DNA of 64,000 bases. Source: Pleomorphomonas sp. Lineage in GTDB: Bacteria > Pseudomonadota > Alphaproteobacteria > Rhizobiales > Pleomorphomonadaceae. A program made the position numbers and the translations under genes. How positions within the stretch are numbered: the stretch's first letter is position 1; every line of letters begins with the position of its first letter. The stretch is from NCBI GenBank assembly GCA_030603685.1, contig JAUVXG010000004.1:1-64000 (forward strand), read 5' to 3'. Positions 1 to 64,000 of this stretch are shown in pieces. Under the pieces are notes generated by a model, which searched no databases, had not been told where the DNA came from, and saw only the letters and a list, made by a program, of their open reading frames with translations.

Positions 1-236
1 CCGAAGCGACGGCCTTGGCCGCCGGTCTCGCAGCCTGGGTGGGCATTGGCGAATATGCGTCACTGCCTGAAGCGGCCGATGCCGTCGTCCGCTGGCGCCG
101 TCGCTATGAACCGGACGCCAGCCGCCACTCTCTCTATGGGGAGGTTACCGAACGCTGGCGCGAGGCTTACGCCGCCCAGCGCCGTCTCGTCGATGCCGGC
201 ATCACCCGATCGATGTGGAAGGCTCCCGGTCTCTGA
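1..236 (+). CDS. FGGY-family carbohydrate kinase, C-terminal fragment (autoinducer-2 kinase/LsrK-like), truncated by window edge
   Basis: Frame open from the window edge; C-terminus ...YGEVTERWREAYAAQRRLVDAGITRSMWKAPGL resembles FGGY/LsrK C-termini. Confidence 0.5.
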   Translation, partial: EATALAAGLAAWVGIGEYASLPEAADAVVRWRRRYEPDASRHSLYGEVTERWREAYAAQRRLVDAGITRSMWKAPGL

Positions 237-318
237 CGCCTGCTCAGGCAGCGGCAGCATCAACATTTCCAAGGCAAGCAAGGACCGCCGTCCGGACGGG
301 GACGGCGGCGGAGGAACA

Positions 319-672
319 ATGTTCAAAACCAAAGAAGACGAACACGCCTATCGCTTCGGCGATCATGGCCCCAAGTATCTGTTGCGCGGTCCGCGCGTCG
401 ACATCGGCGTTGTCACGCTGCAGCCGGGGCAGCACTTCAATACCCACAAGCACCAGCACATCGAGGAAAACTTCCTGACGATCGCCGGCGAGGTTCACAT
501 GTACGTCGACGGCGAGCTGCACGTGCTCGGCGTGGGCGACTTCCTGCGTTGCGAGCCCGGCGAAGGCCACCATGTCGTCAACCGCGGCGACATCCCCTGG
601 AAAGCGGTTTTCGTCAAGGCGCCCTACGACCCCAAGGACAGCGTTCCAATCGCGTGGTCGCCCGAGGATTAG
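319..672 (+). CDS. cupin domain protein
   Basis: MFKTKEDEHAYRFGDHGPKYLLRGP... with cupin-type H-x-H...E and G-x5-H motifs (FNTHKHQHIEENF, GEGHHVVNRG); start chosen after a GGAGG-like RBS inside the longer ORF 46..672. Confidence 0.7.
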   Translation: MFKTKEDEHAYRFGDHGPKYLLRGPRVDIGVVTLQPGQHFNTHKHQHIEENFLTIAGEVHMYVDGELHVLGVGDFLRCEPGEGHHVVNRGDIPWKAVFVKAPYDPKDSVPIAWSPED

Positions 673-738
673 GCAGGGCGGTGGCGGCAGTCTGCGGCAA
701 GAGACGGGAGTGAAGCGACAACCGTACAAGCGAGGCGC

Positions 739-763
739 GGAACTTTCCCGTCGACGAGCGGTT
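739..763 (+). promoter_or_regulatory. candidate EcfG/RpoE2-type general stress sigma promoter
   Basis: GGAAC (739-743) - N18 - TT (762-763), 35 bp upstream of the ATG at 799; matches the GGAAC-N18/19-TT alphaproteobacterial general-stress consensus. Confidence 0.4.
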
Positions 764-798
764 TAGGCGGCACTCACCTCCAAAAAAGGAGACGTTCC

Positions 799-1158
799 AT
801 GCCCCGTGGAGACAAGTCCGCCTACACCGACAAGCAGAAGCGCAAGGCCGAACACATCGAGGAGAGCTACGAGTCGCGTGGCGTCTCCGAAGATGAAGCG
901 GAACGGCGCGCCTGGGCGACCGTCAACAAGGAAAGCGGCGGCGGCAACAAGTCCGGTTCCGGACGCGGCCACCCCGATACCCACGAGTCCTCCGAGAAAG
1001 GTGGCAGGAAAGGCGGCGCAGCGTCGGCTTCCCGGTCGAAGGAAGATCGCTCGGCCTCGGCAAAGAAGGCCGCTGCCTCGCGGTCGAAGGAGGAACGGTC
1101 GGCTTCAGCCAAGAAGGCCGCCGCAACGCGCAAGCGCAACCGGGAACAGGCCGCCTGA
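799..1158 (+). CDS. small basic conserved protein (often annotated 'plasmid stabilization protein') with Lys/Ala/Ser-rich repeat tail
   Basis: MPRGDKSAYTDKQKRKAEHIEESYESRGVSEDEAERRAWATVNKESGGGNKSGSG N-terminus; GGAG RBS upstream; C-terminal 16-aa repeat. Confidence 0.7.
   Translation: MPRGDKSAYTDKQKRKAEHIEESYESRGVSEDEAERRAWATVNKESGGGNKSGSGRGHPDTHESSEKGGRKGGAASASRSKEDRSASAKKAAASRSKEERSASAKKAAATRKRNREQAA
1027..1122 (+). repeat. two tandem 48-nt units encoding ASRSKE(D/E)RSASAKKAA
   Basis: Residues 77-92 and 93-108 of the 799..1158 product are near-identical. Confidence 0.8.
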
Positions 1159-1197
1159 CGAACAGGACAGGGTGACGAGAACGGGCACAGGAGAGGC

Positions 1198-1271
1198 TGG
1201 AGCGGGTGAAGGGAATCGAACCCTCGTATTCAGCTTGGGAAGCTGCTGCTCTACCATTGAGCTACACCCGC
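1198..1271 (-). tRNA. tRNA-Gly (anticodon CCC), CCA encoded
   Basis: Reverse complement GCGGGTGTAGCTCAATGGTAGAGCAGCAGCTTCCCAAGCTGAATACGAGGGTTCGATTCCCTTCACCCGCTCCA folds as a cloverleaf; anticodon loop TTCCCAA. Confidence 0.93.
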
Positions 1272-1305
1272 GACGCGCCCTAGATCGCAGTCTCGCCCGG
1301 CGCTG

Positions 1306-2406
1306 TCAAGAGGCGGTTTTGGGGCGGAAATGCTTGGAGAGCTTCAACCCCTGGGCCTGATAGTTCGAACCCATACCCTGCCCGTAGAGCGTGGTCGGCA
1401 CTTCCACCATGTGCTCGTAGACGAGGCGGCCGATGGTCTGGCCATGGTCGAGGATGAAGGGCACGTCGTGGCTCCGCACCTCAAGCACCGCGCGGGCGCC
1501 CTTGCCGCCGGCCGGGGCATGCCCGAAGCCGGGATCGAAGAAGCCGGCGTAGTGGACGCGGAATTCGCCGACCAGTGGGTCGATGGCAACCATTTCCGCC
1601 GCCGTCTCCGGCGGCACCTGCACCGCTTCGCGCGACACGAGAATGTAGAACTCGTCCGGATCGAGAATCAGTGACGGCCGGCCGCGCGCTTTGATCGGTT
1701 CCCAGAAATCGTCGACATCCTGCGCCGCCTTGGCATCGACGTCGAGAACGCTGGTGTGTCGCCGGGCCCGATAGCCGATCAGCGCACCCTCCCCGGCGCC
1801 GGCCAGGTCGATCGACAACGTCAGACCATGCTCGAAGCGCGGTTCCAGATCGACCAGCGGATAGCGGGCGTGAAGCAGGGCCAGAGCCGCGTCATCGAGA
1901 CGTGCGTCGCCTCGGCGGAAGCGAACCTGGCTGAGTCGCGAGCCGGCCCGGACCTTGATCGGGAAGGTGCGCGGCGAGACTTCGACCCACAGCTGGCCAT
2001 GATAGCCGGCGGCGATCTGGTCGAACGCCACACCGTGGTCGGTAATGAGGCGGGTGAAGACATCGATGCGGCCGGTCGAGCTCTTGGGGTTGGCCGAGGC
2101 CGACACCTCGTCGGGCAGTGCGAGAGACTCGAGGACCGGAACAAGGTAGACGCCGCCCGTTTCCAAAACCGCCCCGGCGCTGAGATCGAGTTCGTGCAGC
2201 GCGAGATAGCCGAGCTTGTCCTCTACGGTTGCGCCGCCGCCCGGCAGGAAGCTTGCCCGAAGCCGGTAGGCGATCGGCCCCAGGCGAAGGTCGAGGCTGG
2301 CCGGCTGGATCTGGTCGGCATCGAGCGGTCGCGTCGACGCGATGGCGCCGGCATCGAACAGTTCGCGAATGCGATGAGCGGGAAGAATGCCGGCGGTGTC
2401 GGTCAT
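1306..2406 (-). CDS. dcd: 2'-deoxycytidine 5'-triphosphate deaminase, double-length form
   Basis: 366 aa; IQPASLDLRLG, NPKSSTGRIDVFTRLI, GHLW-like GYHGQLWVEVSP motifs, plus a second dUTPase-like half. Confidence 0.88.
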   Translation of the reverse strand: MTDTAGILPAHRIRELFDAGAIASTRPLDADQIQPASLDLRLGPIAYRLRASFLPGGGATVEDKLGYLALHELDLSAGAVLETGGVYLVPVLESLALPDEVSASANPKSSTGRIDVFTRLITDHGVAFDQIAAGYHGQLWVEVSPRTFPIKVRAGSRLSQVRFRRGDARLDDAALALLHARYPLVDLEPRFEHGLTLSIDLAGAGEGALIGYRARRHTSVLDVDAKAAQDVDDFWEPIKARGRPSLILDPDEFYILVSREAVQVPPETAAEMVAIDPLVGEFRVHYAGFFDPGFGHAPAGGKGARAVLEVRSHDVPFILDHGQTIGRLVYEHMVEVPTTLYGQGMGSNYQAQGLKLSKHFRPKTAS

Positions 2407-2537
2407 GAGCGTGCAGAGCGTCCGGAAAGCAAGATACGAGGCCGACGCCGAAAGGCGCGGCCGGACTGTTCGAAGCTCTAGCCTGTTTTGTTGCCCATGG
2501 AAACTCGAAGAGGCACGGGAATCGAAGAATGGAGGAC

Positions 2538-4019
2538 TCAGATGCCAGCGGCGGAAAGCAACACCGGCCGGCCGGGCGCCCTCTCCTCACGCATGCTCTT
2601 GCGATAGAAGCGAACCCGCCCCTTGCCGTCCTGCTTGGCGGCGTAGAGCGCCGCATCGGCCTTGTGCAAGAGGGCGGCGACATCGAGGCCGTGCTCGGGC
2701 GCCAGGGCGATGCCAATGCTGACGCCGATGACCAGCAGCCGACCGTTGTAGTGATAGGGGCTGCTCAGCGCGGCAAGCACAGCCTCGGCCCGAGCCTCGG
2801 CCAACAACCGGTCGTCGGTCGGAATGACCATCACGAACTCGTCGCCGCCGAGCCGAGCCACCGTGTCTTCTGTCCGGCAGAACTCGCGCAGGCGGCGCGC
2901 CACCCCGATCAGCACGGCGTCGCCCGCGGCGTGGCCGGCACTGTCGTTGACATCCTTGAAGCCATCAAGATCGAGATAGAAGACCGCCGCAGCAGCATCT
3001 TCGCCACGCTTCGGCTCGAGCAGTCTTTTCATGCGATCGAGCAGCAGCAGCCGATTCGGCAAGCCGGTGAGTGGATCGTGCAGCGCCTTTTCCTCGTTGA
3101 CGCTGATCAGCCGGACGGCGCGACGGGCGAAGACCAGCACCACGGCCGTCAGCACCAGATAGGCGGCAAAGACCAGGGCCAACCCGGGCCCGATGGCCTT
3201 GATGATCTCATCGCCGGGCAGGATGGGATCCCACACCAGCGAGTCGCCCATGGTACCGTCCTGGCTCATCAGGCGCAGGCGGCCCGGACCTGTCGTGATC
3301 TGACCGAAGGCCGGCTCGTAACTGAGGTTCGGCAAGAGGAAGGTCTCGGCGATCTTCCTGAGACTGGCGCGATCCACCCGGCGACCGAGGACCAGAGCAT
3401 GGCCGTTGTCGGCCGGCTCCTTTCCATCGGCGACGGCATGAATGCCGCTAATCGCGAACAACACGGGCGTACCGTCGACGGCGATGAGCTGGGTCGTCGC
3501 GTCGGCGAGACGACCGGCGCGCCAGCGGGCGATCAACTGACCGAAGGCCGGCGGAAGAACGCCGCGTGCCTCCACCGACACGACTTGACCGCCCACGCGA
3601 GAGAACAGCGTGCGGTCATCCGGCCCGAGAACAAAGAAGAAGGCCTCCGCCTCGACCGGGAGCAGGTGGCTGGCGACCCATTCCAGGTCGAAAGCATCGG
3701 TAACATGCGCAGCCGTCTCGTCGCGGCCGGCCATACCGGCTGCCAAGCTGGAGAGCTCATCGGCGAAATGACGCAGCGCCTGTCTCGCCGTGCGTTGCTG
3801 GAACTCGTTCGACAGGTGGTTCTGCTTGGACGACAGCATGAGCACGCCGGCCATGGCGCCAGCGAGCAAAATGGCGATCAAGCCGAACATCGGCAGGATC
3901 ACTCGCAAGAAAAATCGGCGATCAACGCTGGTCGTCGGGTTCATCGGGGCTCCGCAAAAGGGGGGCGCATTGACTGTTATTTTGCCTGCCATCAACCAAC
4001 AATCAGTGGAGGTTCGCAA
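2538..4019 (-). CDS. membrane diguanylate cyclase (periplasmic CHASE4-like sensor + GGDEF)
   Basis: N-terminal TM, periplasmic domain, second TM, then DPLTGLPNRLLLLDRM...ARLGGDEFVMV; true start may be the internal MNPTTS. Confidence 0.85.
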   Translation of the reverse strand: MRTSTDCWLMAGKITVNAPPFCGAPMNPTTSVDRRFFLRVILPMFGLIAILLAGAMAGVLMLSSKQNHLSNEFQQRTARQALRHFADELSSLAAGMAGRDETAAHVTDAFDLEWVASHLLPVEAEAFFFVLGPDDRTLFSRVGGQVVSVEARGVLPPAFGQLIARWRAGRLADATTQLIAVDGTPVLFAISGIHAVADGKEPADNGHALVLGRRVDRASLRKIAETFLLPNLSYEPAFGQITTGPGRLRLMSQDGTMGDSLVWDPILPGDEIIKAIGPGLALVFAAYLVLTAVVLVFARRAVRLISVNEEKALHDPLTGLPNRLLLLDRMKRLLEPKRGEDAAAAVFYLDLDGFKDVNDSAGHAAGDAVLIGVARRLREFCRTEDTVARLGGDEFVMVIPTDDRLLAEARAEAVLAALSSPYHYNGRLLVIGVSIGIALAPEHGLDVAALLHKADAALYAAKQDGKGRVRFYRKSMREERAPGRPVLLSAAGI

Positions 4020-4170
4020 TTAATCTAGGTATGGCGAACGACACCTTACGCGGATGCGCAGTTTCGCCGTGGTCGTTTGCTGCCTCCGGCGGCAACCTCT
4101 CCGCCCTGCAACGACCGGCAATGATTGGCCGCTTGACCTTTGTCAGCGCTTCCCCTAGCGTTGACATCCT

Positions 4171-4226
4171 CGTGGTTCTTTGAGCCGACCGGCTTGCCGC
4201 CACGCTAAACAACGCTGCTAAAAGGT
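4171..4226 (+). promoter_or_regulatory. SAM-II (metA-type) riboswitch aptamer
   Basis: CGTGG(4171-4175)...CCACG(4200-4204) stem enclosing TTCTTTGAGCCGACCGGCTTGCCG, followed by CTAAACAACGCTGCTAAAAGG as in alphaproteobacterial SAM-II; lies upstream of metZ. Confidence 0.8.
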
Positions 4227-4252
4227 CGGGACGGACATGTCGATCGCTGACA

Positions 4253-4288
4253 CCCGGCTCGCCCATGCGCAGCCGGGTTCGCTTTTTT
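4253..4288 (+). terminator. intrinsic terminator in the metZ leader (expression platform)
   Basis: CCCGGCT-N11-AGCCGGG followed by TTCGCTTTTTT, 27 bp before the metZ ATG. Confidence 0.8.
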
Positions 4289-4315
4289 CGGACGCCGACG
4301 ATGAAGGACGAAGAC

Positions 4316-5491
4316 ATGACCAAGGCCAACTGGCATCCCGATACCGCCCTCGTGCATGGCGGCAGCCTGCGTTCGCAGTGGGGCGAGACGTCCGAGTCGA
4401 TGTTCGTGACGCAGGGCTTCGTCTACGACAGCGCCGAGCAGGCCAAGGCGCGCTTCCTCAACCTGGATCCGGGATTCCAGTACAGTCGCTTCTCCAACCC
4501 GACCGTGACCATGTTCGAGGAGCGCATGGCCCTGCTCGAGGGCGCACCGGTGGCGCGAGCGACGGCAACCGGCATGGCGGCGGTCACGGCGGCCATCCTG
4601 TCGCAGGTGTCGGCCGGCGATCACATCGTGGCGGCGCGGGCGTTGTTCGGTTCCTGTCGCTACATCGTCGAGGATCTGGCGCCGCGCTTCGGCATTTCCT
4701 GCACGTTGGTCGACGGACGCGACCTCGACCAGTGGCGGGCGGCGGTACGGCCCAATACGCGCGTGTTCTTCTTCGAAAGCCCGACCAACCCGACACTGGA
4801 AGTGGTCGATATCGCCGCCGTGGCCGAGATCGCGCACGCCGCCGGCGCGCGCCTCGTGGTCGACAACGTCTTCGCCACCGCGCTCTACCAGAAGCCGCTG
4901 GAGCTCGGCGCCGATGTGGTCGCCTATTCGGCGACAAAGCACATCGACGGCCAGGGCCGCTGCCTTGGCGGCGTCGTTCTCTGCGACGAAGAATTCCTGG
5001 AAAAGCATCTGCAGGTGTTCCTGCGCCAGACCGGCCCAACCATGAGCCCGTTCAACGCATGGGTGATGCTGAAGGCCCTCGAAACCTTTTCGCTGCGCGT
5101 CAACCGCCAAGCGGAAAGCGCGGCGAAGATCGCCGCCTTCCTCGAAGGGCATCCCAGGATCGAGAAGGTGATCTATCCCGGCTCGGCCAGCCATCCGCAG
5201 GCGGACATCTGCCGCAAGCAGATGACCGGCGGATCGACCATGATCGCCCTCGAGGTGAAGGGCGGCCGCGAGGGTGCATTCGCCGCCGTGAACAAACTGG
5301 GCATCATCAAGAGCTCCAACAATCTCGGCGACGCCAAGAGCCTCGTCACCCACCCCTCGACGACGACGCATCAGCGCTTCACCGAGGAGGTCCGGCAGGA
5401 ACTGGGCATTCGCCAGGGCCTCCTGCGCCTCTCGGTCGGCCTCGAACACGCCGACGACCTGATTGCCGACCTCAATCAGGCCCTCGGCTGA
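4316..5491 (+). CDS. metZ: O-succinylhomoserine sulfhydrylase
   Basis: Cys/Met PLP-enzyme family; PLP Lys motif AYSATKHIDGQGRCLGGV; SAM-II leader. Confidence 0.93.
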   Translation: MTKANWHPDTALVHGGSLRSQWGETSESMFVTQGFVYDSAEQAKARFLNLDPGFQYSRFSNPTVTMFEERMALLEGAPVARATATGMAAVTAAILSQVSAGDHIVAARALFGSCRYIVEDLAPRFGISCTLVDGRDLDQWRAAVRPNTRVFFFESPTNPTLEVVDIAAVAEIAHAAGARLVVDNVFATALYQKPLELGADVVAYSATKHIDGQGRCLGGVVLCDEEFLEKHLQVFLRQTGPTMSPFNAWVMLKALETFSLRVNRQAESAAKIAAFLEGHPRIEKVIYPGSASHPQADICRKQMTGGSTMIALEVKGGREGAFAAVNKLGIIKSSNNLGDAKSLVTHPSTTTHQRFTEEVRQELGIRQGLLRLSVGLEHADDLIADLNQALG

Positions 5492-5539
5492 TCGCCCGAT
5501 AATAACGCCTCCGAAACGAATTCGGTGTAGAAGGGACGC

Positions 5540-5890
5540 ATGCCGATCGACATGCGTCCCGCTCAGGCTCTCAGACTTTGGCACGACGTCTCGCTCGCAA
5601 CCGTGCGGGAGAACGGCGCCGACCTGTCGCCGCGCCAGATCACGGTTCTGCTCACGGTCTATCTCGAACCGCCTCCGCACACCGTGCGCGGCCTTGCCGA
5701 GAAGCTCGGCGTCACCAAGCCGGCCATCACCCGGGCCCTCGACACCATGGGTGAGTTGAAGCTATTGGGCCGCAAGCGTGACGAAGCCGACCGCCGCAAC
5801 GTCATCGTTCACCGCACGGTGGAAGGAGCGCTGTTTCTCGAACGCCTCGCCGACACCATCGTGGACAAAGCCAGGGAACTGCCGCGTTGA
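5540..5890 (+). CDS. MarR-family transcriptional regulator
   Basis: wHTH: TVRGLAEKLGVTKPAITRALDTMGELKLLGRKRDEADRRNV. Confidence 0.8.
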   Translation: MPIDMRPAQALRLWHDVSLATVRENGADLSPRQITVLLTVYLEPPPHTVRGLAEKLGVTKPAITRALDTMGELKLLGRKRDEADRRNVIVHRTVEGALFLERLADTIVDKARELPR

Positions 5891-6771
5891 CGACCGATCG
5901 CCGCACCACTTTTGCCCGCCCGGACCTTGCCGATAGCGCGCTCGCCGGCCTCGTGGCGGCCGAACGCTACATCGCGCCGCGATCGGCCAGGATCGTCGCT
6001 CCTCTCGCCGGCCTTCGGCGCGAGCCGCGGTTCGATTGCCCGCTCGACAGCGAAGCGCTCCATGGCGAAAGCATCCGGGTGCTCGATGTCGATGACGAGG
6101 GCTGGGCCTTCGTCCAGATGGAGCGCGACGGCTATGTCGGCTACATGCCGGCCGAGGCGCTGTCCTTTTCGGCGCCGGAGCCGACGCATGTCGTGTCGCA
6201 ACTGCGCTCCTTCGCCTTTTCCGGGTCCGATCTCAAGCTGCCCGTCGCCTACCCGCTGGTTCAAGGCGCGCGCGTGGCCGTCAAAGGCGAAGTGGAGCGA
6301 CGCAATCTCGTCTATGCCTTGCTCACCGACGGAACGGCCACGGTGATGAAGCATCTTCGGCCGATCGGAGCGCCGCTGCCCGGCGACTTCGTCGCTGTCG
6401 CCGCCGCCTATGTCGGCACGCCCTATCTGTGGGGTGGGTCGTCGAGCCTTGGCATCGACTGCTCGGGGCTGGTCCAGCGCGCGCTTGCCGAAATCGGTGT
6501 CGCCGCCCCCCGCGATACCGACCAGCAGGAGGCGGAGGTTGGCGAGCCGATTGACTGGAACGGCGACCCCGACGCTCTCAAGCGTGGCGACTTCGTGTTC
6601 TGGAAGGGACATGTCGGCATCGTCGCCGGCCCGGATCAACTCCTGCACGCCAACGGCTTTCACATGGCGACGGTCATCGAGCCGCTCGGCGGCGCCATTG
6701 CCCGCATCTCATCCGGTGGCGTGCCGGTAACGAGCGTCCGCCGGCTTTCCGACTATCCAGCCAAGGGATGA
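5887..6771 (+). CDS. C40 (NlpC/P60) family peptidase with SH3-like N-terminus
   Basis: Catalytic IDCSGLVQRAL and GHVGIVAG...LLHANGFHM; TTG start overlaps the marR stop by 4 nt. Confidence 0.88.
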   Translation: MTTDRRTTFARPDLADSALAGLVAAERYIAPRSARIVAPLAGLRREPRFDCPLDSEALHGESIRVLDVDDEGWAFVQMERDGYVGYMPAEALSFSAPEPTHVVSQLRSFAFSGSDLKLPVAYPLVQGARVAVKGEVERRNLVYALLTDGTATVMKHLRPIGAPLPGDFVAVAAAYVGTPYLWGGSSSLGIDCSGLVQRALAEIGVAAPRDTDQQEAEVGEPIDWNGDPDALKRGDFVFWKGHVGIVAGPDQLLHANGFHMATVIEPLGGAIARISSGGVPVTSVRRLSDYPAKG

Positions 6772-6891
6772 TCGTACCGTCGGGCAAAGGCCGCTCGGAA
6801 CGCGGATGGCAAGAGGCCAAGGCTTCCGCCCATGCCGAAGTTCGGCTAGCCTCGTGGGAGTTTCATTTCCGCGGTCGCCGGGTAACCGAAG

Positions 6892-7734
6892 ATGCACATA
6901 TCAAAAGGCTTGATTGCTGCAAGTCTGGGACTCCTCCTGTGTCTCCTCGGCCCGTTCGTCTCAGCTGTCCACGCCGCCGAGTCCGACTATCCACGGCTCG
7001 TCCCTCCCGGTAGCGGGACCGCTGCCGGCGCAAGCCCGCCGTCCATTCGCTTCGTGACAGCCGACGATTTCCCGCCCTTCAACTTCATCGACGGTTCGGG
7101 CCTGATCACCGGGTTCAACGTCGAGGTCGCGAGGGCGATCTGCACTCGCCTTGCCATTCCTTGCACGGTCCAGATCCGGCCGTTTCCGCTCCTGCTCGAT
7201 GCGGTGCGCGAAAACAAGGCCGACGCCATCGCCGCGGGTGTCGCCGACACGCCGGCCCTGCGCCGGCACCTCGCCTACTCTGTTCCCTATTTCAGAGAAC
7301 CGGCACGCTTCGTCCGGCGGTGGCCGGCTCTGGTGGAGCCATCGCCGCGTTCGCTTTCGGGAAAGTCGGTGGGCGTCATCGCCGGCAGCCGTTACGCCGA
7401 TTTTATCGGTGACTTTTTTCCCGCTGCCAAGCTTCGCCCTTCGGACAGCGAGGCGGAGCTGTTCGCTCTTCTCAAGAAGGGCGAGTTGGACGCCGTCTTT
7501 ACCGGCGCCGTCGGCGCTTCCTTCTGGCTGGCCGGGCCGGTTGCCAAGGGCTGTTGCGCCTTCTCCGGCGGTGCCTATACCGAGCCGGCCTATTTCGGCG
7601 ACGGCATGAAGATCGCGGTGGCGGCTGACAATGCGGCGCTCAAGGCCAGCATCGACAGCGCGTTGCGCGCGCTCGACGCCGACGGCACGCTGGCCGATCT
7701 CGCCTTGCGCTTCTTCCCCGAAAGCCTTTACTGA
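6892..7734 (+). CDS. transporter substrate-binding domain protein (PBP2 family)
   Basis: Signal peptide then IRFVTADDFPPFNFIDGSGLITGFNVEVARAICTRLAIPC. Confidence 0.82.
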   Translation: MHISKGLIAASLGLLLCLLGPFVSAVHAAESDYPRLVPPGSGTAAGASPPSIRFVTADDFPPFNFIDGSGLITGFNVEVARAICTRLAIPCTVQIRPFPLLLDAVRENKADAIAAGVADTPALRRHLAYSVPYFREPARFVRRWPALVEPSPRSLSGKSVGVIAGSRYADFIGDFFPAAKLRPSDSEAELFALLKKGELDAVFTGAVGASFWLAGPVAKGCCAFSGGAYTEPAYFGDGMKIAVAADNAALKASIDSALRALDADGTLADLALRFFPESLY

Positions 7735-7764
7735 CGCCGAGCAGCAACTCGGGATGCGCCCGCC

Positions 7765-8157
7765 ATGTTCACAGCCGTCAGCCATGAAATCGTCGTCACG
7801 GTGGAGCCGAGCTATCTCCCCGGAGAGTCCGAGCCCGACGAGCACCGCTACGTCTGGTCCTACCGGGTCGTCATCGCCAATCACGGGCGGCGCGCCGTGC
7901 AACTGATGACCCGCTTCTGGGAGATCACCGACGCCAACGGTCTCCGCCGCACGGTGACCGGTCCGGGCGTCGTGGGACAGCAGCCGATCATCGAGCCGGG
8001 CGAAGCCTTCGAGTATACCAGCGGCTGCCCGCTCTCGACGCCGAGCGGCATCATGTCCGGCAGCTACAGGATGGTCGACGACCGCGGCACCACGCTCGAC
8101 GTCACGATTCCAGCCTTCTCGCTGGACAGCCCCGTGGCGGAACGCACTTTGAACTAG
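7765..8157 (+). CDS. apaG: Co2+/Mg2+ efflux protein ApaG
   Basis: YVWSYRVVIANHGRRAVQLMTRFWEITDANG, GVVGQQPIIEPGEAFEYTSGCPLSTPSGIMSGSY. Confidence 0.95.
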   Translation: MFTAVSHEIVVTVEPSYLPGESEPDEHRYVWSYRVVIANHGRRAVQLMTRFWEITDANGLRRTVTGPGVVGQQPIIEPGEAFEYTSGCPLSTPSGIMSGSYRMVDDRGTTLDVTIPAFSLDSPVAERTLN

Positions 8158-8246
8158 TCGATACCGGAAAGCCTTGAGGCTGGACAAGGTCGGTTGCCGC
8201 GCCTATCTGTCGGCAACCTCCCCAACCGGAAAGCCGGAGCGTTTCC

Positions 8247-8525
8247 ATGTCCGATCGTTTCGTGCGCCTGTTCGGCGACAGCCCGGCGCGCCTCCTTCTC
8301 AGGCTCGTCATTCTCTCCCTGGTCGTCGGCGTCGTGCTCGCCGCGCTCGGCATAGAACCCTATGACATCGTGACGTCCGCGCTGCGCTTCGTCGACCGCA
8401 TCTGGTCGATGGGCTTTGACGCCGTCGACCGCGTCTGGCGCTACTTCCTGCTCGGCGCCGTGGTCGTCATACCCGTCTGGCTGGTGCTGAGACTTCTCAA
8501 TATCGGCCGCAACAATCGCTTCTGA
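8247..8525 (+). CDS. small two-TM membrane protein (conserved in Hyphomicrobiales)
   Basis: 92 aa; two hydrophobic segments; RBS GGAGCG upstream. Confidence 0.6.
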   Translation: MSDRFVRLFGDSPARLLLRLVILSLVVGVVLAALGIEPYDIVTSALRFVDRIWSMGFDAVDRVWRYFLLGAVVVIPVWLVLRLLNIGRNNRF

Positions 8526-8585
8526 TGGACGGCCGCAAGTACCCGGCCGGCGATGAAAGCCGGTCCACTGAAAGCGAATGACACG

Positions 8586-9521
8586 ATGATCCTGCCTTCC
8601 GACCCTCCCTCCGGCTTCGACTGGTCCAGCCACAACACCTATTCGAACAACCTGCTTCACCGGCACTCCGAACAGCGCACCGACGAAGCGCTCGTGCAGC
8701 GCCATCTCGCCGACCCGCGCCGCCGGTTGATGATGCTGTTCGGCGATCGTGTGCTGGTGAAATCGGGCCGCCTCGACTTTGAGGGAAACGCGGCCAACGC
8801 GCTGTTCCAGGAAACGGAGACGCAGATCTTTCTCGGTCTGGACCTTGAGGAACGCCCGTGGTTTGCCGGCGAGTTCAAGACCGAGCCTGAGCTTGAACCC
8901 GGCGAGAGCCTGGTCGATCTTCGCAGCCTTGCCCGTGACGCCGTGGTAGGCGCCGACGGCTTTGGCCCGGTTGCCCAGGCACGCGCCACCCTATTCTGGC
9001 ACCAGCGCCATCGCTTCTGCGGCGTTTGCGGCGCACCGACGGTCAGCATTGCCGCCGGCTACCAGCGCACCTGTACCGGCTGCGGCACCCAGCACTTCCC
9101 GCGCACCGACCCGGTGGTGATCATGCTGATCCAGAACGGTGAGGACCAGGTGCTGCTCGGCCGGACGCCGCGCTTCGAAGAAGGAATGTATACCTGCCTC
9201 GCCGGCTTCATGGAGCCGGGCGAGACGGTCGAGGACGCCGTGCGTCGTGAAACGAAGGAAGAATCCGGCATCGACGTCGGCGCCGTCCGCTATCATGCCA
9301 GCCAGCCGTGGCCGTTTCCGGCCAACCTGATGCTGGGCTGCTATGGCGAGGCGATCTCCACCAACATCGTGGTGGACAAGGCCGAAATGGACGATTGCCG
9401 CTGGTTCACGCGAGACGAGGTCAAGGCGATGCTGGCGACAACCGAGGTCGGCAAGCTTCATTGCCCGCCGAGGCTCGCGGTGGCCCGCCACCTCATCGAG
9501 GTGTGGGCCGACCTCAAGTAG
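8586..9521 (+). CDS. nudC: NAD(+) diphosphatase (NADH pyrophosphatase)
   Basis: Zn ribbon FCGVCGAPT...CTGCGTQHFPRTDPVVI and Nudix box GFMEPGETVEDAVRRETKEESGI. Confidence 0.92.
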   Translation: MILPSDPPSGFDWSSHNTYSNNLLHRHSEQRTDEALVQRHLADPRRRLMMLFGDRVLVKSGRLDFEGNAANALFQETETQIFLGLDLEERPWFAGEFKTEPELEPGESLVDLRSLARDAVVGADGFGPVAQARATLFWHQRHRFCGVCGAPTVSIAAGYQRTCTGCGTQHFPRTDPVVIMLIQNGEDQVLLGRTPRFEEGMYTCLAGFMEPGETVEDAVRRETKEESGIDVGAVRYHASQPWPFPANLMLGCYGEAISTNIVVDKAEMDDCRWFTRDEVKAMLATTEVGKLHCPPRLAVARHLIEVWADLK

Positions 9522-9524
9522 GGA

Positions 9525-10409
9525 TCACTCTCCGGGCCGGAGCCCGAGATGGGCGGCCGGCTCGCGGATCTTGTCGCGGAAGGGGCTGGCGGGGTAGCTG
9601 CCGAACACCTTGACCTCGCGGCTGAAGAACTCGAGTTCTTCCAGGGCGAACTTCACCGCGGGATCGTCGGGATGCCCCTCGACGTCGGCATAGAACTGCG
9701 TCGCAAAGAACTGGCCTTCGAGCTGGTAGCTCTCCAGCTTCGTCATGTTGATGCCGTTGGTGGCAAAGCCGCCCAATGCCTTGTAGAGCGCGGCGGGAAT
9801 GTTGCGGACGCGGAAGATGAAGGTGGTCACCGTTGGCGTCCCGTAAGGCGGGGCGGCGCGAGGACGCGGCGACAGGATGATGAAGCGCGTCGTGTTGTGA
9901 AGCGTGTCCTCGCAATCGGCTTTCAGCACGTCGAGACCGTAGATCTCGGCGGCGAGCGATGAGGCGATGGCGGCGCGCGTAGGGTCACCCGCCTCGGCGA
10001 TCTCGCGGGCGGAGCCGGCGGTGTCGGCGCCGACGATCGGCGTGATGCCGAGCGAGCGCAGGGTCTGCCGGCATTGGCCGAGCGCCTGCACGTGGCTTTG
10101 CGCCGTCTTGATGTCGTCGAGACGCGCGCCCTTGACGCCGAGAAGCTGGTGGTGAACCGGCAGAAAATGCTCTCCGATGATGTGAACGTCGGCGTGCGGC
10201 AGGATGTGGTGGATGTCGGCGACCCGGCCGGCGGTCGAGTTCTCGATCGGAATCATGCCGAGGTGCCCGGCGCCGGACGCGAGCGCCGCGAAGCAATCTT
10301 CGAAGGTCGGGCAGGCGATGGCCTCGCAATCGGGATAGACCTCGAGGGCGGCAAGATGGGAATTGGCGCCCGGCTCGCCCTGGAATACGACCTTAAGCTT
10401 CTCCGACAT
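9525..10409 (-). CDS. pheA: prephenate dehydratase
   Basis: VVFQGEPGANSHLAA, NSTAGRVADIHHIL, NTTRFIIL, ACT domain with LESYQLEGQF. Confidence 0.93.
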   Translation of the reverse strand: MSEKLKVVFQGEPGANSHLAALEVYPDCEAIACPTFEDCFAALASGAGHLGMIPIENSTAGRVADIHHILPHADVHIIGEHFLPVHHQLLGVKGARLDDIKTAQSHVQALGQCRQTLRSLGITPIVGADTAGSAREIAEAGDPTRAAIASSLAAEIYGLDVLKADCEDTLHNTTRFIILSPRPRAAPPYGTPTVTTFIFRVRNIPAALYKALGGFATNGINMTKLESYQLEGQFFATQFYADVEGHPDDPAVKFALEELEFFSREVKVFGSYPASPFRDKIREPAAHLGLRPGE

Positions 10410-10538
10410 CGTTCTCTTCCGCTTTTTCAAAAGGCGGAAAGCGGCATAGCAGCCGCGCCGAAGCAATTCCAGCAAAAGCGGATATCGGTTTGCCTTCGGA
10501 ACCGCGTCTTGAGAACGAACGCGCCTTTGGGCCGGCCA

Positions 10539-11294
10539 TTACCCCTTGATCGAGGCGCCGATGATCGCCCTGGCCCGATCGAGATCGTGCTGCGTGTCGA
10601 CGCCGAGCGGCACGTCGTCGACGATGGCCGCGTCGATGCGCATGCCGGCCTCGAGAAGGCGGAGTTGCTCCAGTCTCTCCCGCTTCTCGAGCGTCGACGG
10701 CGGCAGCGTCACGAAGCGGGCGAGCGCCGAGCGGCGATAGGCGTAAAGGCCGATGTGGTGATAAAGCGGCCCGTCGCCGTAGGGCGCCGTGGCGCGACTG
10801 AAATAGAGCGCCCGGAGACGACGTTCGGCAACGGGCGAGCCGATGACCTTGACCACGTTGGGGTCGCTCTTCTCCTCGTCGCGAACGATCTCGGCGGTCA
10901 GCGTGGCAACGTCGACCGCGGGATCGAGAAGCGGATCGAAGCAGGCGCGAACGGCGGCGGGAGCGATCGTCGGCAGGTCGCCCTGCACGTTGACGATCAC
11001 CTCGACCCGCCCATCGGGATCGGCCTTGGACAGCGCCTCGAAGATGCGGTCCGAGCCGCTCGGATGGTCGGGGCGCGTCAGTACGGCGCGGCCGCCGGCC
11101 GCTTCGACAACCGCCTTGATCGAGGGATGGTCGCAGGCGACGACCACCTCGCCGATACCTGCTTCGACGGCACGCCGCCAGACGTGGACGATCATCGCTT
11201 CGCCATGGATATCGGCCAGCGGCTTGTCCGGCAGACGCGTCGATCCGAGGCGCGAGGGAATGATCACCAGGGTGTTCGGCTTCACTTCGGACAC
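10539..11294 (-). CDS. kdsB: 3-deoxy-manno-octulosonate cytidylyltransferase
   Basis: [46 protein letters not shown] start after GGAGGA. Confidence 0.93.
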
Positions 11295-11515
11295 GTGCAA
11301 TCCTCCGGCAGGGCGCAAAGGCGTCGACCGACGCACTTTCGGGCGGCGCTTTATACGGCGCGACGCGACCTGAGGATAGTTTGCAGGAGGGAGCAAAATC
11401 CCGTATATGCTGCCGAGTGTGGCCAGAAAGCCTCTGGCGAGGTCCATTCCTAAACCGACAAATGTCACGCGCGCCAGGGCGGGCGCCGCGCGACTCCAAG
11501 GAGCCGGTGTCCCCG

Positions 11516-12130
11516 ATGTCACTGCAACCCAACAAGATTCTCGGCGCCGTGCTGGCGGTTGCCGTCGTCGTTTTTGCCGTCGATTTCGTATCTGACCAGA
11601 TTTTCGCCAAGCAGGACCTCAGGACACCCGGCTATGTCGTCGACATGAATGCCGCTCCGGCTGTTGTCGCGACAGAGGCTCCCGCACCCGCTGCGGTCGA
11701 ACCCGATCCCAATGCGCCAGCCGCCGACGCGACCCAGCAGGCCGCCGTGGCACCGGCCGCCTCCGGCGTGCCCCCCATCGAAGAGCGCCTCAAGACCGCC
11801 GACGTGGCCGCCGGCGAGAAGACATCCAAGGTCTGCGCGGCCTGCCACTCCTTTGCCGATTCGGGCGCCAACAAGGTCGGCCCGGGCCTTTGGGATGTGG
11901 TGAACCGCAAGCCGGGCACCCACGAAGGCTTCAAGTACTCGCCCGCCATGGTGACCTTCGGCGAGACCCACACCTGGGACTACGCGACGCTTGATACCTA
12001 TCTCACCAATCCCAAGGCAGAAGTGCCCGGAAACAAGATGGCTTTCGCCGGCGTCAAGAAGCCGGAAGATCGCGCCAATCTGATTGCCTATCTCAGGTCC
12101 TTGTCCGCCAGTCCGGCGCCGCTGCCGTAA
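11516..12130 (+). CDS. membrane-anchored c-type cytochrome (CycM-like)
   Basis: N-terminal TM, Ala/Pro linker, CAACH haem motif, GPGLW...PGNKMAF. Confidence 0.9.
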
Positions 12131-12174
12131 GCAAGGCGCCTTCGGACGGACGGAATGAAAAGCGCGGGCGGTCC

Positions 12175-13080
12175 TCAGGCCGCCCGTCGTCTTTTGGCGA
12201 AGGCCGGCAGCGGCAGGGCGATGGTGGCGAGACCGAGAAGGATCAGCCCCATCCCCGCAACGCGCAGCGGCGAGAAGGTCTCCCCCAGCACCAGCCAGGA
12301 CGACAGCGTGCCGAACAGCGGCACCAGGAGCGAAAAGGGCGCCACCGTCGACGCCGGATGGTTCTTGAGAAGAAAGCCCCAGAGGCCGAAGCCGACCAGT
12401 GTGGCCAGCAGGGCGAGATAGAGCACCGAGCCGGCGCCCAACAGTCCCATTCCGGTAATGCCGGAGACGATGGCCGGCCAGCCCTCAATGGCGAGCGATA
12501 GCGCGAACAGCGGGATCGGCGGCACAAGGCTCAGCCAGACCATCATCGGAAGCATGTCGACCTTGCCGGTGCCCCGCATCAGGATATTGCCGAGAGCCCA
12601 ACTCGCGGCCGAGGCGAGAGTCAGGCCAAGACCGACCACCGTAAAGTCGCCGCCAACCGTTGTGGCGATGGTCAGAAGCCCGAGCGCGGCGACACCGGCC
12701 CCGGCAAGCTGACGCGGCCTCGGTCGCTCCCCCAGGGCCAGCGCCGCGAACAGAATGGTCAGGAAGGCCTGGCTTTGCAGCGTCACCGAGGCGAGCCCCG
12801 GAGGCATTCCGAGCTTCATCGCCGGGAAGAGGAAGGCGAACTGCCCGACGAACAGCGTCATGCCAACGGCGATCATCCGAACCGGCGGCACATTCGGCCG
12901 CGCGAGAAAGAATACCGGCAGGGCGGCAACGACGAAGCGAAGCGCGGCAAGGAGAAGCGGCGGCACCGAGCCGAGCCCAAGGCGAATCACGACGAAGTTG
13001 AAGCCCCAGATCGCCATGACGAGGACGGCGAGGGCAATGTGGCGGACGGGCATGGGCGAACGGCTCCGGAAGGAGGGCAA
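12175..13080 (-). CDS. EamA/DMT family transporter
   Basis: 10-TM pattern; MAIWGFNFVVIRLGLGSVPPLLLAALRF. Confidence 0.87.
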   Translation of the reverse strand: MPSFRSRSPMPVRHIALAVLVMAIWGFNFVVIRLGLGSVPPLLLAALRFVVAALPVFFLARPNVPPVRMIAVGMTLFVGQFAFLFPAMKLGMPPGLASVTLQSQAFLTILFAALALGERPRPRQLAGAGVAALGLLTIATTVGGDFTVVGLGLTLASAASWALGNILMRGTGKVDMLPMMVWLSLVPPIPLFALSLAIEGWPAIVSGITGMGLLGAGSVLYLALLATLVGFGLWGFLLKNHPASTVAPFSLLVPLFGTLSSWLVLGETFSPLRVAGMGLILLGLATIALPLPAFAKRRRAA

Positions 13081-13120
13081 AGCCTAGCGGTGCAGCGCCC
13101 CGGACGCAAACGGGGAAATC

Positions 13121-13705
13121 TCACGTCCTCGCGACGGCGAGACGGCCATCGACATAATCGCGCAGGATGCCGAGCGCCTCGCCGGGAGAACGATGCAGCG
13201 TCGGCAAGGCGGCGTGCAGCCAGAGGCCGTCGATCATCGCCGCGATGCCGCGGGCAAGGGCCGGGGCGCCATCGCCCACCAGCGGTCGCAGATCGTGCCG
13301 GAGATTGGCTTCGAGCCGCTTCAGGTAGATGGCGAGCAGGCGTGCGGCCGCCTTGTCGTGGATGGACTGCATGTAGAAGGCGAGCCAGGCTGACGTGACA
13401 GCCGGCGAGAACTGCTCGGGCGCAAAACTCGCTTCGAGGATGGCGTCGACGCGCGCACGCGGATCCTTGGCGTCGACGAGACGACGGCGGGCCGCGAACG
13501 CGAATTCGCCGAGCAGATGCCGCATGGTGGCCGACAGCAATTCGTCCTTGGAGCCGAAATAGTGGTGCGCAAGCGCAGGCGACACGCCGGCCCTCTTGGC
13601 AATGTCCCCCATGGTCACGCCATTCAATCCGCGTTCGTGAATGGCCTCGACGGCCGCGATCACCAGCTCCTGCCGGCGGATCGGCTGCATGCCGCGTTTG
13701 GGCAT
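13121..13705 (-). CDS. betI: TetR-family regulator BetI
   Basis: MPKRGMQPIRRQELVIAAVEAIHERG...TMGDIAKRAGVSPALAHHYFGSKDELL; divergent from cho operon. Confidence 0.9.
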   Translation of the reverse strand: MPKRGMQPIRRQELVIAAVEAIHERGLNGVTMGDIAKRAGVSPALAHHYFGSKDELLSATMRHLLGEFAFAARRRLVDAKDPRARVDAILEASFAPEQFSPAVTSAWLAFYMQSIHDKAAARLLAIYLKRLEANLRHDLRPLVGDGAPALARGIAAMIDGLWLHAALPTLHRSPGEALGILRDYVDGRLAVART

Positions 13706-13742
13706 CCCGTTCTCCCTCGCTACCCCGACAGCATATTTTTAA

Positions 13743-13758
13743 TTGACTGCTCAATCAA
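13743..13758. promoter_or_regulatory. candidate BetI operator
   Basis: TTGACTG-CT-CAATCAA near-perfect palindrome between divergent betI and choX. Confidence 0.65.
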
Positions 13759-13995
13759 TAAAAAAACGGGAGCGTAAATCCACCCATTTCGAAACGGACA
13801 GGGTATCGTGATGTCCGATAAATACGCTGAAACGGGCCAATCCCGGCGCATCAGCGGAAGTAATCCACTGCGCTCTGCCAAAAAGTCATTGGCATTCACT
13901 GGAAAATGCGTATTCATTTCGCTCCACATGGTCATAAAACTTTCATAGCCCGAAGGAGGCGACGCCTTTGGACGGCTGGAGGAGCGATACAACCG

Positions 13996-14931
13996 ATGAA
14001 ATCCGCCTTTGCCGCCCTGCCGATCGCTCTTGCCCTCGCCGGTCCGGCGTTCGCCGCCGACGGTGACGCCTGCACGACCGTGCGCTTCGCCGATGTCGGC
14101 TGGACCGACATCGCGGCGACGACGGGCGTGGCGTCCGTGGTGCTCGAAGGCCTCGGCTACCAACCGGAGGTGCAGCTTCTGGCCTTGCCGGTCACGTTTG
14201 CCTCGCTTGCCAACGGCGACATCGACGTTTTTCTCGGCGACTGGATGCCGACCATGGAGGCCGATCTCAAGCCCTACGTGGACAAGGGGGCGATCGAGGT
14301 GACGGGCGTCAATCTCGAAGGCGCCAAGTACACGCTGGCGGTGCCGAAGTACGCCTTCGACGCCGGCCTCAAGACCTTCGGCGACATTGCCAAGTTCAAG
14401 ACCGAGCTCGACGGCAAGATCTACGGCATCGAGCCGGGCAACGACGGCAACCGACTGATCCTCGGCATGATCGACGAGAACAAGTTCGACCTCTCCGGGT
14501 TCGAGCTGGTCGAGAGCTCCGAGCAGGGCATGCTGGCCGAAGTGAGCCGGGCGGTGAAGGACAACAAGCCGATCGTCTTCCTGGGCTGGGAGCCGCACCC
14601 GATGAACGCCCGCTTCGACATGGCCTATCTCGAAGGTGGCGACGAGGTTTTCGGGCCGAATCTCGGCGGGGCCACGATCTACACCAACACGCGCAAGAAC
14701 TTCTCGGCCGACTGCCCCAACCTGGGCCGTTTCCTCGGCAATCTGAAGTTCTCGCTGGCTCTCGAGAACGAGATCATGGGCGACATCCTTGAGAACGGCG
14801 CCGAGGCGAAAGAGGCGGCAAAGTCCTGGCTGGCGGCGCACCCAGACGTGCTCGCGCCCTGGCTCGACGGTGTGACGACCCGTGACGGCAAGGACGGACT
14901 TCCGGCCGTGAAGGCCGCGCTGGGGCTTTGA
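13996..14931 (+). CDS. choX: choline ABC transporter substrate-binding protein
   Basis: Signal peptide; CTTVRFADVGWTDIAATTGVASVVLEGLGY...DVFLGDWMPTMEADL. Confidence 0.92.
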   Translation: MKSAFAALPIALALAGPAFAADGDACTTVRFADVGWTDIAATTGVASVVLEGLGYQPEVQLLALPVTFASLANGDIDVFLGDWMPTMEADLKPYVDKGAIEVTGVNLEGAKYTLAVPKYAFDAGLKTFGDIAKFKTELDGKIYGIEPGNDGNRLILGMIDENKFDLSGFELVESSEQGMLAEVSRAVKDNKPIVFLGWEPHPMNARFDMAYLEGGDEVFGPNLGGATIYTNTRKNFSADCPNLGRFLGNLKFSLALENEIMGDILENGAEAKEAAKSWLAAHPDVLAPWLDGVTTRDGKDGLPAVKAALGL

Positions 14932-14964
14932 GGGTGAGATAACGAGAGGGAGACTGAGGCGATC

Positions 14965-15795
14965 ATGGAGTTCCTCACGGCCTACAAGATCCCGGTTGGT
15001 CCCTGGGCCAAGGCTCTGGTCGATTGGCTGACGGCCAATGGCAGCGGCGTCTTCGACGCCATAGCCACCGTGTTAGGCGGCGCCGTGGAGTGGATCGTTG
15101 TCGCGCTGCAAGCGCCGCCGCCACCGGTCACGGTCGCGCTGATTGCCACGCTTGCCTTCGTGCTGAAGCGCTCGATCCCGCTTGCGCTGTTCGTCGCCGC
15201 GGCTCTCCTTTTCATCGTCAATCAGGGATTTTGGAAGGAGACGACGCAGACGCTGGCGCTCGTCGTGGCATCATCGGCGGTCTGCATGGGACTTGGCGTG
15301 CCGATCGGCATCCTGGCGGCGCGCCGAGCCTGGGCCATGGCCGCATTGCGTCCGGTGCTGGACCTGATGCAGACCATCCCGACCTTCGTCTACCTCATCC
15401 CGGCCCTGGTGCTGTTCGGCCTTGGCATGGTCCCGGGGCTGATCGCCACGGTTATCTTCGCCCTGCCCGCTTCGATCCGCCTGACGGCCCTCGGCATCTC
15501 ATCCACGCCGAAGCCGCTGGTCGAGGCGGCCGACAGCTTCGGCGCCACGCCCTTGCAGCGTCTCGTCAAGGTGGAGCTGCCCTATGCGATGCCGCAGATT
15601 CTTGCCGGTCTCACCCAGACCATCATGTTGTCGCTGTCGATGGTGGTGATCTCCGCCATGGTCGGCGCCAACGGTCTCGGGGTGCCAGTGGTGAGGGCGC
15701 TCAACACCGTCAACATCGGCATGGGCTTCACCGCCGGCCTTGCCATCGTGCTGATCGCCATCATGCTGGACCGCATGTGCCGAATCCGCGGCTGA
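14965..15795 (+). CDS. choW: choline ABC transporter permease
   Basis: MEFLTAYKIPVGPWAKALVDWLTANG; BPD permease EAA loop; operon context. Confidence 0.92.
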   Translation: MEFLTAYKIPVGPWAKALVDWLTANGSGVFDAIATVLGGAVEWIVVALQAPPPPVTVALIATLAFVLKRSIPLALFVAAALLFIVNQGFWKETTQTLALVVASSAVCMGLGVPIGILAARRAWAMAALRPVLDLMQTIPTFVYLIPALVLFGLGMVPGLIATVIFALPASIRLTALGISSTPKPLVEAADSFGATPLQRLVKVELPYAMPQILAGLTQTIMLSLSMVVISAMVGANGLGVPVVRALNTVNIGMGFTAGLAIVLIAIMLDRMCRIRG

Positions 15796-15805
15796 GGAGT
15801 TTCTT

Positions 15806-16852
15806 GTGTCACCCTCCCGCGTTCGCGACGCGCTGCGCTTCGAGCGCGTCGACATCGTCTTTGGCAAGAAGCCGGAGGCCGCCTTTCCCCTGATCGATTC
15901 CGGGCTGAGCCCAGCCGAAATCACCGCGGAAACCGGCCTGACCGTGGGCGCCATGCAGGCGTCCTTTTCGGTGCGCGAAGGCGAATGCCTGGTGCTGATG
16001 GGGCTTTCCGGCTCAGGCAAGTCGACGTTGATCCGCGCCGTCAACGGTCTCAATCGGGTGAGCCGTGGCAGTCTCTTCGTGCGCGACGGCGACGGAGAGG
16101 TGGACGTCGCCCGCTGCGATGCCGCGGCGTTGCGCCGCATCCGTCGTCGACGTGTTGCCATGGTCTTCCAGCAGTTCGGCCTCCTGCCCTGGCGGACGGT
16201 TGCCGACAACGTGGCGCTGGGGCTCGAACTCTCCGGGATATCCAAGGCGGACATCGCCCGACGCGTGGAGACCGAGCTGGCACGCGTTCACCTTGCCGAA
16301 TGGGCCAATCGGCGAGTGCAGGAGCTTTCGGGCGGCATGCAGCAGCGGGTGGGTCTTGCCCGGGCGTTCGCAACCGAAGCGCCGGTCCTGCTGATGGATG
16401 AACCCTTCTCCGCCCTCGATCCGCTGATCCGCGACAAGCTGCAGGACGAGCTGATCGACCTGCGTGCCGAACTGAAACGCACCATCCTGTTCGTCAGCCA
16501 CGATCTCGATGAGGCGATGAAGCTCGGCGACCGGATCGCCATCATGGCCGGCGGACGCGTGGTGCAGGTGGGCACGGCGCAGGAAATCATGCTTTCCCCG
16601 GCAACCCCCTATGTCGCCGAGTTCGTCGCCCACATGAACCCACTGACCGTGCTTCGGGCGTCCGACGTCATGGCGTTGACGGACGACATGCCTCGCGAGG
16701 AGGGAAGCGCGGTGGTTGCCCCAGCGACGCCGATCCGCGATGTCATGGCCGCCTCCGTCGCCACCGGCAAGCCGGTGCTGGTGGAAGACGCCGGCGAGAT
16801 CGTCGGCGTCATTGGCTCTGAGGCGATCCTGAAGGCCATCCTCAGGAAGTAA
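15806..16852 (+). CDS. choV: choline ABC transporter ATP-binding protein
   Basis: Walker A GLSGSGKST, signature LSGGMQQR, Walker B LLMDEPF, C-terminal CBS-like tail. Confidence 0.92.
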   Translation: MSPSRVRDALRFERVDIVFGKKPEAAFPLIDSGLSPAEITAETGLTVGAMQASFSVREGECLVLMGLSGSGKSTLIRAVNGLNRVSRGSLFVRDGDGEVDVARCDAAALRRIRRRRVAMVFQQFGLLPWRTVADNVALGLELSGISKADIARRVETELARVHLAEWANRRVQELSGGMQQRVGLARAFATEAPVLLMDEPFSALDPLIRDKLQDELIDLRAELKRTILFVSHDLDEAMKLGDRIAIMAGGRVVQVGTAQEIMLSPATPYVAEFVAHMNPLTVLRASDVMALTDDMPREEGSAVVAPATPIRDVMAASVATGKPVLVEDAGEIVGVIGSEAILKAILRK

Positions 16853-16856
16853 CCGG

Positions 16857-17759
16857 TCAGGTCTTCTTCGCCGATCCGACGAGGCCGAGGTAATCCCAGA
16901 TCACCGTGGCGGCGGCGAGCGCCGTGATTTCGGAGACATCATAAGCCGGCGCCACTTCGACGACATCCATGCCGACGAAGCCGATACCGGCGAGGCCGCG
17001 GAGAATGGCCTGGCTTTGCCAGGGAAGAATGCCGGCAAACTCCGGCGTGCCGGTACCGGGTGCAAAGGCCGGATCAAGGCAGTCGACGTCGTAGCTGAAA
17101 TAGGTCGGTCCGGTTCCCATGACTTGCCGGACCCGTTCGGCGACGGCGGCCGGCCCCAGCGCATGGACGTCCTGAGCGGAGAGGATGGTGACACCCTTGC
17201 CGATCGTCCAATCCCACACCTCGCGCTGCACCGGCGAGCGAATGCCGATCTGGATCATCCGCCTGGGGTCGACGAGCCCCTCCTCGATGGCGTGATAGAA
17301 GGGCGAGCCATGGCCGTAGACCTGGCCGAAGTTGTCCGGCCATGTGTCGACATGGGCATCGAAATGGACGAGCCCGAGCGGCGCCCCGACCTTGCGCCGG
17401 AGCGCCCGGAGAAGCGGCAGCGAGATGCCGTGTTCGCCACCGATGGCGAGAAGATGATTGAGCCCTTCGGCCTGCTCTTCTATCAGCCGATAACTCTCGG
17501 CGAGGTCCCCGAGGGCGATCGGGAAGTCGCCGATGTCGGCAATGTCGAGCCGCGTCGGATCGATCCAGAAATGCGGATGGTCGCCATCGGTCAGCATGCG
17601 GCTCGCCGCCCGCACGGCGGCAGGTCCGGATCGAGCGCCCGTTCGGTTGGTGACGCCAATGTCGAGCGGAATGCCGGCCAGGACATAGGCGGCGCTACGA
17701 TCGAAGCGGGAAAGCCCCAGGAAGCTGGGGGCAACGGCAAAGGTCGGTGTACCGGACAT
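16857..17759 (-). CDS. speB: agmatinase / ureohydrolase family
   Basis: Metal motifs GGEHG, FDAHVDTW, SYDVDCLDPAFAPGTGTPE. Confidence 0.87.
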   Translation of the reverse strand: MSGTPTFAVAPSFLGLSRFDRSAAYVLAGIPLDIGVTNRTGARSGPAAVRAASRMLTDGDHPHFWIDPTRLDIADIGDFPIALGDLAESYRLIEEQAEGLNHLLAIGGEHGISLPLLRALRRKVGAPLGLVHFDAHVDTWPDNFGQVYGHGSPFYHAIEEGLVDPRRMIQIGIRSPVQREVWDWTIGKGVTILSAQDVHALGPAAVAERVRQVMGTGPTYFSYDVDCLDPAFAPGTGTPEFAGILPWQSQAILRGLAGIGFVGMDVVEVAPAYDVSEITALAAATVIWDYLGLVGSAKKT

Positions 17760-17788
17760 GACGCTCCTGCGTGCGCTTTTCGGCGGCC

Positions 17789-19180
17789 TCAGGTTTCGGC
17801 AGCCACCGGCAGATGAATCGCCGCAGTCAAGCCGCCGCCGGGCCTGTTGGCAAGCGTCAATTCGCCACCATGTGCACGGACGATCGAGCGTGCCGTGGCA
17901 AGCCCAAGGCCAACGCCGCCGGTTTCGAGATTGCGCGACGTTTCGAGCCGGGTGAAGGGGGCGAACACCTCCTCCATCTTGTTCTCGGGAATGCCGGGAC
18001 CATCGTCGTCGACCGCGATGACGACCCCGGTCGCCGTGCGCTCGAGCCGAATGCGAGCCCGGAGTCCGTAACGGACGGCATTTTCGACAAGATTGCGCAA
18101 GGCACGCCGGAGCGAAACCGGACGAACCGACAGGTAGAGATGCTCCGGTCCTTCCATACCGACATCATGGCCGAGATCGGAGAAATCGGCGGACACCGCC
18201 TCGACCAGCGCGACGAGGTCGGTGTTGCGGGACTCTTCGCCGGCCGCGTCGTCGCGGGCAAAGGCAAGCGTCGCCTCGGCCATGCGCGTCATTTCATCAA
18301 TGGTCGCGACCATGCGCTCGCGCGTTTCATCGTCATCGATGAACTCGGCCCGAAGGCGCAGCGAGGTCAGGGGTGTCCGAAGGTCGTGGCTGATCGCTGC
18401 CACCATGCGGGTCCGGTCGGCAACGAAGCGGCTGTCGCGCGCCTGCATGGCATTGAAGGCCTTGTTGGCGCGGACGATCTCCTCGGGACCTCGCTCGGGC
18501 AAATCGGGCACGCTCTCGCCGCGACCAAGCCGATCGGAGGCCTGCGCCATCTCCCGGAGCGGCTTGGTGATGCGCCGTACCGACAGTGCCATGACCAGCG
18601 AAATGGCGATCACCGTCAGAAACGTCGACACCACCACCGGCCAGGCCCATAGCTGAGGCCGGGGCAGAAGCGTCTCCGAGTTGAGCCATTTGCCGTCGGA
18701 CAGCAGAACCGACAAGGCCAGCGTTGGCGGCCAGCGCTTGCCCCTCTGCCGCGCCCCCGGACCGAGACCGTTGCCGTGCATGGACATGTGAGCGTCGATG
18801 CCGGTCCTGTCGTCGTCGGCGAACTCCGCACGGACCTGCCGTCCCGGACCGAAGATCTCGTCGAGCTTGGCCCGCGTCTCGTCATCCGGCCACGCGGTGA
18901 CAGCATTCCTGACCAGCGGCTCGGGGGTGATCGAGTAAGTGAGACGGCTGGTGCTGAGTGCGCCGAGGATGCGATCGCGCTGACCGGCAGGCGTCTCCTC
19001 GATCAGATTGGCCAGCGTGGCAATCCGGCCAAGCACCTGCTCGCGCGCCGCCGCGTCGATCGCCGACCGCCGGCTTTCGGCAAAAAAGGCCAGCGTGACC
19101 ACCTGAGCGATCAGTACGGCGGCGATCAGCAACACCGAAAGCTGGCCGGCAAGGCTGCGCGGGAACAGACGCAACTTCAC
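17789..19180 (-). CDS. sensor histidine kinase (EnvZ-like)
   Basis: TM, HAMP, H-box AISHDLRTPLTSLRLRAEF, ENAVRYG, DDDGPGIP; GTG start overlapping the regulator stop. Confidence 0.88.
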   Translation of the reverse strand: MKLRLFPRSLAGQLSVLLIAAVLIAQVVTLAFFAESRRSAIDAAAREQVLGRIATLANLIEETPAGQRDRILGALSTSRLTYSITPEPLVRNAVTAWPDDETRAKLDEIFGPGRQVRAEFADDDRTGIDAHMSMHGNGLGPGARQRGKRWPPTLALSVLLSDGKWLNSETLLPRPQLWAWPVVVSTFLTVIAISLVMALSVRRITKPLREMAQASDRLGRGESVPDLPERGPEEIVRANKAFNAMQARDSRFVADRTRMVAAISHDLRTPLTSLRLRAEFIDDDETRERMVATIDEMTRMAEATLAFARDDAAGEESRNTDLVALVEAVSADFSDLGHDVGMEGPEHLYLSVRPVSLRRALRNLVENAVRYGLRARIRLERTATGVVIAVDDDGPGIPENKMEEVFAPFTRLETSRNLETGGVGLGLATARSIVRAHGGELTLANRPGGGLTAAIHLPVAAET

Positions 19181-19905
19181 TCTGACAGTTCCTCGACATC
19201 GGCGGCAAAGATGTAGCCACCACCCCATACGGTCTTGATCAGTTCGGGATTCTTCGGGTCGATCTCGATCTTCTTGCGCAGCCGGCTCACCTGGTTGTCG
19301 ATCGAGCGATCGAAGATCTGAGGCGTTCGCCCTGAGGTGAGATCCATCAGTTGATCGCGATTGAGAACCATGTTGGGGCGCTTCAGGAACGCCGTGAGCA
19401 ACTGGAACTCGGCCGTCGATAGCGGCAGCGCCACGCCGTCGCCGCCGACCAGTTCGCGACGGCGCGCATCGAGCACGAAACGGTCGAACTTCAGTCGTCG
19501 GGACTCCAGGGGATCCCGGGGCTTGGGCACGGCCTGCGTCCGTCGCAAGACCGCGCGGATGCGTGCCAACAGCTCGCGCGGATTGAACGGTTTGGTGACG
19601 TAGTCGTCGGCGCCGATTTCCAGGCCGACGACCCGATCGGTATCCTCGGCCATGGCGGTGAGCAGGATCACCGGTGTATCCGAGCTCTCGCGCAGGAAGC
19701 GACACAGGCTGAGGCCGTCCTCGCCCGGCATCATGATGTCGAGCACCACGAGGTCGACCGCGGCCGCCTTCAGCGCCTTGCGCGCCGCGGCGGCGTTCTC
19801 CGACGTCGTGACGCGAAAGCCGTTCTTCAGAAGATAGCGGCCGATGAGGTCTCGGATCTCGCGATGGTCGTCGACCACAAGGATATGGGGCTGAGGCTCG
19901 GTCAT
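19177..19905 (-). CDS. OmpR-family response regulator
   Basis: LVVDDHREIRDLIGRYL, DLVVLDIMMPGEDGL, C-terminal Trans_reg_C. Confidence 0.92.
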   Translation of the reverse strand: MTEPQPHILVVDDHREIRDLIGRYLLKNGFRVTTSENAAAARKALKAAAVDLVVLDIMMPGEDGLSLCRFLRESSDTPVILLTAMAEDTDRVVGLEIGADDYVTKPFNPRELLARIRAVLRRTQAVPKPRDPLESRRLKFDRFVLDARRRELVGGDGVALPLSTAEFQLLTAFLKRPNMVLNRDQLMDLTSGRTPQIFDRSIDNQVSRLRKKIEIDPKNPELIKTVWGGGYIFAADVEELSE

Positions 19906-20127
19906 GTCAGATACTCGAACGTTCCATTTCCCAAGGATAGCGATCCGCGAAAAGGATACCAAAGGAAATGGTATCAAGATGTATCACTCGGCAGCGAGGT
20001 TACGCCTCAATACAACCGGGCCCTTTCCGGGCGAATTTGCGCGACAATTGCTCCCTATGTTGAACCTGCCGCCGACGGGAACCCCCTTCATGCCGTGGGC
20101 GGAACGGACACATAAGGAGAAGCTCCC

Positions 20128-20688
20128 GTGAAAGCGCTCACACTCGCCACAATTTCCGCCCTCTCGGTCATCACCGTCGGCACCGCTGCCTTCGCCGCCG
20201 GCCCCGGCATGGGTCCGATGGGCTTCGGCCCGTCGGGTGGACCGATGAAACTCTTCGCCGAGGCCGACACCAACAAGGATGGCAAGGTCGACGCCGCGGA
20301 GTTCACTGCCTACCGCGACAAGATGTTCGCCGATGCCAACAGCGACGGCAAGGATGGCGTGACCATCCAGGAGTTCGAGCCCTGGTTCTGGCAGCAGCAC
20401 CGCGAGATGATGGTGCGCGCCTTCCAGCGCCTTGATGCCGACGGCGACGGCCAGATCACCAAGGCCGAGGTGGACACGGCCGGCGACCACATGCTGAACC
20501 GCTTCGACCGCAACAACGACGGTGTCCTGTCGGCTGAAGACAGGCCGAACCGCGGCGGCGGCTGGGGACGCGACGGCAAGCATGGCCGCCACCACGGGCA
20601 AGGCATGATGAGGAACTGGATGGGTCAGGGCCCCGGCCCGGTCCAGGATGCGCCCGACGACGAGACGCCGACGGACGACGCCAACTGA
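20128..20688 (+). CDS. exported EF-hand calcium-binding protein
   Basis: Signal peptide; four EF loops DTNKDGKVDAAEF, DANSDGKDGVTIQEF, DADGDGQITKAEV, DRNNDGVLSAED. Confidence 0.9.
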   Translation: MKALTLATISALSVITVGTAAFAAGPGMGPMGFGPSGGPMKLFAEADTNKDGKVDAAEFTAYRDKMFADANSDGKDGVTIQEFEPWFWQQHREMMVRAFQRLDADGDGQITKAEVDTAGDHMLNRFDRNNDGVLSAEDRPNRGGGWGRDGKHGRHHGQGMMRNWMGQGPGPVQDAPDDETPTDDAN

Positions 20689-20718
20689 GCCCAACACGGC
20701 CAAGCACCGATCTTGATG

Positions 20719-20745
20719 GCCGCCCTCTCCGGAGGGCGGCTTTTC
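20719..20745 (+). terminator. intrinsic terminator of the EF-hand gene
   Basis: GCCGCCCTCTCCGGAGGGCGGC followed by TTTT. Confidence 0.8.
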
Positions 20746-20750
20746 CGTCT

Positions 20751-21815
20751 TCAGTCCCGGTCGATGATCAGGAGATCATCCTTCTTGAAGGAAACGGCGG
20801 CCGGCATGCCGACCTTCGGCAAGTCGAGCGCCGGATCGTTGAAGATATCGAGCGATACCCTCGCCTCCCGGAGCTTCACCCGCACGCGGATCACCGCGCC
20901 AAGGAAGGAGACCTCCTCGACCGTGCCGGTCAGGACGTTGCGGTCGCCATCGCCGCCGCCGAGCGACAGTGCTTCCGGTCTCAAGGCGACCGTTGCTCCG
21001 TCGGCGATGCCGTAGGCGGAGATGTCGCGCGCCGTCACCACCGGCTGACCATCGATCGATACGCGACCGGCCACCGGATCGACGACGCGTGCCTCGAACA
21101 GGTTCAGCGTGCCAACAAAGCTCGCCACGAAACGCGTCGCCGGGTTGTTGTAGATCTCGGACGGCGTACCGACCTGATCGGCGCGCCCCTGGTTCATCAC
21201 CACGATGCGGTCGGAGATGGATAGCGCCTCCTCCTGATCATGCGTGACGAAAACCGTGGTGATGCCCAGTTCGCGCTGCAGTGCGCGGATTTCCTCGCGC
21301 AGGGATACGCGGATCTTGGCGTCAAGCGCCGACAGCGGCTCGTCGAGCAGCAGAACTTGCGGCTTGATCGCCAGGGCGCGGGCGAGCGCCACGCGCTGCT
21401 GCTGGCCGCCGGAAAGCTGGTAGGGGTAGCGATCGCCAAGATCCGGCAACTTGATCAGTTCCAGCAACTCGGCGACACGCGCGTCGATCTCGCCCCGCTC
21501 TTTGCCGGCGATCTTCAGCCCGAAACCGATGTTGCCGGCAACCGTCAGGTTGGGAAACAGCGCGTAGGCCTGGAACACCATGCCGACGTTGCGTTTGGCC
21601 GGCGGGAGGTTGGTCATTTCGACGCCGCCGACATGCAACGAGCCCGAGGTCGCGGTCTCGAAGCCGGCTATCATCCTGAGGATGGTGGTCTTGCCGCACC
21701 CGGACGGGCCGAGAAAGGAGATGAACTCCCCCTTCTCGATGGAAAGACTGAAGTCATGGACCACGGTGTTCGGACCGAAGGACTTCCTGAGGTGACTGAT
21801 TTCGATGAACGACAT
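20751..21815 (-). CDS. ABC transporter ATP-binding protein (PotA/FbpC-like)
   Basis: Walker A GPSGCGKTT, LSGGQQQRVALARAL, TOBE region. Confidence 0.9.
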   Translation of the reverse strand: MSFIEISHLRKSFGPNTVVHDFSLSIEKGEFISFLGPSGCGKTTILRMIAGFETATSGSLHVGGVEMTNLPPAKRNVGMVFQAYALFPNLTVAGNIGFGLKIAGKERGEIDARVAELLELIKLPDLGDRYPYQLSGGQQQRVALARALAIKPQVLLLDEPLSALDAKIRVSLREEIRALQRELGITTVFVTHDQEEALSISDRIVVMNQGRADQVGTPSEIYNNPATRFVASFVGTLNLFEARVVDPVAGRVSIDGQPVVTARDISAYGIADGATVALRPEALSLGGGDGDRNVLTGTVEEVSFLGAVIRVRVKLREARVSLDIFNDPALDLPKVGMPAAVSFKKDDLLIIDRD

Positions 21816-21846
21816 CGGGAGTTCCGTGCGTGAAGCGGCTGGCCGG

Positions 21847-22629
21847 TCAGGGGTGTGCCGCGACCGCGTTGCGGGAAATGACCTGGATGATGCCCATGCA
21901 GGCCCAGGTGATCATGAAGGCCATGCAGGCAAGTGCCGCCGGCTCGTAGGCGCGATTGGCGCCGATGAGCTGGAGGTAGGGGCCGAAGGCCGGCCGATTG
22001 AGAAGGCTGGCGAAGGTGAACTCGCCGATGACGATGGCAAAGGTCAGGAAGGAGCCCGACAGCATGGCCGACCGAATATTGGGAAGGATGATCCGCCAGA
22101 TGATGGTGCCGGACGAAGCGCCCAGGCTTTCCGCCGCCTCGGTCAGCGTCCTGACGTCGATGGCGCGAAGGCCCGTTTCGATCGAGCGGTACATGTAGGG
22201 CAAGGCCAGCGTCACATAGCCGCAGGTCAGCAGGAAGTTGGTGCTGAGCGTCGAGTTGGTGAGCGGCAGGATGCTCGAGGAGTTGTAGAGGCGGAGGTAG
22301 CCGAAGACGATGACGATGGCAGGCACCACCAGCGGCAGCAGCGTCACGAATTCGACGAAGGGCCGCAGCTTCCTCAGTCGCAGCTCGACGAAATAGGCCA
22401 TGGGTACGATGATCGCCATGCCGAAGATGATGGTCACCACCGCGAGACCGACCGAGAAGGTGAAAGACGACTGAAACTGAGGATCGGCCAGCACGACGCG
22501 ATAGGCTTCGAAGCTGTAGACGCCGCGAAGCTTTCTCAGCGAGAACTCGAAAGTGGCTGCGAGCGGCACCACGAAATACAGCGTGCCGATCAGGATGGCG
22601 ATCCAGTGACCAAGGCGGTTGGTCTTCAT
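21847..22629 (-). CDS. ABC transporter permease
   Basis: BPD permease EAA loop EAAESLGASSGTIIWRIILP. Confidence 0.88.
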   Translation of the reverse strand: MKTNRLGHWIAILIGTLYFVVPLAATFEFSLRKLRGVYSFEAYRVVLADPQFQSSFTFSVGLAVVTIIFGMAIIVPMAYFVELRLRKLRPFVEFVTLLPLVVPAIVIVFGYLRLYNSSSILPLTNSTLSTNFLLTCGYVTLALPYMYRSIETGLRAIDVRTLTEAAESLGASSGTIIWRIILPNIRSAMLSGSFLTFAIVIGEFTFASLLNRPAFGPYLQLIGANRAYEPAALACMAFMITWACMGIIQVISRNAVAAHP

Positions 22630-23507
22630 TTGAGCCACCTTTCACTGCGCACGCGAAGCAGGATGTAGCAGAGGTTGGAAAGACCGGTGATGACGATCAT
22701 GCCGAAGGCGATGGCGTAGCCGAGGTTCTGGTCGTGCAGCACGTCGCCGCGGATCTGCGCGTAGAGCAGGATGGTAACGATGTTGAGCGACGAGCCGGTC
22801 AGCGCATAGGCCGTGGCGATGGCGCCGAAGGCATTGGCAAAGAGGAGCAGCGCCGCGCCCAGGAAACTCGGCAGCAACACCGGGCCGGCAATGTGTCGCC
22901 AGTATTGCCAGTTGGACGCGCCCAGAATGGTGGCGGCCTCGCGCCACTCTTTTCGAAGGCCCTCGATGGCCGGAGTGACGATCAGCACCATGAGCGGGAT
23001 CTGGAAATAGAGATAGGTGAGCGTCAACCCCCAGAAGGACAGAAGATTGAAGCCCTGGGCGTAGATGTTGAGGCCGAACACCGACGACAGGAACAGCGTG
23101 ACCAACCCCTGCCGGCCGAGCGTCGCCAGAAAGGCGAAGGCGAGGGGTACGCCGGCAAACTGCGAGGCGACGCCGGAAAAGGTCATGATGGTCGGTCGGA
23201 TCCAGCGCGGCAGCCCGCCGGATACCGCGGCGTAGGCGATGAAGGCACCGATCGCCGCGCCGATCACCGCCGAGGCGACCGAAACCTTGATGGAGATCCA
23301 GTAGGAAGCCAGGATGGTCGGGGTCCAGAGCTTGCCGAGGTTGGCAAGCGTGAAGCCGCCATCGTTGTCCTGAAACGCGCCGACCACCAGAAACAGGGTC
23401 GGCAGGATCAGGAACAGCAGGGCGAAGAGCATGAAGGGCGTGACGCCGACGACGGCCCAGGGCACACGCGGGCGGGGAAGACTGGCAGACGAAGCGTTGG
23501 AAGCCAT
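22626..23507 (-). CDS. ABC transporter permease
   Basis: BPD permease EAA-like loop REAATILGASNWQYWRHIAGPVLLP; overlaps downstream permease. Confidence 0.88.
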   Translation of the reverse strand: MASNASSASLPRPRVPWAVVGVTPFMLFALLFLILPTLFLVVGAFQDNDGGFTLANLGKLWTPTILASYWISIKVSVASAVIGAAIGAFIAYAAVSGGLPRWIRPTIMTFSGVASQFAGVPLAFAFLATLGRQGLVTLFLSSVFGLNIYAQGFNLLSFWGLTLTYLYFQIPLMVLIVTPAIEGLRKEWREAATILGASNWQYWRHIAGPVLLPSFLGAALLLFANAFGAIATAYALTGSSLNIVTILLYAQIRGDVLHDQNLGYAIAFGMIVITGLSNLCYILLRVRSERWLK

Positions 23508-23540
23508 GCTGTTTGCTATCCGGATCGACGATCGCGGAAA

Positions 23541-23570
23541 ACCGCCCTCCGACGCGTGTCGGAGGGCGGT
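23541..23570 (-). terminator. intra-operon hairpin between substrate-binding protein and permease genes
   Basis: ACCGCCCTCCGAC-GCGT-GTCGGAGGGCGGT, 13-bp perfect stem; no strong U tract. Confidence 0.6.
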
Positions 23571-23612
23571 ACCGGGATTAGGGACAGGCGGCCTTGAGGG
23601 CCGCGCCGGGCC

Positions 23613-24716
23613 TTACTGAACGTCGGCTCCGACGACGCTGTCCCAGTTCTTGGTAATGGTTTCCTTGTAGGCCGCCTGCTCGTCGAGCGTCGGGAAGATG
23701 GCGTTGGCGTAGGCCTCGGCCGGCGGCAGCTTGTCGAGCAGCTCCTGCGGAACCTTGCCGTTCTTGGCGAGGTCGTTGAAGCGGATCGGATGGCAGTAGC
23801 CCTTCAGCCAGCCGAGCTGACCTTCATCCGAATAAAGATACTCCATCCACAGCTTGGCGGCATTGGGATGCGGCGCGTAGGCGGAGATCGCCTGGACGTA
23901 GACGCCGGCGAGCACGCCGGTCTTCGGCACAACGACGTCGATCGGCGGGTTGCCGGCCAGCGTATCGCGCCAGGACAGGAGGTTGTAGTCCCAAGCGGCG
24001 ACGATCGGCGTCGTGCCCTGGGCGAGCGAAGCCGACTTGCCGATCACCGGCACGAAGTTGCCCTTGGCGACGACGTCCTTGAAGAAGCCGAGACCGGCCT
24101 CGCCCGCCTTGGCGACATCGCCGCCGGCAGCCGACAGGCCCGACGCGAAGACGGCCGAAATGGCCTGCGACGAGGCGCGCGGATCGCCGGCCAGCGCCAC
24201 GGCATTGGCAAGCTCCGGCTTCAGGAGGTCGGCCCAATCGGCCGGGCTATCCTTGATGAGATCCTTGTTGATGCCGAAGGACATGACGCCATAGTAGTCG
24301 CCATACCAATAGCCCTCGGCGTCCTTGGCGCTGTCGGGAATGGTATCCCAGGTCGCGACCTTGTAGGGCTGCAGCAGGCCTTCGGCCTTGGCGGACGGAC
24401 CGAAGCTGAGACCGACGTCGATCACGTCGGGCGCCTGATCGCCGGTGTTGCCCTTGTTGGCCTTGATCGCCTCGATCTCGTCGCCGGAGCCGGCGTCGGG
24501 ATTGAGCTCGTTGACCTCGAGGCCGTACTTGGCCTTGAAGCCCTCGATGACAGCGCCATAGCCGCACCAATCATGCGGCAGGGCAATGGTGGTCAGCTTG
24601 CCTTCGGCCTTGGCAGCGGCGACAAGCTCTTCCATCGAAGCGGCGAATGCCGGCGCGGAAGCGCACAGAACGGCCTGCGCGGCGATGGTCGACGCGAGAA
24701 ACAGCTTGAAAGACAT
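23613..24716 (-). CDS. ABC transporter substrate-binding protein (type 1, PotD/AfuA-like)
   Basis: Signal peptide ...APAFAASMEELVAAAKAEGKLTTIALPHDWCGYG. Confidence 0.85.
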   Translation of the reverse strand: MSFKLFLASTIAAQAVLCASAPAFAASMEELVAAAKAEGKLTTIALPHDWCGYGAVIEGFKAKYGLEVNELNPDAGSGDEIEAIKANKGNTGDQAPDVIDVGLSFGPSAKAEGLLQPYKVATWDTIPDSAKDAEGYWYGDYYGVMSFGINKDLIKDSPADWADLLKPELANAVALAGDPRASSQAISAVFASGLSAAGGDVAKAGEAGLGFFKDVVAKGNFVPVIGKSASLAQGTTPIVAAWDYNLLSWRDTLAGNPPIDVVVPKTGVLAGVYVQAISAYAPHPNAAKLWMEYLYSDEGQLGWLKGYCHPIRFNDLAKNGKVPQELLDKLPPAEAYANAIFPTLDEQAAYKETITKNWDSVVGADVQ

Positions 24717-24986
24717 GACGGTTCCCCTGTTTGCCGGGCGCCCCGGCACCCGGATTTCCCACTCTTCGGCAACGCCTCGCGTCCGCTCCAGCAGGGAAAC
24801 GGGCAAGGTCTGCGCGTTCTAGATGACGCACCGATCCGGGATGCCGCGAGCGGTCTCAGAAAGGTTCGCCGTCTCCGCGTTCTTCGTTACCTGAGTTATA
24901 TGACAGTTTGTTGTGCGTGCCGTCAATTCGCCCAGTCCGTTCGGGACGTTGCGTTTTTCGCCGCCTAAGAGCTTTCTTCTTTCCGC

Positions 24987-25928
24987 TCAGTAGCCTTTGT
25001 GACGATCCACGAGATGACGGAGCGGCCGGCCGGCTTCGTAGGCTGCGATCTCCCCGATCACATAGCGGCTGAGCGCCACCGGATCGCTCTCGGCGGCGAC
25101 ATGAGGCGTCAGGAAAAGGTTGGGTGCTTGCCAGAGCGGGCTTTCGGGCTGCAATGGTTCGGTGGCGAAGACATCGAGGCTGGCGCCCTTCACCCGACCA
25201 TCGCGCAAGGCTTCGACGAGGTCCGCCTCCACCAGCGACCGACCACGGCCGGCGTTGAGAATGACCGGCCCGCCGAGCGGGCCATCCTTGGCCAATGCGT
25301 CGATGACGGCGCGATCGATCAGGTTCTCCGTCTCCGCCGTCAGCGGCAGCAGCGACACGAGAATGTCCGTGCGAGCAAGGAAGGGCGCAAGCCCGTCCTT
25401 GCCATGGAAGCAATCGACGCCATCCAACCGCTTTTCGGTCCGACTCCAACCGGCAACCTGAAAGCCAAGTGCCAGCAGGGCCTGGGCGGCATCCCGCCCC
25501 AGCTCACCCAGCCCCATGATACCGACACGCACGGCCCCGGCAGCCCACTGACGGAGCGGCTTCCAGCTGCCAGCTGCCTGCGCCGCCGCATAGTGCAGAT
25601 GGCGGCGGTGATGCAGGAGGACGTTGAGCACGACCCACTCGGTCATTCTGCCGGTGAGATCGGGATCGACGATGCGGACGACCGGAAGATCGGGCAGATC
25701 CGGGTCCGTTGTGAGGTGGTCGACACCGGCGCCGAGCGAGAAGATGGCCTCGAGATTTGGGAAAGTCTTGAGATAGCCGGGCACAGGCTTCCAGACGAGG
25801 GCATAGCGAACGTCGGCCGGCTCGAAATCATCCCCGGGCAATACCACCTTGCGCTCGGGAGCCGTCTCCCGCAGGGCATGGATCCAATGATCGGGCTTCC
25901 AACCCTGAACGGAGACAAGAATGGTCAT
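24987..25928 (-). CDS. ghrA: glyoxylate/hydroxypyruvate reductase A-like D-2-hydroxyacid dehydrogenase
   Basis: GVDHL, VGIMGLGELGRDAAQALLALGFQVAGWSRT, ILNAGRGRSLVEADL. Confidence 0.85.
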   Translation of the reverse strand: MTILVSVQGWKPDHWIHALRETAPERKVVLPGDDFEPADVRYALVWKPVPGYLKTFPNLEAIFSLGAGVDHLTTDPDLPDLPVVRIVDPDLTGRMTEWVVLNVLLHHRRHLHYAAAQAAGSWKPLRQWAAGAVRVGIMGLGELGRDAAQALLALGFQVAGWSRTEKRLDGVDCFHGKDGLAPFLARTDILVSLLPLTAETENLIDRAVIDALAKDGPLGGPVILNAGRGRSLVEADLVEALRDGRVKGASLDVFATEPLQPESPLWQAPNLFLTPHVAAESDPVALSRYVIGEIAAYEAGRPLRHLVDRHKGY

Positions 25929-26115
25929 GGCGATTCCCGAATGGAGCAAGTTTCTCACACTGCCCGGCCCGGGTGCGAGAAGGCAAGCCACGCCCTCGTG
26001 TCATCCGTATGCGTTTGCGCGGATATGCGGATATGAAGTGTCCGCAGCCCCTACCGGCCCTCTGCCCGGATGGTCGCTATTGACGGAAATAGCTGCCGTG
26101 CGTATCTGACTTTTC

Positions 26116-26634
26116 ATGTCAACACGTCCCCTCGTCATCCTCCCGGCCCCACTGCTTCGCCAGACTTCCGCGCCCGTCGCGCGCGTCGACGATGGCGTTC
26201 GCAAGCTCGCCGAAGACATGCTCGAAACCATGTACGCCGCGCCCGGCATCGGGCTTGCCGCCGTGCAGGTTGGCGAGATGAATCGCCTTATCACCATCGA
26301 CGTCTCGCACGATGAGGACGCCAAGGAGCCGCGCGTCTTCATCAATCCGGAAATTCTCTGGAAGTCCGAGGAACTGTCGGTCTACGAGGAGGGCTGTCTG
26401 TCGATCCCCGACTATTACGAGGAAGTCGAGCGTCCGGCCAAGATCCGTGTCCGCTACACCAACCTCGCGGGAGAGCCGGAGGAGCTGGAAGCCGACGGCC
26501 TGCTCGCCACCTGCCTGCAGCACGAGATCGACCATCTCGACGGCGTGCTCTTCATCGACCATATCTCCAAGCTGAAGCGCGACCGCGTCACCAAAAAGTT
26601 CGTCAAGGCGGCCAAGGAAAAGGCGCGCATTTAG
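26116..26634 (+). CDS. def: peptide deformylase
   Basis: [35 protein letters not shown]. Confidence 0.97.
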
Positions 26635-26798
26635 CCAGCCTCAATCGCCGGCGAGGCTCCGCCCCTTGGCTTTCGCGCTCCGCGCGGGCGCCGCTTGGCG
26701 CCGGAAGCCGCTTTCGCTGCTTCACGCGGTCCCCAATGCTTGACGCGGCCATCCGCATGGTATGAAACGCCGGGCAGAACAACTGCCGCAGGATCGCC

Positions 26799-27731
26799 AT
26801 GCCGCTCAAGGTCGTCTTCATGGGAACGCCCGACTTCTCGGTGCCGGTGCTCGACGCCGTCGTCGGAGCGGGACACGAGGTCGTGGCTGCCTATACGCGC
26901 GCTCCGAAGCCAGCCGGACGTGGCATGGAGCTGCGCCGCTCTCCGGTGCATGCGCGCGCCGACGCGCTGGGCATCCCGGTGCTGACACCGAAGACGCTGA
27001 GAAACGAGGAGGCTCAGGCCACCTTCGCCTCCCATGGCGCCGACGTCGCCGTTGTCGTCGCCTACGGCCTCATCCTGCCGAAGCCGGTGCTCGATGCGCC
27101 TCGCTTCCATTGCCTCAACCTGCATGCCTCGCTGCTGCCGCGCTGGCGCGGCGCGGCGCCGATCAATCGTGCCGTCATGGCCGGCGATCCGGAGTCCGGC
27201 GTCATGGTCATGAAGATGGAAGAAGGGCTCGACACCGGCCCGGTGGCGCTGACGGCACGCGTCGTTATAGGCCCCGACGTGACGGCCGGCGAGCTGCATG
27301 ACGCTTTGTCACCAACCGGCGCCGCCTTGATGGCCGAGGCCCTCGCTAAGATCGAGGATGGCTCGATCTCCTTCACCCCTCAGGGCGACGACGGCGTCAC
27401 CTACGCGTCCAAGATCACCAACGAGGAGACCCGTGTCGACTGGCGGCTGACAGCCGCGGCGGTGCACGACCATGTGCGCGGTCTTTCGCCCTTCCCCGGC
27501 GCCTGGTTCGCCGCCGATCTCGGCAAAGGCGAGGAGCGGGTGAAACTCCTCCGGAGCGAGAGGGCCGCGGGAACGGGCCAGCCCGGAGTGCTGCTGTCCA
27601 CCGATGGTGTCATCGCCTGCGGCGAAGGCGCGGTACGTCTCGTCAACGTCCAGCGGGCCGGCTCCAAGGCGATGTCCTTCGCCGACTTCGCACGCGGCGC
27701 GCGCCTTGCGCCCGGTTTCAGGTTCGGCTGA
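26799..27731 (+). CDS. fmt: methionyl-tRNA formyltransferase
   Basis: VVFMGTPDFSVPVLDAV, LNLHASLLPRWRGAAPINRAVMAGDPESGV. Confidence 0.97.
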   Translation: MPLKVVFMGTPDFSVPVLDAVVGAGHEVVAAYTRAPKPAGRGMELRRSPVHARADALGIPVLTPKTLRNEEAQATFASHGADVAVVVAYGLILPKPVLDAPRFHCLNLHASLLPRWRGAAPINRAVMAGDPESGVMVMKMEEGLDTGPVALTARVVIGPDVTAGELHDALSPTGAALMAEALAKIEDGSISFTPQGDDGVTYASKITNEETRVDWRLTAAAVHDHVRGLSPFPGAWFAADLGKGEERVKLLRSERAAGTGQPGVLLSTDGVIACGEGAVRLVNVQRAGSKAMSFADFARGARLAPGFRFG

Positions 27732-27736
27732 CCGCC

Positions 27737-28474
27737 ATGCCGCGCTACCGAATGCTCATCGAATATGACGGCACCGCCTTTTCCGGCTGGCAATCGCAGG
27801 CCGAAGGGACCGGCGTTCAGGACTACCTGCAGCGGGCGATCTTCGGGTTCGCCGGCGAAAGGGTTGTTCTCAAGGGTGCCGGCAGGACCGATGCCGGCGT
27901 TCACGCCCTCGGCCAAGTCTGCCATTTCGACATCGGCAAGACGTTGCGCACCGATACCATACGCGATGCCGGCAACGTTCACCTGAGGCCGCACGCCATC
28001 ACCATCGTGTCCGCCGAAGAGGTGCCGGAGAGTTTCGACGCTCGCTTTTCGGCGGTGAAACGTCACTATCGGTATCGCGTCTTCGCGCGACGGGCCCCGC
28101 CGACGCTGGAGCGCCACCTCGTCTGGCACGTCCACGCGCCGCTCGACGTCGAGCGCATGGCGGATGCCGCCAAGGTCCTGCTCGGCCGGCACGACTTCAC
28201 CACCTTCCGCTCCTCGGACTGCCAGTCGAAGAGCCCGGTCAAGACGCTCGATCAGCTCGATGTGGTCGTAGCGGACGGAGAAATCCACTTTCTGGTCTCG
28301 GCGCGCTCGTTCCTGCACAATCAGGTTCGGTCGATGGTCGGAGGGCTCAGAAAGGTCGGCGACGGTCGCTGGACGGCGGCCGATCTCAAGGCCTCGCTGG
28401 ACGCCGCCGATCGCCGCGCGTGCGCACCGGTGGCCCCGCCCGAGGGGCTTTGCCTGATGCGGGTCGACTACTGA
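27737..28474 (+). CDS. truA: tRNA pseudouridine(38-40) synthase
   Basis: IEYDGTAFSGWQSQ, GAGRTDAGVHALGQV, SFLHNQVRSMVG. Confidence 0.96.
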   Translation: MPRYRMLIEYDGTAFSGWQSQAEGTGVQDYLQRAIFGFAGERVVLKGAGRTDAGVHALGQVCHFDIGKTLRTDTIRDAGNVHLRPHAITIVSAEEVPESFDARFSAVKRHYRYRVFARRAPPTLERHLVWHVHAPLDVERMADAAKVLLGRHDFTTFRSSDCQSKSPVKTLDQLDVVVADGEIHFLVSARSFLHNQVRSMVGGLRKVGDGRWTAADLKASLDAADRRACAPVAPPEGLCLMRVDY

Positions 28475-28528
28475 GAGAAAGGCGGGAAGTTTCCTCCCCG
28501 CCCCATCGAACTCAACCGCTCACCCGGC

Positions 28529-30103
28529 TCACTTCGGCCAGACGAAGGTGGTCGGCAGGTGCTGGTAGAGCCAGGTCTCGGTCAGCGTCTTGTCGCCAGC
28601 GCGGAGATAGAGGCGCATGTCCACCGGGTTGGGACCGTCGCCCTTGAAATCGAACACCGCCCGCCAGCGTGTGGTGCCCACCACCGGCAGCGTATAGACG
28701 CCCGAAATGGAGCCGGACGACGCCGACACCACGGCCTCGACGCCCGACGACTGATCGTAGGTGCCGAGGTCGCCACCGTCGAAATCGATCACGTATTTGA
28801 CGACACCGGCGGGGCGGGTCTGGCCGGGTACGCCGCCGAAGCCGAGACGCGTCGAATAGACACGGCCGACCGGCGCCGGGTTCGGCTCGTCAACGCCCCA
28901 GGTCAGGCGATAGTCGAAGGCGATCTCGCTGCCCTTGATGGCCGGCGCCGCTGGCAGCCAGTAGGCGACGATGTTGTCGTGGATCTCGTCGTCGGTGGCA
29001 ATCTCGACGAGTTGCACCGCGCCGTCGCCCCACTCGCCCTTCGGCTCGACCCATACCGTCGACCGCTTCTCGTAGAAGACCCCGTCGTCCTGGTAGTTCT
29101 CGAAGTCGCGGTCGCGCTGGCAGAGGCCGAAGCCCTTGACGTTCTTGTCGACGAATGTCGACGTCATGACGTTGACCGGATTGTTGAGCGGGCGCCAGAC
29201 GCGTTCGCCGGCGCCGTTCCAGATCGACAGGCCATCCGAGTCGTGGATTTCCGGTCGCCAGTCGGGCGCCCGCTGGCGATTGGTCTCGTCATACCAGAAC
29301 ATGGAGGTCAGTGCCGCCACGCCGAAGCGGGCGATATCTTCGCGCGGATAGAAGCGGACGGCCATGTCCATGACGACCGTGCGATCTTCCTGACGACTGA
29401 CGTCCCAGCGGACGGCGCCGGAAACGCGCGGTCCCTCGAGGTCGGCGTAGATGGCAAACTGCCCACCCTTGGAGGCGCCGAAGTAGAAGTTGGTGAAGCG
29501 CGGGAACTCCTCGGGCGTCGGCATGGCGACATCGATCGCCAGCGCACGAGCAGACAGGCCGTACTGGTCGAGCGCGCCGGACGAGCGGAAATAGGCGGCA
29601 CCCAGGAAGGCCAGCCAGTCGCGCTGGCCGGTCTCGTCCATGACGCGGAAGCCGGCAAAGCCGATGTCGCCGGGCAGGCTGGCGGCGGGGTTGCCCTGAG
29701 GGATGTCGAAGTAATCAGGCGAATAGAGGACTTCCTGCGCCTTGTCGCCGTCGACGAGATAGATGCCGACCGGCAGCTTGAAGTAGCGGCCAAGGTGGAA
29801 GAAGCGCAACGGCGCCTTGCCGCCGGCAGCCTGGACGGTGTGATCGTCCTTGAACTTGATCTGCCAGTGCCTGTCGTAGTCGATGGCCTCCAGCGCCTCG
29901 AAGGCGCGCGGCACCTCCGGCACGTAGGCGGCGGCGGCCCGTTCCTTGGCAGCCGTCATCAGCTTGCTGAAGGAGAAGGGCCTCGGCTTGCCGAGCCTGG
30001 TCGACGCCTCGACGGCGCGAGCCTCGGTTGCGGATAGGCTCGGAACGAGCCCGAGGGCGGCCAGCATGGCCAGGAGGTCACGGCGGGTAAGCTCGGACGA
30101 CAT
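28529..30103 (-). CDS. periplasmic glucan biosynthesis protein (MdoG/OpgG family) with Tat-type signal
   Basis: MSSELTRRDLLAMLAALGLVPSLSATEARA then MdoG family sequence (FDIPQGNPAASLPGDIGFAGFRV, AYFRSSGALDQYGLSARALAID). Confidence 0.88.
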   Translation of the reverse strand: MSSELTRRDLLAMLAALGLVPSLSATEARAVEASTRLGKPRPFSFSKLMTAAKERAAAAYVPEVPRAFEALEAIDYDRHWQIKFKDDHTVQAAGGKAPLRFFHLGRYFKLPVGIYLVDGDKAQEVLYSPDYFDIPQGNPAASLPGDIGFAGFRVMDETGQRDWLAFLGAAYFRSSGALDQYGLSARALAIDVAMPTPEEFPRFTNFYFGASKGGQFAIYADLEGPRVSGAVRWDVSRQEDRTVVMDMAVRFYPREDIARFGVAALTSMFWYDETNRQRAPDWRPEIHDSDGLSIWNGAGERVWRPLNNPVNVMTSTFVDKNVKGFGLCQRDRDFENYQDDGVFYEKRSTVWVEPKGEWGDGAVQLVEIATDDEIHDNIVAYWLPAAPAIKGSEIAFDYRLTWGVDEPNPAPVGRVYSTRLGFGGVPGQTRPAGVVKYVIDFDGGDLGTYDQSSGVEAVVSASSGSISGVYTLPVVGTTRWRAVFDFKGDGPNPVDMRLYLRAGDKTLTETWLYQHLPTTFVWPK

Positions 30104-30229
30104 GAGAGGGATACACTCCGACGAAGTTCCGCGCTTTGGCCGGCTGCTGCCGGAACAAGGCGCGACGGGCGCATACATAGACCGATCAAGGCTCGACGAA
30201 CAGTAGGCGAACACTGCATAACTGATGCG

Positions 30230-32425
30230 ATGATTGATGATTCCCGACCATCCCCGCCTCCGGCCGACCGCCTGTTCGAGCGTCTCGCCGGCACGGTGGA
30301 GCGTGTGACCTTCCACAACGAGGAAAACGGCTTCTCGGTGTTGAGGGTGCGTGTGCGCGGTCGCAAGGATCCGGTGGCGGTCGTCGGCCATGTTCCGACC
30401 GTCGCGGCCGGCGAGAAGATCGATGCCGAGGGCCAGTGGATGACCGACAAGGTCCATGGCCTGCAGTTCCGCGCCGACCGTATCGAGACGAACGAACCGA
30501 CGGGCAAGGACGCCGTGATCCGCTTCCTTGGATCGGGCCTGATTTCCGGCGTGGGACCGGCGATGGCCGAACGTATCGTGCAGGTGTTCGGCGCCAAGGC
30601 GCTCGACGTGATCGAGAACGAGCCGATGCGGCTCGTCACCGTGCCCGGTCTCGGCAAGCAGACTGCCGCCCGCATCGCCGAGAGCTATCGCGAACGCAAG
30701 GCGGTCAAGGACGTGATGATCGCCTTCCAGGACAAGGGCATCGGCACAGCGCGCGCCGTCGCCATCTGGAAGGTATTGGGGCCGGAAGCGGTGAAGCTGG
30801 TCGAGGAGGACCCCTACCGCTTGGCCCGCGAGGTGCGTGGCATAGGGTTTGTCGGCGCCGACGAGATCGCCGAGAAGTTCGGCATCAACCGCGCCGCGCC
30901 GGAGCGCATCCGGGCCGGTATCGCCCATGCCATCGAAAGCGCGGCCGACGATGGCCACACGGCCGTGCCGCGCGCCGACGTGCTGGAGCGAGCCGAACGG
31001 TTGCTGGGCGTCGACGCCGACGCCGTGTCGGCCGAAGTGGAGGGGGCGATCGCCCAGGGCGACGTCGAGACCTTCGACATCGAGGGCACCGCGTTTCTGG
31101 CCGTTCGCCGCCTCGCCCGCTTCGAACGCTCCGTCGCCAGCCGTCTCAAGGCGCTCTCCGAGGGACGGCCGCCCTGGGGACGGATCGACGTCGACGCGGC
31201 CGTCGAGCGGTTCGAAACGCGAAAGGGCATGGAGCTCAGCCCATCGCAGCGCGACGCGCTGGCGCTGGTTGCCGGCGCGAAGGTTTCGGTGATTACCGGC
31301 GGCCCCGGCGTCGGCAAGACGACGCTGCTCGAGGCCCTGCTCGCCACCATCGCGACCGCAAAGCTGACGGTGGCGCTCGCCGCTCCGACCGGCCGCGCCG
31401 CCCGCCGCATGGCCGAACAGGCCGGCCGCGAAGCGAAGACCATCCACCGCCTTCTGGAAATCGATCCGACAACCGGCGGCTTCAAGCGTTCGGCGTCCGA
31501 ACCGCTGGAAGCCGACGTGGTGGTGATCGACGAGACGTCGATGGTCGACGTGCCGCTGATGGCTGCGCTCGTCGAGGCCGTGCCACTCAACGCAGCACTG
31601 ATCCTGATCGGCGACGTCGATCAGTTGCCGTCCGTCGGGCCGGGCCAGGTGCTCGCCGATATCATTGCTTCCGGCCTGGTGCCGGTCGCCCGCCTGACCG
31701 AGATCTTCCGACAGGCCGAGGAAAGCCGGATCATCGTCAACGCCCACCGGATCAACCGGGGCGAATGGCCGGAGCCGCCGCCTTCCGGAGAGCTCGCCGA
31801 CTTCTACGTCATCGAGGCGCGCGGGGCCGACGATGCGCTTGCCAAGATTCTGGAGGTGGTCGGCAACCGCATCCCGCGCCGTTTCGGTCTCGATGCGATG
31901 CGCGACGTGCAGGTGATCACGCCGATGCAGAAGGGCATCTGTGGCGCCCGCAACCTCAACGACCGCCTCGCCGAACTCCTGAACGGCGCCCCGCTCGACC
32001 GCGTCGAGCGCTTCGGTCAGACCTACGCCACCGGCGACAAGGTGATGCAGATCGAGAACGATTATGACCGCGACGTGTTCAATGGCGATCTCGGCATTCT
32101 CAAGCGTATCCGCCAGAAGGAGGACGAGATCGTCGTGTCCTTCGATGGTCGCGAGGTGAAATACGCCCTCGAAGACCTTGAAGCGCTGACGCGGGCCTAT
32201 GCGATCACCATCCACAAGAGCCAGGGGTCGGAGTATCCGGCGGTGGTCATTCCACTGCTGCGCGATCACGCCATCATGCTGGCGCGCAACCTTCTCTACA
32301 CGGCGGCGACGCGTGGCCGGCAACTGGTCGTGCTTGTGGCAGAGCCGAGAGCGCTTGAAATGGCGCTCTCAGGGGACAGGATCCGCCGCCGATTTACCCG
32401 CCTGAAGTCCATGCTGACGGGGTGA
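30230..32425 (+). CDS. recD2: RecD2-type ATP-dependent helicase
   Basis: N-terminal HhH region, Walker A GGPGVGKTT, VVIDETSMVD, C-terminal YAITIHKSQGSEYPAVVIPL. Confidence 0.93.
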   Translation: MIDDSRPSPPPADRLFERLAGTVERVTFHNEENGFSVLRVRVRGRKDPVAVVGHVPTVAAGEKIDAEGQWMTDKVHGLQFRADRIETNEPTGKDAVIRFLGSGLISGVGPAMAERIVQVFGAKALDVIENEPMRLVTVPGLGKQTAARIAESYRERKAVKDVMIAFQDKGIGTARAVAIWKVLGPEAVKLVEEDPYRLAREVRGIGFVGADEIAEKFGINRAAPERIRAGIAHAIESAADDGHTAVPRADVLERAERLLGVDADAVSAEVEGAIAQGDVETFDIEGTAFLAVRRLARFERSVASRLKALSEGRPPWGRIDVDAAVERFETRKGMELSPSQRDALALVAGAKVSVITGGPGVGKTTLLEALLATIATAKLTVALAAPTGRAARRMAEQAGREAKTIHRLLEIDPTTGGFKRSASEPLEADVVVIDETSMVDVPLMAALVEAVPLNAALILIGDVDQLPSVGPGQVLADIIASGLVPVARLTEIFRQAEESRIIVNAHRINRGEWPEPPPSGELADFYVIEARGADDALAKILEVVGNRIPRRFGLDAMRDVQVITPMQKGICGARNLNDRLAELLNGAPLDRVERFGQTYATGDKVMQIENDYDRDVFNGDLGILKRIRQKEDEIVVSFDGREVKYALEDLEALTRAYAITIHKSQGSEYPAVVIPLLRDHAIMLARNLLYTAATRGRQLVVLVAEPRALEMALSGDRIRRRFTRLKSMLTG

Positions 32426-32605
32426 TCCGGCCCTTCAGGCGGAAGATACCTGTCCCGAAATGCCCGTTTCGCCCCGCATCGCTGGACGTTGCGAACGGTG
32501 ACGGACCACTTCAAACAGTTGCTTCGATTGGTCGGAAAGCCATTTGCCCTCGCCCTGGCTTCCGCGTAACGTCGAGAAATAGCATCGAATTCGGGAGGTG
32601 GGTCG

Positions 32606-34852
32606 ATGGTGGATCTCGGGTTGCGTGAGGGGCTAACGGACGGCGCGGTCCGGGCGATCACCGAGGGAACTCATGGCGATCCCTTCGCGCTTCTGGGCCC
32701 GCATCGCGTATCCGGTGCGCGCACCGTCATCCGGACCTTCAAACCGAATGCCCGCGCCATTGGTCTGATCTCGTCCGACGGACGCAAGCTTGCCGACTTC
32801 CAGCACGTGGAGGGCGGCCTGTGGGTTGCCTTCGCACAGGGCGATCCCGGCCTCTATCGCCTTCGGGTGGAATGGCCGCAAGGCAGCTACGAGGCGGAGG
32901 ATCCCTATTCCTTCGGGCCGCTTCTCGGCGAGATGGACGTTTATCTGCTCGCCGAGGGGCAGCACCGGCAACTGACCGATGCGCTTGGCGCCGTTGTGAC
33001 CGAGGTGGGCGGCGTACCGGGCGTGCGCTTCGCCGTCTGGGCGCCCAATGCCCGGCGTGTTTCGGTGGTCGGCAACTTCAACTCCTGGGATGGTCGCCGC
33101 CACCCGATGCGGCTCCGCCGCGAGTGTGGCGTCTGGGAGCTGTTCGTTCCCCGCCTTCCGATCGGCGAGGCCTACAAGTACGAGATCATCGGCGCTGGTG
33201 GCGAACTGCTGCCCGACAAGGCGGACCCGGTCGCTCGCCAGTACGAGCTGGCGCCGGCCACCGCCTCCATCGTCGCCGATCCCAAGCCGTTCGAGTGGCA
33301 TGACGCCACCTTCATGCGCAATCGTGCTGCGTTTCAATCGAGAACCGCACCGTTTTCGGTCTACGAGGTGCATCCCGGTTCCTGGCAGCGGCCGGACGGC
33401 AAGCCCGTCACCTGGCGCTTCCTGGCCGAGCATCTCGTCGCCTACGTCAAGCACATGGGCTTCACCCATATTGAGCTATTGCCGATCATGGAGCACCCGT
33501 TCGGCGGCTCCTGGGGCTACCAGCCACTCGGCCTGTTCGCGCCGACCGCCCGCTACGGCTCTCCCGCCGACTTCGCCCGCTTCGTCGACGCCTGCCACGA
33601 GGCGGGCATCGGCGTCATCCTCGACTGGGTGCCGGCGCATTTCCCGACCGACGCCCACGGCCTCGCCCGCTTCGACGGCACGCCGCTCTACGAGCACCAG
33701 GACCCGCGCGAAGGCTTCCATCAGGACTGGAACACGCTGATCTACAACTTCGGCCGCACCGAAGTGATCGGCTTCCTGGTGGCGTCGGCGCTCGAATGGC
33801 TGAAGCGCTTTCACATCGACGGCCTCCGGGTGGACGCCGTGGCGTCCATGCTCTACCGCGATTACTCGCGCCAGCCGGGCGAGTGGATCCCCAACAAGTA
33901 CGGCGGCCGTGAAAACCTGGAAGCGGTGTCCTTTATCAAGCATCTCAACGGGGTCATTGCCCACGAAGTGCCGGATGCGTTGATGATCGCGGAGGAGTCC
34001 ACCGCGTGGCCGGGCGTTACCAACGCGCTCGCCGATGGCGGACTTGGCTTTTCCTACAAGTGGAACATGGGCTGGATGCATGACTCGCTCGACTATTTCT
34101 CGCTCGAGCCCGTTCATCGCAAGTACCACCACAATCAGCTGACCTTCGCACTGATGTACGCCTACTCGGAGCGTTTCGTGCTGCCGCTCAGCCACGACGA
34201 GGTGGTTCACGGCAAGCGCTCGATCTTCGGCCGCATGCCCGGCGACGAGTGGCAGCGCTTTGCCAACATCCGTGCCTACTACGCCTTCATGTGGACCCAC
34301 CCCGGCAAGAAGCTGTCCTTCATGGGCAACGAAATCGCCCAGGGGCGCGAGTGGAACCACGACGGCACGATCGACCTGTGGCTGGAGAGCCGGGCGAGCA
34401 ATCTCGGCGTCCAGCGCCTGATGCGCGACCTCAACACGCTCTACAGGGCCGAACCGGCACTGCACGCCCGCGATTTCGAGCCCGAGGGCTTCCAGTGGGT
34501 GGTGGTGGACGACAACGAGCAGTCGACGCTGGCCTACATGCGTTGGGGGTTCGAGAAGGACGCTCCCTGCCTCATCGTCGGCAACTTCACGCCCGTTCCG
34601 CGGTCGGGCTATCGGCTTGGAGTGCCGCGCGCCGGCCTCTGGCGCGAGGTGTTCAACTCAGATGCCGAGATCTACGGCGGCTCCAACATGGGCAACAAGG
34701 GGCGCCTCACGGCCAATGAGGTCCCGAGCCACGGCATGGACTACTCCTTAGACCTGACGTTGCCGCCGTTGGCCGTCGTCATCCTGCGCTGGGACGGCGA
34801 GGCGCCGGCAGCCGACGAGAAGCCGGCGAAGAAAGCCAGGGCAAAGAGCTGA
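32606..34852 (+). CDS. glgB: 1,4-alpha-glucan branching enzyme
   Basis: [75 protein letters not shown]. Confidence 0.96.
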
Positions 34853-34884
34853 GAGTGTCGTCGAAGGGAGGCCGAACGGCCTCC

Positions 34885-36072
34885 CTATGCCGCGAAGTAC
34901 CGGTCGAGGAAGGTCCGGTAGATCGCCTTCAGGCGACGGAGATCGTCGAGGGCCACGTTCTCGTCAATCTTGTGCATGGTCTGGCCGACGAGGCCGAACT
35001 CGACCACCGGGCAATAATTCTTGATGAAGCGCGCATCCGACGTGCCGCCGGTGGTCGAAAGCTCCGGTCGGCGGCCGGTGACTGCCTCGACCGCGTCAGA
35101 AAGGCCACCGATCAACGTGGCGTCGTGGGTCAGGAAGGAAACGGCATTGGTGGGCTCGAACGTCAGTTCGTAATCGAGCGGCGTAGACCGCCCCGTCCGT
35201 AAAGGCGCCGTCTCGACGGCGCGCCGAACCCGCGCTGCGATCTCCTCGTGCAGCGCCTCCACCGTCCAGATGTCGTTGAACCGGATGTTGAAGGCGATCT
35301 CCACCTCGGCCGGCACGACGTTGGTGGCGCGATTGCCGGTCTCGACAGAGGTGACCTCAAGATTGGACGGCTGGAAGCGCTCGTTGCCGGCGTCGAACGG
35401 CGGGTTCATCAGGGCGGCGATGACAGCCGGCGCGACACGGAGCGGATTGTCGGCAAGGTGCGGATAGGCGACGTGGCCCTGCACGCCCCTGAGCTTGGCG
35501 AAACCGGACAGCGAACCGCGACGGCCGACCTTCACCATGTCGCCAAGGGCGGCGGGATTGGTCGGCTCGCCGACGATGGCATGGCTGAAGCGCTCGCCGC
35601 GCCTTGACGCCCAATCGAGAAGCTTCACGGTGCCGTTGATCGACGGCCCCTCTTCGTCGCCGGTGATCAGGAAGGAAATGCGGCCGCCGAAGTCGCGGCC
35701 ATTCTCTTCGACGAAATCGAGAACGGCGGCGGCGAAGGCGGCAATACCGCCCTTCATGTCGACAGCGCCACGGCCATAGAGCCTGCCGCCGTCAATGTCG
35801 CCGGCAAACGGGCCATGGCTCCAGAGCTCCAGCTTGCCGGTCGGCACAACGTCGGTATGACCGGCAAAGGTCAGGTGGCGATTGCCCGCGCCAATGCCGG
35901 CGAACAGGTTCTCGATATCCGGCGTGCCCTCGTCGGAGAAGACGGGACGGTCCACCGTGAAACCGGCCGGCGCCAGCAGCCCCTCGAGGAAGGCGAGCGC
36001 CCCACCCTCGGCGGGTGTCACCGACGGGCACATCAGAAGATCGCGAGCAATGGCAACGGGATCGTGGGGCAT
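34885..36072 (-). CDS. dapE: succinyl-diaminopimelate desuccinylase
   Basis: LTFAGHTDVVPTG, GRGAVDMKGGIAAF, GDEEGPSINGT, STTGGTSDARF. Confidence 0.96.
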   Translation of the reverse strand: MPHDPVAIARDLLMCPSVTPAEGGALAFLEGLLAPAGFTVDRPVFSDEGTPDIENLFAGIGAGNRHLTFAGHTDVVPTGKLELWSHGPFAGDIDGGRLYGRGAVDMKGGIAAFAAAVLDFVEENGRDFGGRISFLITGDEEGPSINGTVKLLDWASRRGERFSHAIVGEPTNPAALGDMVKVGRRGSLSGFAKLRGVQGHVAYPHLADNPLRVAPAVIAALMNPPFDAGNERFQPSNLEVTSVETGNRATNVVPAEVEIAFNIRFNDIWTVEALHEEIAARVRRAVETAPLRTGRSTPLDYELTFEPTNAVSFLTHDATLIGGLSDAVEAVTGRRPELSTTGGTSDARFIKNYCPVVEFGLVGQTMHKIDENVALDDLRRLKAIYRTFLDRYFAA

Positions 36073-36144
36073 GTCCTCTCCTCGAAACGCAAACGGCCGG
36101 CAGTCTCCCGCCGGCCGTCCGAATAGCACGAAACCAGTTGGCGG

Positions 36145-37008
36145 TCAGTCGCGAAGAAGCTCGTTGATCGACGTCTTGGAGCGGGTCTTGGCGTCGACCT
36201 TTTTGACGATGACGGCGCAATAGGTCGACGGGCCCCAGTTCTGGCCGGGCATCGGCTTGCCGGGGATCGAGCCGGAGACCACCACCGAATAGGGCGGCAC
36301 CTTACCCATGTGGACCTCGCCGGTGGCGCGGTCGATGATCTTGGTCGACTTGCCGATGAACACGCCCATGGAGATCACCGAACCTTCGCCGACGACGACG
36401 CCTTCGACCACCTCGGAACGGGCACCGATGAAGCAGTCGTCCTCGATGATGGTCGGGCCGGCCTGCATCGGCTCCAACACGCCGCCGATACCGACGCCGC
36501 CGGACAGGTGGACGTTCTTGCCGATCTGGGCGCAGGAGCCGACGGTGACCCAGGTGTCGACCATGGTCGCCGTATCGACATAGGCGCCGAGGTTGACGAA
36601 GGACGGCATCAGGACGGCGCCCGGCGCGATGTAGGCGGAGCGGCGGACGATGGCGCCCGGCACGGCCCGGAAGCCGGCGGCCTCGTAGGCGGCGGCATCC
36701 ATGCCTTCAAACTTCGAGGGTACCTTGTCCCACCAGGCAGCGCCGCCGGGTGCGCCTGAGATCAGCGCTGTCGGCGTCAGGCGGAACGACAGCAGCACCG
36801 CCTTCTTGAGCCACTGGTTGACCACCCATTCGCCGTCGATCTTCTCGGCAACGCGTGCCTTGCCGCCATCAAGCAGATCCAGCGCCGCTTCGACGGCGTC
36901 CCGCACCTTGCCTTTGGTCTCCTGCGTGACGGAGGCGCGATCCTCCCAGGCGGCATCAAGGGTGGCGACGAGGTCGGCATAGGCGGCCGTGGCGGCAGTC
37001 TCGGTCAT
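36145..37008 (-). CDS. dapD: 2,3,4,5-tetrahydropyridine-2,6-dicarboxylate N-succinyltransferase
   Basis: Left-handed beta-helix repeats; [47 protein letters not shown]; start ambiguous (37008 or 37029). Confidence 0.96.
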
Positions 37009-37319
37009 TGTGATCTCCGAATGGGCCATGCTGGATTGGCATCGGCTTCGTGCTTTAGGGGTTTTGGCCTGATCACGCAACAAAAGCGGCGATCGTCGGC
37101 GAAAGCCGTCTCACGCAGACCGGCAACCGGCTCGGAGGCGACCCAGTTTGCCAGCGGTTGGCCGAAGTGAAGGAAACCTCCCCCACTTCAAAGCCTTATC
37201 GATGTCACCGAAGAACCGCCAGAGGACCGACGATGGCCTCGGCTTCCGAAGGGGCGATCCCCCGACCAAACGCCAGAGGTCACATAAGTATTATACCGTG
37301 CCCGGCTGATACGCCGAGG

Positions 37320-39128
37320 TCAGCCGGCCTTTCGGACTTTCTTCTTGCCCTTGAAGGGCGCCTTGCCGTCACGCGCCTCTTTGTATGGCGGCTTGGCATC
37401 GCGCGGCGCGTCCCTGTAGGAAGGCTTGCCGTCACGCGGAGCCTTCGCCTTTCCCTTCGGACGGTCATCCTCGCGCCGTGGCTTGTCCTTGCGGGGAGCG
37501 GCAGGCGATGCCGCCGGCGGGCCGTCGGCGCGGCTGATGCGAACGTTCTCATCGTTGCCAGCCGCCGCCAACCGTTCCATGGCGGCAATACCGCCGGGCG
37601 CTACCTCGGCGAAGGTCTCACCATCAGCGAGGCGGATCGCCCCGAAATCGCGTCCCTTGAGACCGGATTGGCGACACAAGAAGGCTAGAACGCGCTTCAC
37701 CTCGGCGCCATCGCGACGACCGACCGACAGGCGGAACCAGGCAGATCCCGAGAAATCCACCTTTTCTCGCACCATCGGGCGCTCCGGCGTACCGACGCTG
37801 CGCGGCTTCCGGTCCACCGGATCGGTGATTTCCTCTGGCGCCGGCAGTCGCGTACGCGCAAGGCGGATGAAGGCGGCGGCCAGCTCTTCCGCCGTACGCC
37901 CTTCGGCGAGCCGGTACGCGAAGGCGCGTTCGTCCTCGCTGATTTCCTCGGCGAGCACGGGATCGGCGAGCAGGCGTTCCTCATCGAGCTTGTGGATGGT
38001 ATCGGCCGACGGCGCCGCTTCCGAGAAGAGCTCGATTCCCGCCCCGGCGAGCAAGCTCTCCGCCCGGCGACGACGGTTCGACGGCACGAGTAGTACCGAA
38101 ACGCCCTTGCGACCGGCACGACCGGTGCGGCCGGAGCGATGCAGCAACACCTCGCTGTCATGCGGCAAGTCGGCATGGATGACGAGGCCGAGATCGGGAA
38201 CGTCAAGGCCACGCGCCGCCACGTCGGTAGCGACACAGACCCGGGCGCGTCCGTCGCGTAATGCCGACAGCGCCTCGTTGCGCTCTCCCTGCCCCATCTC
38301 GCCCGAAAGAGCCACCACCGAGAAGCCACGTTCGAGCAGCGCACCGGTGAGCCGCTTCACGCCCTCGCGCGTGCCGCAGAAGACGATGGAAGTTGCCGCG
38401 TCATGGAAGCGGAGGAGATTGACCACCGCCTTCTCGATCTCGTGGGGAAACACGCGAACGGCATGATAGTCGATGTCGGCGTGAACCTCGCCATCCTCGG
38501 CCACGTCGACGCGTGTCGCGTCCTTGCGCATGAAGTCGCGGGCAAGCCTGACGATATCGGCCGGCAACGTCGCGGAGAACAGCAGCGTCTGGCGCTCGAC
38601 CGGCGCTGAGCCCAACAGCTTCTCCAGATCCTCGCGGAAGCCGAGGTCGAGCATCTCGTCGGCTTCGTCGAGCACGACGGCCACCACATCGGTCAGGTCG
38701 AGATTGCGACGGTCGAGATGGTCGCAAAGGCGGCCGGGCGTACCGACGACGATGTGGGCACCTTGCGCGAGCTGCCGCTGTTCGCGGCGAGGGTCCATCC
38801 CGCCGACGCAGGAAACGATGCGCGCTCCGGTCTCGCCATAGAGCCAGGCGAGTTCGCGCGCCACCTGAAGCGCGAGTTCGCGAGTGGGGGCGACGACAAG
38901 CGCGAGCGGCTTCCCGGCTGGTGCGAACACCTCGGCTGGTCCAAGGAGGCGCTCGGCCAGCGCCATGCCGAAAGCAACCGTCTTGCCGGAACCGGTGCGA
39001 GCGGACACCAGCATGTCGGCGCCGGCGAGCTCGGGCGCTGCGACGGCCGTTTGAACGGCAGTGGGATCGGCATAGCCACGGGCGGCGAGCGCCCGCGCCA
39101 ATGCGGGATGGGCTTGGGAAAAGGACAT
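37320..39128 (-). CDS. DEAD-box RNA helicase with DbpA-type RNA-binding domain and basic low-complexity tail
   Basis: SARTGSGKT, VLDEADEML, FSATLP, HRSGRTGRAGRKG; C-terminal RDGKPSYRDAPRDAKPPYKEARDGKAPFKGKKK. Confidence 0.93.
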   Translation of the reverse strand: MSFSQAHPALARALAARGYADPTAVQTAVAAPELAGADMLVSARTGSGKTVAFGMALAERLLGPAEVFAPAGKPLALVVAPTRELALQVARELAWLYGETGARIVSCVGGMDPRREQRQLAQGAHIVVGTPGRLCDHLDRRNLDLTDVVAVVLDEADEMLDLGFREDLEKLLGSAPVERQTLLFSATLPADIVRLARDFMRKDATRVDVAEDGEVHADIDYHAVRVFPHEIEKAVVNLLRFHDAATSIVFCGTREGVKRLTGALLERGFSVVALSGEMGQGERNEALSALRDGRARVCVATDVAARGLDVPDLGLVIHADLPHDSEVLLHRSGRTGRAGRKGVSVLLVPSNRRRRAESLLAGAGIELFSEAAPSADTIHKLDEERLLADPVLAEEISEDERAFAYRLAEGRTAEELAAAFIRLARTRLPAPEEITDPVDRKPRSVGTPERPMVREKVDFSGSAWFRLSVGRRDGAEVKRVLAFLCRQSGLKGRDFGAIRLADGETFAEVAPGGIAAMERLAAAGNDENVRISRADGPPAASPAAPRKDKPRREDDRPKGKAKAPRDGKPSYRDAPRDAKPPYKEARDGKAPFKGKKKVRKAG

Positions 39129-39243
39129 GAGCTTCCTGGGAGGAGCGCGCGAACATCGGCGAGGGCCGGCGCAGCGCGGAAAAACAAGGCCTCCTCATAC
39201 AGCCGTTGCCCGTGCTCCGCCACCCCCGGCGGTGCATGGCTCA

Positions 39244-39939
39244 TCAGCTGGAATGCGCGTCGGCGATACGGACAAGGAAACCGGGAAGGTCGTCTATCAC
39301 GAAATCGACGTCCAGTGAGGCCGGCTGGGGCGCCTGACGCCCGGTCACCAGCACCGTGCGCATGCCGAGCGCTCGCGGTACAACGAGGTTGCGTGGCGCG
39401 TCCTCGAACATGGCGGCGGCAGCCGGCTCAATGGCAAAGCGGTCGAGAAAGGCGGCATAGGTCGCGGCTGCCGGCTTTGGCAGATAGTCGGCGTCGGCAA
39501 TATCGAACACACCGTCAAATCGGTCGGCGATGGCGAGGCAGTCAAGCGTCTTGCCGACGTGAGCGTGGGTGCCCGAAGTCAGGATGAACTTGCGACCCGG
39601 CAGTCGGGACAGCGCCTCGGCTAGCGCCGCATCCGGTGCGAGCGCCGAGCGATCGACAGCATGGACATCGGCGAGGAACTCCACGGGGTCGACGCCGTGT
39701 TCCTCCATCAACCCGCGCAACGTCGTGCCGTAACGGGCCGCATAGCTCCTCTGGAGCGCGACCGCGTCCTCTCCGGCAGTACCGGTCACCCGTGCCGCAT
39801 AGGCACGGATGCGGTTCATCACGGCGGTGAACACACCGCTTTCCGGCGGATAGAGCGTGTCGTCAAGATCGAAGATCCAGTCCCGAACGCCGGCAAACGC
39901 CGAGAGCTCGTCGACAGCGGGCAGTTTGCCGGCGGGCAT
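39244..39939 (-). CDS. pyrimidine 5'-nucleotidase (HAD superfamily, SDT1-like)
   Basis: WIFDLDDTLYPPESGVFTAV; FILTSGTHAHVGKTLDCL; FEDAPRNLVVP. Confidence 0.9.
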   Translation of the reverse strand: MPAGKLPAVDELSAFAGVRDWIFDLDDTLYPPESGVFTAVMNRIRAYAARVTGTAGEDAVALQRSYAARYGTTLRGLMEEHGVDPVEFLADVHAVDRSALAPDAALAEALSRLPGRKFILTSGTHAHVGKTLDCLAIADRFDGVFDIADADYLPKPAAATYAAFLDRFAIEPAAAAMFEDAPRNLVVPRALGMRTVLVTGRQAPQPASLDVDFVIDDLPGFLVRIADAHSS

Positions 39940-40844
39940 CAGCGGCGGATTATCGTGCCGGCGCCGGTCTCGGTGAAGATCTCCAGAAGAACGGCGTGCG
40001 CCGTCTTGCCGTTGACGATCACCGCCGCGTCCACGCCCCGCTTCAGCGCGTCGAAGCAGGTCTCCACCTTGGGGATCATGCCGCCGGAAATGGTGCCATC
40101 GGCGATCAGCGCCTGCGCCTCGGCACGGGTGAGCTGCTTGAGAAGCTGCCCTTCGCGGTTGAGCACGCCCGGCACGTCGGTCAAGAACAGGAGGCGCGCG
40201 GCGTGCAGGGCGCCGGCGATGGCGCCCGCGAAGGTGTCGGCGTTGACGTTGTAGGTCTCGCCATCGACACCCGGAGCGACAGGGGCCACCACGGGGATGA
40301 GGTCTTCCTTGGCCACCATGTCGAGCACGGCCGGGTTGACCACCTTGGGCTCACCCACGAAGCCCAGGTCGATGACCTTTTCGATCTCGCTGTCGGGATC
40401 GCGCATGGTGCGCGTCGCCTTTTCCACCGTGACGAGATTGCCGTCCTTGCCACAGAGACCGATGGCCCTGCCGCCCTCGGCATTGAGGGCCGAAACGATC
40501 TGCTTGTTGATGGAGCCGGCCAGCACCATCTCGACGATTTCCATGGTGGCGCGGTCGGTGACGCGCAGGCCGTTCTTGAACTCGCTCTTGATGCCGAGCT
40601 TGTCGAGCATCGAGCCGATCTGCGGGCCGCCGCCATGGACGACGATAGGCTTCATGCCCGACTGCTTCAGAAGCACCACGTCGCGGGCGAAGGCGCGCGC
40701 CAGGTCGGGATCGCCCATGGCATGACCGCCGTATTTGACCACGATGGTCTTGTCGTCATAGCGCTGCATGTAGGGCAGCGCTTCCGAGATGATGCGAGCG
40801 CGCGACAGCATCTCTTCGGTGGACTCGGGCGTGGATGGGGTCAT
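39939..40844 (-). CDS. argB: acetylglutamate kinase
   Basis: [40 protein letters not shown]. Confidence 0.97.
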
Positions 40845-40950
40845 GACGGCCTCGCGTCGGTTGGATCGGGTACGCCTATAGCCGATCGGGGGACGAGGCT
40901 CAACGGCCGAACAGCAGGCCGCGATGTCTGATGGCCATTGCCGCTAGCGC

Positions 40951-41601
40951 TCAGGCGCCTGCCAGCAACCTGGAAATCGCAGCCTTGAGATCGTCGATGC
41001 CGGCGCCCTTCTCGCTGGAGGTGGCCAACACCTCGGGGAAGGCCGCCGGACGCTTGCGGATCCGTTCGGCGGTGTCGGAGAGCACCTTGTCGATGCCGCC
41101 CGGCTTCAGCTTGTCGGCCTTCGTGAGCACGATCTGGTAGGAGACGGCTGCCTTATCGAGCAGCGTCAGCACGTCCTCGTCGTTCTTCTTGAGGCCGTGG
41201 CGGGCGTCGATCAGCACGTAGACGCGACGGAGGTTGGGGCGGCCGCGCAGATAGTCGCGGATCAAGGCGTTCCAGACGTCAACCTTTTCCTTCGGCGCCT
41301 CGGCGTAACCATACCCAGGCATGTCGACGAGCAACAGGCCGGCGTCGACCTCTGGCTTGAACAGGTTGAGTTCCTGCGTGCGGCCTGGTGTGTTGGAGGT
41401 CCGGGCGAGGCCCTGCTGGCCGGTCAGGGCGTTGATGAGGCTGGACTTGCCGACGTTGGAGCGTCCGGCGAAGGCGACCTCGATGGTGCCCGCGATCGGC
41501 GGCAGGTCGTTTGCCTGCGCCATGCCCCGGACGAAGGTCCAGGGGCGGGCGAACAGGAGGCGCGTCGCCTCGGGGTCGATCACAGTGCGGGCTTCTTCCA
41601 T
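40951..41601 (-). CDS. yihA: ribosome biogenesis GTP-binding protein YihA/YsxC
   Basis: [47 protein letters not shown]. Confidence 0.96.
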
Positions 41602-41709
41602 TGCGGAAATCCTGGGCTGTCGGCGGCGATGGGCAACCTCGCCCTCATAACGGAAACGGACCGGCTTGTTGTAGCCGGTCCGCCGATCTTACAAGCTTTG
41701 GCAGCCGTT

Positions 41710-43518
41710 TCAGCCAGCCTTCGGCTTTTTGGCGAAGGTACTCTTCAGATTGTCGAACAGCTCGATCTTGACGCCGTGCTTCTTCATGATCAGCGACTGC
41801 TGCAGGATCGACAACAGGTTGTTCCACGACCAGTAGATGACGAGACCGGCCGGGAAGGACGCCATCATGAAGGTGAAGACGATCGGCATCCAGGTGAACA
41901 GCATGGCCTGCGTCGGATCGGGCGGCGCCGGATTGAGCTTCATCTGGACGAACATCGTGATGCCCATGATGATCGGCCAGATGCCGAGCATCAGCATGTG
42001 CGGCGGCGTCCAGGGGATCAGCCCGAACAGATTGAAGATCGTCGTCGGATCGGCTGCCGACAGGTCGTGGATCCAGCCGAAGAAGGGCGCGTGACGCATT
42101 TCGATGGTCACGTAGAGCACCTTGTAGAGCGAGAAGAACACCGGGATCTGCACAAGAATGGGCAGGCAGCCGGCCAGCGGGTTGATCTTCTCCCGCTTGT
42201 ACAGTTCCATGGTCTCCTGCTGCTGCTTGACCTTGTCGTCCGGATACTTGGCCTTGATGTCGGCCATGGCCGGCTGCAGCATCTTCATCTTGCTCATCGA
42301 CGCGTAGGACTTGTTGGCGAGCGGGAAGAAGATGGCCTTGACGATCAGGGTGACCAGCAGGATGGCGATACCGAAGTTGCCGACGAGGACATAGAGCCAG
42401 TCGATCAGCAGGAACATCGGCTTGGTGATCCAGTAGAACCAGCCCCAGTCGATCAGACGATCGAACTTGACGATGCCGAGCTCGCGCTCATAGGCGTCGA
42501 CGCGAGCCACCGTCTTGGCGCCGGCAAACAGTCGCGTCTCGGTCGCGGCGGTGCCACCGGCGGAAACGACCAGCGGATCGCGGAGATAGTTGGCCTGATA
42601 GGTATCGACGCTGCCGGCAAGAGCCCAGGAAAAGCGCGGCTGGAAGGCGGTGCCCCCCTCGGGGATCAGCGCAGTCGCCCAATACTTGTCGGTGATGCCG
42701 AGCCAGCCGGACGCAACCTTATCGGGCTTCACCCCGTCGCTGTCGTCCTTCAGGTCGCTATAGGTGGTCTCGGTCAGCCCTTCATCGCCGAACACGCCGA
42801 GCAGCCCCTCGTGCAGAACCCAGGTACCCGGTACCTGAGGCGTGCCATAGCGGGTGACGAGGCCGTAGGGGTAGACGGTGGCGGCGGTGCCCGACGTGTT
42901 GGCAACGCTGTCCTTCACCGTGAACATGGCGTGGGAGTCGACGGAAATCTCGCGCGTGAACACGAGGCCGGCGCCGTTATCCCAGGTCAGCGTGACCGGC
43001 GTCGACGGCGTCAGACGCGCGCCGTCAGGCGCGGTCCATACCGTATCGGCCTCCGGCAGCTTCACGCTGGTTCCGGCCGGAGCCTTGAATCCGAACTCGG
43101 CGTAATAGGCGTGATCGGTGCCAAAGGGATTGAGCAGCTTCACAAGCGGCGAGTCGGGCTCGATGGTTTCGCGATAAAGCTTCAGCGAGAGATCATCGAT
43201 GCGGGCACCGGCAAGGCTGATCGAGCCTACGAGTTCCGGCGTGGCGATCGCCACGCGCGGGCGTCTGGCGAGCGCCTCCTCGCGGGAGACGAAAGCTGCG
43301 GTGGTATTGAGACCGACCGTCGGCGCCGCGCCATCGGTCGCAGTGCCCTCGGCGTTGCCGTCGGCCTGAGCCGTGGTGGCCTGGCCGTCCTGCTGCTGAG
43401 CCGCCTGCTGGGCGATCTGCGCCTTCTCCATCTGCGGGCCGGCGACGAAATACTGCCAGCCGAGCAGCACGGCCAGCGATAGCGCAATGGCCAGGATCAT
43501 GTTGCGGTTTTCGGTCAT
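41710..43518 (-). CDS. yidC: membrane protein insertase YidC
   Basis: MTENRNMILAIALSLAVLLGWQYF N-terminus; C-terminal GCLPILVQIPVFFSLYKVL and FPAGLVIYWSWNNLLSILQQ. Confidence 0.97.
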   Translation of the reverse strand: MTENRNMILAIALSLAVLLGWQYFVAGPQMEKAQIAQQAAQQQDGQATTAQADGNAEGTATDGAAPTVGLNTTAAFVSREEALARRPRVAIATPELVGSISLAGARIDDLSLKLYRETIEPDSPLVKLLNPFGTDHAYYAEFGFKAPAGTSVKLPEADTVWTAPDGARLTPSTPVTLTWDNGAGLVFTREISVDSHAMFTVKDSVANTSGTAATVYPYGLVTRYGTPQVPGTWVLHEGLLGVFGDEGLTETTYSDLKDDSDGVKPDKVASGWLGITDKYWATALIPEGGTAFQPRFSWALAGSVDTYQANYLRDPLVVSAGGTAATETRLFAGAKTVARVDAYERELGIVKFDRLIDWGWFYWITKPMFLLIDWLYVLVGNFGIAILLVTLIVKAIFFPLANKSYASMSKMKMLQPAMADIKAKYPDDKVKQQQETMELYKREKINPLAGCLPILVQIPVFFSLYKVLYVTIEMRHAPFFGWIHDLSAADPTTIFNLFGLIPWTPPHMLMLGIWPIIMGITMFVQMKLNPAPPDPTQAMLFTWMPIVFTFMMASFPAGLVIYWSWNNLLSILQQSLIMKKHGVKIELFDNLKSTFAKKPKAG

Positions 43519-43925
43519 GGACCTTTTTCTTCCTCGCTCGGCGCCGGCTTCAGCGCCTCTTTGCCGCCGCGCGGCCTTGTCTTGTCGGAGGCCGCAGCGC
43601 GAACGGCGCCGACCACTTCGGCGACCAGATCGGAAAACGGCATGTCCAGTGCCGGACGGCGGCCAACCAGCACGAAATCACGCTCGGGGTCGGCAACCGA
43701 GGCGCCGGCGAGCCTTACCGCCTCCTTGAGACGGCGCCGGATGCGATTGCGCACCACGGCATTGCCCATCTTCTTGGTCACCGTGAAGCCGAAGCGGGCA
43801 TCCACCCCGGCCTCCTCCCCCGCCCCATCGGAGCGGCGGAGCGATTGCAGCAAAAAGCCGCGCCGGGGTGTTCGGGCACCCCGGGCGACTTTCACGTAGT
43901 CATTTCGCTTTTTCAGCCGCTTCAT
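43515..43925 (-). CDS. rnpA: ribonuclease P protein component
   Basis: MKRLKKRNDYVKVARG...RFGFTVTKKMGNAVVRNRIRRRLKEAVRL; start trimmed from longer ORF. Confidence 0.94.
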   Translation of the reverse strand: MKRLKKRNDYVKVARGARTPRRGFLLQSLRRSDGAGEEAGVDARFGFTVTKKMGNAVVRNRIRRRLKEAVRLAGASVADPERDFVLVGRRPALDMPFSDLVAEVVGAVRAAASDKTRPRGGKEALKPAPSEEEKGP

Positions 43926-43976
43926 GTCTGGCGCCCTGCAAGCCGTATGGCCGGCGTCCGCCATGAACGGGGCCGA

Positions 43977-44111
43977 TCACGCCGACAGACGCTTGCGCCC
44001 CTGGGCCCGACGGCGGGCGATCACCTTGCGGCCACCGGCGGTGGCCATGCGCGCACGGAAGCCGTGGCGGCGCTTGCGAATGAGCTTGGACGGCTGATAA
44101 GTCCGCTTCAT
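43977..44111 (-). CDS. rpmH: 50S ribosomal protein L34
   Basis: Own translation of the reverse strand: [44 protein letters not shown]; below the ORF-track size cutoff. Confidence 0.97.
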
Positions 44112-44509
44112 GGTCGTTTGCCCGCCTGGCGGGCCCCTCGTTCTCTAGGCTCTCCGGCCTCGTCGTGTCTTGCACGACGCCTTCGGACAGCTCTTGTGTC
44201 TCAACAGGGAAATCGGCCACGGCACATGCGGCCAAGCCGGCCGAAAGACCGGTGGCGCCCTTCCGATCGGAGGGGCTTATACGGGACGGACGGAGGCTCG
44301 TCAACGCATCAATGCCAAGCAAACCGCCGCGGGACCGCCCGCTTGCCGGCGATTTCGACGGCTGCTGACAACTGCGGGCATCCCACCGCGCTAGGATATG
44401 GGCAAATATGGCGACGCGACAGAATTTTACCTTATTTCGGACGCGGGCCTCTTCCAATTTCTGCGCGAAGCGACAGATAGAGAGCATTCTTTTTTCGGAA
44501 TCTCCCAGC

Positions 44510-45955
44510 ATGGCCCAGACTGACACTTCCGGCAGCGGCACCAAGCCGCACTTCCCGACCAAGCACACATTCAGTCTGTCCTTCAAACTCCTCATCTTCA
44601 CGATCCTGTTCGTGATGTTCGCGGAAGTGCTCCTGTTCGTTCCGGCCATCGCCAACTTCCAGCGCACCTATATCGAATCGAAGATCCGGACCGCCGGAAT
44701 CGTCGCGCATACGCTGACGACCTATCCGGAGACGGCGCTGCCCCGCACCATCCAGGCCGATCTCCTCGACCGGCTCGACGCCTATGCCGTCGCCGTGCGG
44801 TCGGAGGGCATGAAGCAGCTCGTCGCCATGGCGGATACGCCGCCGACGGTCACGCGCAGCATCGACTTCGACAGTCAGCAGACGCATGGCATCGTGATGG
44901 AGGCGATGGATACCATGCTGTTCGGCGGCGATCGCACCATCCGCGTTACCGGCACCTACGACGGCGAAGGACTGGTCGAAGTGGTGTTTTCCGAAACCCA
45001 TCTCCGGGACGAGCTCTTGCATTTCGCCGGTCGGCTGCTTCTGGTGTCGTTCCTCATCTCGGCCTTCGTCGGCGTGCTGGTGTTTTTCTCCATCCAGTAC
45101 CTGATGGTCATTCCGATGCGGCGCCTGGGCAAGTCGATCTACAAATGGTCGCAGGAACCCGAGAGCGACGCCTATCTGGTGCGCTATGGCGGGCGGACGG
45201 ACGAGATCGGCCGCGCCGAGTTTGCCGCCGCCGCCATGCAGCAGCGCATCCAGGAGCTTTTCAAGCAGCAGAAGCGGCTGGTCGAGCTGGGCCTCGCCGT
45301 GTCCAAGATCAACCACGACCTGCGCAATCTGCTTGCCTCGGCCCAACTCATTTCCGACCGCCTGACGATGATCCCCGACCCATCGGTGCAGCGCTTCGCG
45401 CCCAAGCTGGTGTCGGCCATCGACAGGGCCATCAACTACTGCCAGTCGGTGCTCGCCTACGGCAAGGCGCAGGAAGCCCCCCCCTCGCGCCGGCTGCTGT
45501 CGTTATCGCGGCTTTGCACCGACGTCGCCGAGATGACCGGCCTCGTTCAGCATGCCAGCATCGAGTGGGTGAACGCGGTGCCCGAAGATCTCGAGGTGGA
45601 TGCCGACTCGGACCAGTTGTTCCGGGTGCTGCTCAACCTTGTGCGCAATGCCGCACAGGCGCTCGAACAATGCAAGGATGACGCGGTGGTTCGCCGGCTC
45701 ACGGTGTCGGCCGAGCGCGACGGCACCAAGGTCAGCATCCGGGTTTCCGATACCGGCCCGGGCCTGTCGGAGAAGGCGCGCGAATCGCTGTTCAAGCCGT
45801 TTTCCGGCTCGGTGCGCACCGGTGGCACCGGGCTTGGCCTCGCCATCGTCGCCGAGCTGGTCAGGGCCCATGGCGGTACCATCTCCTGCCTGGACGGCGG
45901 CCCGGGCGCCACGTTCGTCATCGATATCCCGGACCGGCCGGCTCTCGCCGCCTGA
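44510..45955 (+). CDS. membrane sensor histidine kinase
   Basis: Two TMs flanking a periplasmic domain, HAMP, INHDLRNLLASAQLISDRL, DTGPGLSEKARESLFKPF, GGTGLGLAIV; upstream start 44408 possible. Confidence 0.87.
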   Translation: MAQTDTSGSGTKPHFPTKHTFSLSFKLLIFTILFVMFAEVLLFVPAIANFQRTYIESKIRTAGIVAHTLTTYPETALPRTIQADLLDRLDAYAVAVRSEGMKQLVAMADTPPTVTRSIDFDSQQTHGIVMEAMDTMLFGGDRTIRVTGTYDGEGLVEVVFSETHLRDELLHFAGRLLLVSFLISAFVGVLVFFSIQYLMVIPMRRLGKSIYKWSQEPESDAYLVRYGGRTDEIGRAEFAAAAMQQRIQELFKQQKRLVELGLAVSKINHDLRNLLASAQLISDRLTMIPDPSVQRFAPKLVSAIDRAINYCQSVLAYGKAQEAPPSRRLLSLSRLCTDVAEMTGLVQHASIEWVNAVPEDLEVDADSDQLFRVLLNLVRNAAQALEQCKDDAVVRRLTVSAERDGTKVSIRVSDTGPGLSEKARESLFKPFSGSVRTGGTGLGLAIVAELVRAHGGTISCLDGGPGATFVIDIPDRPALAA

Positions 45956-45965
45956 ACATGCAAAA

Positions 45966-45992
45966 GCGGCGACGCCCTGAAAGCGCCGCCGC
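45966..45992 (-). terminator. intrinsic terminator of nagB (between convergent genes)
   Basis: Minus strand GCGGCGGCGC-TTTCAGG-GCGTCGCCGC followed by TTTT. Confidence 0.65.
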
Positions 45993-46016
45993 ACACATTG
46001 TCGTCAATGAGACGCC

Positions 46017-46763
46017 TTACTCCGCAGCCAGGCTCTCATCTGTCGCGCCGGCTCCGCTCTCCGCATCCAGCCACCAAGTGACGTTGGCATGGCCACGCAA
46101 GGCCGTTGCCGGGCAATCAGGGCCGATGGGGCCCGTAAGCGCCGCACACACCGCGTCGCGCTTGGAGGCGCCGGTGGCCAGCACGATGATTTCCCGGGAG
46201 TCGAGAATTGTGCCGATCCCCATGGTCATGGCCTTGGTGGGCGGCAGCTTTCCATCGAAGAAGGCCGAGTTGGCTTCGAGCGTCGATGCCTCGAGATCGA
46301 CGACGCGCGTGCGGGCGGCAAAGTCGGCGCCCGGCTCGTTGAAGCCGATGTGACCATTGCGGCCAATGCCGAGAAGCTGAAGATCGATGCCGCCCGCTTC
46401 GCGCATCATCGCCTCATAGCGGCTGGCAAAGGCGGCGGGATCGGCGGCAAGACCGTCGGGCACGAAGGTTCTGGTCTTGTCTATGTCGACGAGATCGAAC
46501 AGCTGGCTGTCCATCGTCGACCGATAGGAGCGCGGATCTTCCGGCGGCAAGCCGACATATTCATCCAGATTGAAGGACGTCACGCCGGCAAAGCTGATCT
46601 CGCCGGCACGATGCAGCGCGACAAGTCGCTCGTAGACCGGCTCCATGGTGGCGCCGGTGGCAAGCCCCAGCACGATTTTCGGCGTCGCCTTGAGGCGTTC
46701 GGCGATGCGGTCGGCCACGGCATGGGCCGCCGCGACGGTGGTGGGAAATTGGTTGATCGACAT
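46017..46763 (-). CDS. nagB: glucosamine-6-phosphate deaminase
   Basis: LGLATGATMEPVYERL, VTSFNLDEYVGLPPEDPRSYRSTM, LLGIGRNGHIGFNEPG. Confidence 0.95.
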   Translation of the reverse strand: MSINQFPTTVAAAHAVADRIAERLKATPKIVLGLATGATMEPVYERLVALHRAGEISFAGVTSFNLDEYVGLPPEDPRSYRSTMDSQLFDLVDIDKTRTFVPDGLAADPAAFASRYEAMMREAGGIDLQLLGIGRNGHIGFNEPGADFAARTRVVDLEASTLEANSAFFDGKLPPTKAMTMGIGTILDSREIIVLATGASKRDAVCAALTGPIGPDCPATALRGHANVTWWLDAESGAGATDESLAAE

Positions 46764-46871
46764 CTCGTACTCCATCGACCGGCCGCAGCACGGCAATCTT
46801 CATCTCTTGAGGAGATGATGGCGACGGATAATTAGTTCGTCAAGATGCCGAACATAAAATTTCGATGACAC

Positions 46872-48122
46872 TCAACCGTGGGCGGCAGACGGCAAGCGCA
46901 ACGGCATGGGCAGATCCGCCGGGCTGAACAGAAGATTGTGTGCCTGATTGAGTGCGATGGCGACGGCACCGGTCAGCGCGGCGCGGGCACCAAGCGCCGA
47001 CACCTCGACGACGATCGGCCGGCGACTGACCCGCGGCAACTCGGCCCTTATCCAGTCCACCACACCCGGCAGACAGCCGACGATGCCACCGACCACGATC
47101 TTCCTCGGCTCAAGCAACGCGTGGACCGCGACCATCGCCAGCGCCGCGGTACGAGCCAGGTCGCGGGCTGCGGTGACGGCAGCCTCGTCCTGTCCCTTCA
47201 GGGCCGCGGCAAAAATGTCGGATGGGCTCGATGTCTTTGTACCGCCGAGTGCCCGGTAGCGTTCGCGGAGGCCGCGCCTGCCAATGGTGCTTTCAAGGGC
47301 GCCGCGCTCCAGGCTGTCGGAGGCGGTCGGATCGCCACCGATCGGCAGGAAGCCGATTTCGCCGGCAGCCCCGCTGGCACCCCGGATCAGTCGCCCTCCC
47401 GTGAGCGCGCCAAGGCCGATACCCGTCCCCAACGAGACGAAGGCTACCTCGTCGACCCCAACGGCGCAGCCTGTCCAGGACTCTCCGATCACCGCCGCGT
47501 TGATGTCGTTCTCAATCACCACCGCGCATCCGAGCTCTGCGGATAGCAAGGTGCGGACATCGACGTCGCCCAGCCCCTCGAGGTTGGGCGACAGCGACAG
47601 ACGTCCACTCACCGGTTCGACGACGCCCGGCATGGCCACCGCGGCTACCAGAACCTTCTGCCTGTCGACACCGGCCTTGGCGATCAGTTCGGCAGACAGA
47701 CGCCCGAGCGCAGACACCAGCGCCGTGCCCGTGAGATCGTCGGACGGCGATTCCTCCGATGCGAGGATGTCGCCGACGATGTTGGCGAGCGACAGGCGCA
47801 GCGAGGTGACGCCGAGTTCGGCACCGATGACATAGCCGGCCGAGGGATCGACCTCATAGATGACCGCAGCGCGGCCGACCTTGCCCGACGTAACCCCCTT
47901 GATGCGGACGAACCCACCACTTTCCAGCACGCGGATCACTTCCGACATGGTCTGCTTGGAGAGGCCGGTGATCTTGGCAAGGGCAGCCCTCGAAGTGGCG
48001 CCGGAGTTGAGGAGCACATCCATGACGGCGCGCACCGAGATCTGGCGCAGCACCGGCGTTGCGGTATCGTCTGGGATCATCGGGCCGGAAGTCTCCCTGG
48101 GAGCATCACGGGATCGATCCAT
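46872..48122 (-). CDS. ROK-family transcriptional regulator (NagC/XylR-like)
   Basis: N-terminal wHTH SRAALAKITGLSKQTMSEVIRVLESGG; ROK domain VIENDINAAVIGE, SLGTGIGLGAL. Confidence 0.88.
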   Translation of the reverse strand: MDRSRDAPRETSGPMIPDDTATPVLRQISVRAVMDVLLNSGATSRAALAKITGLSKQTMSEVIRVLESGGFVRIKGVTSGKVGRAAVIYEVDPSAGYVIGAELGVTSLRLSLANIVGDILASEESPSDDLTGTALVSALGRLSAELIAKAGVDRQKVLVAAVAMPGVVEPVSGRLSLSPNLEGLGDVDVRTLLSAELGCAVVIENDINAAVIGESWTGCAVGVDEVAFVSLGTGIGLGALTGGRLIRGASGAAGEIGFLPIGGDPTASDSLERGALESTIGRRGLRERYRALGGTKTSSPSDIFAAALKGQDEAAVTAARDLARTAALAMVAVHALLEPRKIVVGGIVGCLPGVVDWIRAELPRVSRRPIVVEVSALGARAALTGAVAIALNQAHNLLFSPADLPMPLRLPSAAHG

Positions 48123-48169
48123 ACACCCAAAACCGCCGTTTCACAGCCCCGACGCGCGGTGTCGAACAC

Positions 48170-49057
48170 TTACGTCTTGGCGACGGCTCCGGCCTGCACG
48201 GAGTTTCGATACTCGGTCGGCGTGCGGCCCACCACCTTCTTGAACACCTTGTAGAAATAATTGAAGTCGTTGAAGCCGCAGCGCTGGGCGATCTGCGACA
48301 GCGGCAGATCGTATTTCTCCAGCATGAACTTGGCCTTCCCGATCCTGACCTGCGTCAGGTAATCGGAAAAGGTCATTGCACCCTGCTCCCGGAAGACGCG
48401 CGAGAAATAGTTGGGACTGATGCGCAGGTGGGCGGCAACCGTGTCCCGCGTGATCAGACGATCGAAGTTCTCCTCGATGTAGAGAGAGGCGGCGCGGAAG
48501 AAGGCCGAAGATTGCCGATCCTCCTCCGGCACGGGATTGGCAATCAGGCGTCGGGCGTATTCGAGGATCGACTGGGCCAGCAGGCGGGCGTCCAGGCTGT
48601 TTGCCCCCGCGTCGTCGCGATGGCTCGTCATGGCCTCCACCAGGTGCTGCAGAGGGCCGTTGCCGGGGATCAGGCAACTCCGTTTTTCGACCGACAGGAA
48701 GCGCCTCTCGGCGGCACTCCAGCGCACCAGGCTGACGCCGAGATGGGTGGCGCCGAAGAGGAGGCTCAGCACCTCGACGTCCTTGTCCCAGAGCGGTTGG
48801 TTCCAGCAGTTGCCCGGCACGACCAACGCCTCGCCCGGGCCGAGTTCGGTTTCCACGATCCGCGCGTTTCGGTCGCAGAGAACGTTGGTGTAGGTGCCGG
48901 CGATCACGACTTCGAAGCGGGCAAACTGCACTTGCAGCGCGCCAAGCGGCGGAGCGGCCGCGTCGAGGCCGAAGACGATGCGTTGCGGCCAACCGGTTTC
49001 GGCGGCAAGCGCATTCCCACGGGCAAAATCGTCGAGCGTCACGTTGGCATTCAACAT
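48170..49057 (-). CDS. AraC-family transcriptional regulator
   Basis: C-terminal double HTH: LRISPNYFSRVFREQGAMTFSDYLTQVRIGKAKFML...IAQRCGFNDFNYFYKVFKKVVGRTPTEYR. Confidence 0.92.
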   Translation of the reverse strand: MLNANVTLDDFARGNALAAETGWPQRIVFGLDAAAPPLGALQVQFARFEVVIAGTYTNVLCDRNARIVETELGPGEALVVPGNCWNQPLWDKDVEVLSLLFGATHLGVSLVRWSAAERRFLSVEKRSCLIPGNGPLQHLVEAMTSHRDDAGANSLDARLLAQSILEYARRLIANPVPEEDRQSSAFFRAASLYIEENFDRLITRDTVAAHLRISPNYFSRVFREQGAMTFSDYLTQVRIGKAKFMLEKYDLPLSQIAQRCGFNDFNYFYKVFKKVVGRTPTEYRNSVQAGAVAKT

Positions 49058-49109
49058 GGAGCGTCTCCTCCTTGCTTCGGGGATCGAAGAAGTGGATCGC
49101 AGAAAGAGA

Positions 49110-51656
49110 TCAAAGCCCGGGCCAGCGCCGTGCCACCATCGCCCGCACCTCGGCCGCGGAATCGAGGGTCAGCGCCTCCTCCGCCACGGCGCGGCAGGTG
49201 TCCCTGTCCAGCGTCCGGATGAAGGCCTTGAGGTCCGGGATGCCGGAACGGGTGGCCGACAGACTGGTGACGCCGAGACCGATCAGGATGGGCGCGGCCG
49301 GCAGTTCCGAAGCGAGGCCACCGCAGACGCCCACCGGGCAGTCGTGCCGCGCACCGGCCGCCGCCGTATCGGCAATCGTCTTGAGGACCGCCGGATGCAG
49401 CGAGTCGATCTCGGGGGCAAGCTCGGTGTTGCCGCGATCCATGGCCAGCACGTATTGCGTGAGGTCGTTCGTGCCGATCGAGAAGAAATCGGCCTCCTTG
49501 GCCAGCTTGTCGGCCATGGCGACGGCGGCGGGCACCTCGATCATGATGCCGAGAGGCACGTCGGCGGCAACCCCGAGCGCCGCCTTCTCCTCCTCGAAGA
49601 TCGCCTTGGCCCAGCGGAGTTCGCCGATGTCGGCGATCATCGGCATCATGATGCGGACGACCGAAACCGGCGTGACCTTGAGGATGGCGCGGAACTGCTG
49701 GCGCAAGAGATCGGGTCTCCGCTTGGAGACGCGAATGCCGCGCACGCCGAGGATCGGGTTTTCCTCGGCCGCCTGCTTGAGATAGGGCAACGGCTTGTCG
49801 CCGCCGATGTCGAGCGTGCGAATGGTCAGGGGCTTGCCGCGCAGCGCGTCGGCGATGGCCTGGTACTCGGCCTGCTGCTCGGCTTCGGTCGGCGCCGTCG
49901 GCCGGTCGAGAAACAGGAACTCCGTCCTGAGCAACCCGGAGCCCTCGGCTCCGAAAGCAAGGCCGCGTGCCGCGTCGGCCACCGATCCGACGTTGGCGTA
50001 GACGGGTACACGCGTGCCATCGGCCATCACGCAGTCGGTCGCCGCCGCCGCGCGATTGGCGGCGCGGCGTGTCTCGCGTTCGGCCGCCGCCTTGCGCGTG
50101 GCCTCGACGGTCGCTTCGGTCGGGTTCACCAGGATCTCACCGCGCTCGGCGTCGATGATGAGCGGCGCACCCTCGGCAATGCGGTGGGCGTCGGGGCCGA
50201 CGGCAGCCAGCATCGGTACGCCGCTCGCCGCCGAGAGGATGGCGACATGCGAGGTACGGCCGCCCTTGGCGACCACGAAAGCCGCCGGCAGTCGGTCGCC
50301 GAAAGCCATGAACTGCGACGGCAGGAGATCGTCGGCGATGGCGATGGCGTCCTCGGGCAGCGCGAGGCTTTCGGGCGAGCCGCCGGCCAGCACCGTCAAC
50401 ACCTGCTGCTCAAGATCGACAAGGTCGGCGGCGCGCTCGGCGAGGCGAGCGTTGTCGAGCCCGCGGAGGAGGGCCGCCTGGGCGGAAATGGTGTCGGAGA
50501 AAGCCCAGCCGGCGCTCTTGCCGCGCGCAATGCGGTCGCGGGCGCCTTCGAGCAGCTCGGTGTCCTCGAGAAGCGCCGCGTGCGCAGCCATGATTTCGCG
50601 CTGCTGCTGCGTACGGCCCGATGTCGCCTGCTCCGTGAGGTGCTGGTGGACGCGAGCGATGGCAGCGTCCAGCGCCGCGCTCTCGGCCGCCATGTCACCG
50701 CCCTCTTCGACCGGGCGGGCGACCTTCTCCTTGAGATGGACGGCGTGACCGATGGCAAGGCCGGGCGCTGCGACCACGCCGGTCAGCTGCGGACGGTCCT
50801 CAGGACCGAACGGCGTGAGATCGACGGGCGCCTCGGCGGCGGAGCCTGCCTCGTCGACGCCGGGCAGACTGTCCTGCCCCGCATCGACATAGGGCACGAC
50901 CGGATCGCCGAGGCCGGACGCGATGGCCTCGACCACACCGTCCACAGCCGCCTCGGCATCGGCGCCTTCGGCCGTGACCAGAAGGCGGCTTCCCCAGCGG
51001 CTGCCCAGCGTGAGCAGCGAAACGGGACTCTTGGCATTGGCCTTGCGCTCGCCGAGCACGACCTCGACCGCGCTCGAATACTCCTTGGCCTTGGCCGCAA
51101 GCAACGCGGCCGGGCGGGCGTGCAGCCCCTCGCTCATTTCGAGAATGACGCTCCGCTCGACACGTTCGACCGGTGGTGGAGCTTCGACGCCGATCGGCAT
51201 CACCGTCATGATCTCGTCGCTCAGGCCGACAATGCCGGCCGACTTGCGCGCCGTGACGTGAAAGGCGTCCTCATTGGTGACGAGGACGGGCGTCGTCACG
51301 ATGCCGCAGCTCTCGGCGAGCGCAGCGAGATCGAAACGGATGAGAAGATCGCCGGCCGCGACATGATCACCCTCCGCCACCATGGCCTCAAGACCGGCGC
51401 CACGCAGCGCCACGGCTTCGAGGCCGACATGCACCAGAAACTCGGCGCCTTCGTCGGTCATCACCTTCACCGCGTGGCCGCGACGATGCACGGAGGTGAC
51501 CGTGCCGGCAACCGGCGCATGCACTTCGCCGACTTCCGGCTCGATGGCGAGACCATCGCCCATCATTCCAAGCGCAAACATCGGATCGGGAACGTCGCCG
51601 AGAGGCACGATCCGGCCCTTGAGCGGAGCCCGGACGGAGATGGTGGAGGTGGTCAT
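49110..51656 (-). CDS. fused PTS protein: IIA(Glc-type)-HPr-Enzyme I (NagF-like)
   Basis: IIAGlc (PLGDVPDPMFALGMMGDGLAIEP, EFLVHVGLEAVAL), HPr (EGLHARPAA), EI (GGRTSHVAI, GSGLLRTEFLFLDR, CGGLASE). Confidence 0.92.
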   Translation of the reverse strand: MTTSTISVRAPLKGRIVPLGDVPDPMFALGMMGDGLAIEPEVGEVHAPVAGTVTSVHRRGHAVKVMTDEGAEFLVHVGLEAVALRGAGLEAMVAEGDHVAAGDLLIRFDLAALAESCGIVTTPVLVTNEDAFHVTARKSAGIVGLSDEIMTVMPIGVEAPPPVERVERSVILEMSEGLHARPAALLAAKAKEYSSAVEVVLGERKANAKSPVSLLTLGSRWGSRLLVTAEGADAEAAVDGVVEAIASGLGDPVVPYVDAGQDSLPGVDEAGSAAEAPVDLTPFGPEDRPQLTGVVAAPGLAIGHAVHLKEKVARPVEEGGDMAAESAALDAAIARVHQHLTEQATSGRTQQQREIMAAHAALLEDTELLEGARDRIARGKSAGWAFSDTISAQAALLRGLDNARLAERAADLVDLEQQVLTVLAGGSPESLALPEDAIAIADDLLPSQFMAFGDRLPAAFVVAKGGRTSHVAILSAASGVPMLAAVGPDAHRIAEGAPLIIDAERGEILVNPTEATVEATRKAAAERETRRAANRAAAATDCVMADGTRVPVYANVGSVADAARGLAFGAEGSGLLRTEFLFLDRPTAPTEAEQQAEYQAIADALRGKPLTIRTLDIGGDKPLPYLKQAAEENPILGVRGIRVSKRRPDLLRQQFRAILKVTPVSVVRIMMPMIADIGELRWAKAIFEEEKAALGVAADVPLGIMIEVPAAVAMADKLAKEADFFSIGTNDLTQYVLAMDRGNTELAPEIDSLHPAVLKTIADTAAAGARHDCPVGVCGGLASELPAAPILIGLGVTSLSATRSGIPDLKAFIRTLDRDTCRAVAEEALTLDSAAEVRAMVARRWPGL

Positions 51657-51777
51657 GCGCTTGTCTCCCAATACCTTGTGTCGAGGCAAAGCCTCCCCCT
51701 CCGCCGCCGGTTCCGGCAGCGATCGGTGATGCGAGGAGGACGAGCGCTTGCCGCGCTCCGGTCACGCCTCGTGGGAA

Positions 51778-52920
51778 CTAAATCTGGGCCGCGGCGGCGA
51801 TCTCGGCAAGAACCTCGGCGGGAAGTGCGTTGCCGGAGAAGCGATCCACCGCCGCCGCGACACCAACTTCGGTAATGGCCGCCTGCATCTCGACGGCCTG
51901 GGGATCGCCGTCGTTGCGGTAATGCAGAGCGGCGGCGATGCCCTTGACGAGGTTCGCATGCGGCAGGCCGTATTCGAGCGTACCGAGGAGCGGCCGGATG
52001 AGCCGGTCGCCCTTGCCGAGCTTTCTCAAGGGCTCTCGGCCAACGCGAGCCACGTCGTCGCGGATGAAGGGGTTGGCGAAGCGGCCGAGGATCTTCTCGA
52101 TATAGGCGGCATGCTTGGCCGGATCGAAACCGTAGCGGCGGATCAGGACGGCGCCGCTCTCTTCCATGGCGGCCTTGACGATGGCGCGAATGCCCTCGTT
52201 CTCAATGGCATCGCGAATGGTCGGCAGCCCCCTCTCGAAGCCGAGATAGGCGGTAATGGCGTGGCCTGTGTTGAGCGTGAACAGCTTGCGCTCGACGAAG
52301 GCCATCAGATTGTCGGTCAGCTCCATGCCGGGAATGTCGTGCGTCCAGCCCTTGAGCTGCCCACGGTCCACGATCCACTCGGAAAACTCCTCGACGGTCA
52401 CGGCGAGCGGTTCGCCCTCGACCGGCGGAGCAGGCGGCACGATGCGATCGACGGCGCTATCGGCGAAACCGACCTCGATCTCGACCACGGCGGCGATAGC
52501 CGCCGGCAGGTGACCGAAAATCGCCTCCTTGAGCTGTGTGGTGCCGCGAATGGTGTTTTCGCAGGCGATGATGTTGAGCGGCGCATGCTTGCCGGCCGCA
52601 ACGCGAGCCTCGAGACCGCGAGCGATCGTCGGCGCAATCTTCGGCAGCACCGCAGGCCCAACGGCGGTGGTAACGAGATCGGCTGAAGCAATGAGGTCGA
52701 CGATATCGTCGCCGATCGACGAAACGGCGCTGACGCCGGTCACTTCCTCGCGGCGGCTGCCGTTGCCCACGATGTCGACCGGATAGCGTCCATCCCTGGC
52801 AATCTGGCCGACCAGTGTTTCGTTGACGTCGGCGAAGGTGACTGCCCATCCGGCATCAGCGAGGATCTTGCCGATGAAACCGCGGCCGATGTTGCCCGCG
52901 CCGAAGTGAATGGCTCGCAT
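51778..52920 (-). CDS. mtlD: mannitol-1-phosphate 5-dehydrogenase
   Basis: [60 protein letters not shown]. Confidence 0.96.
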
Positions 52921-52988
52921 GGTCGTCTCCAAAGCTTGTCTTGGGAGGGGGCTGCCCTCAGGCAGCCCCCGGTTCTCAGAAGCCGAGG

Positions 52989-54911
52989 TCAGCCGAGATC
53001 GAGGATGCGCAGCACGTCGGCCGGGTTCTTCGTCGTCGCAAGGTGGGCGACCACCTTGGGATTCTCGAGAACCCTGGCCAGGGCCGACATGACATCCATG
53101 TGCTCGTTGCCCTTGGCCGCGAGGCCGACGACGAGACGAGCCACATTCTCGGGTTCGGGACCGAAGAACACGCCGTCGGGATACTGGCAGACGACGATGC
53201 CGGTCTTCAGAACCTCGTTCTTCGCTTCGTTGGTGCCGTGTGGCATGGCCAGCGACTGGCCGAGATAGGACGACACGATGGTCTCGCGCTGGAGCATGGC
53301 GTCGATGTAGCTCGGGGTGATCGCGCCCATCTCCAGAAGCTTGGAGCCGGCGAAGCGAATGGCTTCCTCTTTGGTGGACGCGGTGAGGCCGAGGAAGATA
53401 TTTTCCTCACCGAGATTAAAAGATGCGCCACCCTCGGGCTTGCCGGCGGCCGGAGCCGCGGCGGAACCCGCCTTCGCCTTGATTTCAGCGACGATGCGGT
53501 CATAGGCCGCGCCGTCGAGGAAGTTGGTGATGGAGATGTGCGTCGCCTGGGGAGCAGCCCGGCGGGCACGCTCGGTCAGGTCCTTGTGGGTGATGACGAC
53601 ATCCACATCGGCCGGCAGGGCGTTGATGGCGACGTTGCTCGACCGGACGGCACCAAGGCCTGCCTGGTCCAGCTTCTTGCGCAGCATGGAGGCGCCCATG
53701 GCGGACGAGCCCATGCCGGCGTCGCAGGCGACGATGACCGAACGGACCGGACCGGAGATGGCAGCCGACGAGGCGGCAGCCGGAGCAGCCATGCCCTTCG
53801 ATTCAGCCTTCAGGGCCTTCATGCGAGCGGTGGCGGCATCGATGTCCTCTGAGGCTTCCTCCGTCCTGTCCGTCTTGAGCAGAACCGAGGCAACCAGGAA
53901 GGTCACGACGGCACCGAGTACCACGGCGGAGATGACACCGACAAAACCATCGGCCGGGGTCATGCCGAGCACGGCGAAGATCGAACCGGGCGACGACGGA
54001 GCGCGCAGACCGCCGCCGAGCATCATGTTGGCCGCCACACCGGTGGCGCCACCGGCGATCATGGCGATGATCAGGCGCGGCTTCATCAGCACGTAGGGGA
54101 AGTAGATCTCATGGATACCGCCGAAGAAGTGGATGATGGCGGCACCAGGAGCCGATTCCTTCGCGTTGCCACGGCCGAAGACCATGTAGGCAAGCAACAG
54201 GCCGAGGCCCGGGCCCGGATTGGCTTCGATCAGGAAGATCAGCGACTTGCCCTGTTCGGCGGCCTGCTGGATACCGAGCGGCGTGAAGACGCCGTGGTTG
54301 ATGGCGTTGTTGAGGAACAGCACCTTGGCCGGCTCGACCAGGATCGAGGCCAGCGGGATGAGACCGGCGTTGATCAGGGCGTTGACGCCCGCGCCGAGGG
54401 CCGCCGACAGGTTCTCGACGATCGGACCGACGATCGCGAAGGCGATCATGGCCAGGATCATGCCAAGGATACCGGCCGAGAAGTTGTTGACCAGCATCTC
54501 GAAGCCGGGGCGGATCTTGCCATCCACCATCCGGTCGAACTGCTTGATCGACCAGCCGCCGAACGGACCCACCAGCATGGCGCCGAGGAACATCGGAATG
54601 TCGGTACCGACGATGACGCCCGCGGTGACGATGGCACCGACGACGGCGCCGCGCTCACCATAGACCAGCTTGCCGCCAGTGTAGCCCAAAAGGAGCGGCA
54701 ACAAGTAGGTGATCATCGGGCCGACGAGCTTGGCGAAAAACTCGTTGGGCAACCAGCCGGTCGGGATGAAGAGAGTGGTAATGATACCCCAGGCGATGAA
54801 AGCGCCGATGTTGGGCATCACCATGCTGCTCAGGAAGCGGCCCACTTGCTGGACGCGCACCTTGAGGTTGGACGACGACCCGTCGCCCCCTGCGGTTCCG
54901 GTATATGCCAT
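52989..54911 (-). CDS. mtlA: PTS mannitol transporter subunit IICBA
   Basis: IIC ([49 protein letters not shown]), IIB ([21 protein letters not shown]), IIA ([17 protein letters not shown]). Confidence 0.96.
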
Positions 54912-55187
54912 GTCTTGGAAACTCCTCCACGAAGTCCTGTCACGCCCCGAAGGGAAACCGACAGACCGAAGGACAAACGATCTCACCGCCGCAATCGAGT
55001 TGCGTCGAAGAAATACCGGCCCTCGGAATGAGCCAGTCATGTCGTTTATCTCGAAAGCCTCTCCGCTCCCTCCATCCCAGCCCCGTCTTCCACGGTCCAG
55101 GAGATACGAAAACACCGCCCCGAACGCCTGACGACGTTCGGACTCCAGCACACTTGAATAATTGTTCTTACGGGTCCTCGTTCGATT

Positions 55188-55208
55188 GTGATGAAAACAT
55201 GACATCAC
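55188..55208. promoter_or_regulatory. inverted repeat upstream of mtlA, candidate operator
   Basis: GTGATG-AAAACATGA-CATCAC in an AT-rich stretch of the long mtlA leader. Confidence 0.45.
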
Positions 55209-55354
55209 TATGAGTTAAAGTGGAAAGATATAAACACGACTGTAAAAATGTATCCTACGGTGACGCGACATTGCGTCGGCCTCCGTTCACCGCAGCGAAA
55301 AGTCTATGAAAACCATTGATTTGGGATGATATCCGCAACTTGAAAATTGTATGA

Positions 55355-55369
55355 TTGAGCCCAGCTCAA
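55355..55369. promoter_or_regulatory. palindrome between mtlA and glmS, candidate operator
   Basis: TTGAGC-CCA-GCTCAA perfect 6-bp arms in AT-rich intergenic DNA. Confidence 0.4.
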
Positions 55370-55435
55370 AACCATACTTAAGTCGACATACGGAGCACTC
55401 CGGCTCCCCGGCTTATACCTTTTGCCCATGGAAAA

Positions 55436-55469
55436 GCGGCGCGCCGACCCAGAAAGACCGGCGCGCCGC
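55436..55469 (-). terminator. intrinsic terminator of glmS
   Basis: GCGGCGCGCCG-N12-CGGCGCGCCGC perfect 11-bp stem; minus strand followed by TTTT. Confidence 0.85.
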
Positions 55470-55502
55470 CTTTGTTTCAACCGGAATCAACCGGCTTGGC
55501 AC

Positions 55503-57326
<1,824 letters not shown>

Positions 57327-57487
57327 TGACGAACTAACCCATTGTTGTCCCGGAGGCGGATCTATCAAGCGAAACTCGCCCTGACGACCGCGCCTTTCAT
57401 GGGAGGCGACCGTGTCACGCCGAATAACTGGCGACAAGTCAACAATAGTTGCCAAATTTTACAGAATTCTTGCCAGCCGTCCCGAAA

Positions 57488-57811
57488 TCACGACCTGGGC
57501 AACGCCAAGGCTTCGGCCAGAACCGCTTCGGGATCGGCGATGGCCCGCGCAGTACCGACTGTAAGCACCGGCACGCTCTGGAAGCGGTCGAGCCCCTCGA
57601 TGTTGACATCGGCTGCAATGATGGCGGCGTGAGCGCGACTGATGTCCTTGCGCGTCAGGACATCCTCGCTGCCAAGGGCGCCCTGGGTTTCGACCTTGAT
57701 CAGGTAGCCGAGCCGCTGGGCAGCGGCCAGCAGGCGCGTGGCGGCCATGTAGGTGAGCGCAACACCGGTCGGGCAGGCTGTGACGACGACGATCCGGGTG
57801 CCGTTCTCCAT
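57488..57811 (-). CDS. stand-alone PTS fructose-type EIIB
   Basis: MENGTRIVVVTACPTGVALTYMAATRLLAAAQRLGYLIKVETQGALG; catalytic ACPTG motif retained; no IIA/IIC domain. Confidence 0.88.
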   Translation of the reverse strand: MENGTRIVVVTACPTGVALTYMAATRLLAAAQRLGYLIKVETQGALGSEDVLTRKDISRAHAAIIAADVNIEGLDRFQSVPVLTVGTARAIADPEAVLAEALALPRS

Positions 57812-57982
57812 GTCGCCTCCCTTCCCTGCCGCCTGCGAGTATCCCGCGAAACGCGCACTACCATTTCAGACCGCTCTGATACTTCAAATGCGCCAAAGCT
57901 GCAAACGGGAGGAAAGAGGACACTCCTCAGAAAGGTCGACCCAAGGCTTCTGCCCAGCCGTCATCGAGAAGGATCGAAGAAT

Positions 57983-58011
57983 GCCCCAGGGCATCAAAGA
58001 TGCCCCGGGGG
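57983..58011 (-). terminator. hairpin downstream of the ABC ATPase gene
   Basis: CCCC(A)GGGCATC-AAA-GATGCCCCGGGG stem-loop just 3' of the ORF; U tract weak. Confidence 0.5.
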
Positions 58012-58019
58012 AATGCACT

Positions 58020-59045
<1,026 letters not shown>

Positions 59046-59055
59046 GAACTGATCC

Positions 59056-60684
59056 TCACGCGCCGAGATCGCGGTAGCGGAAATAGGAGAAGTCGGCCGG
59101 CATGGCCTGGCCACTCAGGTCGTTGGCCGACATCCCGACGAAAGCGCCGGTGAAGTTGGAGTGCTCGCCCGCTCCGCACTCATCCGAAAGTAGCGAGGCA
59201 TCGAGCACGCCTCCGACCTGCGTCCAGTCGTCCGAGCCCACGGCATAGAAGAAGACCAGGGCTGTCGTCCGGACTTCAGCCTTGAGCCGCACCGGCACGC
59301 CGCCGGGTACGGGAACAGGCTTGGCGAGCCCCATCGTGGTCTGCCCTCCCCCTTGCGTGCCGGTGCAGGAGATGACCTGCAGGCAGGTGCCGACCTCCTG
59401 ATCGAAGGTCAATGCCAGGTAATGGTAGGCAAAGCGATTGTAGTAGGCCACGAGCCCCGCCATCTGCATGTGGAGCTTCGGATCGGCATGAACCTCGGTT
59501 TCCGCGTCGTAGGAGAACGACGTCTGCCGACGTGCGACCAGCGCCTGCTCATACCAGGACCCCATGGCCTCGCGTCCGTGGAGACGCAGGAAACCGGGAC
59601 GTTCCTCAAGCGAGAACAGGCGCTCGCCAAAGGGCGTGCGCAACCACTGAAAGTCCTTCGGCAGGCCAGCGTCGGCCGAGAAGCGATACTCCTCCGGCGC
59701 GGGGGCGAACGGGTAAGCCGGCACGTCGGGCGCTTCGACTTCCAACTTTGGCGTCAGTTTGCCGCCCGCGATGCGAGGCCAGCCATCGGCGCCCCACTCG
59801 ATCTTCTGGATAGCGGTTTCCCGCCCCAGAGGGCAGCGGCGCAAGCCCGGAATCGGGCGGCCGGTCAGATGGACGAGATAGGTCTCGCCCGTTGGCGTGT
59901 CGACAAAGTCGGCGTGACCGGCACGCTGAAGCGGCGCGTTCGGATTGCCGCGTGACGTGACCACGTAGGTGTCGGGATGCAGCTCATACGGCCCATTGAG
60001 CGCGCGGGAGCGCCCTACCGTGGCGACATGGTTATAGCCGGTGCCGCCCTCGGCAACCATGATGTAGTACCAGCCATCGCGCCGGTAGAGATGAGGGCCT
60101 TCCGTCAGGCCGGCCTCGGTGCCCTTGAAGATGTTGGTGATCGGCCCCTTCAGCTTGCGCTCGGCGACATCGTACTCTTGGCAGGCGATGCCGGCGAAGC
60201 TGTTGTCTCCCGGAAAGCGCGGCGGACGGCCACGATAATCCCACCACACGTTGACCAGCCACTTGCGACCGTCGTCGTCGTGGAACAGCGACGGATCGAA
60301 GCCCGAGGAGTTGAGGTAGATCGGATCCGACCAGGGCCCTTCGATGGACGGGGCGGTCACGAGATAGTTGTGCACGTCCTTGACCGAGCCGTCGCGGCGC
60401 TTCATGTCGCTGAAAATCAGCCAGAACATGCCATCGGCATAGGTCAGACAGGGCGCCCAGACGCCGCAACTGTCCATCTCGCCGCGCATGTCGAGCTGAC
60501 TGGCACGATCGAGCGGTCGGCAGACCAGATCCCAGTGCACGAGGTCGCGGGAGTGGTGAATCTGCACCCCGGGGAACCACTCGAAGGTGGAGGTGGCGAT
60601 GTAGTAGTCGTCGCCGGCGCGGCAGATCGACGGATCGGGGTTGAACCCCTTGAGGATCGGATTTGTGATGACAGGACGGGACAT
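59056..60684 (-). CDS. glycoside hydrolase family 43 (beta-xylosidase-like), no signal peptide
   Basis: [45 protein letters not shown]-terminal GH43 beta-sandwich domain. Confidence 0.92.
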
Positions 60685-60687
60685 GGT

Positions 60688-61518
60688 TCAACCCTTGACC
60701 GAGCCGCGCGTGAGGCCGGCCACGATGTATTTCTGTGTGAAGGTGAAGAAGATGAGCGCCGGCAGGATCGTCAGCGACACGAAGGCGAGAATGCGGTTCC
60801 ATTCCACGATGAACTCGCCGCGGAACTGCATGATGCCGAGCGGCCACGTGAACAGGGACTGTTCGTTGAGCACGACCAGCGGCAGCAAGTAGTTGTTCCA
60901 GCTCTGGACGAAGACGAAGGTACCGACCGTGGCAAGGATGGGCGTCGACAAAGGCAGCGTGAACCGGAAGAAGAAGCCCACGTAGCCGCACCCGTCGACA
61001 TAGGCCGCCTCGAACAGCTCCTTGGGCAACTGCTGGAAGAAACTCCGCAGCAGCACCACGGCGAAAGCCATGGAGAAGGCCGTCTGAGGCAGGATGATGC
61101 CGAGCGGGTTGTCGAGCAGGCCAAAGCGGTTGATCTGGAAGAACAGCGGCACGATGGCGGTGGCGAAGGGGAACATCATCCCCAGCAGCATGTAGGACTG
61201 CAGATAGCGCGACCCGAAGAAGCGGATCTGCGCGAAGACATAGGCTGCCATGGATGCGCAGAGCACCGTCAGAACGACCGCCGACAACGAGATGATCAGC
61301 GAGTTGCGCAGGTAGGTCCAGAATGCCGAGCCCGTCAGAATATCGACGAAGACGGTGAAGCTCCATTCGGAGGGGATGCCGAAGGGCGCGGCCCTGAGCT
61401 CGCCCAGCGTTTTGAAGCCACCGAGAAAGGTGGCCAACAGAGGCAGGATGACCAGCGCGGCTACGAAAGACAGGAAGGCCGCGCGCATCAGCTGCGGGAA
61501 GAGTTTTGTGCGCTTCAC
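60688..61518 (-). CDS. carbohydrate ABC transporter permease (MalG-like)
   Basis: EAAYVDGCGYVGFFFRFTLPLSTPIL EAA loop; GTG start overlapping upstream permease stop. Confidence 0.9.
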   Translation of the reverse strand: MKRTKLFPQLMRAAFLSFVAALVILPLLATFLGGFKTLGELRAAPFGIPSEWSFTVFVDILTGSAFWTYLRNSLIISLSAVVLTVLCASMAAYVFAQIRFFGSRYLQSYMLLGMMFPFATAIVPLFFQINRFGLLDNPLGIILPQTAFSMAFAVVLLRSFFQQLPKELFEAAYVDGCGYVGFFFRFTLPLSTPILATVGTFVFVQSWNNYLLPLVVLNEQSLFTWPLGIMQFRGEFIVEWNRILAFVSLTILPALIFFTFTQKYIVAGLTRGSVKG

Positions 61519-62453
61519 AGCTGCCCTCCCTTGTCGATCGCCATGCGCTTGTAGGTGAAGGCCGTGCCGACGCAGAGGGCAAACAGCACCACGCCGACGG
61601 CGGCGCCGAAGCCGACGTTCATGCGGGCGAGGCCGAAGGTGTAGAGGAAGCTGACGATCGAGTGCGTCGAGTTCGACGGGCCGCCGTTGGTCAGCGGAAT
61701 GATGATGTCGAAGACCTGAAGGGCGCCGGTGATGGCAAACAGCACGCTGAGCTTGACGGCATGCATGATCATGGGCAGCTTGACGTACCAGATGGTCTTC
61801 AGCGAACTGGCGCCATCGATCTCCGCCGCCTCGACGAGGTCCGACGGCACCGCCTGCAAGGCGGCGATGAAGATCATCATGTGATAGCCGAAGTACTTCC
61901 ACACCACCACGATGATGATGGTCCAGAAGGCCCACTGCTTGTCCGCGAGGATGTAGAAGGGCTCGGTCCCGAGCTTGTTGGCGACCATTGCCGAAATGCC
62001 GTAGTCGCCGTCGAAAATGAAGCTCCAGATCAGGCCGGTGGCGATCTCGGCCAGAATGTAGGGCGCAAAGAAGATCAACCGGAAGGCTGTGTTGGCTGAC
62101 GTCTTGCGGTAGAGGAGCAAGGCCAGCACCAGAGCCAGCGGAATCTGCAGGAAGATCGATGCCAGCAGCAGCTTGAGCGAGTTGAACAGCGACTGGTGGA
62201 AGATGGAGTTCTTCACCAGGATCTCGTAGTTCCGCAAGCCGACGAAGTTGGTGACGTCGCCGTAGCCGTTCCACTTGTAGAAGCTGAGATCCATGGCGCT
62301 GAAGATCGGCCAGATCACGAACAGGGTGAACAGGAGCACGGCCGGAGGCAGGAACAGGATCAGGGCGGTGAGGCTGCCATCCGTACGCATGCGGGCAAAG
62401 CCGCTCGGCCGCCGACGCGCGGCAGGAGGCCTCGCTTGTGTTGTGAGGGTCAT
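61515..62453 (-). CDS. carbohydrate ABC transporter permease (MalF-like)
   Basis: EAAEIDGASSLKTIWYVKLPMI EAA loop. Confidence 0.9.
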   Translation of the reverse strand: MTLTTQARPPAARRRPSGFARMRTDGSLTALILFLPPAVLLFTLFVIWPIFSAMDLSFYKWNGYGDVTNFVGLRNYEILVKNSIFHQSLFNSLKLLLASIFLQIPLALVLALLLYRKTSANTAFRLIFFAPYILAEIATGLIWSFIFDGDYGISAMVANKLGTEPFYILADKQWAFWTIIIVVVWKYFGYHMMIFIAALQAVPSDLVEAAEIDGASSLKTIWYVKLPMIMHAVKLSVLFAITGALQVFDIIIPLTNGGPSNSTHSIVSFLYTFGLARMNVGFGAAVGVVLFALCVGTAFTYKRMAIDKGGQL

Positions 62454-62616
62454 GGAACAGGTCTCTTGGTAGGCAGCCTGCTAAGACAGGGAGAGGCGAC
62501 CGTCGATGCCGGGGGAGCGGGGAGCCACACACGGCTGCCGGCCCGACAGGAACAGTCGGCGCCGTTCCGGATGGCTGGCGAGCGCCGCCACCCGGAATGA
62601 GCTTTTCCAGCGCCGG

Positions 62617-63873
62617 TCAGCGCATCTCGTTCGCTTCTTCGACCATTTGCGCCGCTTCCTCGGGCGAGATGTCGCCGGTGGCAAGCTGCGCCGAAGCATC
62701 GTTCATTGCCGCGCCGACATTGGCGCCAAGCTCCTGGTCGAGATAGAGCTGATGGTGCGGGGCCGCAGCGAGCAGGTTGGCGATCGCCTTGATGTTGGCG
62801 TTCTTGATGCCGGCGTCCGCGCCCTTCACGATCGGCAGCCAGAGGTCCATGCTTGCGCTGGTGGTCTGATTGTCGAGGTCCATCAGGCTCTCGAGGAACT
62901 TGGCCGCCGCCGGCGTGGCGTTCTTGGAGACCAGCCAACCGTTGATGCCGCCGAAGGTGTCCGCCGGATCGCCCTTGCCCCCCTCGACGACCGGGAAGGG
63001 GATGAAGCCGAGGTTCTCGTCGCTGATCCCCGTGCCAGACGTGGAGTTGCGCTTCTGCGCACCGATCATGTAGTTGCCCGACAGGATGAAGGCGCCGCGT
63101 CCGTCGCCAAACAGGCCGCCGGCCTTGGAGTTGTCGGTATCCATGAAACCGGGCTGGAAGGGCTGCAGATCTGCCAGCCTCTTGAACTCTTCGCCCGCCT
63201 TGACGAAGTCCGGCCCGGCAAGACCATCGTTTTCACCCGCGGCTGCGGCGGCGATGCCGTCGGTGCCGGCAATCCGCGTGGCAAGGTAGCCATAATAGTG
63301 CTGGAGAGGCCACTTGGACTTGCCCCCAACCACGATCGGCGTAATCCCGGCCTCCTTGACCGTCTTCACCGCGGCGAGGAAATCGTCCCACGTCTTGATG
63401 GACTTGGGATCGACGCCGGCTTTGTCGGTCAGTTCCTTGTTGTAGAACAGCACGACAACCCCAGCGTACATGGGCAAGCCATAGAGCTTGTCCTGGTAGG
63501 TCAGCGCCTTGATGCCGCCCGGCGCAAAGGTGTCGAGCGCCTTTGGATCCACATCGCCCGAGATGTCCCTGAGAACGCCCGCATCGGCCTGCTCGTGAAA
63601 AACACCGCCGGTCCAGGTGAAGAAGATATCCGGTCGGGCATCCGATTGAAGCAGCGTGGGCAGCTTGGACTTGAAAGAGGTGTCGTCGAGATAGTCGAAC
63701 TGGATTTTGATATCCGGATTGGCCTTCTCGAACTTCTCGATCGCCGCAGCGTAAAAATCACGCCCTTCCTTGACATTAGGCTCGATTGAAAGAACTTTTA
63801 CGGTCTCGGCGAAAGCTGGGAACGAGGCGAGCACCGTCGCTGCAAGCACAGCGATTGTGGCGTACTTTTTCAT
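62617..63873 (-). CDS. carbohydrate ABC transporter substrate-binding protein
   Basis: Signal peptide MKKYATIAVLAATVLASFPAFA; FEKANPDIKIQFDYLDD...LLQSDARPDIFFTWTGG. Confidence 0.92.
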   Translation of the reverse strand: MKKYATIAVLAATVLASFPAFAETVKVLSIEPNVKEGRDFYAAAIEKFEKANPDIKIQFDYLDDTSFKSKLPTLLQSDARPDIFFTWTGGVFHEQADAGVLRDISGDVDPKALDTFAPGGIKALTYQDKLYGLPMYAGVVVLFYNKELTDKAGVDPKSIKTWDDFLAAVKTVKEAGITPIVVGGKSKWPLQHYYGYLATRIAGTDGIAAAAAGENDGLAGPDFVKAGEEFKRLADLQPFQPGFMDTDNSKAGGLFGDGRGAFILSGNYMIGAQKRNSTSGTGISDENLGFIPFPVVEGGKGDPADTFGGINGWLVSKNATPAAAKFLESLMDLDNQTTSASMDLWLPIVKGADAGIKNANIKAIANLLAAAPHHQLYLDQELGANVGAAMNDASAQLATGDISPEEAAQMVEEANEMR

Positions 63874-63975
63874 AATTCTCCTCCCTTTTTCCATGCCCGC
63901 AGCATTCAAGTGGCAATACATTGACTTCCATACCAACCACTTCGATGCGAGCCGAATGGGAGGACACTAGTTGAG

Positions 63976-63991
63976 CCGATTTGAAAATCGG
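63976..63991. promoter_or_regulatory. palindrome upstream of the xyloside ABC operon, candidate operator
   Basis: CCGATTT-GA-AAATCGG, 7-bp perfect arms about 100 bp upstream of the substrate-binding protein start. Confidence 0.45.
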
Positions 63992-64000
63992 GATTATGTT

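Follow-up and report, generated by a model that had tools for sequence, protein, structure and literature searches.

We analysed a window of 64,000 nucleotides from Pleomorphomonas sp. (contig JAUVXG010000004.1, positions 1 to 64,000), in which a small gene, here called iib (57488–57811, minus strand), stands at the head of a block of mannitol and amino-sugar genes. It starts with ATG, encodes a stand-alone PTS protein of the fructose IIB type (IIB-Fru) of 107 amino acids, and is separated by 161 nt from glmS, which comes next downstream on that strand. glmS (55503–57326; 607 amino acids) is the sole full-length glmS of the genome and is not of the family's own type. It is followed on the minus strand by mtlA, for a mannitol PTS IICBA protein (52989–54911), mtlD, for mannitol-1-phosphate 5-dehydrogenase (51778–52932), a fusion of IIA-Glc, HPr and EI (49110–51689), an AraC-type regulator (48170–49057), a ROK-type (NagC/Mlc-like) regulator (46872–48122) and nagB, for glucosamine-6-phosphate deaminase (46017–46796). 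A sequence-only reading of the window had found no IIA or IIC partner for iib; this holds for a dedicated fructose partner, but MtlA, encoded directly after glmS, has both domains, and its IIA domain falls in PF00359, the Pfam family of IIA-Fru. Four IIA-2 domains and four EIIC proteins are encoded in the genome of the window, where no cognate fructose-type IIC lacking its own IIB was found.

The TIGR00829 (IIB-Fru) profile matches nearly the whole length of iib with 90.9 bits against a cut-off of 76.85, as does PF02302 with 66.3 bits against a gathering threshold of 23.6. Sequence relatives in the PDB also support IIB-Fru membership, and the predicted fold (pLDDT 89.6) resembles the IIB-Fru structures 2r48, 5dle and 2m1z at TM scores of 0.87–0.90, the best, 0.90, being to 2r48 and 5dle. 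The open reading frame, the profiles and the fold together bear out the initial description of a stand-alone IIB-Fru of 107 residues, co-directional with glmS across a 161-nt gap. With a mean dN/dS of 0.067 over 55 pairs (0.036 for glmS), iib is under purifying selection at about 0.07 and is therefore not a chance open reading frame.

Orthologues of iib (89–98%) are present in ten other genomes of the genus (G001–G006, G009 and G011–G013), giving 11 with that of the window (G000). In all 11, glmS and then mtlA come after iib, and mtlD and the EI fusion are found wherever the contig is long enough. The pairing of iib with glmS, to which the sequence-only reading had drawn attention, thus recurs in 11 Pleomorphomonas genomes, the window included, and also in L068, a MAG contig labelled Rhodospirillales, which has the same gene order (IIB 61%, glmS 83%, mtlA 66%, mtlD 74%) and ends after IIB–glmS–mtlA–mtlD. 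The linkage in L068 probably reflects one inheritance or transfer event and not an independent origin. No further iib orthologue was found in samples of 398 genomes of the order, 385 of the class, 399 of the phylum and 82 of other orders; a scan of genome contigs likewise returned orthologues from Pleomorphomonas and L068 only, together with two Firmicutes stand-alone IIBs in which the His discussed below is kept. As far as seen, the block is confined to one genus and one MAG. Because it is one linked block in one clade, the association of IIB with mtlA is not independent evidence.

Conservation begins about 100 nt before iib, and the left edge of the conserved block is a promoter-like element (57872–57906, minus strand), recognized by its conservation in 11 aligned Pleomorphomonas sequences; the DNA farther upstream varies between species. 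It holds ABC/GH43 genes in the window's own genome and in G005, G006 and G013, fruBKA in G012, and various other genes in the remaining genomes. The gap between iib and glmS measures 154–161 nt across the 11 genomes and 117 nt in L068; a search of the gap found no terminator. It contains a conserved element (57409–57466, minus strand) that is also recognizable upstream of glmS in G008, a congener without iib, and glmS can therefore be expressed without iib. Because glmS has this conserved upstream element of its own, kept in G008, co-transcription with iib is not implied. Just before the glmS ATG, positions 57327–57340 (TTAGTTCGTCA) are identical in the 11 aligned genomes and contain no obvious Shine–Dalgarno sequence. 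The 591-nt gap between glmS and mtlA includes a 39-nt block (55217–55255, minus strand), identical in 11 aligned sequences, that is possibly an operator or leader. Further invariant blocks flank it, and the 39-nt stretch is partly recognizable in L068. No known RNA element was found with Rfam at gathering scores in positions 44000–64000, the 39-nt block included.

The glmS gene itself (55503–57326) is closer to those of other orders of Alphaproteobacteria and of L068 than to those of its own family (59–61%). In the glmS tree, the type found in this genus clusters with the sequences of L068 and G008, and the family type stands separately; one row (L052_G009) was in the wrong frame and was disregarded, the glmS there being 95.6% identical. 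Because the genus glmS groups in this way, away from the family type, the tree suggests that the native glmS was replaced by transfer.

The phospho-Cys loop of iib, CPTGVALT (residues 13–20; 57752–57775, minus strand), has Leu19 where the family has His. Cys13 in the CPTG loop is invariant in all 12 aligned iib sequences (11 Pleomorphomonas genomes and L068), and so is the leucine, a substitution that had been noticed from the single sequence and that holds throughout the clade. We compared iib with 142 distinct relatives collected by similarity to it, 92 of which have Cys plus His. Leaving aside the first domains of FruA, all 92 of the other Cys-type IIBs have His19 (Cys+6), against Leu in 12 of 12 members of the iib clade; among the 142, Cys plus Leu is confined to that clade (n = 12). 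Cys plus Thr or Asn occurs in 13 of the 142, every one the first domain of a FruA-like open reading frame, and these N-terminal FruA domains (IIB′) are the only other sampled Cys-bearing domains without His19. The acidic Glu25 (Cys+12), present in 84 of the 92 His-type IIBs, is replaced by Thr or Asn in the iib clade and is missing also from the FruA-like first domains, which keep Cys. Loss of Gly79 and Lys80 is limited to the iib clade. IIB classes other than Fru are not known to have a His at the position of His19.

iib thus does not have the His at Cys+6 and the acidic residue at Cys+12 by which we judged a catalytic transporter IIB-Fru, and its earlier description as apparently active is doubtful, since both have been lost. 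Phosphotransfer could still work, because ETQG, Asp68, Arg76 and Phe77 are kept. In a short tree (100 columns; family sample of relatives found by similarity to iib), the iib clade forms one monophyletic branch (SH-aLRT 96.9) amid fructose-like IIBs, both stand-alone and multidomain, and does not fall among the FruA domains. A fragment of FruA is ruled out by this separate placement, and iib is a free 107-residue open reading frame, not the N-terminal part of a FruA polypeptide.

Genomes that lack one or other part of the block serve as natural controls. G007 carries a glmS of the family type (59%) and neither IIB nor mtlA; G008 has the glmS type of the window (86%), again with IIB and mtlA absent together, so that this glmS type is not always accompanied by the candidate regulator. 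In G010, mtlA reaches the contig end and both glmS and IIB are unassembled, which makes the missing IIB an assembly gap. The near-complete genomes G002 and G005 keep IIB and have no FruA-type IIB or IIC. The FruA of the window's genome, on contig C167, carries its own IIB and therefore needs no external one; FruB (IIA-HPr-EI) adjoins it, and a kinase-like open reading frame beside it is read as FruK. A FruA lacking its IIB, which iib would complement, and a failure of the iib–glmS pair to recur in other genomes had been named as findings that would overturn a regulatory reading. Neither was found: the pair recurs, and iib is ruled out as the missing IIB of FruA, both because FruA is complete and because iib persists in G002 and G005 without it.

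An ordinary role as an active extra or backup phosphocarrier for FruA or MtlA is, in our estimate, rather unlikely. The Cys loop and most family residues are retained, IIA-2 donors are present in the genome, and in G012 iib lies directly behind fruBKA; but FruA and MtlA each have their own IIB, the protein is retained where FruA is absent, and His19 and Glu25 are gone. The same two losses and the absence of a cognate IIC could mean that iib is a relic in decay, or a hitch-hiker, from a fructose-like PTS which arrived with the glmS–mtl block, and has little function. We regard this as very unlikely in view of the low dN/dS, the constant length, the upstream element conserved in 11 aligned sequences and the invariant Cys13. 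The genome also encodes, on contig C277 (L200:2260–4536), a PTS EIIC of the lactose/cellobiose type fused to an EAL (c-di-GMP phosphodiesterase) domain, an orphan with orthologues (67–96%) in all other IIB-positive genomes and in G010 and none in G007, G008 and G014–G019; no IIB of its own class was found in the window's genome. iib might be the cytoplasmic partner of this EIIC–EAL protein in a split, PTS-linked c-di-GMP switch, given that the fusion has no IIB of its own, that the genome search gave no other stand-alone PTS_IIB, and that it occurs in 11 of 11 IIB-positive genomes and is absent from G007 and G008. Its IIC is, however, of the lactose/cellobiose family and not fructose, the two genes are unlinked, and their co-occurrence follows one clade; we think such a switch highly improbable.

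The sequence-only reading had proposed a PTS phospho-relay sensor acting on GlmS or on the synthesis of cell-wall precursors. In the GlmS form of this idea, iib would bind and control GlmS directly, with PTS flux setting IIB phosphorylation and, through it, GlmS activity. GlmS is a possible direct target, and adjacency at a near-constant spacing, the replacement of the family's own glmS by a foreign type, the presence of the pair in L068 and the precedent of EIIA-Ntr acting on GlmS in Salmonella (PMC5024086) are consistent with it. Against this, G008 carries this glmS type but no IIB, glmS keeps its own upstream element there, the linkage of IIB to mtlA, of the mannitol PTS, is as firm as that to glmS, and a phospho-sensor would fail if loss of the His prevents phosphorylation. 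We consider direct control of GlmS unlikely, if plausible.

The best explanation, which we put at about an even chance, is that iib has no part in transport and is an IIB-Fru with a regulatory or adaptor role, devoted to the mannitol/amino-sugar PTS locus at whose head it stands. Such a dedicated role is probable because two otherwise nearly universal residues near the active site have been replaced, yet the gene is kept beside glmS and the mannitol genes in 11 genomes; the conserved block with variable upstream neighbours, the dN/dS of 0.067, retention without FruA and the joint absence of IIB and mtlA from G007 and G008 all support it. What we say of its function we infer. As a regulator or adaptor, iib would dock onto IIA-2-type domains (that of MtlA, perhaps those of FruB or PtsN), Cys13 would be phosphorylated slowly or not at all, and PTS state would be relayed by protein contact and not by passing phosphate to sugar. 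The likeliest partner would be the mannitol permease/EI chain, and the second candidate GlmS, a competitor for the fructose-6-phosphate that mannitol yields. More specifically, and doubtfully, free iib, without catalytic phosphotransfer residues, may be a soluble signalling adaptor that couples mannitol-PTS flux to GlmS, so that mannitol-derived fructose-6-phosphate sets cell-wall amino-sugar synthesis.

If IIB-type PTS proteins can be free regulators, regulation by the PTS, so far described mainly for IIA proteins, would extend further than thought. Genomes with IIB, without it and without FruA also make the locus a simple natural test of whether, in Alphaproteobacteria, the state of sugar uptake determines the synthesis of cell-wall precursors. 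A literature search gave nothing relevant on an orphan EIIB with GlmS, but the earlier suggestion that such a system had not been described does not stand in general, as a PTS protein is already known to control GlmS directly: in Salmonella, EIIA-Ntr inhibits GlmS and its binding is phosphorylation-dependent (PMC5024086). If GlmS is a target of iib, the two systems would be alike in that a PTS protein acts at the step of glucosamine-6-phosphate synthase (PMC5024086). EIIA-Ntr belongs to the IIA proteins, takes its phosphate on His and has its gene with rpoN, whereas iib belongs to the IIB proteins, has a Cys site and is the neighbour of glmS.

Closer in form are the stand-alone fructose-like IIBs of E. 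coli (PDB 2kyr and 4tn5) and Listeria (Lmo0427, PDB 2m1z), which iib resembles in size, Cys loop and ETQG, and in predicted fold with TM scores of 0.84–0.87. The His-type stand-alone IIBs of the family sample keep the His, whereas iib has His changed to Leu and Glu to Thr or Asn; and iib is linked to glmS–mtlA in place of a fructose-like IIC. In its active site, iib can be compared with the E. coli-type IIB′ of FruA, in which Cys is kept and His and Glu are lost at the same two positions. In E. coli this duplicated domain reportedly makes contacts between proteins and does not transfer phosphoryl groups, and two proteins of the fructose PTS, FruA and FruB, bind to MtlA there and influence its activity (PMC6872149). 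Because IIB′ parallels the loss of both residues, an interaction role for iib is suggested, not shown. IIB′ is fused within FruA, whereas iib is free, keeps ETQG-G and Asp68, and groups with other IIBs.
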